Source: Psychrobacter immobilis (GTDB lineage: Bacteria > Pseudomonadota > Gammaproteobacteria > Pseudomonadales > Moraxellaceae). From it: DNA of 64,000 bases. The stretch covers positions 62,001 to 126,000 of the forward strand of contig NZ_CAJHAD010000003.1 in NCBI RefSeq assembly GCF_904846285.1, written 5' to 3'. The notes beneath the pieces are model-generated. The model did no database searches and had not been told where the DNA came from. It worked only from the letters and a program-made list of their open reading frames with translations. Numbering within the stretch: the stretch's first letter is position 1; the number at the start of each line of letters is the position of its first letter. A program made the position numbers and the translations under genes. Below, piece after piece: positions 1 to 64,000 of the stretch.

Positions 1-2460
1 CTTAACAGAATTGCCGTCTTGAGCTTTAGTATCTTCAGGCTCCAAGGTTAGATGAACAACCCCGCCATTGACCAAGTCGCCAAACAAAATCATGCTTGCC
101 AATGGCTTCTTAATCTCGTCTTGAATCAGACGCTGCATAGGACGCGCACCCATTAGGCGATCATAGCCTTTGTCTGCTAAGTAATCACGTACCTCATCGT
201 CAATCTCTAACGTTACTTGCTTATCATCAAGCTGGACTTGTAGCTCAACCAAGAATTTATCAACAACAGAGACAACGACTGAGGTATCTAATGGGTTAAA
301 TTGGATAATAGCATCAAGACGGTTGCGGAACTCAGGCGTAAATACGCGTTTGAGCGACTCAGTATTATCACGGCTATGGTCTTGTTGCGTAAAGCCCATA
401 GAAGAGCGACTGATACTATCCGCACCGACGTTGGTGGTCATAATCACAATCACTTGCTTAAAGATAGCCACGCGACCGTTATTATCCGTCAAGGTACCAT
501 GATCCATCACTTGCAATAACAAGTTAAAAACATCAGGGTGCGCTTTTTCGATTTCATCAAATAACAAGACACAATGCGGATGCTGATTGATTTTTTCAGT
601 CAGCAAACCACCTTGATCATAACCAACATAACCAGGAGGCGCACCAATCAGACGTGAGGCAGTATGCGCTTCCATGTACTCTGACATATCAAAGCGAACC
701 AACTCAACACCCAACAAGTTTGCTAGCTGACGTGAGACCTCTGTTTTACCGACCCCTGTAGGACCAGCAAACATAAATGAACCAATCGGTTTATCAGGTG
801 CTTTAAGGCCAGCGCGCGAAAGCTTAATGGCATCGGCAAGCGTTGCAATGGCTTCGTCCTGCCCAAATACCAAATGCTTCAAATCACGGTCTAAATGCTG
901 AAGAATGCTCTTATCATCACTTGAGACTGATTTGGGTGGAATACGCGCCAGCTTGGCAACGATGGCTTCAATATCGGCGACATCGATTTTTATCGGTGCA
1001 CGCTTAGCTTTAGATTTTTTAGACCCATCAGCTTTCGCTCTATCGTTGGCTTTTGTAACCTTTGCTTCATCTTGCATCTCGTTGAACGTATCTCTATCAT
1101 TGATGTTGTCATTGTCAGCATCAAGACCCTCTTCATCAGCATCGATTTGAGCATCAAAATCTTGCTCTAAATCAGCAATAAAGCTCTCTTCGGCGTCAAT
1201 ATCGTCCAAATCAGCCACGATACCTAAGCGCTTATAAGCACCAGCTTCATCGATGACATCAATGGCTTTATCCGGTAAAAAACGCTCATGGATATGCTTA
1301 GCCGATAATTGAACAGCAGTCACCAAAGCCTCGTCGGTATATTCAACATTATGGAACTCTTCATAACGCGTTTTCAGCCCACGCAAGATATCGATAGTGT
1401 CATCGACGCTAGGTTCTTTAACATCAATTTTTTGGAAACGGCGTGATAATGCATGGTCTTTTTCAAACACTTGACGATATTCAGTAAAGGTTGTCGAACC
1501 GATACAGCGCAGCTCACCATTGGCAAGGGCTGGTTTGATTAGGTTTGACACATCCATATTGCTACTCATTGACGAGCCTGCGCCAATAATCATATGAATC
1601 TCATCAATAAACAAAATCGCATTGGGCTTTTTCTTTAGCGCATCAAGTAGCGACTTCATACGTTTTTCAAAATCACCACGATACTTAGTACCAGCGATTA
1701 ACGAGCCAATATCTAGGCTATAAATCACGCAGCCGTTAAGGGGTTTTGGTGCTTTATCATTGATAATTAACCATGCCAAACCTTCGGCAATCGATGTTTT
1801 ACCAACGCCTGGCTCACCAACCAATAACGGGTTGTTTTTACGGCGGCGACATAGCACTTGGGCGGCACGCTCAATCTCAGGGCCACGACCAATCAATGGG
1901 TCGGTTTTACCTTCAGCGGCGCGTTGGTTTAAGTTGGTTGCAAATTCGACCAAGGGATCTTTACTGGTTTTTTCTGAGGCACTGCGGCGCTCACCAGTCA
2001 TCGAAGCACGTGGCTCAGATGGCTCGTCTTTGTCCTGACCATGTGATAAATACTGGGTCAACTCTAGACGACTGATGCCTTGTTTTTTAAGCAAATAAAC
2101 CGCGTAAGTATCATGCTCTGAAAACATCGATACTAAAATATCAGACCCTTCAACCAGACGACCCCCACCAATAGACTGCACATGGAAAATAGCCCGTTGC
2201 AGGATGCGATCGAAGCTTTGGGTCGGTTGCGGTGATTGCTCAGTATCTGGATCTACCGTTGGTGTATGCTTATTGATATAAGCTTCTAGCTCACTGCGCA
2301 AGGTTGAGACATTGGCATTGCAAGCAGTCAAGGTATTGGCAGCATTGGTATTTTCCAATAATGCCAATAGTAGATGTTCAACAGTGAGATACTCATGCGA
2401 TTTTTGGCGCGCAAGTGTCATTGCTAAACGCAAAGAAACTTCAAGATGACGACTTAACAT
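1..2460 (-). CDS. clpA: ATP-dependent Clp protease ATP-binding subunit ClpA (C-terminus outside the window)
   Basis: Hexameric AAA+ unfoldase that feeds substrates to ClpP in the cytoplasm. 820 codons are visible from the ATG with no stop, so the last part lies beyond the left edge. The start has AGGA seven bases upstream. Residues 1-150 are the Clp N-domain (MLSRHLEVSLRLAM, HEYLTVEHLLLALL), which docks ClpS. AAA1 has Walker A GEPGVGKTS and Walker B ILFIDEIH; AAA2 has GPTGVGKTE and LLFDEIEKAHPDVFNLLLQVMD followed by TTNVGADSI. Between DEAGAYKRL and DVADIEAIVAKLARIP lie about 75 mostly acidic, then lysine-rich residues (about 416-490), where the E. coli protein as I recall it has about ten. 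The adaptor gene clpS lies upstream, separated by a 640-base spacer, so clpA probably has its own promoter. Identity is certain; the role of the insert is unknown. Confidence 0.97.
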   Translation of the reverse strand, partial: MLSRHLEVSLRLAMTLARQKSHEYLTVEHLLLALLENTNAANTLTACNANVSTLRSELEAYINKHTPTVDPDTEQSPQPTQSFDRILQRAIFHVQSIGGGRLVEGSDILVSMFSEHDTYAVYLLKKQGISRLELTQYLSHGQDKDEPSEPRASMTGERRSASEKTSKDPLVEFATNLNQRAAEGKTDPLIGRGPEIERAAQVLCRRRKNNPLLVGEPGVGKTSIAEGLAWLIINDKAPKPLNGCVIYSLDIGSLIAGTKYRGDFEKRMKSLLDALKKKPNAILFIDEIHMIIGAGSSMSSNMDVSNLIKPALANGELRCIGSTTFTEYRQVFEKDHALSRRFQKIDVKEPSVDDTIDILRGLKTRYEEFHNVEYTDEALVTAVQLSAKHIHERFLPDKAIDVIDEAGAYKRLGIVADLDDIDAEESFIADLEQDFDAQIDADEEGLDADNDNINDRDTFNEMQDEAKVTKANDRAKADGSKKSKAKRAPIKIDVADIEAIVAKLARIPPKSVSSDDKSILQHLDRDLKHLVFGQDEAIATLADAIKLSRAGLKAPDKPIGSFMFAGPTGVGKTEVSRQLANLLGVELVRFDMSEYMEAHTASRLIGAPPGYVGYDQGGLLTEKINQHPHCVLLFDEIEKAHPDVFNLLLQVMDHGTLTDNNGRVAIFKQVIVIMTTNVGADSISRSSMGFTQQDHSRDNTESLKRVFTPEFRNRLDAIIQFNPLDTSVVVSVVDKFLVELQVQLDDKQVTLEIDDEVRDYLADKGYDRLMGARPMQRLIQDEIKKPLASMILFGDLVNGGVVHLTLEPEDTKAQDGNSVK

Positions 2461-3099
2461 AAGGACTTCCTACGGTTGTACCTATCTTATTATTGATAGC
2501 TTTATGAATGAGTTAGTAACTAAATCAGGGCGATAGATGGATTGTTCAAGGGCAATGTTAGGATTATTAAGAGACTTTACTGAATGTTGTTAAATGAAGA
2601 CTTCCATGACTTAAGTATTATTTTCAGCTTACCTTTATATCAACATGATACTTAAAGATAGTCAATCTATTAACACTGATTAAAATGTATCGAAGTGTCC
2701 AGCAGGCCTTTTAGGCACATTCATAGAGTCAAAAAATCATACTCAACGAAATCATTCGAGTGTATATTTTGGAGATTGGCTTTTAAATATAATACGGATA
2801 AAAACGCTAAAACGATTTGGAAAAACGAGGAATAAATAAAATTAAGTGTACAAGAGTATACTTTAATATATAGGGTTATATAGAAGGGAAATCAAGTCTG
2901 GATTTAAAGAATAGGAAAATTTAGAGGATAATAAATAGAAGGATTTACATTACACTTAATGTGAATAAATATAATAGAGCAAACCATTGAGTAACTCGTA
3001 AGGATTGCTCTAGATTAGAAAGATATTTTGACGAATAAAAAAGCGAAAAGTAGAAACCGCGGCAAGCGAAGAAAGCTTTGCTACAAAAGCGGTCTAAAA
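2461..3099. other. Long AT-rich spacer between clpS and clpA
   Basis: No convincing gene on either strand. The clpS-proximal end holds an imperfect hairpin that may be a terminator. Reading toward clpA there is a TTGACT (2660-2665) with only a poor -10 candidate downstream, so I do not call a promoter. In many gammaproteobacteria clpS and clpA lie only tens of bases apart, so the spacer is unusually long. Confidence 0.6.
3047..3093 (-). terminator. Possible terminator after clpS
   Basis: On the minus strand, just after the clpS stop, ACCGC and GCGGT enclose an inner pairing of GCAAAGC with GCTTGC around TTTCTTC, followed by a T-rich stretch ending in six T. The stem has bulges, so this is only a moderate candidate. 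Confidence 0.4.
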
Positions 3100-3507
3100 T
3101 TATTCGCCCTGATGCGGCTCGATTTGAGTCAATAAAGGATAGCCCTCACGGTGAGCAAGGCTATTAACTTTTTTGGCTTTGGTTTCAGCGATATCTTTTG
3201 GATAAATACCAGCAATACCTTTGCTACTATTATGAATAGTCAGCATGATCTCAACCGCTGAATCCATACTATGACGAAATTCTGACTGCAGCACATAAAC
3301 GACAAACTCCATCGGCGTGTAGTTATCGTTATACATCACCACCGCATACATCGGCGGTTTTGCCACTTCTGGCTCTGCCACCAATACATCAGCTTGCGGC
3401 GTGGTTTCACTCTCGGTATCGCCGTCTTGAGCAAAATGCAGCGGCAGATTGGGGAAATGCCAATCAGCAACGGTGGGCGTTGACTGTAATATGGTTTGTT
3501 TTATCAT
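3100..3507 (-). CDS. clpS: ClpS, adaptor of the ClpAP protease (N-degron recognition)
   Basis: Binds the ClpA N-domain and delivers proteins with destabilising N-terminal residues. The conserved core starts at about residue 53: YAVVMYNDNYTPMEFVVYVL, then AVEIMLTIHNSSKGIAGIYPKDIAETK and a C-terminal HPLL-like GYPLLTQIEP. The Asn and first Asp of the usual N-D-D substrate pocket are present, but the third position is Asn (N-D-N); the His of the helix (TIHNSS) is present. At 135 residues it is longer than the roughly 106-residue E. coli protein because of an acidic, Pro-rich N-terminal tail. No clear Shine-Dalgarno precedes this ATG, but the next in-frame Met lies at the domain edge, so I keep the long form. 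Its usual partner clpA is the next gene. Confidence 0.95.
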   Translation of the reverse strand: MIKQTILQSTPTVADWHFPNLPLHFAQDGDTESETTPQADVLVAEPEVAKPPMYAVVMYNDNYTPMEFVVYVLQSEFRHSMDSAVEIMLTIHNSSKGIAGIYPKDIAETKAKKVNSLAHREGYPLLTQIEPHQGE

Positions 3508-3671
3508 AATTAGAATACAAATTAATAGGTGGGTTTATAACAGCATAAAAGAGGATCAAAAAATGAGCAGATATGTCGACATGTTGAGACATCACTAAGC
3601 GTTAGTATTGGACACAGCAACATGAAATAGTAAAAGATGCAAACAGTAAAGTTCAGTCAAACCTTGTAAGA

Positions 3672-4568
3672 TTAAGGTTCAATCGGGCTTTCATCAACCT
3701 CTGGCAAGTCTAATAATGACAGCGGCATATTATCAACCTTATCGCCAAGCTTCCAATCGTATAACTGCTCTACTTCCTGCCCGCCTGCTTTCAAGCTCAG
3801 CTTAACCTGCAAAGGCTTGAAACCTGACGGCATCATAAAGCGACCACGAATACGGGTAATACCTTCGATGGTATAACTGGCTGGTTCTAACGGCACTTCT
3901 ACAAAGTCATCGTTATTGAGCAATGTCAACGTTGGTTTTAAGCGTTTGGATTTACCATCGCTAGCAAGCATCGCAACATCAAAGCCATATTCAAAAGCGT
4001 TCTCAGGTAAAGGTTGAATCTTCGCGCCAAGTATCTGTAGTGGCATACCGCCTTGTTTACTAAGCAATTCGGCATATATCTCATTAAGCTGTGCTACTTG
4101 TTTATTTTCAACGGTCAGTTCTTGCTGATTTTCACGCAACTCTTTTAGGTTTGCCAGACTTATTTCCAGCTCTTGCTTAGCGGTAGCCGCTTCATTGGTC
4201 GCAATTTTACTGCTAAGGCGTAAATCCTTTAGCTCTTGCGTCGCCTCTTTACTGGTAATAACCGCTTGCTTGGCTTCGGTTTGCATCGAATAATAGCCGC
4301 GCTGATAGCCAAGCTTATGACCAAATAACAGCCCTACCACCGCCGTTACCAATATCGCTACTACAAATAATGCCAACACTAAAGTAGAGGCACCTTGCTG
4401 CGAGTGACTGATGCCATGGCGACTGATAGCCACATCACTGCAGCGATAACAATTGCGATGATCAGCATAAGAGAGATGCGAATCGCGCGCCACATTATAG
4501 GAAATAGAGTCTTGACACGCTAAACGTGCTGGCTGTGGGCAAAGGCGTAGTACATTCTTCAAACGCAT
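3672..4568 (-). CDS. DUF6776-like single-pass membrane protein with coiled coil
   Basis: 298 residues of unknown function. Residues 1-60 are a hydrophilic N-terminus with four Cys including a C-x-x-C (CYRC). Residues about 61-85 are one transmembrane helix (TLVLALFVVAILVTAVVGLL). Residues about 95-170 are rich in Glu, Gln, Leu and Ala in a heptad-like pattern (coiled coil). Residues about 180-290 form a beta-rich domain. This order fits the proteobacterial DUF6776 family; I assign it by recollection of the architecture, not a search. The start has no strong Shine-Dalgarno, and the Cys-rich N-terminus might not all be translated. It lies about 100 bases upstream of the neighbouring clpS segment on the same strand, downstream of argC. 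Confidence 0.7.
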   Translation of the reverse strand: MRLKNVLRLCPQPARLACQDSISYNVARDSHLSYADHRNCYRCSDVAISRHGISHSQQGASTLVLALFVVAILVTAVVGLLFGHKLGYQRGYYSMQTEAKQAVITSKEATQELKDLRLSSKIATNEAATAKQELEISLANLKELRENQQELTVENKQVAQLNEIYAELLSKQGGMPLQILGAKIQPLPENAFEYGFDVAMLASDGKSKRLKPTLTLLNNDDFVEVPLEPASYTIEGITRIRGRFMMPSGFKPLQVKLSLKAGGQEVEQLYDWKLGDKVDNMPLSLLDLPEVDESPIEP

Positions 4569-4671
4569 TTAGACAGTATCTCTTAACAGTAAGGGCAGGT
4601 TATTATAGCGGAATTTATAATCAATACCTAGCGCCATAAATATGAAGGATTTGATAATAGATGAACATCTT

Positions 4672-5739
4672 TTAAGGAACAATAGGGGCAAAGTTTAAGC
4701 CCATTGATTCATCGAAACCAAACATTACATTCATGTTTTGTACTGCTTGCCCAGCCGCACCTTTTACCAAATTGTCTTGTACGACAATTACCGTCAGCTC
4801 AGCACGCGCATTGTCTTGATGGATACCAATACGTAAGCGATTACTAGCACGCACGCTGCGCGTATCAGGATAAAGACCTTTTGGCATCACATCCACAAAC
4901 GGTTCTGCAGCGTAGCTTGTTTCAAACATTTGCTGCCAATCAATAGCAGCGCCTGCATCCGTCAGCTCAAGATGAATAGAGCTGAGCATCCCGCGTATCA
5001 TTGGCACCAGATGCGGTAAAAAACGGATACGATGGCTAAATTGACTCTCTAGTAATTGGGCAACGCCCTGTTCAATCTCTGGCAAATGCCGATGACCTTC
5101 AACGCTATAGGCTTTGAAATTGTCTGTGGTTTCAGCATAGTTAAGCGCAAGCTTTGCTTGACGACCCGCACCCGAAACACCAGATTTTGCATCGATAACG
5201 ATACGTGACTCAACCAACCTTTCTGCTTGCTGGTTTTGCGCATCGATAATAGGTTTTAAGCCTAAGATAGCCGTGGTTGGATAACAGCCAGGGTTACCGA
5301 TCACCAAAGCATTGGCCAGTTTTTCACGGTTGACCTCAGGCAAACCATAAACAGCTGTCTTTAATAGCTCAGGACAGGCATGCGCTTGCTGATACCAATG
5401 CTCAAATTCCGTTAATGACTGCAAACGAAAATCCGCAGCCAAATCAATGACTTTTACGCCCGCTTCAGTTAACGCCTCTGTTTGCTTCATTGCCACGCCA
5501 TGTGGAGTCGCAAAAAACACCACATCGCATTTTTGCAATGTCGCTATCGTCTCACCACCTAAGTCGCTAAAAACGATATCTGAGATGCCGCGTAAGCTTG
5601 GGAAGATCTCATCAGCTCGGGTGCCAGCTTCGCTACGGGATGTTAGCAAATCAATAGACACTTCAGGATGGGCAGATAATAAGCGAATCAGCTCAATACC
5701 TGTATAGCCTGTGCCGCCGACAATCGCTGCTGAAATCAT
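4672..5739 (-). CDS. argC: N-acetyl-gamma-glutamyl-phosphate reductase
   Basis: NADPH-dependent reduction of N-acetylglutamyl-5-phosphate to the semialdehyde, third step of arginine biosynthesis in the cytoplasm. The N-terminal nucleotide-binding fold shows IVGGTGYTGIELIRLL at residues 6-21. The catalytic Cys is C152 in GNPGCYPTTAIL, and the dimerisation domain has VEGHRHLPEIEQ and RFLPHLVPMIRGM. 355 residues is normal for the longer form of the family. AGGG lies seven bases before the ATG. The gene is not beside other arg genes, so arginine genes are scattered here. Confidence 0.97.
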   Translation of the reverse strand: MISAAIVGGTGYTGIELIRLLSAHPEVSIDLLTSRSEAGTRADEIFPSLRGISDIVFSDLGGETIATLQKCDVVFFATPHGVAMKQTEALTEAGVKVIDLAADFRLQSLTEFEHWYQQAHACPELLKTAVYGLPEVNREKLANALVIGNPGCYPTTAILGLKPIIDAQNQQAERLVESRIVIDAKSGVSGAGRQAKLALNYAETTDNFKAYSVEGHRHLPEIEQGVAQLLESQFSHRIRFLPHLVPMIRGMLSSIHLELTDAGAAIDWQQMFETSYAAEPFVDVMPKGLYPDTRSVRASNRLRIGIHQDNARAELTVIVVQDNLVKGAAGQAVQNMNVMFGFDESMGLNFAPIVP

Positions 5740-5918
5740 AAGATAGCCCTTTTTTCTTTATTCAGTGTGTTACTCAATTAATGGTAGATAGCTATAATGC
5801 TTACACCTCAGTATAAACATTATAACTTCTAGTTTTCTAGCTTTTGGTTTCATAGCTTCTTGATGTTAACGCGGTTATTAGCACTGTTAAATGCTCGCTT
5901 TTTTAAAAATTAGCGGCG

Positions 5919-7055
5919 TTAAATCTTATAGTCATGTACCGCATCGATAAATACTTTGGCATTATCAGGGTCGACCCACTGGGTAATACCATGACCTAAG
6001 TTTGCTACATAGCCTGTTTTTTCGCCACTCGCATAAGCGCTATCCAGCATGGCATTGACTTCAGCACGGATGGTTGCAGGCGAGCCATATAAAGTTGCGG
6101 GATCTAAGTTACCCTGAATCGCTTTGCTACTTTGTAGTTTTTTATGCTGCTTAGTCAATTGACGCTGACTTTCCGTCAAGACTTGACGGGCACGATCAAG
6201 AGGCATCGTCCAATCTAGGCCCAAGGCATCAGCTTCACTATCCGCTTGGACATCAAGCCAAATACCGCCACCCTTAGTAAATAGCACCACAGGTATTTCA
6301 GGATGACGTACCTTTAACTCAGCGACAATGCGCTTATTATAAGCATGAGAGAAATCGACAAACTGACGATGACCAAGCGCACCGCCCCAGCTATCAAATA
6401 TCTGTAATACCTGTGCGCCTGCTACAACTTGTGCATCCAAATAATCAATCACTGACGTTGCTAACTTGTCTAATAATTGATGTAAAAATTCAGGATTACT
6501 GTATAAAAAACCTTTGGTATAACGATAATCTTTTGAGCTACCGCCTTCAATCATATAAGTCGCTAGCGTCCAAGGACTGCCAGAAAAACCAAATAAAGGC
6601 ACTTGACCATTGAGCGCGGTACGGATACTTGTCACCGCACGCATGACATAATCAAGCGAGTCATTGACATCGAGTATTGGCAATCTATCTAAATCTGCTT
6701 GCGTACGAATAGGATGTTTAAACTTTGGACCTTCACCGGTTTCAAAATATAAGCCCAGCCCCATCGCATCAGGAATGGTTAAAATATCACTGAATAAGAT
6801 AGCGGCGTCCAAGTCATAACGACGTAGTGGCTGCAAGGTAACTTCAGTTGCACGCGCGGTATCTTTACATAAGCTCATAAAATCACCAGCTTCAGCGCGG
6901 GTGGCTTTATATTCTGGTAAATAACGACCAGCTTGGCGCATCATCCACACAGGCGTGGTATCTATTGGCTCAAAACGCAGTGCGCGTAGCAATCTATCAT
7001 TTTTTAAAGGCGCAAAATTCTGCTCTAGCGCGTTATTATTGTCTGAAGCACTCAT
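5919..7055 (-). CDS. hemE: Uroporphyrinogen decarboxylase
   Basis: Decarboxylates uroporphyrinogen III to coproporphyrinogen III in heme synthesis. Signatures are [15 protein letters not shown] near the N-terminus, [16 protein letters not shown] with the key Asp, [17 protein letters not shown] and [10 protein letters not shown]. The open frame can be extended to a TTG at 7061, but GGAG sits only two bases from that TTG and eight from the ATG at 7055, so I choose the ATG (378 residues). The next gene upstream, proB, is about 280 bases away, so hemE probably has its own promoter. No other heme-pathway gene is adjacent. Confidence 0.97.
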
Positions 7056-7336
7056 GTACAAATCTCCAAAACAGCCCTATCGTTATTCAAATGAACAGTT
7101 AAGCAAATGCATAACAAGGCTGGATAAAATAAGTTAAAGAAAAGAATATTAAAACGCTCAGATAGCGACACTCTATTACAGAATCCCAAACTTGCTGAAG
7201 AACGGGTTATGGATCAACCGTTATAAAGTCTTATTTAGAATTTTTAGAGCGTCATTTGCTGTTAGCCTTTAATCAATAATGTCGTACTTATATTTATCTT
7301 TCTTACCTACAAAATAAGATAAACAAACTAAACCGT

Positions 7337-8509
7337 TTACATGGTCAGCGCTAAGTTATCACGGTGTACCATAACTACGCGCTCTTCATTGTTACCAAGG
7401 ATTCTATCAAAATGCTCTGTACGCTCACGAGCCACACGGCAAGCATCGCGCGATGAGAAGTTCACTTGACCGACAGCGATACGCTCGCCCGTATCTTGAT
7501 GAACAATCTCAACCACGTCGCCTTCATCGAAATCGCCGCGGACTTCTACCACACCGACTGGTAACAAGCTCTTGTGATGTTCAACCACTGCTTTGGCAGC
7601 ACCAGCATCAACAAGTAAAGAACCTGACATGCGTAAATGCGCCGCTAGCCACTGTTTACGTGCAATGATTTTATCTTGGTCATTGGTGGTCAGTAACGTA
7701 CCGACGGCTTCGCCAGAAACCACACGCGTGATAACATCGTCGATAGCACCACTGACGATGACCGTCGGACAACCGCCCATGGCAGCCAAGCGACCAGCAC
7801 GGATTTTGGTTAGCATACCGCCGCGACCAAGTTTGCCACCGTCACCGGCGATATCAAATAAATAATCAGCCATCGCCCGCTCTTGGCGGATCATTTTGGC
7901 ATTCGGATTATTACGAGGATTATCGGTAAAGACGCCCTCTTGATCCGTCAAGATAATGTATAAATCAGCATTGACCATCGCTGCCGCCATCGCACCTAAA
8001 GTGTCATTATCGCCGAATTTAATCTCATCAATGGTAATGGTATCGTTTTCATTAATTACTGGCAGCACACGCCATTCTAATAATTGCGTCAACGCCCCAG
8101 TGGTATTTAAATAGCGACTACGATTAGACAAATCATCATGAGTCAGTAGCAGCTGCGAGCTTTGAATACCATGCTGAATCAACGCTGACCACCAAGTCTC
8201 AATTAAGCCCATCTGACCGATAGACGCACAAGCTTGTAGCGCCGCCAATTTTCTCGGACGCTCTTCAAGATTCATACGCACCACGCCTTCAGCAACCGCA
8301 CCTGAAGATACAAGTAATACTTCAACACCTTGCTTATGCAGCTTGGCAATCTGTTTTGCCCACTCGTAAATGGCAGTTCGATCAAGCCCTCGCCCATTAT
8401 TGGTTAATAACGATGAGCCAATCTTGACAATAACGCGCTGAATATCAAAGTTGCGAGCTTGCTTAACAAACCTTGCTTCTTCGGTCGTGTTCTCTATGTC
8501 AACTGCCAT
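7337..8509 (-). CDS. proB: Glutamate 5-kinase with PUA domain
   Basis: First step of proline synthesis: ATP-dependent phosphorylation of glutamate. The amino-acid kinase domain covers residues about 20-275 (VIVKIGSSLLTNNGRGLD, LLVSSGAVAEGVVRM, PVINENDTITIDEIKFGDNDTLGA, GTGGMLTK-like GRGGMLTKIRAGRLA). A C-terminal PUA domain (about 295-375) begins near GSLLVDAGAAKAVVEHHKSLLPVGV. CAGGAG precedes the ATG with good spacing. It lies 140 bases downstream of obgE on the same strand, an order common in gammaproteobacteria, so the two may be co-transcribed. proA is not present here. Confidence 0.97.
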   Translation of the reverse strand: MAVDIENTTEEARFVKQARNFDIQRVIVKIGSSLLTNNGRGLDRTAIYEWAKQIAKLHKQGVEVLLVSSGAVAEGVVRMNLEERPRKLAALQACASIGQMGLIETWWSALIQHGIQSSQLLLTHDDLSNRSRYLNTTGALTQLLEWRVLPVINENDTITIDEIKFGDNDTLGAMAAAMVNADLYIILTDQEGVFTDNPRNNPNAKMIRQERAMADYLFDIAGDGGKLGRGGMLTKIRAGRLAAMGGCPTVIVSGAIDDVITRVVSGEAVGTLLTTNDQDKIIARKQWLAAHLRMSGSLLVDAGAAKAVVEHHKSLLPVGVVEVRGDFDEGDVVEIVHQDTGERIAVGQVNFSSRDACRVARERTEHFDRILGNNEERVVMVHRDNLALTM

Positions 8510-8648
8510 ATAAACTCCTGTTGCTAGTGTAAAGTGATTACGGGATTAAATTAGGAAATATGCGAACACCTATTTAAAGAACGTAAACTTAAATCACCTA
8601 AAGTCAAAACTCGTGAACTTAAAGCTTGTGAAGTTAAAGGAAGTACGC

Positions 8649-10171
<1,523 letters not shown>

Positions 10172-11608
10172 TTACGCGGGGATTTGCGTATAGCTGATAC
10201 CAGCCATTTGCGTTGCCAAACGTAATACCTGCGTGCTATAGCCTACTTCGTTATCATACCAAATATAAACGATAGCATGGTTATCAGTCAAAATCGTTGC
10301 TTGGGCATCGACAATACCGACGTGCGTATCACCGACGAAATCCGTCGAGACCGCTTCGGTAGAATCTGTATAAGCAATCTGCGTCTGCCACTGACTGCTA
10401 TTAGAAACTTTACGCATGAACTCATTTAACGCATCAGCACTAGCTGGCGCAGTTTTAAGATTCAAGTTCAAAATCGCTAAGCTGACGTTTGGCGTTGGCA
10501 CGCGAATAGCATTACCCGTTAATTTGCCGCTAAGCTCTGGCAGTGCTTTACCAACCGCCTTTGCCGCGCCAGTACTGGTGATAACCATATTCAATACCGC
10601 ACTACGGCCACGGCGATCGGCTTTATGATAGTTATCGATTAAATTCTGATCATTGGTAAACGAATGAATGGTTTCAACGTGACCGTTTTCGATACCATAT
10701 TCGTCATTTAATACTTTTAGTGTTGGGGTAATGGCGTTGGTTGTACAGCTCGCCGCACTGACGATAGTATCATCGCCAACCGTGTCGTTATTCACGCCAT
10801 AGACGACGTTCTTAATATCGCCGCCCGCAGGTGCGGTTAGCAATACTTTTTTAACACCAGTAGACTGCAGATGCTTACCAAGACCGGCTTCATCTTTCCA
10901 GATGCCCGTATTATCAATGACCAATGCATCGTTAATACCATAAGCAGTATAATCAATCTCGCTTGGGTCTTTGGCATAAATCACTTGCACAAAGCGACCG
11001 TTGATAATCAAACCGTTGTTTTCGTTATCGACAACCACGCCACCAGCGAAGCTACCATGAATCGAATCACGTTCAAGCAATGAGGCACGCTTCGCCAGAT
11101 CGCCCGCTGCTGCAGGACGTACCACAATAGCTTTTAACTGCATACCCTTGGCGCTTGATGCTTGTGACAACAATAGGCGCGTTAAGATACGACCGATACG
11201 ACCGAAACCATATAGCACGACATCAGTTGCGCCATTGCTAGCGCCTTTATCAGTACCAATAGACTGTAAAGCCGCTTGTAAATCACTGTCATTAGCCATC
11301 AGCTGACCGACATCGATACGCGCCGCTTGGATATCTTTGTTCTCTGCAAGCGCTTTAACCATCGCTAACGTATCAGCGATATCGATAGCTTTAGCACCTT
11401 GCTCACGTAGCGCCACTTTTTGATGCAATGCCAATATTTGACCTACAGAAGTCGTATCTAGCGTATCGCCAAACAAAGTCACTTGCACATCTTGCTCGTT
11501 ATAAAGCTTATTCAATAGCCCCATCAACTCAATGGCTTGTTGCTCTTGTTGGTTATAATTGCTCAAGTGATCTTGATGTAATTGGCGTAAGGTATCAGCG
11601 TTGCTCAC
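10172..11608 (-). CDS. gap: Glyceraldehyde-3-phosphate dehydrogenase, long (PA3001-like) type
   Basis: Interconverts glyceraldehyde 3-phosphate and 1,3-bisphosphoglycerate. The NAD(P)-binding motif VVLYGFGRIGRILTRLL begins near residue 130, and the catalytic Cys is C288 in SAASCTTNAITPTL, with HSFTNDQNLID after it. The roughly 125-residue N-terminal helical extension is absent from ordinary GapA but found in the long GAPDH class of Pseudomonas and Acinetobacter. The frame opens with an ATG at 11617, but AAGGA overlaps that codon; it sits eight bases before a GTG at 11608, so I choose the GTG (478 residues). The cofactor and direction (glycolytic or gluconeogenic) cannot be told from the sequence. 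It is isolated from other glycolysis genes. Confidence 0.93.
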   Translation of the reverse strand: MSNADTLRQLHQDHLSNYNQQEQQAIELMGLLNKLYNEQDVQVTLFGDTLDTTSVGQILALHQKVALREQGAKAIDIADTLAMVKALAENKDIQAARIDVGQLMANDSDLQAALQSIGTDKGASNGATDVVLYGFGRIGRILTRLLLSQASSAKGMQLKAIVVRPAAAGDLAKRASLLERDSIHGSFAGGVVVDNENNGLIINGRFVQVIYAKDPSEIDYTAYGINDALVIDNTGIWKDEAGLGKHLQSTGVKKVLLTAPAGGDIKNVVYGVNNDTVGDDTIVSAASCTTNAITPTLKVLNDEYGIENGHVETIHSFTNDQNLIDNYHKADRRGRSAVLNMVITSTGAAKAVGKALPELSGKLTGNAIRVPTPNVSLAILNLNLKTAPASADALNEFMRKVSNSSQWQTQIAYTDSTEAVSTDFVGDTHVGIVDAQATILTDNHAIVYIWYDNEVGYSTQVLRLATQMAGISYTQIPA

Positions 11609-12032
11609 GAGAAACATCCTTATGGTCAGTAATTAGGTAATCAGTAAAGTATGAAGAAATATAAATAGATAGGTCATCATTAGTTTAGCTAATGATTCTA
11701 AAACGATAACGCTCGACTGTTGCTTCGATGGTTATGGTCACCGTTTTTATCAGCGTAGTCTTTAGATAAGAGAGATTTTAGCCTAAAATGCCTTATTTTG
11801 CTAGTGGTAACCGAATTCGCCGCGTTTATGAAGCAGATTATTAAAATATAGCCTGCTCGTTAAAAATAAAGACAGCTAAACTTGCTGTCCCATTTTTGAT
11901 GAGCCAAAAACGCTGTAGAAATCTGATGAATATAAAATGTTTAAGTAGCTGTCAGTAACAGACTATTAATAACGAAATACTAATAACTAACTATTAATAA
12001 TCGATAATTGGCCTTCATAACTAATAGATATT
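11609..12032. other. Spacer between the lipocalin gene and gap
   Basis: Contains a probable terminator for the lipocalin gene (11860-11889) and an AT-rich stretch near 11960-12003 where CTATTAATAA recurs. The gap promoter must lie between 11609 and about 11860; I see no strong consensus. Confidence 0.45.
11860..11889 (-). terminator. Probable terminator after the lipocalin gene
   Basis: Minus strand: GACAGC, seven-base loop, GCTGTC, then TTTATTTTTA. A short stem but with a good T tract, about 145 bases past the stop. Confidence 0.5.
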
Positions 12033-13460
12033 TTATGGCACCAATTTCACTGTCTGATTGGTCTGCGGCGTAAGTTTGAACTCTTTTAAATCATAGCCCT
12101 GTTGTTGGGCAATCTGGCGGTATTTGGCATAGGTTTCTTGACTCACATTTGGCGAACGCGCTAGCAACCATAAATAGTCTTTATCCGGTGTACCAACCAG
12201 TGCGGTTTTGTAATCTGCATCACGTGCCAGTACCCAATAATCCGCGCGACCGACAGGTAACCAACGAACCCAAGAGGGTAAGAAAGTAACTTTTAATTTG
12301 CTGCCCGTCGCATCAGCTGGTTTGGCTAAGCCTTCAGCTACGATATCTGAACCGTCTTGCGCTTTACACTGGTTAATCACTTTGATGCCTGAACCGTCTG
12401 TTTTTTCAACATAATTCGCGGTCACATCACTGGCGCAATTGCGCTGGAAATACATTGGCAAACGACCTATCTCATACCACGTGCCCGCGTACTTTTTAAG
12501 ATCAACGCTATCAACTGTAGTTGGTACACTTGCAGACTTATGAATGATAGCACTCGGCTTGATGGATAATGTCTTTGTGCTGGTTTTATCCGTCGTTGCA
12601 TTAGCGGTCACATTAGCTTTAGCCACAGTAGTGACGGGGGGCGTCGCCGCATACGCTGAGAACGCCGCCAAAGGGATAATAATCGCTAAGGCAATACCTG
12701 TGTGCTTGATAAGTCCATTCATAAATATGCGCTCCGGTATCTCTGTTACAGCTGCATCGGCAGTGTCAGCAGAAAGATGGTTTTTTGTTTTAGAGTCACT
12801 GGTTTTGGTTTTATCCTTTCTAGTCGGGCTATCTTCTGTACCTATAGCATCCGCCTGTCCCTCTACCATATCATCTTCAACAGAGTGCAGCTTTGATGAT
12901 TGTGTATCTACCTTTAGATTTTCATCAATATTAATATCAGTCGTTTTTGTCACTTTTTGATAGCTATGGGCTTTTTTATATCCATGATTAATCCGTGGAC
13001 TTTGTGAGTCTTGCGAGCTTTCAGCACTCTGATTATTTTTATTGTGTCTAGCAACCTTACTCGTGCTCGGCTTGCTTTTCATATTGCTAGTTTCAATACC
13101 AATAATGCTGCTAGCTTTATGATTGCTATTCTTAATCATTGCAGACTCTGTTGCCTCAGGAAGGCTTTTTTTAACGCTTTTGTAGCCAAAATAGCTATCA
13201 TATGCTGACGTATCTGTCACCAAATGGTTGGAGTGTTCGTCGTTAGCACTGTCATAGTGGTCATAATGATAGCTAGCGTCATTACTGGCGTTACCAGCCT
13301 CTGACGGCTTATCTGTCTTTAGATGACCTTTATTAATCTGGCCTTTCTTAAGATAGTTCTTTGTAAGATGGGGCTGACTTGGCTGGCTAGTCTGCTGCGA
13401 TTGAGAACCAGCTGCCTGAGAATCAGACCATGCTGATTTAGGTAACTTATTGGTTTTCAT
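12033..13460 (-). CDS. Lipocalin (Blc-like) family protein with optional long disordered N-terminal tail
   Basis: The C-terminal ~150 residues are a bacterial lipocalin: VDLKKYAGTWYEIGRLPMYFQ, then NQCKAQDGS, WVRWLPVGRADYWVLARD and YLWLLARSPN. Family members bind lipids or other small hydrophobic ligands at the envelope. There are two possible starts. The long frame from 13460 gives 475 residues, with about 245 residues rich in Ser, Lys, Asn, Asp and Thr before a hydrophobic segment; no Shine-Dalgarno precedes this ATG. An internal ATG at 12722 has GGAG nine bases upstream and begins MNGLIKHTGIALAIIIPLAA, a classical signal peptide ending in AYA-A; that form has 229 residues. The short form would be a secreted periplasmic lipocalin, the long form an inner-membrane protein with a cytoplasmic tail. 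I list the full frame because its composition looks coding; the 12033-12722 part is the secure portion. Confidence 0.8.
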   Translation of the reverse strand: MKTNKLPKSAWSDSQAAGSQSQQTSQPSQPHLTKNYLKKGQINKGHLKTDKPSEAGNASNDASYHYDHYDSANDEHSNHLVTDTSAYDSYFGYKSVKKSLPEATESAMIKNSNHKASSIIGIETSNMKSKPSTSKVARHNKNNQSAESSQDSQSPRINHGYKKAHSYQKVTKTTDINIDENLKVDTQSSKLHSVEDDMVEGQADAIGTEDSPTRKDKTKTSDSKTKNHLSADTADAAVTEIPERIFMNGLIKHTGIALAIIIPLAAFSAYAATPPVTTVAKANVTANATTDKTSTKTLSIKPSAIIHKSASVPTTVDSVDLKKYAGTWYEIGRLPMYFQRNCASDVTANYVEKTDGSGIKVINQCKAQDGSDIVAEGLAKPADATGSKLKVTFLPSWVRWLPVGRADYWVLARDADYKTALVGTPDKDYLWLLARSPNVSQETYAKYRQIAQQQGYDLKEFKLTPQTNQTVKLVP

Positions 13461-13989
13461 AGGAGTACCATTTATTAATAAGGATAGTTAAAAATTCTTT
13501 ATTAGAAAAGTATCAAATCATTATCAATAATCACTTTAAATATAAAAAAGCAAAGACTGAAAACTAAATAAAGTTATAGCCGTATACGCTATAAATTCTA
13601 AGAGGCACTGCCTAAATGTCATAAGTACATGACAATAAGAAGCTGTTTTTAGCAGCCTATATTGGAAAATAGCTGCCAAATAGATATATAACAAACTGAT
13701 TCAGCGCCTTTGATAATTTGACAGTTCATATTAATGGCAAAGACGCCATGAGAACAGTGTCGCAATGTAGGGAAACGCAACGGTTTGTAAGTAATTCTAC
13801 ATTTATCTGATAGAACGAACACATAGTTACTGATTGTTAAAACAGTATTGAAATCAGTGTTTTGTAATCCTCTAGACTACTCATTTAAGCTGTCTTACCC
13901 CCTGCTCTAACCCTTTACCTAAAAGGCGTTTCAGTTAATCAACCATGATAAGAATGATCAAAACAATAGTGTAAAAGCCATTCGATGTA
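13461..13989. other. Spacer upstream of the lipocalin gene
   Basis: No gene seen. It holds a GAT-rich element at 13510-13532 that resembles part of a Fur box. The rest is AT-rich without clear hairpins; the Nudix gene ends at its right edge. Confidence 0.45.
13510..13532 (-). promoter_or_regulatory. Possible Fur-type half-site upstream of the lipocalin gene
   Basis: The plus strand carries ATCATTATC at 13517-13525, identical to one half of the 19-base Fur consensus; on the minus strand the region reads as repeated GATTAT, GATAAT, GATTTG. The second half matches poorly. It lies about 50 bases before the long-form ATG. A weak call. Confidence 0.25.
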
Positions 13990-15135
13990 TTACTCGAAAA
14001 ACTGCCTGATTCCAGCAACAGCAAAACCGCCATACTGCTCCGCTTGTATGCTCATTACTGGTGATAAACCGCCCAAACCTATCACTGGCATATCTGCTAA
14101 TTTTGCTAATTCTGACCATGCCTGCCAGCCAAGTTGCTTAGTCTCAGGATGAGTTTGGGTTGCTAAAACAGGTGACAGGAAAATACCGATGATGGGGGGT
14201 AATTGCTGCTCTAAACGTACATGCGCCAACTTATTAGCGGCATTAATACTCTCAGCATCATGACAACTTACAATCACTGGATAGCTTAATAAATGGTCTG
14301 AAAATATGCCGTAGTACGATGCATTGTTACTCTGATGAACATCGTTATCGGCATAACTTAACCACTGCATAAGCTGCGTTTGGGTTAAATGCTTTGCTAC
14401 AATCTGGCGGTTTATTTTTATGGCTTGCTTATGCGCTGCGTTGCTTTCAAATTCAGTAGGTACAATCGCATGAATATCTGGACGCAAGCTTAATAACTGC
14501 TCTATATTCTTATACAAGTCCATGGCTTTTGGTCGGACATAAACCCATGCGTCATGCGCTAAATGCACCGCATGATACTGTAACCATGCCGCTGCTGGAT
14601 CAGCCGCGTCATCGAAGTGTGCCAATGGATAGGTAATTACTATCTGTTGTGGTAAGCGCAACCATTCAAGAATGGTTTTATTGGCGGCAGGCAGATGGTA
14701 ATCTCCTGCCAGTAACTTCGATTTATCTACCCAAGTTAGCACCTGACCCTCTAAACCTTTATGACGGTGTTTATACTGTTCATACTGCTGCACGCTCAGC
14801 GCTACCTTATAGACCTGCAAGCAAACCTGCTTATCACCATAGTCATGATGCAGGCGCCCAAGCTTTACAGCACTATTATTAGCGATATCAATGCCCGTCT
14901 CTTCGGCAACTTCGCGTATCAGCGCTTGCTTAGCCGTTTCGTGGCCATCTATCTTGCCTCCTACGAACTCATAACGGTTACCTTGATGTTGTGAAGCGTC
15001 TCTAAACCCTAGCAAATACTGGTTGTCATGATAAATGACTGCCACTGCAACATTGACGACAGTTATTGCATTTGCGTTGCTTATCCCGTTTTTATGCGAT
15101 GAGTGTTCTATCGAGGTTGTTATTTGAATTGCCAT
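13990..15135 (-). CDS. Nudix hydrolase (MutT-like) fused to a thiamine-phosphate-synthase/TenI-like domain
   Basis: Residues about 25-155 are a Nudix domain with a complete Nudix box, GKIDGHETAKQALIREVAEETGI, matching G-x5-E-x7-R-E-x-x-E-E-x-G (the motif spans 23 residues; shown here as GKIDGHE then REVAEETGI). Residues about 170-381 are a ThiE/TenI-like TIM barrel with VIVSCHDAESI, GIFLSPVLATQTHPE and VIGLGGLSP. This fusion is known in Pseudomonas and relatives, where the Nudix part is taken as the 8-oxo-dGTP pyrophosphatase MutT; the second domain's reaction is not established. The frame extends to a TTG at 15153, but AGGG lies seven bases before the ATG at 15135, so I choose that (381 residues). 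It is transcribed away from hemP. Confidence 0.9.
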   Translation of the reverse strand: MAIQITTSIEHSSHKNGISNANAITVVNVAVAVIYHDNQYLLGFRDASQHQGNRYEFVGGKIDGHETAKQALIREVAEETGIDIANNSAVKLGRLHHDYGDKQVCLQVYKVALSVQQYEQYKHRHKGLEGQVLTWVDKSKLLAGDYHLPAANKTILEWLRLPQQIVITYPLAHFDDAADPAAAWLQYHAVHLAHDAWVYVRPKAMDLYKNIEQLLSLRPDIHAIVPTEFESNAAHKQAIKINRQIVAKHLTQTQLMQWLSYADNDVHQSNNASYYGIFSDHLLSYPVIVSCHDAESINAANKLAHVRLEQQLPPIIGIFLSPVLATQTHPETKQLGWQAWSELAKLADMPVIGLGGLSPVMSIQAEQYGGFAVAGIRQFFE

Positions 15136-15280
15136 CTTAGTGCCCTTTATCAAAATATTTATGGATGCCTTTATCGCTATTTTATTATCCTGATTGATAG
15201 CTTTTAGAGTATTTATAGCCTTTATAAATGAGGCTTTATATAAGTTTACATAATAACTGTCATTTATTTTATCAAATAGC

Positions 15281-15309
15281 TTGCAAAAGCTCTCAATGTA
15301 AATGATAAT
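15281..15309 (+). promoter_or_regulatory. hemP promoter
   Basis: TTGCAA at 15281-15286 (four of six to the -35), a 17-base spacer, and GATAAT at 15304-15309 (five of six to TATAAT). It sits about 70 bases before the hemP ATG. Confidence 0.6.
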
Positions 15310-15316
15310 TATTATC
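15304..15316 (+). promoter_or_regulatory. Fur box in the hemP promoter
   Basis: GATAAT-T-ATTATC is a perfect 6-1-6 inverted repeat, the core of the Fur consensus. It overlaps the -10 element, so Fur-iron would block RNA polymerase directly. HemP genes are commonly iron-repressed. Confidence 0.8.
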
Positions 15317-15377
15317 GTTAATAACTTACTTTATATCACTATATTTGGTTCAATTATTTTATCAAAAGGAATTTATC

Positions 15378-15542
15378 ATGAGCATGGTCATCTCTCGTTA
15401 TTTAAACTGCCGCGAAAACCGCTTACCTACGCTACAGTCACAGCATTTATTTGCACTGACTAAAGAGGTGCGTATCGAGCATGAAGGCGAAGAATACCGC
15501 TTACGCTTAACGCGTAACAACCGCTTAATTTTGACCAAATAG
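15378..15542 (+). CDS. hemP: Hemin uptake protein HemP
   Basis: 54-residue protein of the HemP family (PF10636), linked to heme and iron uptake; homologues in Burkholderia activate the heme-receptor gene. The family signature is seen as SQHLFALTKEVRIEHEGEEY followed by RLRLTRNNRLILTK at the C-terminus. The open frame begins further upstream at 15345, but AAGGA lies seven bases before the ATG at 15378, so I use that. The gene has its own Fur-box promoter and is followed within 20 bases by a strong terminator, so it is monocistronic, without the heme receptor often found beside it. Confidence 0.93.
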   Translation: MSMVISRYLNCRENRLPTLQSQHLFALTKEVRIEHEGEEYRLRLTRNNRLILTK

Positions 15543-15561
15543 ATAGACTGCTCATCGCATA

Positions 15562-15591
15562 AAAAAACGCCTTTATCAAAAGGCGTTTTTT
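15562..15591. terminator. Bidirectional terminator between hemP and tamB
   Basis: Perfect stem ACGCCTTT / AAAGGCGT with a four-base loop, flanked by a run of A on the left and T on the right, so it can stop transcription from hemP (+) and from tamB (-). Confidence 0.9.
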
Positions 15592-15651
15592 ACTGGATTG
15601 AATTAACCGCTAACTATCGACTTACAAACGGACAGCTAGACGATTAGAACT

Positions 15652-18600
15652 TTAGAACTGCCAACTATAGACCACATCGACTGCATTCTCCGCCGCCGAG
15701 GTTGCTTCTACATAAATCCGGCGTGTCAGCTGATAACGGATAGATAGGCTATTTTGGGCATTAAACACACCGACACCATAGCGGATATATAAATCAGGGG
15801 TGACATAACCGGTGACATTGACGTTGGTGTCCTCACTACTGCCTGAAGCGTCAACGGTCAGGCTTTGGAAGCCAAACGCTTGACCTATCTGATTGGTGAG
15901 ATTGCGTGTACCACTAAGCCCAAAGCTTAAGCCTGCGGCCGCAAGGTTATTGGTCACCTGCGATTTAAAGCCTTGCTCACTGATTTGGGTGGCGCTCTTA
16001 TTATTAATCCGACCGGTTATCAAGGCATTCATCGCTTGCTGCTGGGTAAGACCAGCATTATTAAAGACGATAATATTTGGATTTTCTGTATTGCCTTTTA
16101 CGCGGACGCCGACTGTTTTACCACTAATGGTTTTAACCGCCTCGATACTCAGATTAGGTTTCATCACATCGCCATTAAAGCGCACTTGACCATAATTGAG
16201 CTCTAGACTCTGACCAAAGGCATTGATATTGGTACGACGAGAAACCTGCACCACACCTTTGGCGCGCATAATGCCCGTGCCATTTTGTGTGACATTAATC
16301 GCCCCTGCTAAAGGAATTACGGCGCCAAAGCCACGGAAATTAATATCATCGCCCAAGTCGATACCGATGTCGGCATTGATTGACCAAGGTTTTGAGATAG
16401 CCAAAACCTCATCAATATTACCAATCAAACGACGATCAAGGACGACCGCATCTTCGGTTTGGGTAATGATGTCTTCACTGGCTTCTGGTGGACGAATGGT
16501 TGCAGACGGCACACTGACCGCCCCAGTGATATTGACATAACGGTCACCCGGACGCACGATAATATCGATATCAGGATTAATCTCAGCTAACAATAATGGC
16601 GGCTGGGTTAATACCAAACGCTCACCAATAATACTTAGCTTGGCTTGTAGCTTTTGTTGCCAATTCACCGTACCGGTCAATTTACCTGTACCGGCACCAC
16701 TATTAAAGGTGCCATTGATAGTTGCCTGCGTTCCACGAATTTTGCCATCGACATTAACTTTTCTTAAGTTAATAGGCAAATCAAGCATCGCAATACGGCC
16801 GTCAGCCAATTTCACATCGCCATAAAACTGCGGCTTATCGAGCGTACCACCCAAGCCACCTGCCATGGTGATATTGCCTTCGAGCACTCGCATACCGGGG
16901 AAGAAAGGCTTAAATATCGCCAAATTAAGCTCATTGAGCACCAGCGCACCCGAGATAGGTTTTGGCGTTTTATAAGGGTCAACGATAACCTCAGCATAGC
17001 CGCGCGCACCGCGACCAGTATTGATGTCCGTGCGCAGCTTGATGCCTTCAGGGACCGACAAAGCAATAACGGACACGCGCTTATAAGGCAAGGTAACCGG
17101 CTGACTGTCGCCATCTTGAATCAAGCCGATTTTGCCGTTGTCAGAGTACAGCGTGGTATTAATCGTCGGCGGACGACCACGTTGCCAACCGACGATGGCT
17201 TTGCCATTAATTTTCGCTTGCCAATCAATATCTTTGGGTAAAAAGACTGAGAATAGCGACGTATCCAAATTTTGTACGGCTAAATTGACTTGACCCGCGG
17301 CGGGTGAAGCAATTAGATTCTCACGTAAACACAGCTTGCCCGTTTGGTCGCTTGCTTGCCAACAGTGAGCGGCAAGCTGCACTTTTAAGTCAGTAGAATT
17401 ATTACCTTGTTTTTTGGGTAGATTCACAATCAATTGCGCAGGTTGTAGTTGATTTAATGTCGCATATTTCGATTTGACTCGACCTTTACCAATCACCCCT
17501 GACCAACTTAGCTTATCGCGATTAAAGCCACCTTTGAGCCTAGCTGAGATATCAAGCTCATCATTCGCCACCTCAAGATTGACCACATGCGCCTGCTCAG
17601 TGCCATTAAAAGTCGCATTGACCTTTTTGAAGCTCTGACCTGCCGCATCCAAACCTTCTGCGCTAATAATAAGCTGACTTGGGCTATTGGCCAAATTGAC
17701 CAGCTTACCGCGGATACGCCCTTGACGCAAAATAAAGCCCGGTAGCGCTAGACGCTCACCAACCAAGTCGATATAAATCGTGGGCAGCGCTTGTCCTGCC
17801 GGCTGCGATAAGGTCGCGCCGCCCGTCACTTTGCCGGCAAGCTTATCTGAGAGCTGGTCGAGGCTAGTGATATTAATTTTAGCTTGTAGCTGCTTAGCAT
17901 TGCCATTGGCTGTGAGGTAGTTATCGCCCCAACGTAGCACTAAATTATTGGCATTTAAGCTATCGATTAGCGCATTGACTTGTTTATATTGCCCCTGTGC
18001 ATCTTGTGCTTGTAAGCGTTTAAAATAACTGCCTAAATCTTTTGGTAGACGCATTTTCGCCGCTAGACTGCCTTTAGCACTGAGCGGCTGGCCTTTTAAC
18101 ATCCCACTTAGGTTAATTTGTTTAATATTAATGATTTGCTGATTGTCGCTCCAGCGCCCATCGGTATCGATGCTGCCAGTGATGGTACTTGGGATGTCTT
18201 TAAAGAAATAACCCAAGTTAAAGCGATTCATCACCGCCTTGATATCCCAAGCAATCCCTTTACGCACATCGACCGTACCATTAGCATCTATGCTGCCTGC
18301 CGCGCCGACATGGCGGAAACGCTTGATACGAATCAGTTGGGCGTCACCACTGGCATCGATGGTAAGTTTACCAGCTGGCAATTGCTCAGCGTCTAATACA
18401 CCATCAAATTTTACCGCAAAGTTTTTAATCTTACCATTTGCATTAGGATTGTTTTTTGGCGGCGTTTGCCACACGCCGCTGGTTTTTAAATCACCAGTGA
18501 TAATGGCGGCGTTATTTGGTAAGAAATAGCCAAGATTAAATTTATCAAACCGGCCATCGACCGTCCAACCGATATTTTGACGTAAATCAATAACACCGTT

Positions 18601-20664
18601 TGCCTTTACTGCGCCGGCTTCACCATTATAGTTAAGTTTACGGATACGAATCAGCTTTGGCGTCCCAGCGGCATCAATCGATAAGCTGCCTTTTGGCACG
18701 TCGGCAGTATCAATGTGACCATCAAAACGAGCATCAAAAACAGATAGCTCACCGCCGATAATATCGACGTTGGCATCACCGCTACCCGTGATACCGATAG
18801 CGCGGCTATCTTGGCTAGCATCAAGGTTTACTTGCAGATCGGTATTATTAAAACTGATGATATGACGCTGACCTTTGACGCGGTTTTTACTGATATTGAG
18901 CATGCGCCCGCGTGCATTGATACGTCCCGTTAGGCGCTCAAGTGGTAGATCACTACGATATTTTTTGGGTAGTAAGCCTGTGGTACGCGCATCAATCTGC
19001 CACGTTAGCGGGCGTTTTTTGCTCGCCAGTTGAATCTGTCCAGTACCAGATAAATCGCCTACTATGCCTTTATAATTAAGGCGGTTGATATCGATGACAT
19101 CACCCGCTTTACGCACACGCACATCGTAGTTGCCTTTAGGTGCGACATTTAGCTCATTAATCACCGCTTTGCCATCGACTGATAAGTTTGAACCGCGCAT
19201 GATGATATTTGCTTGCCCGCTTGGGCTGTCAATATTACCGATATTAGGCACATTACGACGCACAATATTTTGCCATTTAGCATCGATATACCAAGGCGTT
19301 ACTTGTTTAGATTTGGCTGATGTTCTACCACGAGCTAAGGGTTTACCCTGAATAATATTGGCATTAATGTGTTCGCCATCACGCTGACGCAAATCTGCAT
19401 CCATCTCTAGATTGCCAGTCTTATTTTTATGCTGATAATGTACAGATAAGCGACCATTGAGTTTTTGCGGCGCATACGCTTTAAAATCCGTGTACTCTTT
19501 AGGAATCACGCGACGAACATCAAAATTACTGCCAGTTGCGCGCACTCTTGCATCAAAGCTACCCTTCCAGTCTAAAATACCTTGTAGCATCAAGTTGCCG
19601 GCTGGCACCTGCGCATCCAAGCGATCAATGCGCAGTTGGCTATTGGCAATGATAGCGCGACCTTGATAATGCCCAGAGGGGATATCTTTGGCGGTCAATT
19701 CGGTATTGATACGTAGACGTATCTCTGAGATAACACCCGATGCCGTCGCCATGCCACTTTTGAGGTGGATATTTTGGCTGTCGGCATACGGGATAAGAAC
19801 ATCGTCCCATTTAAGCTTCGCCTGAAATGGTGAATCCTTATCCAAACCCTGCACTACAAAATCGCCACTGACATCGCTGTCATTATAGCGGCTACGCACT
19901 TTACCAACGGTGCGTTTAAGCGTACCGGTTGCAGTGATATCTAATGGATCAATATAAGCCTTGCCTAGTGCGCTTACTTCAGCTATGGCGCTCAAATCTA
20001 AAGGATAATCACCTTGTAAATCCGCATATCCTTTTAGAGCACTAACCTTAACGATATCAGCATATTGTAATTTACCGCGACCGACCGTCACGACACTACC
20101 AACCCAGGTCAAATCACGCGCTTCGATATCATGCACAATGATAGGGTCTTTGGTAACTTGTTTATAAATAATGGTTTTTACTTTTGCTTGATCAAAACGC
20201 AAATTGACCGGCAAACTGAGGGTCCGATAATCGAACGGCTCACCCGTTGGCGGTTTGTTATTGATAATCTCAATGGTTTGGATATCGGCATCGCGCAGGT
20301 GCACTTCTTTGGCAAATACCGCGCGCCAGCCAATTTTGACATAAGCCTTATCGACCAATATCTCAAGGTCTTCGTTTGCCTTGATATCGATATCAGTGAC
20401 CCAAATACCATCGCGCAGATTGCCACGACCATATTTGAATTTAATACCCGTCTCGGCGCTGATTTTTTCTAAAACGAACTTGGTGCCTGATTCGGTGCCA
20501 ACCGCATATAGAAAAATGGCGAACATAATCGCCAATACGATAACAATAAGCACCATCAATTTGAGCAAAAAAGACAGAGGATACCAACGTCTTACGGCGC
20601 GGGCGTCACGTTGTGCTGGATCTTCATCCGAGGGCTTGTTTGGCAGGGTATTTTTAGTCGACAT
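15652..20664 (-). CDS. tamB: Translocation and assembly module subunit TamB (AsmA-like, DUF490)
   Basis: Very long inner-membrane-anchored periplasmic protein (1670 residues; E. coli TamB is about 1260). It works with TamA in outer-membrane protein insertion and, in recent models, bridges the envelope for phospholipid transport. One N-terminal transmembrane helix is visible (FLLKLMVLIVIVLAIMFAIFLYAVG, residues about 34-58, written in part). The middle is a long series of beta-strand repeats, with DARFDGHIDTADVPKGSLSIDA and FAVKFDGVLDAEQLPAGKLTI as clear copies about 100 residues apart. The C-terminal DUF490 domain contains GFGAVIPLAGAINV and ends VVYSWQF with a terminal aromatic residue. It follows tamA by 112 bases, the usual tamA-tamB order. 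Confidence 0.95.
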   Translation of the reverse strand: MSTKNTLPNKPSDEDPAQRDARAVRRWYPLSFLLKLMVLIVIVLAIMFAIFLYAVGTESGTKFVLEKISAETGIKFKYGRGNLRDGIWVTDIDIKANEDLEILVDKAYVKIGWRAVFAKEVHLRDADIQTIEIINNKPPTGEPFDYRTLSLPVNLRFDQAKVKTIIYKQVTKDPIIVHDIEARDLTWVGSVVTVGRGKLQYADIVKVSALKGYADLQGDYPLDLSAIAEVSALGKAYIDPLDITATGTLKRTVGKVRSRYNDSDVSGDFVVQGLDKDSPFQAKLKWDDVLIPYADSQNIHLKSGMATASGVISEIRLRINTELTAKDIPSGHYQGRAIIANSQLRIDRLDAQVPAGNLMLQGILDWKGSFDARVRATGSNFDVRRVIPKEYTDFKAYAPQKLNGRLSVHYQHKNKTGNLEMDADLRQRDGEHINANIIQGKPLARGRTSAKSKQVTPWYIDAKWQNIVRRNVPNIGNIDSPSGQANIIMRGSNLSVDGKAVINELNVAPKGNYDVRVRKAGDVIDINRLNYKGIVGDLSGTGQIQLASKKRPLTWQIDARTTGLLPKKYRSDLPLERLTGRINARGRMLNISKNRVKGQRHIISFNNTDLQVNLDASQDSRAIGITGSGDANVDIIGGELSVFDARFDGHIDTADVPKGSLSIDAAGTPKLIRIRKLNYNGEAGAVKANGVIDLRQNIGWTVDGRFDKFNLGYFLPNNAAIITGDLKTSGVWQTPPKNNPNANGKIKNFAVKFDGVLDAEQLPAGKLTIDASGDAQLIRIKRFRHVGAAGSIDANGTVDVRKGIAWDIKAVMNRFNLGYFFKDIPSTITGSIDTDGRWSDNQQIINIKQINLSGMLKGQPLSAKGSLAAKMRLPKDLGSYFKRLQAQDAQGQYKQVNALIDSLNANNLVLRWGDNYLTANGNAKQLQAKINITSLDQLSDKLAGKVTGGATLSQPAGQALPTIYIDLVGERLALPGFILRQGRIRGKLVNLANSPSQLIISAEGLDAAGQSFKKVNATFNGTEQAHVVNLEVANDELDISARLKGGFNRDKLSWSGVIGKGRVKSKYATLNQLQPAQLIVNLPKKQGNNSTDLKVQLAAHCWQASDQTGKLCLRENLIASPAAGQVNLAVQNLDTSLFSVFLPKDIDWQAKINGKAIVGWQRGRPPTINTTLYSDNGKIGLIQDGDSQPVTLPYKRVSVIALSVPEGIKLRTDINTGRGARGYAEVIVDPYKTPKPISGALVLNELNLAIFKPFFPGMRVLEGNITMAGGLGGTLDKPQFYGDVKLADGRIAMLDLPINLRKVNVDGKIRGTQATINGTFNSGAGTGKLTGTVNWQQKLQAKLSIIGERLVLTQPPLLLAEINPDIDIIVRPGDRYVNITGAVSVPSATIRPPEASEDIITQTEDAVVLDRRLIGNIDEVLAISKPWSINADIGIDLGDDINFRGFGAVIPLAGAINVTQNGTGIMRAKGVVQVSRRTNINAFGQSLELNYGQVRFNGDVMKPNLSIEAVKTISGKTVGVRVKGNTENPNIIVFNNAGLTQQQAMNALITGRINNKSATQISEQGFKSQVTNNLAAAGLSFGLSGTRNLTNQIGQAFGFQSLTVDASGSSEDTNVNVTGYVTPDLYIRYGVGVFNAQNSLSIRYQLTRRIYVEATSAAENAVDVVYSWQF

Positions 20665-20715
20665 GACACTCAGCTACGTTAAAGAATGATTACCAGCATG
20701 CGCTAGGATAAAAAA

Positions 20716-20768
20716 TAGGACTGTGCTTAATACTATAGGACTGTACTTAATACTACAGTTAGGACTGT
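20716..20768 (-). repeat. 20-bp direct repeat in the tamA-tamB spacer
   Basis: The unit TAGGACTGTGCTTAATACTA at 20716-20735 is repeated at 20736-20755 with one change (G to A), and its first nine bases recur at 20760-20768. It fills about half of the spacer. Confidence 0.9.
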
Positions 20769-20776
20769 TTTGCTGC

Positions 20777-23700
20777 TTATAAAGGCGAGCCGATAAACAG
20801 ATGCAGTCTAACCGGAATGCTGTCTTCTGTCACACCCGCAGCCACATCGACACGCACCACGCCGACCGGCGACGCCCAGCGGATACCCACGCCCACGCCA
20901 ACTTTGGTATCTGTCTCAAAGTCTTTATCATAAGCATTACCGACATCAGTGAAAAATGCCCCGCGGAAACCCGGTTTAAACTCATAGTTATATTCGGCAC
21001 TACCAACGGCAAGGATTTGCCCACCGGTCAGATAGCCTTTATCAATCGGTGATAGGCTCTCGTAATCATAACCGCGGATACTTTGATCGCCGCCAGCAAA
21101 GAAGCGTAGTTTATAAGGCACTTCATAAAAGTCATCGGCCCAAATATAACCGGTATTTAAACTACCCAGCACTTGGTGTTTATTATCAGCACCAAAACTA
21201 TAAATACCGCTGACACCCGCGCGTAGTATCGCCAAATCGGTATCACTCAGGGCGCTTTCTGAACCTGCTTCAAGCGAATAATACTGGCGGAACCCACGCG
21301 TAGGATTGGCGGGATTATCAACGTCTGTCTTACTCATGCCGTAACCAAATAACAAGGCTTGCTGGGTAGGTTTAGAGGAAGTAAAGCGTACCGGAAGATT
21401 GTCTAACTCATCCTCATCCACGCCGGTCTCTAGCTCATCTAAACGGTAGCGCACAGAGTAACTACGATCCCAGCCGTTTTCACGGCGGATATTACGTGCC
21501 AATGCGGCTTTTAAGGTTCTGGTAGATAAATCAAAATTACCTTCGCCTTGGTCGATGACCTCTTCTTCATAAGTCAAACGCGCATCCAACTTATCATTCA
21601 AAGGATGCTTCCATGGTCGGCTGGCGTAAAGGGCGACGTTCTTGGTGATACGTGATACTTCGGTTTCTGCGCCTGCTTGATAGCCTTTACGATTGAGCAG
21701 ATTATAATCTATCTTGGCGGTTGCACGTACACCCGTGTCGGTGCCATAACCCAGACCGACTTGAGCATCACGCGGTTTGTTCGCAGACACAAAGACATAC
21801 AATGGCACTTTTTTATTTTCTAATACGTCTTGCGGCGTTTTACGTCCAGCAAGCGTTGGCGGTACAAAGTTTTCATCAGCAAGAATGCTTTTCTCATCAG
21901 GGAAAATTTTCTGCGCAATGTTACTAATAGAGTCACTGATTTTACCCAAAATGCTATTGGCTTCTTGGTCTTTTTCGTCCAATACCCGATCATTGGGCAA
22001 ACGGCTTAGACGTTCGGCTTTTTGTTTAATAGCTTGCAGTTTAGCCAGCGTTTCTTCATCAGCCTCAAACTCAATCGCAGCAATGTCAGCTGGATTGACA
22101 CTATCGCCACTAGTGGCGTAGCGCTCGCCATCAGCTTGAGTCATGCCATCGCCATTTTGCCCCATATTATTTATGTCGGCGCCATCATCGGTATTATCAG
22201 TACTATTGCTATTAGGTGAATTATCAAAGGCTAAAGTACTGCTTTCACTGCGTTCATCTGGTGGCAAAATCGACTCGACGTTGACGGTATTAAAGTAACG
22301 GGTCGCTGATAAATCATTACTAAATTTGGTCACCGCCGGACGATAAAACGGATCGCCTTCTTTAAAGCCTACTAGCTGATGTAATAATGACAATTCTACC
22401 GGCAGTTTTTCCGGGTCACGCGTCAGCGTACGTGATTCTTGATCATAAGTAAAAAACACCACTTCATCAAATTCATAACGTTCACCAGTATTGTAGACCA
22501 GTGATACATCGGCGGTATTGTCCGGCAAGATGATATCAACCGATTTATTTAGCCAATATTGATCAAAGTAACCATAGGTATCACTAAGTGACTCAAGCGC
22601 CGCTTTACTGTCTTTATAAACTCGGTGATTAAAGATATCACCCTCTTGTGGCGGCAAGTCTTTTTTAAGCGTGGCAAATTCTTCTTGCTCGCTACCTTCG
22701 CCGCGAATATCAACAATACGGCTATCAACGCGTACTGGTTCGCCCAACTTCTCAATAATGACATCGATAGTATCGCTATTGGTTTGGCGCAAACGTAGGG
22801 TCACATCATAGTAACCAACTGCTTTAGCAGCATCTAATGCGCTTTGGCGTAGACGCGGTAGTGCGGCGGTAAAATCGACTACAGACTGCACTGTAGTCTC
22901 ATCCATCGCAGCTTTGATATTCTTAAAGGGTTGAATATCATCATCGGCTTTGGTTAATGTTGGCTTAAGGTTTCTGGCGTTGTTTGGCGCATTATTTTTT
23001 GTACCATTGTTTTCAGTATTGTCGCTTAAGTTATCCGCCGCCGCTTGTTGCAGATAAACCGTGGTTTCGACGTGCGGTAGCGTTATCACACCGCCATTAA
23101 ATAAACGATTATAAAGACGCTTAACGATATTGCCTTTCTTATTGCGCGCCATAGTTTTAGGTTTTGCCGCTTGCTCGATACTTTCTTTTACCGCGTTAAT
23201 ATCGTTTTCGTAATTCGGTAAATAATCATCAGGATTGATGCTGCCTGACTGAGCATTACCTGACTGGGCATCTTCTACATAATCGCTATCCGTTTCTACA
23301 CTGGCACTGGCGTTGTTGGTACTGATACTACTATTGCCATCACTACTAACCAAATCACTGACGTTAATAGGACGCGACATTACATCGTCAGTCTCTGCCT
23401 GTTTCGCAGCCGTCTCATTTCTACCTAAGGTATCAAGATTGCTTGGCGCTGGTAGATTGGTGGCATCCAATCCCACGTCCAGCCCAATCGGCGGCGTGCT
23501 ATCGTCTAACCTTGCTACAGGTGCATCAAACGCTTCATCAAATGCTTGAAAGTCGCTGTCGTTATGACGCATGCCATTGATATTATTAACACCCTTACTC
23601 TGATTAATGCTGTCAATATCTTGGGCGTTTTGCCTGTCCATTGCCGCCAGCTCGCGATCAATCTCGTCAGGCGTCATCATCTGATAGCCTTGTTGCTGCA

Positions 23701-24403
23701 CGCTATTGACTTGCTGTTCTAAGTTTTCATTGCTATCAAATGCTTGGTTGTTACCTAGATTATCCAAGCCATTACCAATGTTATTAGCGAAGTCACTAAC
23801 ACTATCGATATCATTATTTGATAACTGGGATTTATCGGTGTTATTTGCTTGCGTGGTGGCGTTTTTGTTAGGATTTTTAATACCTAAGTTCTGCTCGCTA
23901 TAATCATCCAATACCGATTGATCGATAATACCTTCTTCAACAGCTTTTTTTAGACGTAAGGCATCCAAAGCGATATCAAGCTGCCTATCTTCATAGGTAT
24001 CTTTAGAAAGTGCTCGTTTAGATGAGGACTGAGTCGAAGAATTAGAAGGCGGTTTTGGCGTTGTTGGCTGCGATTGTAGTTGCTGCTGTGCAGTGGTCGT
24101 ATCACCTTCGCTATTTCCGATGACTTGACTGCTGCTCGAGCTATTGACCGCATTATTATTTAAATCGGTAGCAGCAAAAGCGACAGGCGCCATACAGACA
24201 CTCACGCCAAAACCAACCAAACTGGTGGTCAACGCCCTAAAAATCGCCGTACGCGTAAAATAAACGCGCGGACTATCGATACGATTGATGTGATTAACGT
24301 AACTAAGATGAGCAAGTTTAGCTGTGCCCTTTGACATGTCTGCCGATGTATCACGCAACATAACCGATGAGTTGTGCGCTAGAGTTGAAGGCTGATGTTT
24401 CAT
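20777..24403 (-). CDS. tamA: Outer-membrane assembly factor TamA (Omp85 family), enlarged
   Basis: Omp85 beta-barrel partner of TamB. At 1208 residues it is twice the size of E. coli TamA (about 577). The N-terminus has about 48 residues before a signal-like hydrophobic segment (ALTTSLVGFGVSVCMAPVAF, cut near AFA-AT), so the signal peptide is extended. Residues about 80-470 are low-complexity Asn/Gln/Asp/Ser. POTRA-like domains start near residue 490 (VVDFTAALPRLRQSALDAAK, then GYYDVTLRLR and TYGYFDQYWL). The third POTRA is interrupted by about 150 acidic residues (about 713-862) between NTVNVESILPP and VPLYVFVSANKPRDAQ. The barrel follows, with VGLGYGTDTGVR and the Omp85 loop motif GGDQSIRGYDYESLSP. 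AGGA lies seven bases before the ATG. Confidence 0.93.
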   Translation of the reverse strand: MKHQPSTLAHNSSVMLRDTSADMSKGTAKLAHLSYVNHINRIDSPRVYFTRTAIFRALTTSLVGFGVSVCMAPVAFAATDLNNNAVNSSSSSQVIGNSEGDTTTAQQQLQSQPTTPKPPSNSSTQSSSKRALSKDTYEDRQLDIALDALRLKKAVEEGIIDQSVLDDYSEQNLGIKNPNKNATTQANNTDKSQLSNNDIDSVSDFANNIGNGLDNLGNNQAFDSNENLEQQVNSVQQQGYQMMTPDEIDRELAAMDRQNAQDIDSINQSKGVNNINGMRHNDSDFQAFDEAFDAPVARLDDSTPPIGLDVGLDATNLPAPSNLDTLGRNETAAKQAETDDVMSRPINVSDLVSSDGNSSISTNNASASVETDSDYVEDAQSGNAQSGSINPDDYLPNYENDINAVKESIEQAAKPKTMARNKKGNIVKRLYNRLFNGGVITLPHVETTVYLQQAAADNLSDNTENNGTKNNAPNNARNLKPTLTKADDDIQPFKNIKAAMDETTVQSVVDFTAALPRLRQSALDAAKAVGYYDVTLRLRQTNSDTIDVIIEKLGEPVRVDSRIVDIRGEGSEQEEFATLKKDLPPQEGDIFNHRVYKDSKAALESLSDTYGYFDQYWLNKSVDIILPDNTADVSLVYNTGERYEFDEVVFFTYDQESRTLTRDPEKLPVELSLLHQLVGFKEGDPFYRPAVTKFSNDLSATRYFNTVNVESILPPDERSESSTLAFDNSPNSNSTDNTDDGADINNMGQNGDGMTQADGERYATSGDSVNPADIAAIEFEADEETLAKLQAIKQKAERLSRLPNDRVLDEKDQEANSILGKISDSISNIAQKIFPDEKSILADENFVPPTLAGRKTPQDVLENKKVPLYVFVSANKPRDAQVGLGYGTDTGVRATAKIDYNLLNRKGYQAGAETEVSRITKNVALYASRPWKHPLNDKLDARLTYEEEVIDQGEGNFDLSTRTLKAALARNIRRENGWDRSYSVRYRLDELETGVDEDELDNLPVRFTSSKPTQQALLFGYGMSKTDVDNPANPTRGFRQYYSLEAGSESALSDTDLAILRAGVSGIYSFGADNKHQVLGSLNTGYIWADDFYEVPYKLRFFAGGDQSIRGYDYESLSPIDKGYLTGGQILAVGSAEYNYEFKPGFRGAFFTDVGNAYDKDFETDTKVGVGVGIRWASPVGVVRVDVAAGVTEDSIPVRLHLFIGSPL

Positions 24404-24710
24404 ATTTATTTCCTATCACCTCACGCGGCACAATTTGACGAGTCTTACCGGTGAATAAAAGTAGAGCAGTTAACTGAAATTATTGGTTTGGGCGGCTAAA
24501 ATTTACAAATCATAACTTAGTTAATTATCAAATCATAGCATCGGGCGCATGTATTTTTAGCAAAGCCTTGCTATTATACGGCTTAACATTGATAAAACCT
24601 ATGCCATATTTCGATAAGTTTTTGATACTACTAACAATTGTTTATATATCAATGACTGCGTTTTACCTTGTTCTCACCATACTAGTTGCGACCCATCTGT
24701 AGGAATTTTC
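24404..24710. other. Divergent promoter region between tamA and the LplT-like gene
   Basis: AT-rich spacer that must hold both start regions. I see no consensus strong enough to name and no gene. Confidence 0.4.
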
Positions 24711-26051
24711 ATGGCCAATCAGTTTCAATTATTTAAGCGCCGCCGTTTTAGCGCCATGTTTTTTACCCAGTTTTTGGGCGCGTTCAATGACAATATCTTT
24801 AAGCAAGCGCTGATACTGGTGCTGACTTATACCGCTGCCAGCCAGTTGGGTATGGAAGTCAGTATTTTAAACAACTTAGCGGCAATGTTGTTTATTTTGC
24901 CGTACTTTTTATTTTCGGCATTGGCAGGTCAAATCGCCGATAAATTTGAAAAATCAAAACTGACGCGATTGATTAAGTTGCTTGAAATATCCATCATGGT
25001 TATTGCCGCCATCGGCTTTGTCTTTGAATGGTATGCACTATTATTTGTGGCGCTGTTTTTAATGGGTGCCCAATCGACGTTTTTTGGTCCGATTAAGTAT
25101 GCGTATTTGCCACAAGCGATGAAAGAAGATGAGCTGGTCGGTGCCAATGGTCTGTTTCAAATGGGTACCTCGCTTGCCATCCTGCTTGGTATGATTATCG
25201 CTGGGGTATTGACCCAGATAACGCAGCCGCTATTTTGGATCAGTGTGACCGTACTAATCGTCGCGGCAATAGGCTATTTTGCATCTCGTTTTATTCCAAC
25301 CATGCCAGCAATGCAGCCTGACCTGAAGATTAATTGGAACATCTTTACTACTAGCATGGCGACAGTGCGCTATTTATACTCGCTGCCTTTTTTATTCTTT
25401 GTCATCCTTGGTAATAGCTGGTTTTGGTTTTACGGCGCGACGTTTTTGACCCAAACCCCAGAGTTCAGCAAAGTCATTTTACATGGCGACGAGTCAGTGG
25501 TTATTTTTCTATTAACGCTGTTTTCAGTCGGCGTCTCGATTGGTTCTCTGCTTTGTAAATCATTGACCAAAAACCAAGTCAGCCTACGCTTATTGCCGTT
25601 TGGTATCGCTGGTCTCAGCATCTTTGCGATTGATTTATATTTTTCTTTATCAGGACTCAATATCAACGTTAATACAGAAGCGTTACTCGGTATTAGCGAC
25701 TTATGGGGTATGAGCGGTAGCTGGCGTGTGTTTGCCGACTTATTCTTTTTAGGTTTTAGCGGCGGTTTATATATCGTGCCTTTATATGCTTCTATGCAGG
25801 CTTATGCGCCAAAAAGCCATCGTGCGCGCATCGTCGGTGCCAATAATATCTTTAATGCCATCTTTATGGTCAGCTCGGCGATTTTTTCGATTGTGGTGTT
25901 AAATACGTTAGGTATGACCCTACCGCAACTGTTCTTAGTAACGGGCATATTGAATCTGGTTTTTGGGGTGTTTTTATATCTCAAGCTTAATAAACATATC
26001 AAGCATGCAGTCATTCAAACCCATGATGATGAACATAATCGACACGATTAG
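24711..26051 (+). CDS. MFS transporter of the LplT (lysophospholipid flippase) type
   Basis: 446-residue major facilitator protein with about 12 hydrophobic segments. The start RRRFSAMFFTQFLGAFNDNI and the loop STFFGPIKYAYLPQAM are characteristic of LplT and of the transporter half of Aas-type fusions, which flip lysophospholipids to the cytoplasmic face for re-acylation. The acyltransferase is not fused and is not adjacent, so the substrate is inferred. AGGA sits six to seven bases before the ATG. The C-terminus is short and hydrophilic (QTHDDEHNRHD). It is divergent from tamA; both would serve envelope lipid handling. Confidence 0.8.
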   Translation: MANQFQLFKRRRFSAMFFTQFLGAFNDNIFKQALILVLTYTAASQLGMEVSILNNLAAMLFILPYFLFSALAGQIADKFEKSKLTRLIKLLEISIMVIAAIGFVFEWYALLFVALFLMGAQSTFFGPIKYAYLPQAMKEDELVGANGLFQMGTSLAILLGMIIAGVLTQITQPLFWISVTVLIVAAIGYFASRFIPTMPAMQPDLKINWNIFTTSMATVRYLYSLPFLFFVILGNSWFWFYGATFLTQTPEFSKVILHGDESVVIFLLTLFSVGVSIGSLLCKSLTKNQVSLRLLPFGIAGLSIFAIDLYFSLSGLNINVNTEALLGISDLWGMSGSWRVFADLFFLGFSGGLYIVPLYASMQAYAPKSHRARIVGANNIFNAIFMVSSAIFSIVVLNTLGMTLPQLFLVTGILNLVFGVFLYLKLNKHIKHAVIQTHDDEHNRHD

Positions 26052-26056
26052 ATATT

Positions 26057-26095
26057 CAAGTCATCTAAACAAGTCATCTAAACAAGTCATCTAAA
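26057..26095 (+). repeat. Three perfect copies of a 13-bp tandem repeat
   Basis: CAAGTCATCTAAA is repeated head to tail at 26057-26069, 26070-26082 and 26083-26095, starting six bases after the stop of the LplT-like gene. Confidence 0.97.
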
Positions 26096-26327
26096 TTAGC
26101 AACACTGCTAGATGCTGCTATAAGTGCATCATCAAGCTGATAATTTTGCTGCTGACCGTCTATGTTGTCTGCTATAGTTGTTTGTTATAGTAAGACTCAT
26201 CAGCAAACTGCTAGTAAACAGTGCTTACTACTCGTGTAAACTTGCTACTTTAAGAGAATTTCAACTGGCTTAAAACCCATTAATAATAAAGCATATTTAT
26301 CATATACATAGCCACCAGGAGTGAACC

Positions 26328-26972
26328 ATGGCGCAGCGTCCCTTATCAAAAATTGACCATTTATTACTGGGAGTGGACAAGGCATTGCGAGCGGTCGTAC
26401 CGCATTCAAATCCTAGCACTCGCCCGCTGCCCGTGAGTAGCGACGAGATTCCTGAGCTGAGTATCACCGAGGCGCGGCATGTCGCAGGCCTAATGCGTAT
26501 CAACCATACTGGCGAAGTATGCGCGCAAGGGCTGTATCACGGGCAAGCGTTTGCGGCAAAAGATGACAACGTTAAGCAAGCCATGCAACAGTCCGCTGAA
26601 GAAGAGGTCGATCATCTGGTGTGGTGCGAGGTACGTTTGGATGAGCTTGGCAGTCATCCTAGTATTTTCACGCCATTATGGTATGGCATGTCATTTGGGC
26701 TTGGGGCGGTAGCAGGTGCTATCTCTAATGAGTTTAGTTTGGGCTTTGTCGCAGAAACTGAAGCGCAGGTCAGTGAGCATTTGCAAGATCATATTGGACA
26801 ATTACCACCACAAGATAAACGCTCAAGAGAAATACTGGCGCAAATGGATATTGAAGAATTACACCATCGCGAATTGGCGCTGGCCAATGGCGGCGCTGCT
26901 TTGTCACCGCCGGTACGTTATACCATGAGCTGGATGGCCAATCGCATGAAAGCCACTGCTTATCACTTATAA
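26328..26972 (+). CDS. coq7: 3-demethoxyubiquinol 3-hydroxylase, Coq7 type
   Basis: Di-iron hydroxylase that carries out the last ring hydroxylation in ubiquinone synthesis. The four-helix di-iron ligands are visible as RINHTGEVCAQGLYHGQA (first Glu), SAEEEVDHLVWC (E-E-x-D-H), FVAETEAQVSEH and DIEELHHRELAL (E-x-x-H). 214 residues fits the family. AGGAG lies six bases before the ATG. Neighbours are not ubi genes. E. coli uses the unrelated flavoprotein UbiF for this step; Moraxellaceae and Pseudomonas use Coq7, which agrees with the proposed origin. Confidence 0.95.
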   Translation: MAQRPLSKIDHLLLGVDKALRAVVPHSNPSTRPLPVSSDEIPELSITEARHVAGLMRINHTGEVCAQGLYHGQAFAAKDDNVKQAMQQSAEEEVDHLVWCEVRLDELGSHPSIFTPLWYGMSFGLGAVAGAISNEFSLGFVAETEAQVSEHLQDHIGQLPPQDKRSREILAQMDIEELHHRELALANGGAALSPPVRYTMSWMANRMKATAYHL

Positions 26973-27214
26973 GCGTTTATCGTCTATAATAGCCCCTATT
27001 ATATTGGACTAAGTCTCTGTCATAACGACTAGCGATAGCGAGGTATTACCTACTTTTAACAATCCTACTACTGTTAGCACTCCAGTTAATTTGCTAGGGT
27101 ATTAAAAATTTGTACGATTTTGCGCAAAAATAAGACATAACGAGCAATTAATGGATTATTAGATAACGATTCAATAAACAAAATGATTATTAAATAAATA
27201 AGGTAACTATTTTT

Positions 27215-28375
27215 ATGAAAGCCATCAGCCAACCAAATACATCTAGCAAAGCGCCGAAATTTGCAACCCTAACCGCATTAGCCGCGGCCTGTGCCATGAT
27301 GCTATCGGCGCCTGTGAATGCAGCTGAAGAAGCTGTTACCGCTGCAGCCTCTACTAGCACATCAGTGCCTAGCGCAATCGATTCCAGTAAACGGGTGATT
27401 CGCTTAGCCAAACCAAATACAGCTATCAGCACTGCTCAACCTGACGCGCAAGCAAATGCTGGAGTTGAGAATGGGACTGTAAATAACGCTCAGCAGAATG
27501 CCATTCAACCAAATAATATGGCCCAACCTACGTTTTCTCAAGCGGGTAATACTCAACCAAACCGTGCGCCTTTGAATACTACAAACATTGCCCAGCCACC
27601 AGCCGTACCGACGCCGGATACGTCAGAGTTGACTGGCACGACGCGTGTTTATGAGCGTGGTCCAATGACCGCAACGGGTATTGATTTACGTAGCGGTCAG
27701 CTGCCAAATATCCCAGCACCGCAAGTGAATATCTCAGATATCAGCTTTGTACCGACCGTGCTAATATCGCAGCAACAAGGACTTGGCACCGATAAACTGG
27801 ACGTTAGCTTACTTGATGAGTTTATTAAAGAGGTGTCGCCAAATGCGCGCCATTATCCGCCAAACTTTCCTACCCGCACCCAACGTCATAACGCCCGTGA
27901 AAAAATCAAAGTCATGACCGAGTGGATTGAACCGTATGCCAAAGCACCAAATGCTTCATTTGATGTATTGATTCGTGCTGCTAAACTGAATGGCATGGGA
28001 CGTAACTTAGACTTAGGCTCAGAATATACGGTACGCGGCGGACAGTATGTCGATCGTGCGATCAAACTGAAGCCTGATAGCGGTGAAGCCAATTTCATCT
28101 ACGGCATGATGCTCTCAGAAGGTGGCGGCTTTAAAGAGGGTCAAAAGTACCTTGATCAAGCAGTCAACCTCGGCTATACCGAAGCCGAGCAAAGCTTAGC
28201 GCAATCGGACGTACTGAGTGATCGCCGCGACAAAGCCCTAGAACGCTTGCGCCGTTTAGAGCAGAAAACGCCTAATAATGCGATGATTCGTCAACAAATC
28301 AAACTTGTCGAAGACGGTAAATTCTATATTTGGGATATCCCTGCACAAGACGTCAATATCAAACCAAGTACCTAG
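27215..28375 (+). CDS. Periplasmic TPR/Sel1-like repeat protein, function unknown
   Basis: 386 residues. Residues 1-36 are a signal peptide (KFATLTALAAACAMMLSAPV, cleavage near NAA). Residues about 40-150 are Ala/Gln/Asn/Pro-rich and probably unfolded. From about 190 there is a helical domain with a TPR-like stretch: GGQYVDRAIKLKPDSGEANF, then YGMMLSEGGGFKEGQKYLDQ and AVNLGYTEAEQSL. I do not recognise a named family. AAGG lies eleven bases before the ATG. The gene stands alone between coq7 and a strong terminator. Confidence 0.75.
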   Translation: MKAISQPNTSSKAPKFATLTALAAACAMMLSAPVNAAEEAVTAAASTSTSVPSAIDSSKRVIRLAKPNTAISTAQPDAQANAGVENGTVNNAQQNAIQPNNMAQPTFSQAGNTQPNRAPLNTTNIAQPPAVPTPDTSELTGTTRVYERGPMTATGIDLRSGQLPNIPAPQVNISDISFVPTVLISQQQGLGTDKLDVSLLDEFIKEVSPNARHYPPNFPTRTQRHNAREKIKVMTEWIEPYAKAPNASFDVLIRAAKLNGMGRNLDLGSEYTVRGGQYVDRAIKLKPDSGEANFIYGMMLSEGGGFKEGQKYLDQAVNLGYTEAEQSLAQSDVLSDRRDKALERLRRLEQKTPNNAMIRQQIKLVEDGKFYIWDIPAQDVNIKPST

Positions 28376-28437
28376 TTAGCTACTAGGTATTTAAGATTAA
28401 TAATTTCTACATTTACCGCATAACTAAGATAAAGACC

Positions 28438-28486
28438 AAAAAGCGTGCTGAATTATTGCTAGCAATAATTTAAGCGCGCTTTTTTA
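28438..28486 (+). terminator. Terminator after the TPR-repeat gene
   Basis: AAAAGCG pairs with CGCTTTT around an inner 20-base perfect palindrome (AATTATTGCTAGCAATAATT), followed by a T run. Confidence 0.9.
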
Positions 28487-28644
28487 TGCCTAATACAAAC
28501 GCCAATCTTATATTAATGACTCACTCATTTATCATCAGCCTCTCACTAAACTAGCAATTTTCACTCATTAGCCTATAATCTTTTATTCCTAAAACTTTTT
28601 ATTTCTATAGCTTATTAATTGAGAGCCTGTTAATTAGAAGTTCC

Positions 28645-28689
28645 TTGATTAAATATCTCCTCAATTAAATATCTTCTTAATTAAATACA
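28645..28689 (+). repeat. 16-bp imperfect tandem repeat upstream of the hydrolase
   Basis: TTGATTAAATATCTCC, TCAATTAAATATCTTC and the partial TTAATTAAATACA lie head to tail, with two or three changes per copy. Confidence 0.75.
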
Positions 28690-28793
28690 ATAGTCTCCTA
28701 ACAAAAGTTGCGCTACACTTCTATGGACAGATAAATGTGTCATTTATCCTGTCTTTGTTGTGCATTCCTGACTATTATTCATTGGAATTACCT

Positions 28794-31382
28794 ATGATTT
28801 TTGCTGACCCTGCCAATAATATCGCGGCACCAAGCCATAAAAATAAAAGACCTATTGCTCTATTGGCAGTGGTCGCAGCAATGGCGATATTGCCTGCCTG
28901 TAGTACTGTTTCTGTCAATAAACAGGCATCAGCAAAAACCATTGCTGCTCAGCGCGGTAATATCGTCACCGATAAAAAACTCAGTAGCGATACCGCCTCG
29001 ACTTTGTTGTCAGCAGGGCTTAATCAGCAAGCTTGTATGCAACAGTTTGATCTGTGCTTAACGCAGCTGACGGACAGTATGCTGAATGAGCACTACCGTC
29101 CAGCATTGGCGGCTTTTGCTGAATTACACTACGCCAAAGCGCGCCAGCTTGGCGAATCTAAAGACTGCCGTAATGCTCTTGCGCGCCCGCCACTTGACCC
29201 TTATTATGCCAACGCGCCTTTAAGTGACGATGATGCCACAGCGCAGCAGAAAAGAACCGATAGCTGCTTAGTTGGTTATCAAGGGCGTTTATTTGATGCT
29301 ATTAAATCCAGTTACACTTACTTATTTTATGACAGTTTAGAACATGACTTTGAAGGCGCGGATAAAGAAAAATCTCGCTCACAGGCGCAAAGTCGTATCC
29401 CAAGTGAGATGGATATCCAAACCCAAGATATCTATAACGCGGCCAGCAACGATGTGATTACCCAGCTTTATCAGTCGGCTGACGGCAGCGGTAAAATGAT
29501 GGGTGATACCAAGGTAGAATATTTACCAACGTTGGCGAGTACTCGTGATAGCAGCGAGCAAGCAGCGATTGCTAATAGTACACCGATAAGCGGTAAACCC
29601 ACCGACCAAATCAAAGTCATGAAAATGCAAATAGATAACTATAATCTCAATGTATATTTGCCCAACGAAAACAACTATCTCAAAAATGCCAATCAACAAA
29701 CCGCTGCCTTAACAGATTTGGTCTCAACCTACGAGCTGCGCCTATCTGGTCTAAACTCCATCAGTAAACGCCCAGGTTTGGGGATTAGTTTAGTCGCCTC
29801 ATTAGATGACCGTTATACCACTACCATTCGCCAATTATTGGTCTCCTCGCTATCAGGCAGGCTCAGTCAAGAAGCCAGCCCTCAAAAAGCCCGTAATCGT
29901 ACTATAGAAGAAAAATCAAAGGATAGCTTAGTAAAGGCTGATTTAGTAAAGGATGGTTTAGCAAAGGACAGCTTAGACAGTGATGATGCCAGTACGCGCA
30001 TTTATCCGACTGGACATTTACTGATGACCGGCTTGATTAAGCCTGCTGGTGATAGCGTGCTCGATACCTTGACCAGCAAGCAGCTCGATATCCATTTATA
30101 TAATCCTTACCGCAGTGAGAGCGCCAATATCTTAGGCGATGACTATCCGCTTGCCGCCAACTTCTCGGCAGGATATGGCTTATGGCTGGCAGAAAACCAG
30201 CTCGACGGCGTTGGTTACCTAAATTTAATTACCCGCCAAAAAGAAGCCAGCTTACCAAAACTATATATGTTAGAGCCTTATGACCCAGATAAGCGTGTCA
30301 TCATTATGCTGCATGGCTTGGCTTCTAGCCCAGCAACCTGGGTCAATTTGACCAACGATATTTTTAACGATGATAAGTTGCGCAATAATTATCAAGTCTG
30401 GCAAATTTTTTATCCAACCAACTTGCCTATCTTAGAAAACCGCTATCAAATCCAAAAGCTCATCAATGCGACTTATGAGCAAACAGATCCGACAGGGCAA
30501 AATATTGCCAGTAAAAACAGCGTTATTATCAGCCATAGTATGGGCGGTATCATTGCGCGTATGATGCTTTCTGATGAAAACTTGGTCGATGATTTAGACA
30601 GACTGGATGACCAGAACGTATTGTCAATGAATGAGAAGCGCCAAATACGTGACGCGGTAAAAGAATCATTTGGCCAACAGCAACTACGCGAGCGTTTCGA
30701 GCTAAAAACCTTACCGCAAGTCGATACCGCGGTGTTTTTATCGTCACCTTTTCGCGGCACCGATTATGCCGACCGTTGGTTTACCCGTGCGTTACGCCGC
30801 ATCGTTTACTTGCCCGTCGGTTTGGTCAAGACGGTCACCGATAACTTGGCAACGCTTGCAATTCAAGGCGACTTAGCCCAAAACCCACTCGGCGCGTTAT
30901 ATTTACAAAATGGTGCCAGTCAATTAAGTGATAAATCCTCCTTTATTCAATTGACCAAAGACATCAGTATCAATGAGCGCATCACCTATCATTCAATCAT
31001 CGCCAATAACGACCCCGATATCACCAAAGGTTTGGCAGAAATGCAACCCGCCGGAGTAAAGCTCGATTTATCAGAAGAAATAGCAAAGGAAGACGGGCTT
31101 TCAGATGACGCTATCGATGGTAATAGTGCCAATAATACCAATGAGCTCTTAACGGATAGCGATGAGTTGCCAGGTCAGCCGCTTGTCGCCGCAGTGACGG
31201 TCGACGGTCAGATTGGGCAAGCATTAACCGAGCAGCTTTCGGACGGTATCGTGCCCTATACCAGTGCTCACCTTGAAGGAGCAGCATCAGAGACCGTGAT
31301 TAATGGTGGTCATAGTATTCAAGAAAATCCGCAAACTATTTTGACCCTCCGTCGTATTTTGCATCAGCAGTTAAAAAATTAG
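28794..31382 (+). CDS. Large outer-membrane lipoprotein with alpha/beta-hydrolase domain
   Basis: 862 residues from the ATG at 28794; the open frame can extend to a GTG at 28737, but only the ATG gives an immediate signal peptide, and GGA lies seven bases ahead of it. The lipobox is LPAC with Cys36, followed by Ser, which favours outer-membrane sorting. The N-terminal half (about 40-480) has no motif I recognise. The C-terminal half is a lipase-like fold: IIMLHGLASSPATWVNL (oxyanion region), nucleophile S582 in ISHSMGGIIARMM, and a late His in NGGHSIQENP. Four copies of a five-residue repeat lie at 376-395. The likely role is an esterase or acyl hydrolase at the cell surface or periplasm; the substrate is unknown. 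It is not part of an operon. Confidence 0.85.
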   Translation: MIFADPANNIAAPSHKNKRPIALLAVVAAMAILPACSTVSVNKQASAKTIAAQRGNIVTDKKLSSDTASTLLSAGLNQQACMQQFDLCLTQLTDSMLNEHYRPALAAFAELHYAKARQLGESKDCRNALARPPLDPYYANAPLSDDDATAQQKRTDSCLVGYQGRLFDAIKSSYTYLFYDSLEHDFEGADKEKSRSQAQSRIPSEMDIQTQDIYNAASNDVITQLYQSADGSGKMMGDTKVEYLPTLASTRDSSEQAAIANSTPISGKPTDQIKVMKMQIDNYNLNVYLPNENNYLKNANQQTAALTDLVSTYELRLSGLNSISKRPGLGISLVASLDDRYTTTIRQLLVSSLSGRLSQEASPQKARNRTIEEKSKDSLVKADLVKDGLAKDSLDSDDASTRIYPTGHLLMTGLIKPAGDSVLDTLTSKQLDIHLYNPYRSESANILGDDYPLAANFSAGYGLWLAENQLDGVGYLNLITRQKEASLPKLYMLEPYDPDKRVIIMLHGLASSPATWVNLTNDIFNDDKLRNNYQVWQIFYPTNLPILENRYQIQKLINATYEQTDPTGQNIASKNSVIISHSMGGIIARMMLSDENLVDDLDRLDDQNVLSMNEKRQIRDAVKESFGQQQLRERFELKTLPQVDTAVFLSSPFRGTDYADRWFTRALRRIVYLPVGLVKTVTDNLATLAIQGDLAQNPLGALYLQNGASQLSDKSSFIQLTKDISINERITYHSIIANNDPDITKGLAEMQPAGVKLDLSEEIAKEDGLSDDAIDGNSANNTNELLTDSDELPGQPLVAAVTVDGQIGQALTEQLSDGIVPYTSAHLEGAASETVINGGHSIQENPQTILTLRRILHQQLKN
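29919..29978 (+). repeat. In-frame 15-bp tandem repeat, four units, inside the hydrolase gene
   Basis: Four successive 15-base units encode KDSLV, KADLV, KDGLA and KDSLD (residues 376-395). Unit length is a multiple of three, so copy changes would keep the frame. Confidence 0.9.
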
Positions 31383-31690
31383 TCCAAATATTTTTTGTAA
31401 GTAATGTTTTTATAATACGTACCAAACAACTATTATTAAAAAATGTTTTTTTAGATTACTCTTATGTGTCTATTAATAACCTTACTTAAACAATGGCTAT
31501 TAATTGAAATTACATTAAATAATATTGTTAATAAATTATGACTAATAGGTGTGTATTAAGAAGCTCACCTAACTTGCGTGTACGCATGGTCAGGCGCATA
31601 ATACTTGAACAGTAAATATTATTAACACTGTCATAGGATAGATAATTTATAGTTTATAAGGATATAAACTGTTTAATCTAACTAAAGGGT

Positions 31691-31726
31691 AACGATCGAA
31701 CTATCTTAAGCGATCAAACTATCTTA
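31691..31726 (+). repeat. 18-bp direct repeat upstream of cioA
   Basis: AACGATCGAACTATCTTA at 31691-31708 is followed directly by AGCGATCAAACTATCTTA, 16 of 18 bases identical. Such a pair could be a regulator's binding sites. Confidence 0.8.
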
Positions 31727-31774
31727 GTTAAAATGTTATCTAAACGACAATAATGCTAAATAACACTTAGCCAT

Positions 31775-31811
31775 TGTCCGTATCGTCCTGATTGATGGAC
31801 CACTACGGATA
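31775..31811 (+). promoter_or_regulatory. Hairpin in the cioA leader
   Basis: TCCGTA (31777-31782) pairs with TACGGA (31804-31809), and inside it GTCC pairs with GGAC around the loop TGATTGAT. No T run follows, so it is not a terminator. It lies about 60 bases before the ATG. Confidence 0.5.
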
Positions 31812-31871
31812 GTTACTTCAGCGTATCATGGAAGCTAGCGCTATTCAGCTAACAGATAAGGGTAACCGTTT

Positions 31872-33365
31872 ATGTTCGCTACATTTATGATCAGTCAGCT
31901 TGATGCGCTGATGCTCGCGCGAATTCAATTTGCTTTTGTTATCTCATGGCATATTGTCTTTCCAGCTTTTTCCATCGGTCTTGCCAGCTTTCTAACTGTT
32001 TTAGAGTTTCGCTGGTTAAAGACCGGCGAGCCTATTTATGCAGAAGTTTATAAACACTGGGTAAAAATATTTGCCGTGGTGTTTGGAATGGGTGTGGTAT
32101 CGGGCGTGGTGATGTCCTACCAATTCGGTACCAACTGGGCAGTATTCTCTGATAAAGCTGGTAATGTTCTAGGCCCTTTGCTTGCCTACGAAGTATTGAC
32201 TGCGTTTTTCTTGGAAGCTTCCTTTCTAGGAATTATGTTATTTGGTTGGGGTCGCGTGAGCAAACGCATGCACCTTGCCGCGACAGCGATTGTCGCTATC
32301 GGCACGCTAATATCGGGTTTTTGGATTTTGGCTGCTAACAGCTTTATGCAGACGCCTCAAGGCTTTATGGTTGGCGCCGATGGTTTGCTCTATCCGACCA
32401 ATTGGTTAGAAATCATTTTTAACCCCTCATTCCCTTACCGTTATGCGCACATGATGACCGCAGCTTTCTTGACGACAGCTTTTGTTATCGGTGGTATCGG
32501 TGCGTATTATTTGCAATCCAAAAAACATGTTGAACATCGTAAGCATGGTCGTGTCATGCTCGGTATGGCAATGGTCATGGCCATCTTCGTTGCGCCAGCA
32601 CAAATATTTATTGGTGATATGCATGGTCTAAATACGTTAGAACATCAACCCGCTAAAGTCGCGGCGATGGAAGGTCTGTGGGAAAATGAGCGCGGTGCAC
32701 CGCTTGTGTTATTCGGTATTCCCGATCAAAAAGCAGAAAAAAACCACTATGAAATTAAAATCCCTTATGTCTCGGGCTTAATTTTAACCCACTCATTAGA
32801 CGGCGAAGTTAAAGGACTTAAAAACTGGGCGCCAGAAGATCGGCCCTACGTTCCTATAGTCTTTTGGTCATTCCGCATTATGGTTGCTATCGGTACATTA
32901 ATGGTATTTGTCGGTCTATTTAGTCTCTATAAATACTTTAAAAAACAACAATTCGATGGTGACAGCAAATGGTTCCATCGGGCGTGGATGTTTATGACAC
33001 CAATGGGCTTTATTGCGCTACTTGCTGGTTGGTTCGTGACTGAAACTGGACGCCAGCCATGGACTGTTTATGGTGTCATTCGCACTGCTGAAAGTATGTC
33101 TCCGGTTGCGGCTCAACAAGTTGCTACGACGCTGATTGGCTTTATTGTCCTATATGTCTTTGTGTTTGGCGCAGGTAGCTTTTATATCCTACGCTTGATT
33201 GCCAAAGGTCCACAGCCGTACGAAAATCCTGCTGATGATAACTTCTATGAGCATTCTATCACTGAAGGTCAAGGTCGCACGTTAAGTGGTGATAGTAACG
33301 CCAGTGAGAAAGTAGAAGATTTGGATAAACCTGCCGATGACGTCGATGATGGAGGGTTACGCTAA
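31872..33365 (+). CDS. cioA: bd-type ubiquinol oxidase subunit I, cyanide-insensitive (CioA) class
   Basis: Heme-bearing subunit of a quinol oxidase in the cytoplasmic membrane; reduces oxygen to water without pumping protons. 497 residues with about nine hydrophobic helices. It closely follows the CIO pattern I recall: LMLARIQFAFVISWHIVFPA with the heme-ligand His, VFGMGVVSGVVMSYQFGTNW, AAFLTTAFV, then GDMHGLNTLEHQPAKVAAME and GWFVTETGRQPWTVYGVIRT. The Q-loop is short, as in CioA and unlike E. coli CydA. AAGGG lies nine bases before the ATG. It overlaps cioB by one base (TAATG) and heads a three-gene operon. Annotation pipelines often call it cydA. Confidence 0.93.
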   Translation: MFATFMISQLDALMLARIQFAFVISWHIVFPAFSIGLASFLTVLEFRWLKTGEPIYAEVYKHWVKIFAVVFGMGVVSGVVMSYQFGTNWAVFSDKAGNVLGPLLAYEVLTAFFLEASFLGIMLFGWGRVSKRMHLAATAIVAIGTLISGFWILAANSFMQTPQGFMVGADGLLYPTNWLEIIFNPSFPYRYAHMMTAAFLTTAFVIGGIGAYYLQSKKHVEHRKHGRVMLGMAMVMAIFVAPAQIFIGDMHGLNTLEHQPAKVAAMEGLWENERGAPLVLFGIPDQKAEKNHYEIKIPYVSGLILTHSLDGEVKGLKNWAPEDRPYVPIVFWSFRIMVAIGTLMVFVGLFSLYKYFKKQQFDGDSKWFHRAWMFMTPMGFIALLAGWFVTETGRQPWTVYGVIRTAESMSPVAAQQVATTLIGFIVLYVFVFGAGSFYILRLIAKGPQPYENPADDNFYEHSITEGQGRTLSGDSNASEKVEDLDKPADDVDDGGLR

Positions 33366-34381
33366 TGTTTAACTTTGGTGATGTATTAGATTTACCCCTC
33401 ATCTGGGGCGGCTTAATTGCTCTATCTGTCTTTATTTATGTCTTGCTTGATGGCTTTGATTTGGGCTGCGGTATTCTATTCCCGTTTGCGGGCTCCGATA
33501 AAAACCGTAGCCGCATGATGAATTCTATCGCCCCTTTTTGGGACGGTAATGAAACCTGGTTAGTGTTGGGCGGTGGTGGCTTGTTTGCCGCCTTTCCCGT
33601 GGCTTATGGCATCATTATGACTGGGCTCTATCTGCCAGTGACCTTTATGCTGTTCGGTCTCATTATGCGCGGCGTGGCGTTTGAATTTCGCTTTAAAGCG
33701 ACTTCACACCGTTATGTATGGGACTATTTCTTTTTTATCGGCTCTGTCGTTGCCACTTTCTTCCAAGGAATCATGCTCGGTGCTTTAGTCCAAGGATTAG
33801 AGGCAAGCAATCGCCTATATACTGGTGGTGCTTTTGATTGGTTCACGCCGTTCTCTATCGCTTGTGGTATCGCGCTCATCATTGGCTATGCGCTACTCGG
33901 TTCGACGTGGTTGATTATTAAGACAGAACATACCCTGCAAGTATGGGCACGTAAAGTCTCTGGTTGGATGCTAAGTGCTTTAGTAGTGGCGATGCTCGGC
34001 GTCACGATGTTTATGTACTTCTCAGATATAAAAGCGCTTGAAGGCTGGTTTAGCTTCCCAGGTCTACTGTATCTTGCACCGATGCCAATTATCGTTGTGC
34101 TGTTATTCTTCTTGATGCGTAAGGATTTGACTGGCGAACGTGAATATCGCCCGTTCTTATTGACTGTGGCATTATTTTTGATGGGTTATATCGGGGTTTG
34201 TTTTGCTATATTCCCGTACATCGTACCGTATCAAATGACGATCTATGAAGCGGCGGCGGCGGATACTTCGCTATCCTTTATGCTCATCGGTGCTGGTATT
34301 ATGCTGCCAATCATCTTGAGTTATACCGCTTTTGCTTATTATACCTTTAAGGGCAAAACCGACCATGAGCACATGTATTAA
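33365..34381 (+). CDS. cioB: bd-type ubiquinol oxidase subunit II (CioB/CydB)
   Basis: Partner subunit of CioA. 338 residues with about nine hydrophobic segments. Typical CydB/CioB features are LIWGGLIALSVFIYVLLDGF, DLGCGILFPF, RMMNSIAPFWDGNETWLVLG and GLIMRGVAFEFRFKA. The ATG overlaps the cioA stop by one base, so translation is coupled. The length is that of the CIO form, shorter than E. coli CydB (379). A microprotein gene follows 92 bases later. Confidence 0.95.
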   Translation: MFNFGDVLDLPLIWGGLIALSVFIYVLLDGFDLGCGILFPFAGSDKNRSRMMNSIAPFWDGNETWLVLGGGGLFAAFPVAYGIIMTGLYLPVTFMLFGLIMRGVAFEFRFKATSHRYVWDYFFFIGSVVATFFQGIMLGALVQGLEASNRLYTGGAFDWFTPFSIACGIALIIGYALLGSTWLIIKTEHTLQVWARKVSGWMLSALVVAMLGVTMFMYFSDIKALEGWFSFPGLLYLAPMPIIVVLLFFLMRKDLTGEREYRPFLLTVALFLMGYIGVCFAIFPYIVPYQMTIYEAAAADTSLSFMLIGAGIMLPIILSYTAFAYYTFKGKTDHEHMY

Positions 34382-34473
34382 GAATAAATAGTGATCAATA
34401 GCTAACAGCTGCCGTAAGTCATTGCGGTAGCTAAGCCTAACCAGCTGATTTAAACGCTAACTAGGAGTTCAAT

Positions 34474-34590
34474 ATGAAAAATCTTACTAAAAAACAATCA
34501 CAATGGGCATGGTTCATTGGTTTATATTTCGCAGGGTTTTTGACTATTTTTACTATTGCGCAGCTTATTAAGCTGGCAATGGGTGTTTAA
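34474..34590 (+). CDS. DUF2474-type small membrane protein of the CIO oxidase operon
   Basis: 38 residues with one transmembrane helix, WFIGLYFAGFLTIFTIAQLI, after a basic N-terminus (MKNLTKKQSQ). AGGAG lies six bases before the ATG. Position after cioB and the pattern W-F-x-G-L-Y fit DUF2474, the small partner seen next to CIO-type oxidases and analogous in role to CydX. A strong terminator follows. I infer, but cannot show, that it is a structural or stability subunit. Confidence 0.85.
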   Translation: MKNLTKKQSQWAWFIGLYFAGFLTIFTIAQLIKLAMGV

Positions 34591-34623
34591 AACCTATCCT
34601 TTTACCTACATTTCTATATCCAT

Positions 34624-34666
34624 AAAAAAGCAGCGCTGAATATTTAATACTCAGCGCTGCTTTTTT
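34624..34666. terminator. Bidirectional terminator between the oxidase operon and murU
   Basis: AAAAAAGCAGCGCTGA pairs perfectly with TCAGCGCTGCTTTTTT around an 11-base loop. It serves the oxidase operon on the plus strand and murU on the minus strand. Confidence 0.93.
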
Positions 34667-34717
34667 ATTTGTTTTAATTGTCACTATCATAAAGATTGTG
34701 ACTATGATAAAGACAGC

Positions 34718-35446
34718 TTATGCGCCGCGATGGTTATCGACACCGTGACTTTCTATATAATCATTGACTTGCGTTAGGCGCTCGGGTGTACCAACATCTA
34801 TCCAATTGTCTTTAATCACTTCAGCGGTAATTTGGAACTTTAGCATTGCCTGTTTTAGCAGTGGCGCAAGTGGCGCTGGCTGCCCTGATACTAAGCCATC
34901 GATCAGTTTAGGTGAGATGACACTGATACCGGCAAAGGTATATTTATCAGCATCAGCAATGGGCTGTTCGATTGCCAGTCCATTATTGATAGCAAAATCT
35001 CCACCATTATTATGCTCAGGATTATCAATCAACAATAAGTGTGCAAGTTGGTCCGCACCCAGCGTATAGCCCTGCAACTGAGCAAAATCATAGGTCGTCC
35101 AAACATCAGAGTTGACTAAGATAAAGGGCGCATCTTGCAACTTGCCGGTTTGTAAGGCATGAAAAATCCCACCTGCCGTCTCAAGCGGCTCATCCTCTTC
35201 TACCGACCAATGCAGCTTGACCCCATATTGGGCACCATCGCCCAATGTCTGCATCAGCTTGTCCGCAAGCCATGACGCATTGATAGTGATGTTATTGATA
35301 CCAGCAGCTTGTAACGCTTTGATATGCCAAACAATCAATGGCTGCCCGCCCACTTCAACCAAAGGCTTTGGCGTCTCAAGTGTTAGCGGACGCAGGCGCG
35401 TACCCTTGCCAGCAGCCAAAATCATTGCTTGCGTTATTACCGACAT
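34718..35446 (-). CDS. murU: N-acetylmuramate alpha-1-phosphate uridylyltransferase MurU
   Basis: Forms UDP-MurNAc from MurNAc-1-phosphate, the last step of the peptidoglycan-recycling shortcut that bypasses MurA and so underlies fosfomycin tolerance in Pseudomonas. It is a sugar nucleotidyltransferase: MILAAGKGTRLRPLTLETPK near the N-terminus, PLVEVGGQPLI, a metal-binding Asp in ILVNSDVWTT, and IDVGTPERL at the end. The frame opens further upstream (35518), but AGGAG lies five bases before the ATG at 35446, which gives 242 residues and the expected N-terminus. It lies 96 bases downstream of amgK, its pathway partner. Confidence 0.92.
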   Translation of the reverse strand: MSVITQAMILAAGKGTRLRPLTLETPKPLVEVGGQPLIVWHIKALQAAGINNITINASWLADKLMQTLGDGAQYGVKLHWSVEEDEPLETAGGIFHALQTGKLQDAPFILVNSDVWTTYDFAQLQGYTLGADQLAHLLLIDNPEHNNGGDFAINNGLAIEQPIADADKYTFAGISVISPKLIDGLVSGQPAPLAPLLKQAMLKFQITAEVIKDNWIDVGTPERLTQVNDYIESHGVDNHRGA

Positions 35447-35542
35447 ACGCGCTCCTTGTTGTTGGCTATTTCTAATTTTTGACCATTTTAGACTAAGTAA
35501 AAGCAATAAGTACTGCAATCGCTTTTACTTTATTAATGCTAT

Positions 35543-36649
35543 CTAGATGTATTGTTGCACAAATTTATTTTGATAAGCAGGCAAGATAACCTCTCGCAAC
35601 CATTCATTAAAAGGGCTGACTGCCCGCTTCATATCGGGATTGCCGTATTCTGCAAGCCATTCTAGCTCAAAAATCAGGTCACGCATGACTTTTGGAATAT
35701 CGGCTAAATAGCGACTTTTTCCATCACGTTCGAATAAGCGGATAAAAATACCCAGCACTTTTAGATGCCGTTGTACGCCCATGACATTCACATCATTTTC
35801 AAACTGGGCCGCATTATCAGCAGTTTTAAGCCCTGCCTGTTTTTGTAATTGCCAACAATCCTGAACCCAGCTCGTTACTTGGCTCTCTGGCCATTCTACA
35901 TAAGCATCTCTTACCAACGATACCAAATCATATGTATACGAACCTACTACCGCATCTTGAAAATCAATGACGCCTAAGCGCGTATGATCTGCTTGGTCTT
36001 GCATAAGATTGCGGCTATGATAATCACGATGCACAACGACCTGCGGCTGTGACAAAATCTCAGTTATTAAGGCAGACTTAAGATTTTCCCATAGCGTCTG
36101 TTCAAGCTCTACGCCAATATAAGGAATAAACCATTCGCTAAATAAATCCATCTCACGGGTTAATAATGCCGCGTCATAATCTGGTAATTGGTAGTCGGCT
36201 TTTGCAGTTGCCACTGGTACCGCTTGTAGTGCCACCAAAGTACGCATCGCCAATTGATAATAATCGTTAATCTGAATAGGCGGCGCATCTACCAACAGAT
36301 GAGCAAACTCTACCGCTCCAAAATCTTGTAATACCAAAAAGCCTTTTGCTATATCTTGGGCAATTAGCGTCGGGACATTGATTGCTGGTGACATCAGCTT
36401 TGCCACATTAATAAACTGCTGCAACGCCTCTTGTTCATCAGCAGAATCCATGACAATATAGCGCGCGCTTTCTACACCATCATCTAATAGCTGGATACGA
36501 TGATATTGGCGTGCGCTGGCGTCACCGGGCAAACTATCAAGAATAAATGGTTGATTGGCAAATACTTCTTGCAGCCATTGTTCTAACTGCTGCTGACGAG
36601 TAGCGGGTACGCTAGGTTCTAACATGGTTTTATCGGTCATAAAAAACAT
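35543..36649 (-). CDS. amgK: Anomeric N-acetylmuramate/N-acetylglucosamine kinase AmgK
   Basis: Phosphorylates MurNAc (and GlcNAc) at C1 in peptidoglycan recycling, supplying MurU. It is an aminoglycoside-phosphotransferase-like kinase: GDASARQYHRI near the N-terminus (phosphate-binding part), catalytic VVHRDYHSRNLM and metal-binding GVIDFQDAVVGSYTYDLVSL. 368 residues. There are two near-by Met starts (36649 and 36640) and no clear Shine-Dalgarno for either. It is divergent from lptD, the same arrangement as in Pseudomonas. Confidence 0.92.
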   Translation of the reverse strand: MFFMTDKTMLEPSVPATRQQQLEQWLQEVFANQPFILDSLPGDASARQYHRIQLLDDGVESARYIVMDSADEQEALQQFINVAKLMSPAINVPTLIAQDIAKGFLVLQDFGAVEFAHLLVDAPPIQINDYYQLAMRTLVALQAVPVATAKADYQLPDYDAALLTREMDLFSEWFIPYIGVELEQTLWENLKSALITEILSQPQVVVHRDYHSRNLMQDQADHTRLGVIDFQDAVVGSYTYDLVSLVRDAYVEWPESQVTSWVQDCWQLQKQAGLKTADNAAQFENDVNVMGVQRHLKVLGIFIRLFERDGKSRYLADIPKVMRDLIFELEWLAEYGNPDMKRAVSPFNEWLREVILPAYQNKFVQQYI

Positions 36650-37082
36650 CGCAGGTTAAATATCAGTCGTAAACGACTAAAGTAGTGATAAGTGAGGCAA
36701 ATAGTTGTTAAAATAGGAAGCGCTTGGCTTACCCTAACAACCGGCTCTCAGAAAATTAATTTCGGCTCTAAGTAAATTAATCAATGTATATTTATAAATC
36801 CGCTTAGAGTCAGTCTGTATATATAAGCTACTAGCTATAACTTACTATGTGGGCTAGCTGTTAACGAAGCTCGCACAGTTTATTGAGCTATATTATAAAT
36901 TTTGCTAAATAGTGTAGCTGATTTGGTTTTTTTTGACTATGATTAGTCGTCATTATATATAAAACGTTCTGATTTTCGAGATTATCATATAAATTACTGG
37001 TTTATTAGCCGCTAAATATCGCTAAAATACCCAAAGTGATTTAATGATCGCAATCCAATAGGCTCTACAATCATACATAGGT
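36650..37082. other. Divergent control region between amgK and lptD
   Basis: AT-rich; holds a good lptD promoter at 36933-36961. The amgK promoter must lie in its left half but no strong consensus is seen. No gene. Confidence 0.55.
36933..36961 (+). promoter_or_regulatory. lptD promoter with an inverted repeat in its spacer
   Basis: TTGACT (36933-36938), a 17-base spacer and TATATA (36956-36961). The inverted repeat GACTA-TGAT-TAGTC (36935-36948) overlaps the -35 and spacer, where a repressor could bind. Confidence 0.6.
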
Positions 37083-40000
37083 GTGCCCTTGTTATATTCT
37101 CCGCTTTACCAAAGCATCCGTTTGATTTTATTTGGCGCCTTAAGCTTATCTAGCTTGACTGTCAGCGCCGCTATTAATAGTAATGATGCACAGATAAATA
37201 CGCAGACCACTGAGCCGTCAGCGGTTAACAGTGCTAGCGCCTATGAGCCAAAAGTAGCCGCTGACGTCAATAACGATCTCAATAACAACATTAATAGCGT
37301 CAATCAAGACATCAGTTATCAAAAGGTACAAAAGCAAAATTCTGGCTTTGATAATGCTTTAGATAGTAACACTATCGATATCACGGAAATTAATGACAAT
37401 ATTAATGCAACTGATAATAATCAAAATAATGCCGCTGCGCCAGTAAATAGTACTGCTACAGCTGAAACTAAAGCCGATAACCGCCAGGTTAACGACAGTG
37501 ATGAAAGTATTCAAGAAATTCTCAGACGCTTGGCAGAATTTTATGAATTAACGCCTGAAACTGATCCTGCAACGTTAAATAATAATAGCAATGCTAATGT
37601 AGCAGATAACAACCAAAATGATATTCAAAATACGTTTACCGCGCGAACCATTCCGGCGGTAGGCAACGACTTAAAGCTGCTACCAAATAGCGTCGATAGC
37701 GCCCAACGCTGTGAAGGTCAATGGGTTTACCCAAAGAAAAATCCCAATTATCAGCGAGCAGTCAATGAAACCGGTGCAAGCAACGGTCAGCCAGCACCCA
37801 ATCTAAATGGCATTCCCAACAATCAAGCACCGCTGTTTGCAGAATCTGACTATGGCTACTATGATAATGTCGATTATGCTGAGCTATCAGGTAATGTGAT
37901 TGTTGATCAAGGTACCCAGCATATCGAAGCGGACAAAATTATTATAGACTTGAATAACAATGTAGCAGCCGCGCAAGGTAAAGTGATGTTTACTGATCAA
38001 GCTACGGGAAATAGCAATGCATCTTCTATTCAATCCCATGCTGGCAATGTTCAAAATAGCAGACCTCACAACAACAATATTCAAAATAATACTGCAAGCC
38101 TCACTGATAAAGCCTCAAAAGGTGGACTTATCGGTGTCGCAGACAGCTTAAATTATAATACTGAGACTGGGCAATCAACCGCTAGCGATGTCGCTTTTGC
38201 TAGCGTAGAATTACAAGCACATGGCTATGCCAAGCGCCTAAATCGACCTAATGAGACACAGTACGAGCTCGACGAAGTCATGTTCAGCACCTGCCCGCCC
38301 ACCAATCGTAAATGGCAGTTTGATGCCAAAAGTATCGACTTAGATACGGAAACGGGTCGCGGTGAAGCTTATAATACGACTTTTCGTATTGCCGATGTGC
38401 CGGTATTCTATTTACCCTATTTTAACTTTCCTATAGACGATCGGCGCAGTAGTGGGTTTTTATTACCTAGCGCTAGTATCAGTAGTGAAAGCGGGCTTGA
38501 AGTTGACGTACCCTACTACTTTAATTTAGCGCCAAACTATGATGCAACCCTTAATACCCACGTATATACCAACCGTAACCCCATGCTCTCAGGTGAGTTT
38601 CGCTATTTGACTGAAGAGTATGGCGAAGGTATTTTTAACGGCTCATATCTGGCTAATGATAAAAAGTATGACGGCGAAGATCGCAGCAGCTTATTTTATG
38701 ATCATTATTGGGCATCTAAGAGCATTCCGCGCTTAAGTGGCGATGCAAAATATAGCTACGTATCTGATGCAGACTATCTCAACGACTTTGATAGTTTAGG
38801 TTTATCAGATAACACCTTAAACCTACCACGCCGTGCACGGGTGAATTATTATAATGACTATGTCAATGGTGAGCTAAAGGTAGAAACTTTCCAAACGCTG
38901 GATGCCATTACCAATAATGGACAACCATTACAGGATAAAGATAAACCTTACTCGCGTCTGCCGCAGCTCACACTGGACTATCGTCTGCCATGGGCAAAAA
39001 GCTTTGATATCACAGGGGTAAGTGATACCGCTTATTTTAAAAAGTCTATCGATGATGGTTCTGAAAATGAAAAAAGTGGTACGCGAATTTATAATAAGCT
39101 CAGCGCTGTTTACCCTATGGAAAAATCTTGGGGTTATATCAAGCCCAAGCTCAGCTTACAGCATCTTTATACCTCTTATGATGAAGACAGTTTAGCAGAT
39201 AACGATCTTAATAAAGACGATGGTAGCCAATCGGTATTTGTACCGCAAGCCAGTATTGACGCCGGCTTACACTTTTATCAAGCAGGCTCACCTTTTGGCG
39301 CGTTTGATGATACTTTGGGTGGTTATCGATTACTCAGTCCGCGCTTAAAATACACCTACTCGCCGTATAAAGATCAAAATGAGATTCCTAACTTTAATAC
39401 CCGTATTGCCTCTATCAATTACGAGCAACTGTTTTCTGATAGTTGGTTTTTAGGACATGACCGTTTGCAAGATTTGCATGCTTTTACACCGGGTATTAAT
39501 TATCGTTACATCGACGCAACGGGTGTGACACGTTTTGATGGTAGTATCGCAGAGCAGTTTTATATCGACGATGGGCGTGTGACCCTTGATGACGAAAAAC
39601 CTGTATTAACTTCATCGTCTTCAGGAATGGTATGGGATACGAGTACTCAGCCTTATAACAACGTCTGGATCGATATGAGCGGTGCGCTTACTAATAACTA
39701 TGATTTAAACTACATTACTACTGAGCTACGTTATCAGCCATCTGATAACAGCTTATTTAACGTCGGTTTTGTGAAGCGTATGCGTGATGAAAATACTGAC
39801 CAATTACCTTTGTCAGCGTTTACTGCCTCAGCGGTTTTTCCTATCAATAATAACTGGCGCGTCTTGGCGCAAGGTCAGTATGACTATAATCGTGATAAGA
39901 TGCTCGATTCGTTAATTGGTGTCGATTATGAGAATTGCTGTTTTGGTTTTGCCGTTTACGGTCGTCGTTACTATAATGATTTAAATATCAAAGACAAACC

Positions 40001-40124
40001 GACGCAAGCGATTATGGCTGAAATCAGACTTAGTGGTCTTGGTAGCGGTAGCAGTCGTTTAACGCGCTTACTTTCTGACAAAGTGTTAGGATTTGAGCCC
40101 GTTCAAAGCGCCTGGAAGGATTAA
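37083..40124 (+). CDS. lptD: LPS-assembly protein LptD
   Basis: Outer-membrane barrel that with LptE places LPS in the outer leaflet. 1013 residues; E. coli LptD has 784. It starts with GTG at 37083: a stop lies in frame at 37059 and only this start retains the signal peptide (SIRLILFGALSLSSLTVSAA). Shine-Dalgarno pairing is weak. Residues about 27-205 are Asn/Asp-rich and look disordered. Four Cys, C210, C404, C952 and C953, match the two-plus-two disulfide pattern of E. coli LptD. The OstA/beta-jellyroll part (YAELSGNVIVDQGTQHIEAD) is interrupted by another Asn-rich loop near residue 310-340. The barrel domain starts after YLPYFNFPIDDRRSSGFLLP. surA follows after 195 bases, the usual order. 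Confidence 0.96.
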   Translation: MPLLYSPLYQSIRLILFGALSLSSLTVSAAINSNDAQINTQTTEPSAVNSASAYEPKVAADVNNDLNNNINSVNQDISYQKVQKQNSGFDNALDSNTIDITEINDNINATDNNQNNAAAPVNSTATAETKADNRQVNDSDESIQEILRRLAEFYELTPETDPATLNNNSNANVADNNQNDIQNTFTARTIPAVGNDLKLLPNSVDSAQRCEGQWVYPKKNPNYQRAVNETGASNGQPAPNLNGIPNNQAPLFAESDYGYYDNVDYAELSGNVIVDQGTQHIEADKIIIDLNNNVAAAQGKVMFTDQATGNSNASSIQSHAGNVQNSRPHNNNIQNNTASLTDKASKGGLIGVADSLNYNTETGQSTASDVAFASVELQAHGYAKRLNRPNETQYELDEVMFSTCPPTNRKWQFDAKSIDLDTETGRGEAYNTTFRIADVPVFYLPYFNFPIDDRRSSGFLLPSASISSESGLEVDVPYYFNLAPNYDATLNTHVYTNRNPMLSGEFRYLTEEYGEGIFNGSYLANDKKYDGEDRSSLFYDHYWASKSIPRLSGDAKYSYVSDADYLNDFDSLGLSDNTLNLPRRARVNYYNDYVNGELKVETFQTLDAITNNGQPLQDKDKPYSRLPQLTLDYRLPWAKSFDITGVSDTAYFKKSIDDGSENEKSGTRIYNKLSAVYPMEKSWGYIKPKLSLQHLYTSYDEDSLADNDLNKDDGSQSVFVPQASIDAGLHFYQAGSPFGAFDDTLGGYRLLSPRLKYTYSPYKDQNEIPNFNTRIASINYEQLFSDSWFLGHDRLQDLHAFTPGINYRYIDATGVTRFDGSIAEQFYIDDGRVTLDDEKPVLTSSSSGMVWDTSTQPYNNVWIDMSGALTNNYDLNYITTELRYQPSDNSLFNVGFVKRMRDENTDQLPLSAFTASAVFPINNNWRVLAQGQYDYNRDKMLDSLIGVDYENCCFGFAVYGRRYYNDLNIKDKPTQAIMAEIRLSGLGSGSSRLTRLLSDKVLGFEPVQSAWKD

Positions 40125-40320
40125 TAAAGTATCGTTTATACGATTAGATTAACGTATGATTGATGGCGTTATTTATAGAGTAGTATTTGTGCTATAACAG
40201 CATATAACAGTGTTTGCACCCTATTTATTATAGACAACCTTAGCCGCTACTTTAATTAAGAGTATCGTCAATAGGCTTAACTGATTACCATCCGATGCAA
40301 TGACATTGATGAGGAGCATC

Positions 40321-41730
40321 ATGAGATTTTTTTCTTTACGTCAAACCAGCCGAGCTGTATTAGTTGCTATGAGTGTGACTGGTGCTATTGCCCTAAGCCT
40401 TAGTGTGCAAGCAGCGACCGTTAAGCCTGCAAAAGCGCAAGCCTCTCAAGCGAATGTCGCAGCTGGACAAAATAGCGTGAATCGTTTGACGCCTGCCAAT
40501 AGTACAGACGGCATCATTGCATTGGTCAATGAAAATGCGATCTTAAAAAGTGATTTAATCGCTGCTATTGCGCAAACCCAAGCACGTGCGCAAGCGGCTG
40601 GCGAACCGATTGTCAATTCAGCCCAGCTGCAGTCTGAAGTATTAAACGCCCTTATCTTGCGTGAATTACAGCTAACTATGGTCAAACGTGTTGGCTTAAA
40701 TCCTGATGAAGCAGCCATCAATCAACGCTTGGCTCAAATTGCCCAAGCGGAAGGACTAAATAGCATTGGTGAGCTACAGCAACGATTGGACGCTACAAAA
40801 CCAGGTAGCTATGCCACCCTACGTGCTCAATTGATTGAAGATGCGGCTATCCAAGCTTTGCAACAACGCCAGATATCTAGCCGCGTGCGTATTAGTGAGC
40901 AAGATATCGATGCCTTTTTGGCATCCCCTGAAGCTAAGCGCTTAAGTCAAAGCGAATATCAAACTGTCCATGTTCGTATCCCCTATATGGATGATTACAG
41001 CCGCTTATCAGAAGCTCAGCGTAATGAGGCGCTAAAAGTCGCCCAACGTCTACGTACACGATTACAAGCACCAAATGTTGATGTAACAGAAGCTATCGCA
41101 GCAAGTCAAGGCAGCTATCCTATTCAGTTGCAAGGTGGCGACATGGGTTTCCATAAAGCAGCAGCTTTACCGACTGAACTGGCAAGCGAAATCACCAAGC
41201 TTGAGGTCGGCGCAGTGAGCGCGCCACTCATAACCCCTGAAGGCATTGATATTATTAAACTAGCTGATAAAAAATCCAGTGATACCATGCTAGTACCGCA
41301 GTGGCATACGCGTCATATCTTAGTCAAAGTCGATGAGTTGCAAACAGATGCGCTTGCTGAACAAAAAATCAATGACCTCTATGCCCAATTACGTAGTGGC
41401 GCTGATTTTGCTGGTTTAGCCTCGACTTATTCAGATGATCCCGGCTCAGCAGGACGCGGTGGCGATTTGGATTGGGTTGGTGAAGAGCAAATGATCGGTC
41501 CGTTTGAAGCGATGATGAAAAATACCGCGGTCGGCGATTATTCTGCACCATTCAAAACGCAATTTGGTTGGCATATCTTAAAAGTTGAAGGTAAGCGTCA
41601 ACAAGATGTCAGCGATGAGTACCGTCGTAATATGGCACGCCAAGCGCTATATCAGCGTCTTGCCCCACAAGCCAAAGAAGACTGGCTACAAGAACTACGC
41701 GCCGGCGCTTACATTCAAGTACTTGGTTAG
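40321..41730 (+). CDS. surA: Periplasmic chaperone and prolyl isomerase SurA
   Basis: Escorts outer-membrane proteins through the periplasm to the Bam complex. From the ATG at 40321 (AGGAG four bases upstream; the frame itself opens at 40300) it has 469 residues. The signal peptide ends in LSLSVQA-AT. The SurA N-domain follows (IIALVNENAILKSDL), then two parvulin domains: P1 about 205-310 (YQTVHVRIPYMDDYSRL, degenerate) and P2 about 330-430 (WHTRHILVKVDEL, SDDPGSAGRGGDLDWV, FGWHILKVEGKRQQD). P2 retains the usual active-site pattern. pdxA and ksgA, which often follow surA, are absent. Confidence 0.95.
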   Translation: MRFFSLRQTSRAVLVAMSVTGAIALSLSVQAATVKPAKAQASQANVAAGQNSVNRLTPANSTDGIIALVNENAILKSDLIAAIAQTQARAQAAGEPIVNSAQLQSEVLNALILRELQLTMVKRVGLNPDEAAINQRLAQIAQAEGLNSIGELQQRLDATKPGSYATLRAQLIEDAAIQALQQRQISSRVRISEQDIDAFLASPEAKRLSQSEYQTVHVRIPYMDDYSRLSEAQRNEALKVAQRLRTRLQAPNVDVTEAIAASQGSYPIQLQGGDMGFHKAAALPTELASEITKLEVGAVSAPLITPEGIDIIKLADKKSSDTMLVPQWHTRHILVKVDELQTDALAEQKINDLYAQLRSGADFAGLASTYSDDPGSAGRGGDLDWVGEEQMIGPFEAMMKNTAVGDYSAPFKTQFGWHILKVEGKRQQDVSDEYRRNMARQALYQRLAPQAKEDWLQELRAGAYIQVLG

Positions 41731-41777
41731 TTAGTATTAAGTTAACCAAATATTAGTTAAAGTATTTTATAAAGAAG

Positions 41778-41806
41778 GGTATATGCCAATGCATATGCCT
41801 TTTTTT
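41778..41806 (+). terminator. Terminator after surA
   Basis: GGTATATGC pairs with GCATATGCC (one G-T) around CAAT, followed by seven T. Confidence 0.85.
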
Positions 41807-41925
41807 AATCTGGATCATTTGTTAAAAGTACGATTGTTTATGAGATAAGTTCTACCTTGGAGTTTTAATCCGTTAACGCCTCTATTAACAGTTGCAAAAA
41901 GCTTTAAATATATATAGAAATCACA

Positions 41926-41967
41926 AACAAAGAAAAGCCCCGAACCTAGGGCGATGGGTTCAGGGCT
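41926..41967 (-). terminator. Minus-strand hairpin with T tract, possible 3' end of a small RNA
   Basis: On the minus strand AGCCCTGAACC and GGTTCGGGGCT form an 11-base stem with one mismatch, followed by TTTCTTTGTTTG. It lies about 280 bases beyond the stop of the EEP gene, so it ends either a long 3' UTR or a separate transcript. Confidence 0.6.
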
Positions 41968-42162
41968 ATGGCGTTTCATATTGTTGTTATTGTCTCTTCC
42001 GTGTTGACTCATCCTAAGTCATAAACAGTAACTTATAAGACAGCGGGCTGACCTGTGCTTTTATGGCTACTGTCTCAACACTGCATCCTTGCGTATCCTT
42101 GTGTTGATGGTTGTATTCTAGGCCAATTTATGCGAGACGACTAGAGGCTAAAGACCTTATTT

Positions 42163-42197
42163 GACGTAAGCATTTGCTTACGTCGCAAGTGCTTTTT
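42163..42197 (+). other. Two mutually exclusive hairpins
   Basis: GACGTAAGC/GCTTACGTC (42163-42184) is a perfect nine-base stem. An overlapping stem, AAGCATTTGC/GCAAGTGCTT (42168-42194, one G-T), is followed by T and resembles a plus-strand terminator. They share bases and cannot form together. Confidence 0.6.
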
Positions 42198-42243
42198 ATC
42201 AGCATTTTATCTAGATACTACAACCTTCTTAGCAATCGCTCTT

Positions 42244-43362
42244 CTATTCTGCTTCTGCGTGCTCTTTTGATACTTTGCAGCCTTCCTTCTTGCCGGCTTC
42301 AATGGTGTTTTTTGCCTCTTTGACATCCTCTGCTTTTTCGGTGGGCGCATTGTCTTCTTGTTTACTCGCCTGCTCTGGCTCATATTGTAGGGTCGTCATT
42401 ACCGGAAAGTGATCAGAGCCAATAGACGGCATGCGCTTGATATCGACCACCGTAAAACAAGCACTATGGAAAATGTGGTCTAATGCCCAGCGTAAAAATG
42501 GGTACTTAACGTGAAAGGTATTGATAAAATGCCGTCCGATACGTGGGTCTAGCAAGCCTGAAATACGCTGAAAACGACGGGTGGTTTTTGACCAAGCAAC
42601 ATCGTTTAAATCACCCGCCAATATAGCGGTTTGGTTATTCTCTTTAATATGTTTTCCAACCATCAGTAGCTCAGCATCACGGGTCGTAGATTTATCCGCT
42701 TCTGTCGGACTGGGTGGCATTGGGTGTAAGCAGTAAAGCCAAATGATTTGTCCGCCTTGCAAGCGCATCTGTGTATGAATAGAAGGTATGTCATCAATAA
42801 TCAAATACTTCACTTCAGGATTTATCAGCTCAAGCTTGGAATACAGGTGCATCCCGTATAGATTGTCTAATGGCACTTTTACCGTATACGGATAATCCGC
42901 TTCAATTTGATTGAGCGCTGTTTCCCATTTCTCATCCGTCTCTAAAGTAATTAAGATATCGGGTTTTTTGTCTTTGACCAACTCAGCCAGTTTTTGGGTT
43001 TCATCATTCGGCGTCAATACATTTGAGACCATGATTTTTAACTGACACTCCTGAACTTCCGGCTTATCAACGGCGTTTTTTACTTCTTTTTTCCACAGTT
43101 TGGTATAGGGCAATACCATACGCAGCTGAAAGGCTAAAGTAATGCTCAAAACGATAAATAGCAGCCACTGCCCCAGTTGCCATTCTGTGCCAAATACCAG
43201 CATACTAACCCATGCAATGATACCCAATATCATAATTTGAATACGTGGAAACTCAACACCGCGCACCCACCAATGATCAAGTGGTAACCAGCCCCAAATG
43301 GTGACAAATGCGATTAGTCCCGCCAACCACTGTGCGCCATAATATAATAGGGAGAAATCCAT
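42244..43362 (-). CDS. Membrane-anchored endonuclease/exonuclease/phosphatase-family protein
   Basis: 372 residues. The N-terminus has two or three hydrophobic helices (about 5-85: LLYYGAQWLAGLIAFVTIWG, then IQIMILGIIAWVSMLVFG and WLLFIVLSITLAF). The EEP catalytic fold follows: MVSNVLTPNDE, LITLETDEKWE (metal-binding Glu), AILAGDLNDVAWS, WALDHIFHS and GSDHFPVMT with the catalytic Asp-His. The C-terminal 35 residues are charged (Lys/Glu). The substrate of this membrane-bound EEP group is not known; phosphodiesters of nucleic acid or phospholipid are both possible. No good Shine-Dalgarno. Stands alone. Confidence 0.85.
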   Translation of the reverse strand: MDFSLLYYGAQWLAGLIAFVTIWGWLPLDHWWVRGVEFPRIQIMILGIIAWVSMLVFGTEWQLGQWLLFIVLSITLAFQLRMVLPYTKLWKKEVKNAVDKPEVQECQLKIMVSNVLTPNDETQKLAELVKDKKPDILITLETDEKWETALNQIEADYPYTVKVPLDNLYGMHLYSKLELINPEVKYLIIDDIPSIHTQMRLQGGQIIWLYCLHPMPPSPTEADKSTTRDAELLMVGKHIKENNQTAILAGDLNDVAWSKTTRRFQRISGLLDPRIGRHFINTFHVKYPFLRWALDHIFHSACFTVVDIKRMPSIGSDHFPVMTTLQYEPEQASKQEDNAPTEKAEDVKEAKNTIEAGKKEGCKVSKEHAEAE

Positions 43363-43849
43363 AATATGTATCGACCGTTTATTAAATGAATGGCTAAGCC
43401 AATGATGGTATTGATTAATTGTTTTTACTAACTGATATTAAATTTATTTAATGTCTTTGCTATCCAAATTGTCGATATTTAAACTTTTAATATCAACGTT
43501 AATAGCCGCTGCTTACTTTAGCATTTCATGACAGCAGCGCCTACTATTGAAGATAAATTACGTTATAGTCACTATAAAAAGTTACAATCTAAACCTCTCG
43601 TTAGAATATGAACCTATTAATAGATCACCCTTTTACTAAGTAACTATTTCCATAAGTAGTCAGCTGCAGATTGGATAGCAAATCTGACTGGCATCGTTAA
43701 CCAATCCATCACTCAATGTTATAATGAACATAGCGATAAGTGTATGAAAAACCCTGAAAGTTCTCTAAAAAACCTTGCTTTTTAGGGCTATTCACGGCAT
43801 TGTTATCGGTTGACGATGCAACAATTTATTGTAAAAAGGATTAAGTTTC
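43363..43849. other. Divergent region between the EEP gene and asd
   Basis: Holds the asd promoter (43697-43725) and a roughly 115-base asd leader with CTAAAAA/TTTTTAG (43761-43788) as a weak hairpin. No gene seen. Confidence 0.5.
43697..43725 (+). promoter_or_regulatory. asd promoter
   Basis: TTAACC, 17-base spacer, TATAAT preceded by TG-n (extended -10, TGTTATAAT). The start would be about 115 bases before the asd ATG. Confidence 0.6.
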
Positions 43850-44983
43850 ATGAGTAATTTAACAGTAGGGTTGGTAGGCTGGCGCGGTATGGTCGGGTCA
43901 GTATTAATAGAGCGTATGCGTGAAGAAAAAGACTTTGACGTTATGACACCGGTGTTTTTTTCAACCAGTAACGCGGGCGGCGACGCACCAAGCTTTGATG
44001 GTATCAAGACCAGCCAACTAAAAGATGCTCATGATATTGAAGCACTTGCTGCTTGTGATGTGATTATTACTTGCCAAGGTGGCGATTACACCTCAAAGGT
44101 TCATCAACCACTTCGTGATAGCGGTTGGACTGGCTACTGGATTGATGCGGCAAGTACCTTACGCATGGAAGACGACAGCATCATCATTCTTGATCCTGTT
44201 AACCGCAGCGTCATCGATAGTGCGCTTGCAAATGGTAAAAAAGACTTTATCGGCGGTAACTGCACCGTGTCACTGATGCTAATGGCTATCGGTGAGCTGT
44301 TTAATAAAGGCTGGGTCGAATGGGTCAGCGCCATGACGTATCAAGCAGCAAGTGGCTCTGGTGCCAACAACATGCGCGAGTTAATCGAAGGCATGGGCGT
44401 ACTCCATGATGCCGTCAAAGATGAGCTTGCCAATCCTGCCAGCGCCATCCTTGAGATTGATAAAAAAATCGCCCAGACTCAGCGCTCAGATAGTTTCCCT
44501 AAACAATACTTTGGTGTCCCATTAGCGGGTAGTTTAATTCCTTATATCGACGCGCAATTGGAAAATAAACAATCTCGTGAAGAATGGAAAGGTGGCGTTG
44601 AAACCAATAAAATCCTTGGCAATTCTGAAGCAGATAAGATTGCTATCGACGGCATGTGTGTCCGCGTTGGTGCCATGCGTTGTCATGCACAAGGCTTAAC
44701 GATTAAGCTTAAAAAAGACATTCCATTAGAAGAAATTGAAGCGGCATTGAAGAATAGCGGTAATGAATGGCTAGACGTGGTGGAAGACGATAAAGAAGCC
44801 ACTATGAACCGTTTGACGCCCGTAGCCGTGACTGGTACTTTGACGGTTGCATTAGGACGCCTGCGTAAGCTGAATATGGGACCTGAATACCTCGGCGCGT
44901 TCACTGTCGGCGACCAGCTGTTATGGGGCGCAGCAGAGCCATTACGTCGTATGCTCAATATCATCCGTGAGCAAAACTGCTAA
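43850..44983 (+). CDS. asd: Aspartate-semialdehyde dehydrogenase
   Basis: Reduces aspartyl phosphate to aspartate semialdehyde, the branch point to lysine, diaminopimelate, threonine and methionine. The N-terminal [20 protein letters not shown] binds NADP; the catalytic Cys is C138 in [14 protein letters not shown]; the substrate domain has [15 protein letters not shown] and [17 protein letters not shown]. 377 residues, the E. coli-type enzyme. AAGGA precedes the ATG by nine bases. Monocistronic, ended by a terminator. Confidence 0.97.
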
Positions 44984-45011
44984 ATTAATGGGCTTAATCT
45001 TAAATTAAAGA

Positions 45012-45038
45012 AAGACAGCACTTGCTGTCTTTTTTTTA
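45012..45038. terminator. Terminator after asd
   Basis: AAAGACAGC / GCTGTCTTT with loop ACTT, then a run of T. On the minus strand a weaker T-rich tail follows, so it may also serve the SOUL gene. Confidence 0.9.
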
Positions 45039-45063
45039 TGGAAAAATTTTCGTTAATAATGGG

Positions 45064-45807
45064 TTATTTTGCTTGATAAGCGATCATTACTTCATTGCGG
45101 CGCATAAAAGGTAATGTCCAAGGGGGATTATAACGTGCCAGTTCTGGTGTGCCTATTATGTTTAATTTTTGCATTTGCATCCAAGACTGTAATTCTGCTG
45201 TTTTTGCAGCTACCTTTTCAGCACCAGCTAGCCCTGAGAATTTAATAACGCCATAAGTCTGCGGCGGCACTTCGATAATTGCGATGTCTGGATTATTTGG
45301 CTTCGGTAACGTTTGCATACTGTATTGGCTTGGCATAGTAAATTGTACGCGCCATTTATCATCAGTCTGCTGCTGGTGCTCTTGTTTAATAGACACTGGC
45401 GCAGTCATGGCGATTTTTTGCGATGCATTACTACCATTTTTCTTAGTTGCAGATTGCTTTGCTTCAAATTTCATGGCTACAGGCGAAGTCATACTAATCT
45501 TGCTACTCTCGCCACTCGGCGCAGTATTATTACCGAATATATAATCCGCTAATATCTTAAATCCTGCACGACTAGCCGCATCTTGATCACCAGACACCCA
45601 AGTTTGCGCCACCAGTTGACTCTCATAACGACGCAACTCAAAGTCTTCGGTCTGTTCTAGTACAGTATATTTCGGCTCTTCGGTTGCCATAGCTGCTCCT
45701 GATAGTAATAACGCACTGGTTAATAATACGCCACTTAATAGCATCCTATTCAATACCGTTCCATTTAAAAGCGAATGTTTCGATGATAGGTATGTTGCTT
45801 TGCTCAT
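45064..45807 (-). CDS. Exported SOUL-family heme-binding-like protein
   Basis: 247 residues from the ATG at 45807, which has GGAG seven bases upstream; the frame opens further up but that part has no support. A signal peptide lies at about 22-41 (MLLSGVLLTSALLLSGAAMA). The SOUL domain follows: PKYTVLEQTEDFELRRYESQ, ISMTSPVAMKFE, KIAMTAPVSI and the end RYNPPWTLPFMRRNEVMIAY. Eukaryotic and plant relatives bind heme or tetrapyrroles; the bacterial role is not settled. It lies convergent with asd. Confidence 0.9.
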   Translation of the reverse strand: MSKATYLSSKHSLLNGTVLNRMLLSGVLLTSALLLSGAAMATEEPKYTVLEQTEDFELRRYESQLVAQTWVSGDQDAASRAGFKILADYIFGNNTAPSGESSKISMTSPVAMKFEAKQSATKKNGSNASQKIAMTAPVSIKQEHQQQTDDKWRVQFTMPSQYSMQTLPKPNNPDIAIIEVPPQTYGVIKFSGLAGAEKVAAKTAELQSWMQMQKLNIIGTPELARYNPPWTLPFMRRNEVMIAYQAK

Positions 45808-46043
45808 ACTCTCTCTCCGCTGTGCAAAAAGAGTTTTCAATACTCTTAAATTTGCGGCAGTTATTCGTTTACTGTAGCAATTACTGGGCAAAGTTGTCTG
45901 TGTCTTTTAGTTATATTCCTCTAATAGAAAATACTAATTTTTAACCCTATAGTTATATGCTGAGGCTATTTTTATAATTGCTTTTACTATCTATGCAGAT
46001 TATCTGACGCATAAATATCGTAGTCCCCAAAAACGCCCGATAA

Positions 46044-46052
46044 TGCTATAAT
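46044..46052 (+). promoter_or_regulatory. Extended -10 promoter of tgt
   Basis: TGCTATAAT, a perfect extended -10, 36 bases before the tgt ATG. No good -35 is seen, as expected for this promoter type. Confidence 0.6.
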
Positions 46053-46085
46053 TAGCGTTATTTTCTTAGCTTAAATAGCGGTTAA

Positions 46086-47240
<1,155 letters not shown>

Positions 47241-47298
47241 CCATTTTTAGAGTTATTTTATCTGCGTAAGCTGCTTTAAGCTGAATACATGAAAATAG

Positions 47299-47332
47299 AA
47301 AAGGGCTTAAGATTAATCTTAAGCCCTTTTTA
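47299..47332. terminator. Bidirectional terminator between tgt and the NSS transporter gene
   Basis: A perfect 32-base palindrome centred at 47314 (each arm AAAAGGGCTTAAGATT or its complement) with T runs on both strands. Confidence 0.93.
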
Positions 47333-47389
47333 TTAGCCAACTATTAATACCGCCTAGAATATAAGCTCGTATTAATCATAGTTAATCTA

Positions 47390-48742
47390 TTAGCCCATTA
47401 ATGTGGTCACAAAAACAATCAGTACAGCAATCGGTGCAACGAATTTAGCAATGATTTGCCATAACTGCCACGTACCATTAGACAATCCAAGCTCTTGCTG
47501 AATGCTACGTTGATCCATTTTCCAACCGACAAAGATAATCGCGGCAAGACCGGTCAAAGGTAACATGAATTTACTGGTCACTTTGTCTAGGGCATCAAAA
47601 ATACCATTACCCATGATAGTAAAGTCGCTCCATAGGTTAAATGACAATAACGCTGCAATACCTAATAACCAAACTGCAATACTGGCAACGATGGTCGATA
47701 CCGTACGGCTCATTGGCGTACGCTCTTCTAACAGCTCAACCGTTGGCTCAAGTAATGAGATTGAAGAAGTCACAGCAGCAAAGGTAATCAATAAGAAGAA
47801 TAAAGTACCAATAATGGCACCGGCGCCCATACTACCAAAAGCAATTGGCAAACTGACAAAGATCAGACCAGGACCTGAAGCAGGATCAAGACCATTATTA
47901 AAGATAATTGGGAAAATAGCCAAACCAGCCGCTAAAGCAATGACAGTGTCTAAAATAACAACGGTACGCGCGGTGCTTAATAGATTGACGTCTTGACCCA
48001 AATAAGAGCCATAAGCAACCATGATGCCCATACCAATAGATAAGGTAAAGAAAGCATGACCAAGCGCTGCTAGCATCACGTCACCATTTAACTTACTAAG
48101 GTCTGGCGCAAATAGATAATTGACCGCTTCGCCAAAACCACCGTTCATGACGTTATAACCAACAATCACGAATAAAATCACACCCAGTAAAGGCATAAGC
48201 ACTTTAGCAGTGGTCTCAATACCTTTAGTCACACCAACACCCACGATTAAAGCGGTGATTGCCATGAACACTGTATGCCAGATTGTCAAGGTACCCGCTG
48301 ACGCTAACATGGCATCAAAGGTCGCCGCCACAGAGTCGCTGTTTTGACCCGCAAAGCTGCCTGAGCCAACTTTGGTGATGTAGTTAAGCGCCCAGCCACC
48401 GATGACACTATAAAACGATAAGATTAAAAAGCCACCTAAGATACCAGTCGCGCCAACAATACTCCAGCTGCGAGATTTGCCTTCGCTTGCCGCAACATCA
48501 GAAAAAGTATTAATAGGGTTTTTTTGCCCACGGCGACCAATCAACCATTCTGCAACCAAAATTGGAAAACCAATCAGAGCAAGACAAAATAAATAAGCGA
48601 TAACAAAAGCGGAACCACCACTCTCCCCAACCATATAAGGGAACTTCCAAATATTCCCTAAACCAACTGCCGATCCTACTGCTGCTAGTACGAAGCCAAA
48701 ACTTGAGCTCCACTGAGCATGTTCTTGTTTATTAATAGCCAT
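47390..48742 (-). CDS. Sodium-dependent transporter of the NSS/SNF family
   Basis: 450 residues with about 11-12 hydrophobic segments. The TM1 signature GSAVGLGNIWKFPYMVGESG, which binds sodium and substrate, is complete, and FILVAEWLIGRRGQ and FFTLSIGMGIMVAYGSY follow. Bacterial members usually take up amino acids (for example Trp, Leu or Tyr) with sodium; the substrate here cannot be read. The frame opens at a TTG (48763), but GAGGA lies seven bases before the ATG at 48742. It is convergent with tgt and separated from lpxA by a strong terminator. Confidence 0.93.
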   Translation of the reverse strand: MAINKQEHAQWSSSFGFVLAAVGSAVGLGNIWKFPYMVGESGGSAFVIAYLFCLALIGFPILVAEWLIGRRGQKNPINTFSDVAASEGKSRSWSIVGATGILGGFLILSFYSVIGGWALNYITKVGSGSFAGQNSDSVAATFDAMLASAGTLTIWHTVFMAITALIVGVGVTKGIETTAKVLMPLLGVILFVIVGYNVMNGGFGEAVNYLFAPDLSKLNGDVMLAALGHAFFTLSIGMGIMVAYGSYLGQDVNLLSTARTVVILDTVIALAAGLAIFPIIFNNGLDPASGPGLIFVSLPIAFGSMGAGAIIGTLFFLLITFAAVTSSISLLEPTVELLEERTPMSRTVSTIVASIAVWLLGIAALLSFNLWSDFTIMGNGIFDALDKVTSKFMLPLTGLAAIIFVGWKMDQRSIQQELGLSNGTWQLWQIIAKFVAPIAVLIVFVTTLMG

Positions 48743-49048
48743 TTTGCCTTCCTCGTGCTTCAATTACTGTTGCTTATAATCTTCCTTGATTATCATAAAT
48801 GGCTCTTGATGATAGAGACTCATTTAACCAGCTTGTCAATGTGACGCGCTTAGCAACATTATGAAAGAATTGTTTACAATATCGTAAACGCTCAGTTTCT
48901 GCTAAGCGACCAAAAAAGTCAAGTAGCGATAAATATAAAAAGCCATAACTATTAGTTATGGCTTTTTATATTTTTAGAGATAATTTGTCAATGTATGCTA
49001 ACTTCAAAATCTTGCTATTATGCTATTTAGCAATTACTAAAACTATGT
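48743..49048. other. Spacer between lpxA and the NSS transporter gene
   Basis: Contains the lpxA terminator at 48931-48973; between that and 48742 lies the likely transporter promoter, without a clear consensus. No gene seen. Confidence 0.5.
48931..48973. terminator. Strong terminator after the lpx cluster
   Basis: A 20-base perfect stem (left arm 48931-48950, loop ATT, right arm 48954-48973) with GCCATAACT/AGTTATGGC at its tip and A/T runs at its base. It lies 75 bases past the lpxA stop, where lpxB would be expected. Confidence 0.93.
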
Positions 49049-49828
49049 TTACCTTACCACGCCTCGGCGACTTTTTTGGAGCGAATCTATCAGCAGGGCG
49101 ATTTTTGGCTCTATTGGTAGCAGATCTGCTTTTAAAGTCTCAAGCGCTTGAGCCGTCGTCAGACCTGACCGATAGATAATACGATACGCTTGACGAAGGA
49201 CATCAATAGTTTCTTTAGACCAGTCTTTACGGCGCATACCTTCGACGTTTAAACCATGCGCTTTTGCAGGATTACCAGATACCATGGTGAAAGCAGCCAC
49301 ATCCTTTAGAATAAGACTGGCGCCCCCTACCAAACTGTAATCATCAACGGTACAAAACTGGTGGATACCGGAGTTACCGCCGATAATTGTATGATTACCG
49401 ATAGTCACATGGCCCGCAATACCGACATTATTGGCCAACACATTATGGTCTCCAATTAAGCAATCATGAGCAATATGGGTATTGACCATCAAAAGGTTGT
49501 GACTGCCAATTTTAGTCAAACCGCCGTCTTGTTCAGTACCACGGTGCAAGCTACATGCTTCACGAATGGTGTTATGGTCACCAATCTCAAGCCAAGTGCG
49601 CTCACCAGCGTACTTTAAATCTTGCGGGTCTTCACCGATGCTAGCAAACTGATAAAACCGATTGTACGCACCGATACGCGTCAGTCTTGCCACCACCACA
49701 TGCCGATGTAAAACCGTATGGGCGCCAATGGAAACTTCGTCACCGACAATACAATAAGGGCCGATAATTGCAGTTTTATCAATCTTAGCAGACGGTGAGA
49801 TGAGTGCTGTTGGATGGATCTGACTCAT
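49049..49828 (-). CDS. lpxA: UDP-N-acetylglucosamine acyltransferase LpxA
   Basis: First step of lipid A synthesis: transfers a hydroxyacyl chain from ACP to UDP-GlcNAc. A left-handed beta helix of hexapeptide repeats covers residues about 1-185 (IHPTALISPSAKIDKTAIIG). The catalytic His is H121 in VNTHIAHDCLIGD. The C-terminal helical part has GNPAKAHGLNVEGMRRKDWS. 259 residues, normal length. AAGG precedes the ATG. It is the last gene of the envelope cluster here: lpxB does not follow. Confidence 0.97.
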   Translation of the reverse strand: MSQIHPTALISPSAKIDKTAIIGPYCIVGDEVSIGAHTVLHRHVVVARLTRIGAYNRFYQFASIGEDPQDLKYAGERTWLEIGDHNTIREACSLHRGTEQDGGLTKIGSHNLLMVNTHIAHDCLIGDHNVLANNVGIAGHVTIGNHTIIGGNSGIHQFCTVDDYSLVGGASLILKDVAAFTMVSGNPAKAHGLNVEGMRRKDWSKETIDVLRQAYRIIYRSGLTTAQALETLKADLLPIEPKIALLIDSLQKSRRGVVR

Positions 49829-50060
49829 AATAAGGGCCTTTGTATCATCTGATGCGAGTAAATAGTAAAACCAATACGGCCAGTTTAACCTTAGGAATTA
49901 TCCTAATACCAGCTCTGTGTAAAAATGCGATTGTGCCTAACAAACCGGTTCTGTCTAAAATACAGATATAATTGTCATCATATTTATTGACGACAAGTTT
50001 TAGCTGCTTTTACCAATTAGCTAATCTTACAAACTTGTACGCACAATTCGTCAGTGTATT

Positions 50061-50570
50061 CTATTGTTCCTGACGTGCAATCATAATTTGAGCACTAGCA
50101 GCAAGCTCATCTTCTACATGGACGGTACAATCAAATTTATAAATACCCTGCTTTTGCATCACCGTTTTTGCACGGATAATCAGCTGATCACCAGGAATAA
50201 CTTGACGCTTAAAACGCACCTTATCCACTCCGGCAAACAGATACAGATAACCATCCTCTGCCGTCAATCCTGCGCTAATAAAACCAAGAACCCCTGACAC
50301 CTGAGCCATTGACTCAACCATCAATACGCCTGGCATAATCGGCTGATCAGGAAAATGGCCATTAAAAAACTCTTCATTAATGGTCACATTTTTTATAGCA
50401 GTAATACATTCGCCAGGTGTACAAGATATCACCTTATCTACTAGCAGAAAAGGATAACGATGCGGCAGATAATGCTTCAGTGTATGATAAGTTAATGGCA
50501 GTGCTAAGCCTTGTTCGGCCAAGCTTTTAATATCTTCATCACTAGGTCTATCAATATCAGTCGTGCTCAT
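50061..50570 (-). CDS. fabZ: 3-hydroxyacyl-ACP dehydratase FabZ
   Basis: Dehydrates 3-hydroxyacyl-ACP in fatty-acid elongation, competing with LpxA for hydroxyacyl-ACP. The hot-dog fold has HRYPFLLVDKVISC and the active-site helix GHFPDQPIMPGVLMVESMAQ with His and Glu. 169 residues with about 15 extra at the N-terminus (MSTTDIDRPSDEDIK). AAGGA lies nine bases before the ATG. It keeps the classical place between lpxD and lpxA. Confidence 0.97.
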   Translation of the reverse strand: MSTTDIDRPSDEDIKSLAEQGLALPLTYHTLKHYLPHRYPFLLVDKVISCTPGECITAIKNVTINEEFFNGHFPDQPIMPGVLMVESMAQVSGVLGFISAGLTAEDGYLYLFAGVDKVRFKRQVIPGDQLIIRAKTVMQKQGIYKFDCTVHVEDELAASAQIMIARQEQ

Positions 50571-50693
50571 AATGGCGCTTCCTTGCTATATCCTAAGCTT
50601 TGCTTTTTTAAGCATTGCTGTGTTTTTAAACTCTATAAATAATTGAATGTCGTATTAATTAAGCACTTATTGTCAGTTATTAATGGCGCTGTA

Positions 50694-51713
50694 CTAGTCG
50701 CGCCCAAGCTGGCGAAAACGTACCGCCGCACGGCGCCAATTGGCAGTCGGCATGGCGGCTGTTCCAGAAGAATACGAGCCCGACTTTGTAATGGATTTGG
50801 TCACCATAGTCATGCCAGACAATGTCACATCATCGGTAATGTCAATATGACCGGTAATGCCAACAGCGCCACCGATAATGCAGCGTTTGCCAATCGTTGT
50901 ACTACCCGCAATGCCAGTTTGCGCCGCAATGGCAGTACCGTCACCGATACGGACGTTATGGGCAACTTGTACAAGATTGTCAATAATAACATGATTGCCA
51001 ATCACCGTATCGTCAATAGCGCCGCGATCAATACAGGTTTGGCTACCTATTCTTACATGGTCACCTATCACCACGCGTCCTAGCTGAGCGATACGCTCCC
51101 AACCTGTGATACTAGGATTGCTCGTAGGCGCAAAACCAAAACCTTCAGCCCCTATGCTAACTCCTGCATGCAATCTAACATGATTACCAAGCACACAATC
51201 ATGCCCGATCATCACTTGCGACTTGATGACACAATCGGTGCCAATAGTGGTATTCGATTCGATGACCACATTTGCATCAAGCACACTACGTTCACCAATT
51301 TGTACTTGTTCACCAATGACACAAAAAGGTCCAATAGTCACCCCATTACCAATTACGGCGCTTTCGGCTATTACAGCGCTTGGATGAATACCACTCATAA
51401 AGGGCTGTTGATAAGCGAAAAGCTGACTAGCGCTAGCATAGGCTAAGTATGGTGCAGCAACGATTAATACAACGGTATTCAGGCCTACTTTATCACGATG
51501 TTCTGCCGTGGTAAGCACAACCCCTGCCTGGCTATTAGCTAGACTAGGAATATAATGCGGATTGGCTAAAAAACTTAATTGCTGCGGATTGGCAGTGGTT
51601 AAATTACCAATACCGTCTAAATGTAGACATAATTGCGCAGCGCTAAGTTCAGCCTTGTTAAGAACAGGCTGACGCTGCTCAATCCGAGTGATGAGTTGCT
51701 CAATCGTTATCAT
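50694..51713 (-). CDS. lpxD: UDP-3-O-acylglucosamine N-acyltransferase LpxD
   Basis: Third step of lipid A synthesis: adds the N-linked hydroxyacyl chain. An N-terminal uridine-binding domain (about 1-100; QQLSFLANPHY) is followed by a hexapeptide-repeat beta helix (SAVIAESAVIGNGVTIGPFC) with AEGFGFAPT and VQVAHNVRIGDGTAIAAQTG, where the catalytic His lies. The frame extends to 51779, but the ATG at 51713 gives MITIEQLITRIEQ and 339 residues, matching E. coli (341); neither start has a clear Shine-Dalgarno. The skp gene that normally separates it from bamA is missing. Confidence 0.95.
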   Translation of the reverse strand: MITIEQLITRIEQRQPVLNKAELSAAQLCLHLDGIGNLTTANPQQLSFLANPHYIPSLANSQAGVVLTTAEHRDKVGLNTVVLIVAAPYLAYASASQLFAYQQPFMSGIHPSAVIAESAVIGNGVTIGPFCVIGEQVQIGERSVLDANVVIESNTTIGTDCVIKSQVMIGHDCVLGNHVRLHAGVSIGAEGFGFAPTSNPSITGWERIAQLGRVVIGDHVRIGSQTCIDRGAIDDTVIGNHVIIDNLVQVAHNVRIGDGTAIAAQTGIAGSTTIGKRCIIGGAVGITGHIDITDDVTLSGMTMVTKSITKSGSYSSGTAAMPTANWRRAAVRFRQLGRD

Positions 51714-51867
51714 AATTGTTATTAGTATATTGCTATAAGTGTCAGTATGAATAAGATGGTCGCCAAGTTGAGATATCATCTTGGCGACCGCTAAAATTTA
51801 AATGACTTTTAATTTACTTATTTACATAAACCAAAGCAATTAAATGATTTTACAGGGATTGGTTAGA

Positions 51868-54297
51868 CTAAAAAGTATTACCAATTTGGAACTGAACTTT
51901 TTCAGTCTCATCGCCTTCTTTATCACCGATAGGCACCGCGTAACTGAGTGAAATTGGACCAATAGGTGTATACCAAGTGACACCTAAACCGGCACTAAAG
52001 CGTAAGCTGTTATCTTGAGTCAACAACTTCACAGAACTTCCATCTGGATTGATAGTAGGCTTGCCATTAGGGTCAATAAAGTTACGATCTTCTTTATCGG
52101 TCGTATCAAATACCTGACCACCTTCAGCAAATATTACTGGACGTACTTGATCTGCCCAATCGCCTTTGAATGGCATTGGTAAAATCAGTTCGGTACCGAA
52201 GCTAACGAGCGCATTACCACCAATCTCTTCGTCTTTGAAACGTACCTGAGGATCAGGATTCACAGCATCATTATAACTTTGTGATTTAGGACCAAGCGTT
52301 GACGCTTCATAGCCACGCACCGAACCGTAGCCACCAGCATAGAAGTTTTCATAAAACGGTAAATCATTACCATAGCCAAGCTTAGTATAACCGCGTGCTA
52401 CCCAATCTTTATAGAAAGGATAATAGACATTGCCACGATAGACCAGTTTTTGATAACTGGCATCCCCAAGCCCAATGGTCGCATCGACCGTATGGCTCAT
52501 GCCTTTATTTGGAAATACGGGGCGATCTAAGGTGCTGTAATCCCAGCCAAATAATAGATTATAGCTTTGATAATCATTTTTGAAGCCAGTACGTTCAATG
52601 TCAGTGAAGTTTTCAAATGTACCGCCATCGTCAATGATTTGCTGCACGTTTGAAACACCAAGACGGCTACCACCACGTACGGTCGTATTATCAATATTTA
52701 GACCCGCACTGACGCGTTTGGTTTCATCAACAGGGTAACTATAGTTAAGAGTGGCACCATAAGCATCGGTAACATAGTTACTAACGTTTCTGTCATCATA
52801 CTTGGTTTCACGATAATAAGCGCTGACACCTTGCGATACGCCATTCTCTGTAAAGTACGGGTCAGTATAACCTAAGCTATAAGAATCGCGCGTCTCAGAA
52901 CGTGATAGTGCTGCTTTCACACGGTTACCAGTACCCATAAAGTTATTTTGGGTCAAGTCTAACTGGAACGTTACACCGCCGCTTTGTGAGTAACCGGCAG
53001 CAATGGTTGAGCTACCAGAAGGCTGCTCTTCAACCACATAATTCACATCGACTTGGTCTGGCTGATTAGGTACTGGTTTGACATCGACGTTAACGCCTTT
53101 AAAGAAACCCGTTCGCATCAAACGTGTACGTGACAACTGAATTTTATCACTAGAGGCAAGTGTACCCTCTAACTGACGCATTTCACGGCGCAATACTTCA
53201 TCTTGAGTTTTTATGTTACCCGTAAAGTTGATACGGCGAACATAGATAGGACGCGCAGGATCAATATAATAATCGACATCGACTACTTTAGTCTCATCAT
53301 TGATACGCGGAACCGGTCTAATTTGGGCTAAATAATAGCCTTCATTGCCATAGCGACTTTTGAGTGCAGCAGTTGTGGCATCAAGTTTGGCTTGTGAATA
53401 TTTTTCATTGGGCGCAAACGTGACCAGCTCTTTTAGCTCATTGTTATCAAAAGTTGGCTTACCTAAGAAGTTCACCTCACCAAACTGATATTGTTCACCT
53501 TCACTCAAGCTGACTTCGATAAAGACACTGCTTTTATCTTCACTTATATTGAGAACAGCATTGTCTACTGAAAAACGCACATAACCATCATTTTGATAAA
53601 GCGCTTTAAGGTTTTCTAAGCTGGCTGCTAATTTTTCTTTGGCATAGCGATCAGATTTAGATAGCAGACGTGTCCATGACGACTCTTTTACCGCAAAAAC
53701 GTCCTTAATATCTTCATCACTAAAGTGCTTATTACCAATGATATTGATATCGACTACTTTAGCAGGCTTACCTTCAATAAAGCGCACGTCAAGCTTGACA
53801 CGGTTGCCATCTAGCAGCGTTTGATCGACTTCAATATTGCTATTGTAATAACCTTGACTGATATATTGCTGTTGTAGCTCGTTGGCAACACCTTGCAAGG
53901 TAGCTTGCTTAAGTACATCGCCGACAGATAAGCCCGCGTTACCAAGACCTTGCTCAAGCCCTTCTTTTGGGATGAGTTTATTGCCTTCAAAGTTTACTTC
54001 AGCGATGATAGGACGCTCGACAACATCAAAACGTAGCTTGCCACCTTCGACACGGCTTTGGATATCGGCGAAGTTTTCAGTCGCATATAGCGCCTTAATA
54101 CTGGCAGCCAAACTACTATCATTAACCGTCTCACCCACCGTAATCGGTAAAACTGGATAGAGACTATCAGGAGTTAGGCGTTGTAGACCATTGAAACCGA
54201 TGTCAGTGACCACAAATTCTGCAGCCTGAACCGGCATACTCATCATCGCTACAACTAACGGCAACCCAGCCGCGCTCATAAATAAAGGCGTACGCAT
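51868..54297 (-). CDS. bamA: Outer-membrane protein assembly factor BamA
   Basis: Essential Omp85 protein that inserts beta-barrels into the outer membrane. The frame opens with GTG at 54303, but GGA lies eight bases before the ATG at 54297, so I choose that (809 residues). The signal peptide ends MMSMPVQA-AEF. Five POTRA domains cover about 22-420 (VVTDIGFNGLQRLTPDSLYP; VNIIGNKHFSDEDIKDVF; VRRINFTGNIKTQDEVLRRE). The barrel carries the loop-6 motif GGYGSVRGYEASTLGP and ends FQIGNTF with a terminal Phe, as BamA substrates do. It follows rseP in the usual order. Confidence 0.97.
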   Translation of the reverse strand: MRTPLFMSAAGLPLVVAMMSMPVQAAEFVVTDIGFNGLQRLTPDSLYPVLPITVGETVNDSSLAASIKALYATENFADIQSRVEGGKLRFDVVERPIIAEVNFEGNKLIPKEGLEQGLGNAGLSVGDVLKQATLQGVANELQQQYISQGYYNSNIEVDQTLLDGNRVKLDVRFIEGKPAKVVDINIIGNKHFSDEDIKDVFAVKESSWTRLLSKSDRYAKEKLAASLENLKALYQNDGYVRFSVDNAVLNISEDKSSVFIEVSLSEGEQYQFGEVNFLGKPTFDNNELKELVTFAPNEKYSQAKLDATTAALKSRYGNEGYYLAQIRPVPRINDETKVVDVDYYIDPARPIYVRRINFTGNIKTQDEVLRREMRQLEGTLASSDKIQLSRTRLMRTGFFKGVNVDVKPVPNQPDQVDVNYVVEEQPSGSSTIAAGYSQSGGVTFQLDLTQNNFMGTGNRVKAALSRSETRDSYSLGYTDPYFTENGVSQGVSAYYRETKYDDRNVSNYVTDAYGATLNYSYPVDETKRVSAGLNIDNTTVRGGSRLGVSNVQQIIDDGGTFENFTDIERTGFKNDYQSYNLLFGWDYSTLDRPVFPNKGMSHTVDATIGLGDASYQKLVYRGNVYYPFYKDWVARGYTKLGYGNDLPFYENFYAGGYGSVRGYEASTLGPKSQSYNDAVNPDPQVRFKDEEIGGNALVSFGTELILPMPFKGDWADQVRPVIFAEGGQVFDTTDKEDRNFIDPNGKPTINPDGSSVKLLTQDNSLRFSAGLGVTWYTPIGPISLSYAVPIGDKEGDETEKVQFQIGNTF

Positions 54298-54560
54298 AAA
54301 CACTATCCGTCAATAAAAAACTTGCTTAAGTTAAGGTAAAAAGCACATCTTGTCCAGCCTATTTCGCACACAATCATTTATGCACTCATGGCAGACTCAG
54401 GACACTTTATATAAAACGCATCATAAAATAAACTAAAAAATGAAATTAGTATAGTAGCGATATTAGAAAATAAACGCCGTATCGCTCTCATGGTTTGCCC
54501 TAGAGAAGCACACAAGCATTAATCTATCGCACCTTAGTTATCAAAGTGCCGTATCTTTTG

Positions 54561-55937
54561 TCAAAATAGCCGACTGATATCATTACCAATTGCTAACACC
54601 ATGAAACCTGCCAGCAAGAGTAAACCGATATTAAGACCTACCATTTGCACGCCTTCAGAGAGTGGTTTACCGCGTATCAGCTCAATAAGATAGTAGACAA
54701 TATGGCCACCATCTAAAACTGGAATAGGCAAAAGATTCAATACGGCTAGGCTTAAACTTATTAAAGCTGCTGTCGATAATACCATCTGCCAGCTAATATC
54801 AAAGCTTTGTTTGGCAACTTTAGCAATGGTAATCGGACCTGATAAATTCTCTAGACCAATCATGCCAGACAGCATCTTACCCATTGAGCTAACAGTCATC
54901 ACCGCTAATTGTTCTGTCTTCTGGAATGACTTAACCAGTGACTCGCCCGGACCATATACGACAGTGGTTTTGTAGGCATCAGGAATGACGATTTCAGACT
55001 CTGCCACCATAGCACCAATTTGTCCGTAATCGTTACCTAAATTGTCTTTTTTACCTTGCGGCATGATGGATAACCGAACCTGTTTGCCGTCACGCAATAC
55101 GGTGAAATTGAGCAAAGTTTCAGGACTATCGCGAATGACACGCGTAGCGCTGATCCAGTCTTTAATCTGTTCATCATTAATAGCAGTAATGCGGTCGCCA
55201 ACCTGCAAACCTTGACGACTGGCTGCTCCATCAGGCGTTAAATCGCCAACGATCGGTGCGATGTTTGGTTGCCACGGTATCATACCAAAGCTTGATAACG
55301 CATCTTTGCCTTGCGCAGCGCCTTGCATAAACTCTTTAACAGGCGCTTGGTAGGTCTTGGTTGTACCTTTATCTACTTCTGATTGCAAAGTAACGCTTAC
55401 ATTAGCCGTCTCGCCCATACGCCCAGCAAGGCGATAATTAATACCTTCCCACGTTTGCACGTCATGACCATCAATCGCAACAATTTTATCACCGATAGGC
55501 AACTGCGCTATAGCCGCAGGGGTGTCGGGTAATACTTGCCCTATCTTTGTCGCTAATTGCTCAGATGGGGTCATAAATAACACCCAAAACAGCACGATAG
55601 CGATGACAAAATTCATGATAGGGCCAGCGGCGACAACCGCAATTTTCTTCAGCGGGTGTTGACGATTAAAGGCCAGATGCAACTCGTCTGCTGCGACTTC
55701 GCCTTCACGCTCATCGAGCATTTTAACATATCCACCAAGCGGTAGCGCCGAGATGCGATAGTCAATGCCGCTTTTTTTACTGGTCCAACCAAAGAGTTTG
55801 GGACCAAAGCCGATAGAATAGGTAAGCACCTTAACACCACAAAGACGCGCGACAATGTAATGCCCCCACTCATGCAGGGCGATGAGCGGACCTAAGACAA
55901 ATATTGCCGCAAGCAGCGTTAATAAAAACGTCATCAT
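54561..55937 (-). CDS. rseP: Site-2 intramembrane metalloprotease RseP
   Basis: Inner-membrane zinc protease that in E. coli cuts RseA to release sigma-E. The first helix carries the zinc motif HEWGH (IALHEWGHYIVARLCGVKVL); the third ligand is Asp in LPIPVLDGGHIVYYLIE. Two PDZ domains lie between (about 115-310: LPIGDKIVAIDGHDVQTWEG and LQVGDRITAINDEQIKDWI). 458 residues, 450 in E. coli. Two adjacent ATG codons (55937 and 55934) are equally possible. Whether rseA-like targets exist cannot be seen here. Confidence 0.96.
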   Translation of the reverse strand: MMTFLLTLLAAIFVLGPLIALHEWGHYIVARLCGVKVLTYSIGFGPKLFGWTSKKSGIDYRISALPLGGYVKMLDEREGEVAADELHLAFNRQHPLKKIAVVAAGPIMNFVIAIVLFWVLFMTPSEQLATKIGQVLPDTPAAIAQLPIGDKIVAIDGHDVQTWEGINYRLAGRMGETANVSVTLQSEVDKGTTKTYQAPVKEFMQGAAQGKDALSSFGMIPWQPNIAPIVGDLTPDGAASRQGLQVGDRITAINDEQIKDWISATRVIRDSPETLLNFTVLRDGKQVRLSIMPQGKKDNLGNDYGQIGAMVAESEIVIPDAYKTTVVYGPGESLVKSFQKTEQLAVMTVSSMGKMLSGMIGLENLSGPITIAKVAKQSFDISWQMVLSTAALISLSLAVLNLLPIPVLDGGHIVYYLIELIRGKPLSEGVQMVGLNIGLLLLAGFMVLAIGNDISRLF

Positions 55938-56069
55938 CTTTTCTCAGTATTAGCTCTTAACATCATTTATAACCATCACTTCTTCGCGTACTTTTTAGCA
56001 TCGCTTATCAACATCACTTTTAACAGCATTTTTTAACAGCGCTTGTCAAATAGCTGACTTTTAATACGA

Positions 56070-57278
56070 CTACGCCAACTTTGCCACCAGCTTATATGTA
56101 TGCTGACGCGCTAGGTTATCAATCGACAAAATGTCTTCAATATCGGCCGTTTCATTTAATAACGGCACTTGTATCTCATTCAATGCTTGGTTATTAATAT
56201 CCGCAATATCTGTTAGACGAATTTGCCCGTTTAAAAAGGCCGCTACCGCAATCTCATTAGCAGCATTTAACACAATCGTGGCCTGCGTACCCGCTTGCAT
56301 GGCCTGCCTTGCCAAACGCAAACAGGCAAATTTTTGCAAATCAGGTTCAATAAACTCTAAACCATTTAACGCAAATAAATCCAATGGTTGCGAACCACTT
56401 TCGATACGGTCAGGATAACTGAGCGCATGGGCAATGGGCGTCTTCATGTCGGGACTGCCTAGCTGCGCTAAGAAGCTGCCATCGCTATATTCTACCATTG
56501 AGTGGATAATACTTTGTGGATGAATAACCACATTTATCTTATTTTCTGGCAAATCAAATAAATGGCAAGCTTCAATCAGCTCAAGCCCTTTATTCATCAT
56601 CGTTGCTGAGTCAACCGATATTTTTTGTCCCATCGACCAATTAGGATGTTTGACCGCTTCTGCAACACTTGCTTGCTGCATCTGTGCAAAAGACTGCTGC
56701 AAAAATGGCCCACCAGATGCCGTCAACCATAATTTACGCACACCATGAGCTGGCTTGTGAACTTGGGTATTGTCTTGTTGAATCGCTAATGGTAAACATT
56801 GAAAAATCGCATTGTGTTCTGAATCTAACGGTAACAGGGTCGCATGATGTGTTTTAACCGCATTAATCATGACTTTCCCTGCCATGACTAATGCTTCTTT
56901 ATTAGCCAATAAGATGCGCTTACCTGCGCGTGCGGCAGCTAAAGTAGAAGGCAGACCGGCTGCGCCTACGATAGCCGCAACGACAGTATCAGTTTGCGTG
57001 TCAGTTGCAATATCGACTAGCCCTGCATCACCGCCAACCACGTCGATATCGAGACCTGCTGCGCTAAGACGCTGAGCGAAACCATCGACCGCTGCTGTCG
57101 GCACACTGACGCGTTTTGGCAAAAACTGCTGGCAGAGTGCCAGTAACTTATCTAAACGGTGATAGCCTGATAAGGCATAAACTTCGTAGTTCTGTGGTTG
57201 CGCCGCTAATATTGCTAACGTGCTATCGCCAATCGAGCCTGTCGCGCCTAGTACGGCGATGCGTTGGGTCATAACCAT
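56070..57278 (-). CDS. dxr: 1-deoxy-D-xylulose 5-phosphate reductoisomerase
   Basis: Second step of the methylerythritol-phosphate isoprenoid pathway. NADPH-binding IAVLGATGSIGDSTLAIL; LLANKEALVMAGK; the active-site loop LLPLDSEHNAIFQCL with metal ligands; ASGGPFLQ; HPNWSMGQKISVDSATMMNK; VVIHPQSIIHSMVEYSDGS. 402 residues. The frame's first ATG (57278) and the third codon (57272) are both possible. It supplies precursors to the uppS gene two places upstream. Confidence 0.97.
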   Translation of the reverse strand: MVMTQRIAVLGATGSIGDSTLAILAAQPQNYEVYALSGYHRLDKLLALCQQFLPKRVSVPTAAVDGFAQRLSAAGLDIDVVGGDAGLVDIATDTQTDTVVAAIVGAAGLPSTLAAARAGKRILLANKEALVMAGKVMINAVKTHHATLLPLDSEHNAIFQCLPLAIQQDNTQVHKPAHGVRKLWLTASGGPFLQQSFAQMQQASVAEAVKHPNWSMGQKISVDSATMMNKGLELIEACHLFDLPENKINVVIHPQSIIHSMVEYSDGSFLAQLGSPDMKTPIAHALSYPDRIESGSQPLDLFALNGLEFIEPDLQKFACLRLARQAMQAGTQATIVLNAANEIAVAAFLNGQIRLTDIADINNQALNEIQVPLLNETADIEDILSIDNLARQHTYKLVAKLA

Positions 57279-57435
57279 CTGTGCCTATAATACGGTGAAA
57301 TTAAGTGAGAGATAGAGACAATAAATATAAGATATAGAACCTAATAAGAGGCAGCTTAATCGCTATCAAATATGTAAGCCTTAGCTGTTTTTATATTTTT
57401 AGCCTGATAGCTTTTTATTCTTAGACTACTTATTG

Positions 57436-58245
57436 TTATACGACAATTAAACCAAGCTGCTGTATCGCCCAAAAGCCCAGTGCAAATATCGGTGTGGCAG
57501 ACAATAGCGAATCAATGCGGTCTAATACACCACCATGCCCCGGTAAAATTGTTCCAGAATCTTTAACGTCAGCGCGGCGTTTGAGCATCGACTCAAACAA
57601 ATCGCCCAATACGGACGCTAAAATCGTTAACGCCGACAAGGCTACAAAAGCGATTAATGGCACACCAGTCAATTGTAGTTTAAAGACACTGATGACGATG
57701 ACCACAAGCAAACCTGTGACTAAGCCGCCTGCCAGGCCTTCCATACTTTTATTCGGTGAGACATTTGGTGCCATTTTGCGGCGACCGAACTTACGCCCAA
57801 CAAAATATGCACCACTATCGGCACACCAGACCAATAAGAATACATACAGCAGCCACCATGCTGATAGCTGCCATAAGTAAAACATGGCAGTAATGGCAGC
57901 GGTTAATATCACCGCACCCATCAATGCTAATTTTTTACCGTACCAGTTGGTATGAGTGGGAAATACCCGCACCCAAGACAGCGCCATCAGCCAGATGACC
58001 AGTGACGCCACCCACCAAAACAGCCAAGTGACTTTAAACATCAGCGAGACGATGGTCAGTGCTAAAACCAAGAGTACAAATAACGCCGGCTGCTGCCATT
58101 TCGGCATCAGCTTGGTCCACTCGTGGGCGGCGATAATGACGCCGATCGCTAATAGCGGTGCAAATAAAATAGGGGTTTGGCTCGCAAACATTGCAATACC
58201 AACGATAATAACGAGAACAATTGCCGTCTTGATTCGTTGCCACAT
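57436..58245 (-). CDS. cdsA: Phosphatidate cytidylyltransferase
   Basis: Makes CDP-diacylglycerol, precursor of all phospholipids, in the inner membrane. About eight hydrophobic helices; the CDS signature is complete near the C-terminus: SVLGDLFESMLKRRADVKDS then GTILPGHGGVLDRIDSL. 269 residues. AAGG is ten bases before the ATG. A 26-bp tandem repeat lies just upstream. Confidence 0.96.
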   Translation of the reverse strand: MWQRIKTAIVLVIIVGIAMFASQTPILFAPLLAIGVIIAAHEWTKLMPKWQQPALFVLLVLALTIVSLMFKVTWLFWWVASLVIWLMALSWVRVFPTHTNWYGKKLALMGAVILTAAITAMFYLWQLSAWWLLYVFLLVWCADSGAYFVGRKFGRRKMAPNVSPNKSMEGLAGGLVTGLLVVIVISVFKLQLTGVPLIAFVALSALTILASVLGDLFESMLKRRADVKDSGTILPGHGGVLDRIDSLLSATPIFALGFWAIQQLGLIVV

Positions 58246-58293
58246 ACTTATCGAGCCTTATATAACGAAGAATGTTTGGTCAAAATGCATCAT

Positions 58294-58371
58294 AATCATG
58301 AACTATAATAATGAGCCACAATCATGAATCATAATAATGAATCACAATCAGCCATTATGACAATGAACCAT
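58294..58371 (-). repeat. Three copies of a 26-bp imperfect tandem repeat upstream of cdsA
   Basis: Units at 58294-58319, 58320-58345 and 58346-58371. Units 1 and 2 agree at 22 of 26 bases; each begins AATCA and contains TGA. The third is more diverged. Located about 50 bases before the cdsA start. Confidence 0.75.
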
Positions 58372-58494
58372 AATAGCCCATTAATCATGATTACCGCTCA
58401 TTAAAACAGCTTATCATTAACCAAACAAGTGTAATTCAAATTACTAGAACTTCTTAACCTATCATTTTTACAGTCGCTATTGCTTGCGCTCGTC

Positions 58495-59253
58495 TTAATG
58501 AGTTTGTTGCTCGATCACCACTTGTTCGCTCGTTTTGCCAAAGCGTCTTTGGCGCTGAGCAAATTCTGCTATCATTGCAGCCAGCTCTGCTACTTTAAAA
58601 TCTGGCCACAGTGTTTGGGTAAAGAACAATTCAGCATAGGCAGATTGCCATAATAGGAAGTTCGACAGACGGTATTCACCGCCCGTACGTATCAACATAT
58701 CGACCGCTGGTGCGTCGGCTAATTGTACATATTCACCGAGCATCTCTTTATTAATATCTTCCGCGCGTAAATTACCCGCTTCGACTTGCTGTGCTAACTG
58801 TTTGGCGGCATGAGCAATATCCCACTGACCGCCATAACTAATCGCAATGACTAATGTCATAGCTTCAAAGTCAGCCGTTTTTGCCTCAGCATCTAGCATC
58901 AAAGCTTGCAAAGCTTCGCTAAGCTGGCTGCGATCGCCGATAAAACGCAGGCGAATGCTATATTTGAGCATACGCGGCAATTGCTCATTAATCGTTAAGC
59001 TCAGCAAATGCATCAGCAGCGCAACCTCACTCGGTGGACGTTGCCAATTTTCACTAGAAAATGCAAAGACGGTTAGCACTTCAATACCCGTACTGACACA
59101 GTATTCGACTATAGGATCTAGCGCATCCTTACCAGCGATGTGTCCCTGACCTTTGCCTAAATGATTGATTTTACCGTAACGGTTGTTGCCATCCATGATG
59201 ACAGCGATATGACGAGGAAGAAGAGCGGGAGTTAAAGCATCTGGAATAGACAT
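58495..59253 (-). CDS. uppS: Undecaprenyl diphosphate synthase
   Basis: Cis-prenyltransferase that makes the C55 lipid carrier for peptidoglycan and O-antigen. The N-terminal IAVIMDGNNRYGKINHLGKG carries the catalytic Asp; it reads D-G-N-N-R-Y where E. coli has D-G-N-G-R-W. VLTVFAFSSENWQRPPSEV, ISYGGQWDIAHA and LIRTGGEYRLSNFLLWQSAY follow. 252 residues. The Shine-Dalgarno is weak. A terminator separates it from frr, so it probably has its own promoter. Confidence 0.96.
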   Translation of the reverse strand: MSIPDALTPALLPRHIAVIMDGNNRYGKINHLGKGQGHIAGKDALDPIVEYCVSTGIEVLTVFAFSSENWQRPPSEVALLMHLLSLTINEQLPRMLKYSIRLRFIGDRSQLSEALQALMLDAEAKTADFEAMTLVIAISYGGQWDIAHAAKQLAQQVEAGNLRAEDINKEMLGEYVQLADAPAVDMLIRTGGEYRLSNFLLWQSAYAELFFTQTLWPDFKVAELAAMIAEFAQRQRRFGKTSEQVVIEQQTH

Positions 59254-59441
59254 AGGCTAACTTGCTTGTTATTTGGGTAAAGTGATGGTACACGAACTAA
59301 ATTTATGCCTTGCAACAATTATTGCCTATTTGCCAAAGAATTATTAACAGACTTACACGTATTAAAAGACATATACGTATTAAAAAATCTTGTATATAAG
59401 GTTTATGGCAAAATAAAAGCTTAATTTCTTATAAAGCAATA

Positions 59442-59472
59442 AACAGCCAATCACCATTTAGTATTGGCTGTT
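59442..59472 (-). terminator. Terminator between frr and uppS
   Basis: AACAGCCAAT / ATTGGCTGTT, a perfect ten-base stem with an 11-base loop; on the minus strand it is followed by TATTGCTTTAT, a moderate T tract. Confidence 0.65.
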
Positions 59473-59529
59473 CTTTTATAGAAAAATATGAATAGCATAT
59501 CGTCTTCAATTGAATAAGAAATGTATCGC

Positions 59530-60084
59530 TTATACTGCCATCAAATCGCTTTCTTTTTTGCTTAAGCGGCTATCGATAGTCTCAATATATTTATCAGTAA
59601 TTTTTTGAATGTCATCACTGGCGCGGCGCTCGTCATCTTCTGAAATTTCTTTCTCTTTCGCCAAATCCTTAATATCATTCATCATATCACGGCGGATATT
59701 ACGGATAGAAACGCGGCTGTTTTCAGCTTCGCTACGAGCAAGCTTTTGCATATCGCGGCGTGTATCTTCAGTCAATGCTGGCATCGGTACACGAATCACG
59801 TCAGCGGTCATCGGGTTTAAGCCCAAGTCTGCCTCACGAATGGCTTTGTCAATCGCTTGTACCATAGTACGCTCAAACGGCTGCACCAATAGCGTACGTG
59901 AATCTTCGACGTTGACGCTCGCCACTTGATTTAATGGCGTATCTGCACCGTAGTAGCTGACCATCACACCAGATAGCATACCTGGATGGGCACGACCAGT
60001 ACGTACTTTGCTAAAGGTACTCTCAAGCGCCTCTAGCGTCTTTGCCATGCGCGCTTCACCGTCTTTCTTAATCTCATTAATCAT
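59530..60084 (-). CDS. frr: Ribosome recycling factor
   Basis: Splits post-termination ribosomes with EF-G. The three-helix bundle is clear: [60 protein letters not shown] and [20 protein letters not shown]. 184 residues (185 in E. coli). AAGGA lies six bases before the ATG. It follows pyrH, as usual. Confidence 0.97.
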
Positions 60085-60126
60085 TAGGTATCCTTATTTA
60101 TCGCGAGCGACAAATCATTCATTATT

Positions 60127-60153
60127 GTTAGGTATAAAGCTGTTAGGTATAAA
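60127..60153 (-). repeat. 12-bp direct repeat in the pyrH-frr spacer
   Basis: GTTAGGTATAAA at 60127-60138 and again at 60142-60153, three bases apart. Confidence 0.9.
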
Positions 60154-60226
60154 TCTTATTCAAATGCCGATGCTTAATACATCAGTAACTTCATATTCAC
60201 ATAAATGATAAAGCCTATGCTTAAGC

Positions 60227-60952
60227 TTAATGATAAACGCGGGTGCCTTCATTTTCGCCCATAATAACGTTTAATAAAGCGTTAGGCTTGGTCATATCAA
60301 ATACTTGTAGCGGTACATTGTGCTCACGGCATAAGGCAATCGCCGTTAAATCCATTACACCAAGTTTTTGCTCGAGCACTTCATCAAAGGTTAAGCCATC
60401 ATATTTTTTGGCATCAGCATGTAGGCTTGGGTCTTTGTCATAGACACCATCAACCTTGGTCGCTTTTAAAATCAAGCCCGCCTCGATTTCAATACCACGT
60501 AAGCAAGCAGCAGTATCGGTAGTAAAGAAAGGATTGCCGGTGCCCGCAACAAAAATACAAACTTCGCCGTTTTTTAAATAACGAATGGCGTTACGGCTGC
60601 TATAGCTTTCAGTGACTTCACCGATTGGCAAAGCTGACATCAAACGTGTCTTAATATTGCGACGCTCAAGCGCATCACGCATTGCCAAACCATTCATGAC
60701 AGTGGCAAGCATGCCCATCTGGTCACCAGTCACCCGACCGACCAAACCTTCTTTTTGTAGCTGAGCACCGCGGTATAAGTTACCACCGCCAACGACGATA
60801 CCGACCTGTACCCCAAGTCCGCGCAAGTGGGCGATAGATAAGCTCATCTTATCGAGCACTTCGCTATCAATACCCATCTCTTTGCCACCAGCTAAGGCTT
60901 CACCAGAGAGTTTTAGCAAGATACGAGAGTAACGCGGGTTTTTGTCAGACAT
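60227..60952 (-). CDS. pyrH: UMP kinase
   Basis: Phosphorylates UMP to UDP; hexameric amino-acid-kinase fold. [76 protein letters not shown] and [20 protein letters not shown]-like stretches are all typical. 241 residues. AAGGTG precedes the ATG with good spacing. The rpsB-tsf pair that normally precedes it is absent; rimO lies there. Confidence 0.97.
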
Positions 60953-61111
60953 GAGGTCACCTTGTTAGCATTAAATTATAATTAAAATGAGCGGTAAAAT
61001 ACAAATAGAGTTTGCCTGTGGATTTACCCGCTATGCCATAACCCGAAGCACTATAAAAAGCACCATGATTTATGACGAACGGGTAAAAAGGCTAAATTGC
61101 GCTAATTGTAG

Positions 61112-61140
61112 CAAAAACTGCCCGCGATTGGGCAATTTTC
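61112..61140 (-). terminator. Terminator after rimO
   Basis: Minus strand AAATTGCCC / GGGCAGTTT (one G-T) with loop AATCGC, followed by TT then GC. Short T tract, so moderate. Confidence 0.55.
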
Positions 61141-61162
61141 ACTCGGTTATCGTTATGGCTTT

Positions 61163-62773
61163 CTAACCTTTATAACTGGCAAACAAATCATACTCGCTAG
61201 CGTCATCGATCGTGACGGTTAGGAATTGACCAACTTTGACTTGGGCAGTGATCTCATCAACGTATACATGACCGTCAATCTCTGGGGCATCCGCGTAACT
61301 ACGGCAAATCGCAATACCCTCTTCACTATCAATCTCATCGACCAATACCATTAGAGTTTTACCGACTTTCTCTTGTAGTTTCTGTGCTGAAATATCTTGT
61401 TGTAGCGTCATCAAACGCTCATAGCGCTCTTGCTTGACGGCTTCAGGCACATGATTTGGCAAGTCATTGGCGACCGCACCTTCAACTTCTGAATAGGTAA
61501 AGGCACCGACGCGATCGAGGCGCGCCTCGAACAACCAATCAAGCAGGCATTGGAAATCTTCTTCCGTCTCACCTGGGAAACCAACCACAAAGGTTGAGCG
61601 AATAACGATATCAGGGCAGATCTCACGCCACGCTTTGATACGCGCCAAGGTATTTTCGCTATGCGCTGGGCGCTTCATTGCTTTTAGGATGCGATGACTG
61701 GCATGCTGAAACGGAATGTCGAGATAAGGCAGTAGCTTCTTCTCGCCCATCAGCTCAACTACTTTATCGACATGCGGATAAGGGTAAACATAATGCAGAC
61801 GTACCCAAATACCCAAATCATTTAACGCTTGGCATAAGTCATAAAATTTCGACTTTAGCGGCATACCATTCCAAAAGCTGGTTTTGTATTTCAAATCCAG
61901 CCCATAAGCGGAGGTATCTTGCGAGATAATAAGCAACTCTTTTACACCAGCGTTTTTAAGCGCCATGGCTTCATTCATCACGCTATCAATCGGACGCGAG
62001 ACCAAATCTCCGCGCAAACTTGGAATAATGCAGAAGGTACAACGATGGTTGCAGCCTTCCGATATTTTTAGATAAGCATAATGGCTTGGCGTTAATTTGA
62101 TACCCGCCTCATTAATCAAATCTATTTTTGGATCGTAGTTAGCATCCTGACTGCGGTTTGGTCTAGGCACATGCTGCGCTACAGCGGTAATCACCTCATC
62201 ATAAGCGTGCGCGCCGGTCACAGCTAACACCGCTGGGTGCATGGCACGGATTTTTTCCTCTTCTTTACCTAGGCAACCTGTGACAATCACTTTACCGTTT
62301 TTGCTAATCGCTTCACCGATGGCGTCCAATGACTCTTGCACTGCCGACTCAATAAAGCCGCAAGTATTGACCACGACCAAGTCTGCGCCTTCATAATCAC
62401 TGGCCACTTGATAACCGTCACGGCTAAGTTCCGTGATAATGCGCTCACTATCGACCAAGGCCTTTGGACAACCTAACGACACAAAGCCAATCTTTGGCGC
62501 TGCGTTCACTGGCGCATTCATAGTCGCTGCTGTCGCTTTAGCTGAAGCCACTGCAACCACATCGCTGCTTTGTTCAATGCTACGGTTTTGATTATGGTTG
62601 GCTTTATGGTGGTAAGGTTGAACACTGTCAGTCGAGCTTTGCGCGGACGTTGCGGTCGGCTTGGCAGGATTAAAAATAGTGGCAGTGTCTTTTGGCATAG
62701 AAGCTGATGATGTAGAAGCTGGCTGTGAAGTGGCAATAGTCGTATTAAGCGACTCGGTATAAGTTTTGGGCAT
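61163..62773 (-). CDS. rimO: Ribosomal protein S12 methylthiotransferase RimO
   Basis: Radical SAM enzyme that adds a methylthio group to an Asp of ribosomal protein S12. Residues about 1-90 are a Ser/Thr/Ala/Gln-rich tail. The MTTase domain starts at [19 protein letters not shown], with three cluster Cys (LGC, VNTCGF, VTGCLG). The radical SAM motif is C-x3-C-x2-C in [25 protein letters not shown] domain ends the protein. 536 residues; E. coli RimO has 441. The long start is supported by AAGG six bases upstream, while the internal ATG at 62521 has none, so the tail is probably made. Confidence 0.95.
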
Positions 62774-62907
62774 GGCTGACCTTGCTATAGAAAAATGGCT
62801 GTGCGCATTGTACGTTTTTTTTGCAAAAACCGCCAGTTTTGCCGCGCTATAGTGTTGATTTATGGTTAAATATTATATCGCGCACCTCTTTACTCTAGGC
62901 AGCCCTC

Positions 62908-64000
62908 ATGACAGCTGATTTGATCACCGAAAAACCGGCACCAGATTTGACATTTATATCACAGCATTTATTTACAGCTATCTTATGGATTGACGATGAA
63001 CTGTCTATCACTTGGCTAAATGCCCAAGCTGAACAGTTACTGGCTATCAGTAGTGGACGCCTGCTTAATCAATCAATACTGACGCTGCTTGCGCTCGATG
63101 AGTTAACGTTAAAAGATAGTCTTATTAGTAACAATCGACAAGATAAAACTTGCTCTTTGACTGAGCGATTTTCTCAAGCAAAGAAATATCAACAACCCTT
63201 TATCGATCATGACCACCTCATCCACACCCAGCTTAATGGCGGACTCATACTATCCGTAGATTATAGCGTGACGCCTGTCATTTATGAGCAGCATCCTTAT
63301 TTTATTATTGAGATGTGGGGCAAGGATCGTCAGAGCCGTATTTCAGAAGAACAGCGCCAGCAGCAACAATATAGTGTGGCTCGTCATATGCTGCGTTCGG
63401 TCGCCCATGAAATAAAAAATCCATTGGCGGGCATTCGCGGTGCGGCGCAATTATTGCAGCGTCAATTTATCAAGTTTAGTGATATGTCTGCTTTTGACAG
63501 AGAGGCTACCGCTGCTATCAGCGATGAAAATACCGATTCAAAGCGTAGTAACAACCTGCAAAAGAACGCAGCAAAGCTCCGTAATTATACCGATATCATC
63601 ATCTCAGAGACCGACCGTTTGACCCAGTTGATTGGGCAGTTCCTTGGCTCAAGTCAGTTACCAAAATGGCAAATGCTAAATATCCATGAGCCGTTAGAGC
63701 ATGTTCTAGCTTTAATAGTTAATCAATATCCAGAAGTGACGCTACAGCGTGATTATGATTTGTCATTGCCTGAGTTATGCGCTGATAAAGATCAATTAAT
63801 CCAAGTGTTTTTAAACCTTATTAACAATGCTTGTGAATCCATGACTGAGTTTAAGCAAACGCTGCAGCAAAACGTACCAGCCATATCCAATAACTTGGCG
63901 TCAGATATTGCGCAAAGTTATCTTGACGTTGATGATAGCTATCAACCAAAACTGCATATTCAAACGCGGGTTGCCTTTCAACATACCATCGGTAGCCAAC
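62908..64000 (+). CDS. glnL: Nitrogen regulation sensor kinase GlnL/NtrB (C-terminus outside the window)
   Basis: Histidine kinase/phosphatase of the nitrogen two-component system; with PII it controls NtrC. 364 codons are visible. An N-terminal PAS domain (about 15-120; LFTAILWIDDELSITWLNAQ) is followed by the H-box RSVAHEIKNPLAGIRGAAQL with phospho-His H167. The second DHp helix YTDIIISETDRLTQLIGQFL and the N-box VFLNLINNACESM follow. Between them about 43 residues (184-226) replace the 11 or so of E. coli, and a second, smaller insert follows the N-box. ntrC should lie downstream, outside the window. The gene is divergent from rimO. Confidence 0.93.
   Translation, partial: MTADLITEKPAPDLTFISQHLFTAILWIDDELSITWLNAQAEQLLAISSGRLLNQSILTLLALDELTLKDSLISNNRQDKTCSLTERFSQAKKYQQPFIDHDHLIHTQLNGGLILSVDYSVTPVIYEQHPYFIIEMWGKDRQSRISEEQRQQQQYSVARHMLRSVAHEIKNPLAGIRGAAQLLQRQFIKFSDMSAFDREATAAISDENTDSKRSNNLQKNAAKLRNYTDIIISETDRLTQLIGQFLGSSQLPKWQMLNIHEPLEHVLALIVNQYPEVTLQRDYDLSLPELCADKDQLIQVFLNLINNACESMTEFKQTLQQNVPAISNNLASDIAQSYLDVDDSYQPKLHIQTRVAFQHTIGSQ

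Follow-up and report, generated by a model that had tools for sequence, protein, structure and literature searches.

A lipocalin gene of Psychrobacter immobilis raises two linked questions: at which of two in-frame ATG codons its translation begins, and what the long stretch in front of its export signal is. In the window (the whole 64,000-nucleotide stretch of DNA that was analyzed), the minus strand carries a 475-codon open reading frame running from an ATG at 13460 to a stop at 12033, while the plus strand of the same stretch, read in a single frame, contains many stops. The first-pass annotation had placed a start inside this frame, at 12722, on the strength of a Shine-Dalgarno sequence and a classical signal peptide. 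Both are present: GGAG lies nine bases 5' of this ATG, with a predicted duplex of -5.8 kcal/mol, and a signal-peptide-like stretch follows it, ending ...AFSAYA-AT (residues 247–271). The same annotation described the 246 upstream codons as open and coding-like and, should both starts be used, expected from them a product with a roughly 245-residue cytoplasmic tail. That description agrees with the comparisons below, in which the upstream frame is conserved across most of the genus and evolves as coding sequence, and a tailed product is what such a frame leads one to expect.

We consider it likely that the gene starts mainly at ATG 13460 and encodes a 475-residue precursor composed of a disordered cytoplasmic tail, a Sec segment, and a Blc-type lipocalin of the periplasm. 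The proposed pathway can be rationalized into four steps. (i) Synthesis: one gene, translated chiefly from ATG 13460, would yield the 475-residue precursor, with initiation at ATG 12722 being at most secondary and giving the same mature lipocalin without the tail. (ii) Insertion: the first 240 or so residues would remain in the cytoplasm as a disordered tail, whereas residues 243–271, a Psychrobacter-specific and nearly invariant Sec signal or membrane segment, would insert with a predicted N-in topology, leaving the remainder to fold in the periplasm as a Blc-type lipocalin. (iii) Cleavage: after a putative cut at AYA, the lipocalin would be set free as a soluble, lipid-binding protein, and the tail plus segment would stay behind as a second, membrane-bound product. 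(iv) Action of the second product: the tail plus segment may act alone through short motifs (MKTNKLPxSAWSD..., GYK) that would bind a cytoplasmic or membrane partner.

Table 1. Coordinates of the lipocalin gene and its parts in the window, with the evidence for each.
Feature	Coordinates	Strand	Evidence
Whole gene, encoding the 475-aa precursor of disordered tail, signal/membrane segment, linker, and lipocalin	12033..13460	minus	intact in 93/97 lipocalin-bearing Psychrobacter loci fetched
Tail, residues 1–246: polar, predicted disordered and cytoplasmic; conserved N-terminal motif, recurring GYK	12723..13460	minus	Ka/Ks 0.36–0.37; pLDDT < 50
Upstream (main) start, first 20 codons	13401..13460	minus	strong synonymous constraint, obs/exp 0.25
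GGTA at -9 to -6 of upstream start, in the place of a Shine-Dalgarno	13466..13469	minus	GGTA in 75/83
Internal Shine-Dalgarno GGAG of possible second start	12732..12735	minus	GGAG in 63/83; codons 241–249 obs/exp 0.58
Internal ATG, residue 247, possible secondary start	12720..12722	minus	ATG in 83/83 tailed sequences
Signal/membrane module, residues 239–276, consensus PERxFMxxLxKHTxIALAIIIPLAAxSAYA	12633..12746	minus	Ka/Ks 0.041; 105/105 Psychrobacter genomes
AYA, residues 269–271, predicted signal peptidase I site	12648..12656	minus	each residue in 83/83 tailed sequences
Lipocalin_2 domain, residues 319–466, predicted periplasmic	12063..12506	minus	PF08212 E 3.9e-46; fold match to E. coli Blc 3mbt
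Terminator-like hairpin 3' of gene	11869..11891	minus	consensus match only; 3 such sites vs 1.7 expected

The C-terminal domain is an unremarkable lipocalin of the Blc type that lacks a lipobox. It matches Lipocalin_2 at 157.1 bits, far above the gathering score of 24, and the other Pfam matches are weak (lipocalin-like or DUF4830). The closest structures in the PDB are a plant temperature-induced lipocalin and E. coli Blc, with Foldseek returning 3mbt (Blc) at a TMt of 0.90 and 8wb2 at E 3.7e-14. Residues 326–328 form what we take to be the GxW motif, and G326 and W328 are invariant. The likeness to Blc thus extends over the Lipocalin_2 domain, the β-barrel fold, and GxW. The Psychrobacter protein differs in lacking a lipobox cysteine (its first Cys is residue 342, with none in 1–341), in missing the cut-off of the NCBIfam model PRK10477 (89.6 vs 267 bits), and in adding a long cytoplasmic tail and an invariant signal module. 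In the accessible text of PMC9113575, Blc is described as binding fatty acids and phospholipids; by family, we infer that the Psychrobacter lipocalin binds lipid. Outside the genus, the domain is most similar to lipocalins of other Moraxellaceae (Acinetobacter and others), at up to 54% identity; their N-termini are unrelated and, by eye, mostly ordinary and signal-peptide-like, and neither the tail nor the KHTxIAL module occurs in any of the 24 Moraxellaceae lipocalins listed, two of which are the same record.

In front of the domain, the protein has few points of comparison. Neither Pfam nor NCBIfam matches anything in residues 1–246, and the tail has no paralogue besides itself in its own genome at E up to 10. 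In the AlphaFold2 model (mean pLDDT 52.7 over the whole protein), almost every residue of 1–242 scores below 50, residues 243–266 form a low-confidence helix (about 50), and the lipocalin barrel is for the most part confidently predicted. Two kinds of known protein come closest. The first is the LcoA-BcnA chimera, in which, as far as the accessible text of PMC9113575 goes, a YceI-type lipocalin is fused behind cytochrome b561, so that a lipocalin likewise follows an N-terminal membrane part that replaces a signal peptide; the chimeras differ in their YceI family and cytochrome partner, and that text describes no disordered tail. Among the Pfam matches of the Psychrobacter protein at E up to 1, there is neither a YceI domain nor a cytochrome b561. 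The second is the signal peptide with an extra N-terminal region, of which the ESPR, the extended signal peptide of type V secretion, is one example. Another is given by the NtraC model, which, in the accessible part of PMC2447879, concerns long vertebrate signal peptides with two functional domains. The shared feature is an additional N-terminal region before an export signal, possibly with a function of its own (for NtraC, PMC2447879). The Psychrobacter tail differs in being bacterial, in its length of 81–288 residues, and in having no type V passenger or outer-membrane barrel behind it: Pfam finds the lipocalin plus weak matches, and AlphaFold2 a single lipocalin barrel.

Is the upstream stretch translated at all? 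A whole-protein search of 100 Psychrobacter genomes gave a match in every one, in three to the signal segment only. Ninety-seven lipocalin-bearing loci were fetched and the 93 intact ones aligned, leaving out the broken L024, L064, L083, and L095. The first-pass annotation had suggested looking for frameshifts and stops in relatives and for the synonymous-site ratio of the upstream frame, and both point to coding. Only one of the four breaks, in G056 (86% complete), falls inside the tail; the others lie inside the membrane segment (G053, 99% complete) or the lipocalin domain (G076, 84% complete, and G096, 100% complete). In G053 (L064/L287) the break, whether a mutation or a sequencing error, leaves the tail and the lipocalin in two separate open frames. 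An upstream frame of 81–288 codons (median 177) is found in 84 of the 93 intact genes. The remaining nine have an extension of merely 13–33 codons, so the long tail is dispensable in part of the genus. With the base composition of the tail itself, 246 codons would stay free of stops by chance with a probability of about 9e-8. Over 26 independent pairs, drawn from 52 of the 93 sequences, Ka/Ks was 0.37 for residues 1–115 and 0.36 for residues 116–238, compared with 0.041 for the module (239–276), 0.25 for the linker, and 0.052 for the lipocalin (residues 313–475).

The tail also has recognizable content. Its start follows the pattern M-[KT]-[TA]-[NTD]-[KEN]-L in 73 of 93 proteins, and the inner motifs ASND and GYK recur across species. 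GYK was counted 49 times in 49 representative tails, being present in 36 of them, against 1.2 in shuffled sequences, and there are up to four copies per tail (e.g., at about residues 71–131 in L008 and 74–118 in L039). Repeated in this manner, GYK resembles a multivalent short binding motif. Apart from the short motifs, the tail changes fast, and a few tails (for example L085, L086, and L096) are unalignable with the others. The tail is, as judged from its pattern of substitution, a translated, constrained but quickly evolving region, predicted to be disordered.

To compare the candidate starts, synonymous changes per conserved codon were counted on a tree and compared with the gene-body average for the amino acid encoded. 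Ten lipocalin rows with short or unalignable tails were dropped beforehand, leaving 83, and the controls were 72 rows of gapA and 30 each of bamA and degP, the latter two being the 30 best-matching genomes. The names gapA, bamA, degP, and Nudix-ThiE were assigned by eye and are presumed. The Nudix-ThiE gene was dropped as a fourth control, its start not being alignable. After the upstream ATG, which is kept in 82 of 83 sequences, the first 20 codons show an observed/expected ratio of 0.25 (44 vs 179.3 changes over 12 scorable codons), in line with the true starts of gapA (0.26), bamA (0.10), and degP (0.28). The 20 codons 3' of the internal ATG (248–267) stand at 0.95, where 33 other windows have a minimum of 0.88 and a median of 1.01. 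Similarly, Ks is depressed over signal peptides located at a start, both in bamA (0.057 vs 0.317 in the mature part) and in degP (0.123 vs 0.254), unlike the lipocalin, where it is normal (0.316 vs 0.348). The normal Ks and the ratio of 0.95 argue that the lipocalin signal segment does not lie at a start. Thus, ATG 13460 is well supported as the main start by the substitution pattern, the reverse of what the first-pass annotation had favored. A core Shine-Dalgarno sequence precedes this ATG in 1 of the 83 tailed sequences, GGTA standing there in most. A leader hairpin pairing this GGTA with TTACC of codons 6–7, noticed by eye, was set aside: a general start effect is enough, gapA, bamA, and degP being equally constrained.

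The internal ATG retains a signature of its own that is local and weak. Codons 241–249 (seven of them scorable) reach 0.58, a value beneath those of all 159 further nine-codon windows in the lipocalin region (minimum 0.77) and of 20 internal Met codons used as controls in four genes (0.71–1.41). The first nine codons of true starts lie far below, at 0–0.18, and body windows of the other genes fall as low or nearly so (minimum 0.45 in bamA, 0.52 in degP, 0.61 in gapA), which makes the constraint at the internal start suggestive only. It is this signature that keeps alive the two-start claim of the first-pass annotation, in which a tailed form from the upstream ATG and a tail-less form from the Shine-Dalgarno-driven ATG 12722 are both made in meaningful amounts. 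In the balance we judge such dual initiation possible, at clearly less than even chances. GGAG is well spaced in 63 of the 83 tailed sequences, all of which have Met247, and the dip to 0.58 undercuts every lipocalin window and Met control. On the opposite side stand the 20 sequences without GGAG, the ratio of 0.95 where true starts have 0.10–0.28, the still lower non-start windows of bamA and degP, a short-tailed clade that retains an ATG 13 codons further upstream (in 6/6 sequences shown), and a coding strand within the tail that has no promoter-like site. Even a minor second start at ATG 12722 has, in our estimate, only some one chance against two of being real. The opposite extreme, in which the tail would be an untranslated leader or a chance frame and the internal start alone is used, is extremely improbable. 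It would explain why a Shine-Dalgarno sequence is found solely at the internal ATG, yet it is at odds with the Ka/Ks of the tail, with the start signature at the upstream ATG, and with an open frame retained in 84 of 93 intact genes despite big changes in length; a chance open frame or a non-coding leader was rejected on these observations. Relying on a Shine-Dalgarno sequence and a classical signal peptide to choose the start would cut this gene at 12722 and, by the start signature, discard over half of the precursor. A cheap way to decide between in-frame starts is to measure, against control genes, how constrained the synonymous sites are after each candidate ATG.

With translation from ATG 13460, the fate of the lipocalin hinges on AYA. 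The segment has the n-h-c layout of a cleavable Sec signal with small residues at -3 and -1 (by eye); A269, Y270, and A271 are each found in 83/83 tailed sequences, and short-tailed and lipocalin-less relatives retain an A/S-x-A nearby (also by eye). Together, the unvarying AYA and the similar sites in the other forms favor cleavage by signal peptidase I. The first-pass annotation had foreseen two locations, a secreted lipocalin and a membrane-anchored form; with a conserved AxA, both starts may yield the same free periplasmic lipocalin, and the idea of two locations is not borne out. A rival in which AYA stays uncut would have the lipocalin tethered to the inner membrane by a signal anchor, its tail reaching into the cytoplasm, where a partner might be coupled to lipid binding in the periplasm. 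The single helix predicted at 243–266, albeit with low confidence, and the near-invariance of the segment would suit an anchor, as would the membrane-tethered lipocalin fusions of the unrelated YceI/BcnA family that appear in the accessible text of PMC9113575. The conservation of AYA and of A/S-x-A in the short-tailed and lipocalin-less forms is instead that of cleavable signal peptides, and the linker after AYA is variable (Ka/Ks 0.25). We regard the uncleaved anchor as a serious minority reading, and cleavage at AYA as the preferred one.

The segment is conserved across the genus. A profile of the module matched 105/105 Psychrobacter genomes at E up to 1e-6, partially in G053. Of 149 genomes drawn from the family, 43 matched, 41 of them Psychrobacter and two in genus g10, the latter weakly (15 residues, E about 1e-4); among the 20 listed of the 106 family genomes without a match, there is no Psychrobacter. 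An order-wide search at E up to 0.1 matched 62 of 293 genomes, 8 of the 62 being Psychrobacter. The best non-Psychrobacter match in that search (G462, E 3e-6) was discarded, being by eye an ordinary signal peptide at the ATG of another gene.

Three Psychrobacter genomes carry the module at this locus in an open reading frame without a lipocalin, of 59 codons in G061, 131 in G082, and 188 in G088. None of the three has a lipocalin elsewhere in its genome, and no lipocalin remnant was detected within 6.5–6.8 kb around the frame (best tblastn E 1.6; positive control 8e-69). In a gapA tree, G061 falls within the short-tailed clade of P. pasteurii and relatives, as sister to G034 (100/100), apart from G082 and G088, which form a separate pair (100/100), so that at least two events of lipocalin loss are required. 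G082 and G088 have synonymous differences at 13 of the 20 codons that encode the core KHTAIALAIIIPLAAYSAFA and no amino acid change there, which argues that the segment is selected as a protein without its cargo. On these alignments and the gapA tree, at least two lineages have kept the module after losing the lipocalin domain. The lipocalin-less evidence comes from these three genomes, of which G061 might reflect a recent deletion. Nor is an invariant signal segment peculiar to this gene: the 12 bamA pairs likewise show no amino acid difference in their signal peptide. The lipocalin-less proteins of G082 and G088 (L269 and L270) have in common a C-terminal HTLGVPxYxD and differ in their other periplasmic parts; a DUF4179 match of one lipocalin-less protein was weak (E 0.11) and was not counted as evidence.

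Taken together with their conservation, the tail and segment probably have a function of their own. We go one step further with a tentative proposal, to which we give a little less than even chances: that the tail plus invariant segment constitutes an independent membrane protein specific to the genus, a bacterial signal peptide whose n-region measures up to 288 residues and which would function after targeting, exporting a lipocalin in most Psychrobacter and persisting alone in lineages without that cargo. If the tail plus segment works alone, it would provide a clean case for a lasting function of bacterial signal peptides, with the relatives in which the cargo has been deleted and the signal retained as a natural control. 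Another way to account for a segment that survives its cargo starts from the substrates that monitor protein localization pathways, which carry export signals. The module might be such a monitoring or arrest-type export substrate, influencing expression downstream. Substrates that watch localization pathways are treated in the accessible part of PMC7897499, and the segment is indeed kept as a short open reading frame upstream of gapA after lipocalin loss. No conserved arrest motif was noticed, however; a terminator-like hairpin lies between the gene and gapA in the window, and the Ka/Ks of the module, with its normal Ks, points to a stable protein role, which makes a monitoring substrate very unlikely.

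The open-access literature searched yielded no mention of the tail or the invariant segment, or of the segment persisting without cargo, nor anything relevant on a Psychrobacter lipocalin or Blc. New here would be these three; as far as the accessible texts go, membrane-attached YceI lipocalins (PMC9113575) and two-domain vertebrate signal peptides (PMC2447879) were known.

The surroundings of the gene bear on the direction of these changes. In the window, gapA follows the lipocalin gene on the same strand (10172–13460). Five outgroup genomes were compared: in G130, G121, and G188, from three other Moraxellaceae genera, a lipocalin is likewise found within about 1.5 kb upstream of gapA on the same strand, whereas the arrangement is absent in G108 and G112 is uninformative, its gapA being at a contig end. 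The adjacency of lipocalin and gapA is an old neighborhood, and from this gene order the lipocalin is probably ancestral at the locus. Because of the outgroup lipocalins near gapA, the lipocalin-less cases are read as losses rather than absence before a gain. One placement in the gapA tree stands apart: in G013, a Psychrobacter assembly that is 83% complete, the gapA (L280) falls with genera g7 and g10, at an open fork with long branches. The tail of G013 is also unlike other tails, and contamination, a misplaced genome, or gene transfer are possible.

The 5' leader holds two further elements. The first, TTACAAACCGTTGCGTTTCCCTACATTGCGACA (13758–13790, minus strand), lies about 300–330 bases upstream of the start. 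Its exact 15-base core occurs at -185 to -415 in 13 of the 92 relatives with enough upstream sequence; the element is single-copy in G000, G048, and G091, with one match in the window, and neither G061 nor G082 has it when up to 2 mismatches are allowed. It is real but patchy, and might serve the tailed gene as a regulatory site. Rfam gave no credible match, its one snoRNA match being far below the cut-off. The second is a hairpin, GGCTGCTAAAAACAGC, with an inverted repeat TGTCAT...ATGACA (13610–13660, minus strand; about -200 to -150). As a conserved leader element it was ruled out: its exact 30-mer is confined to the window's own genome among the 363 loci compared, which suggests a recent insertion. 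The stretch contains the -35-like part of the best promoter-like site (13622–13595).
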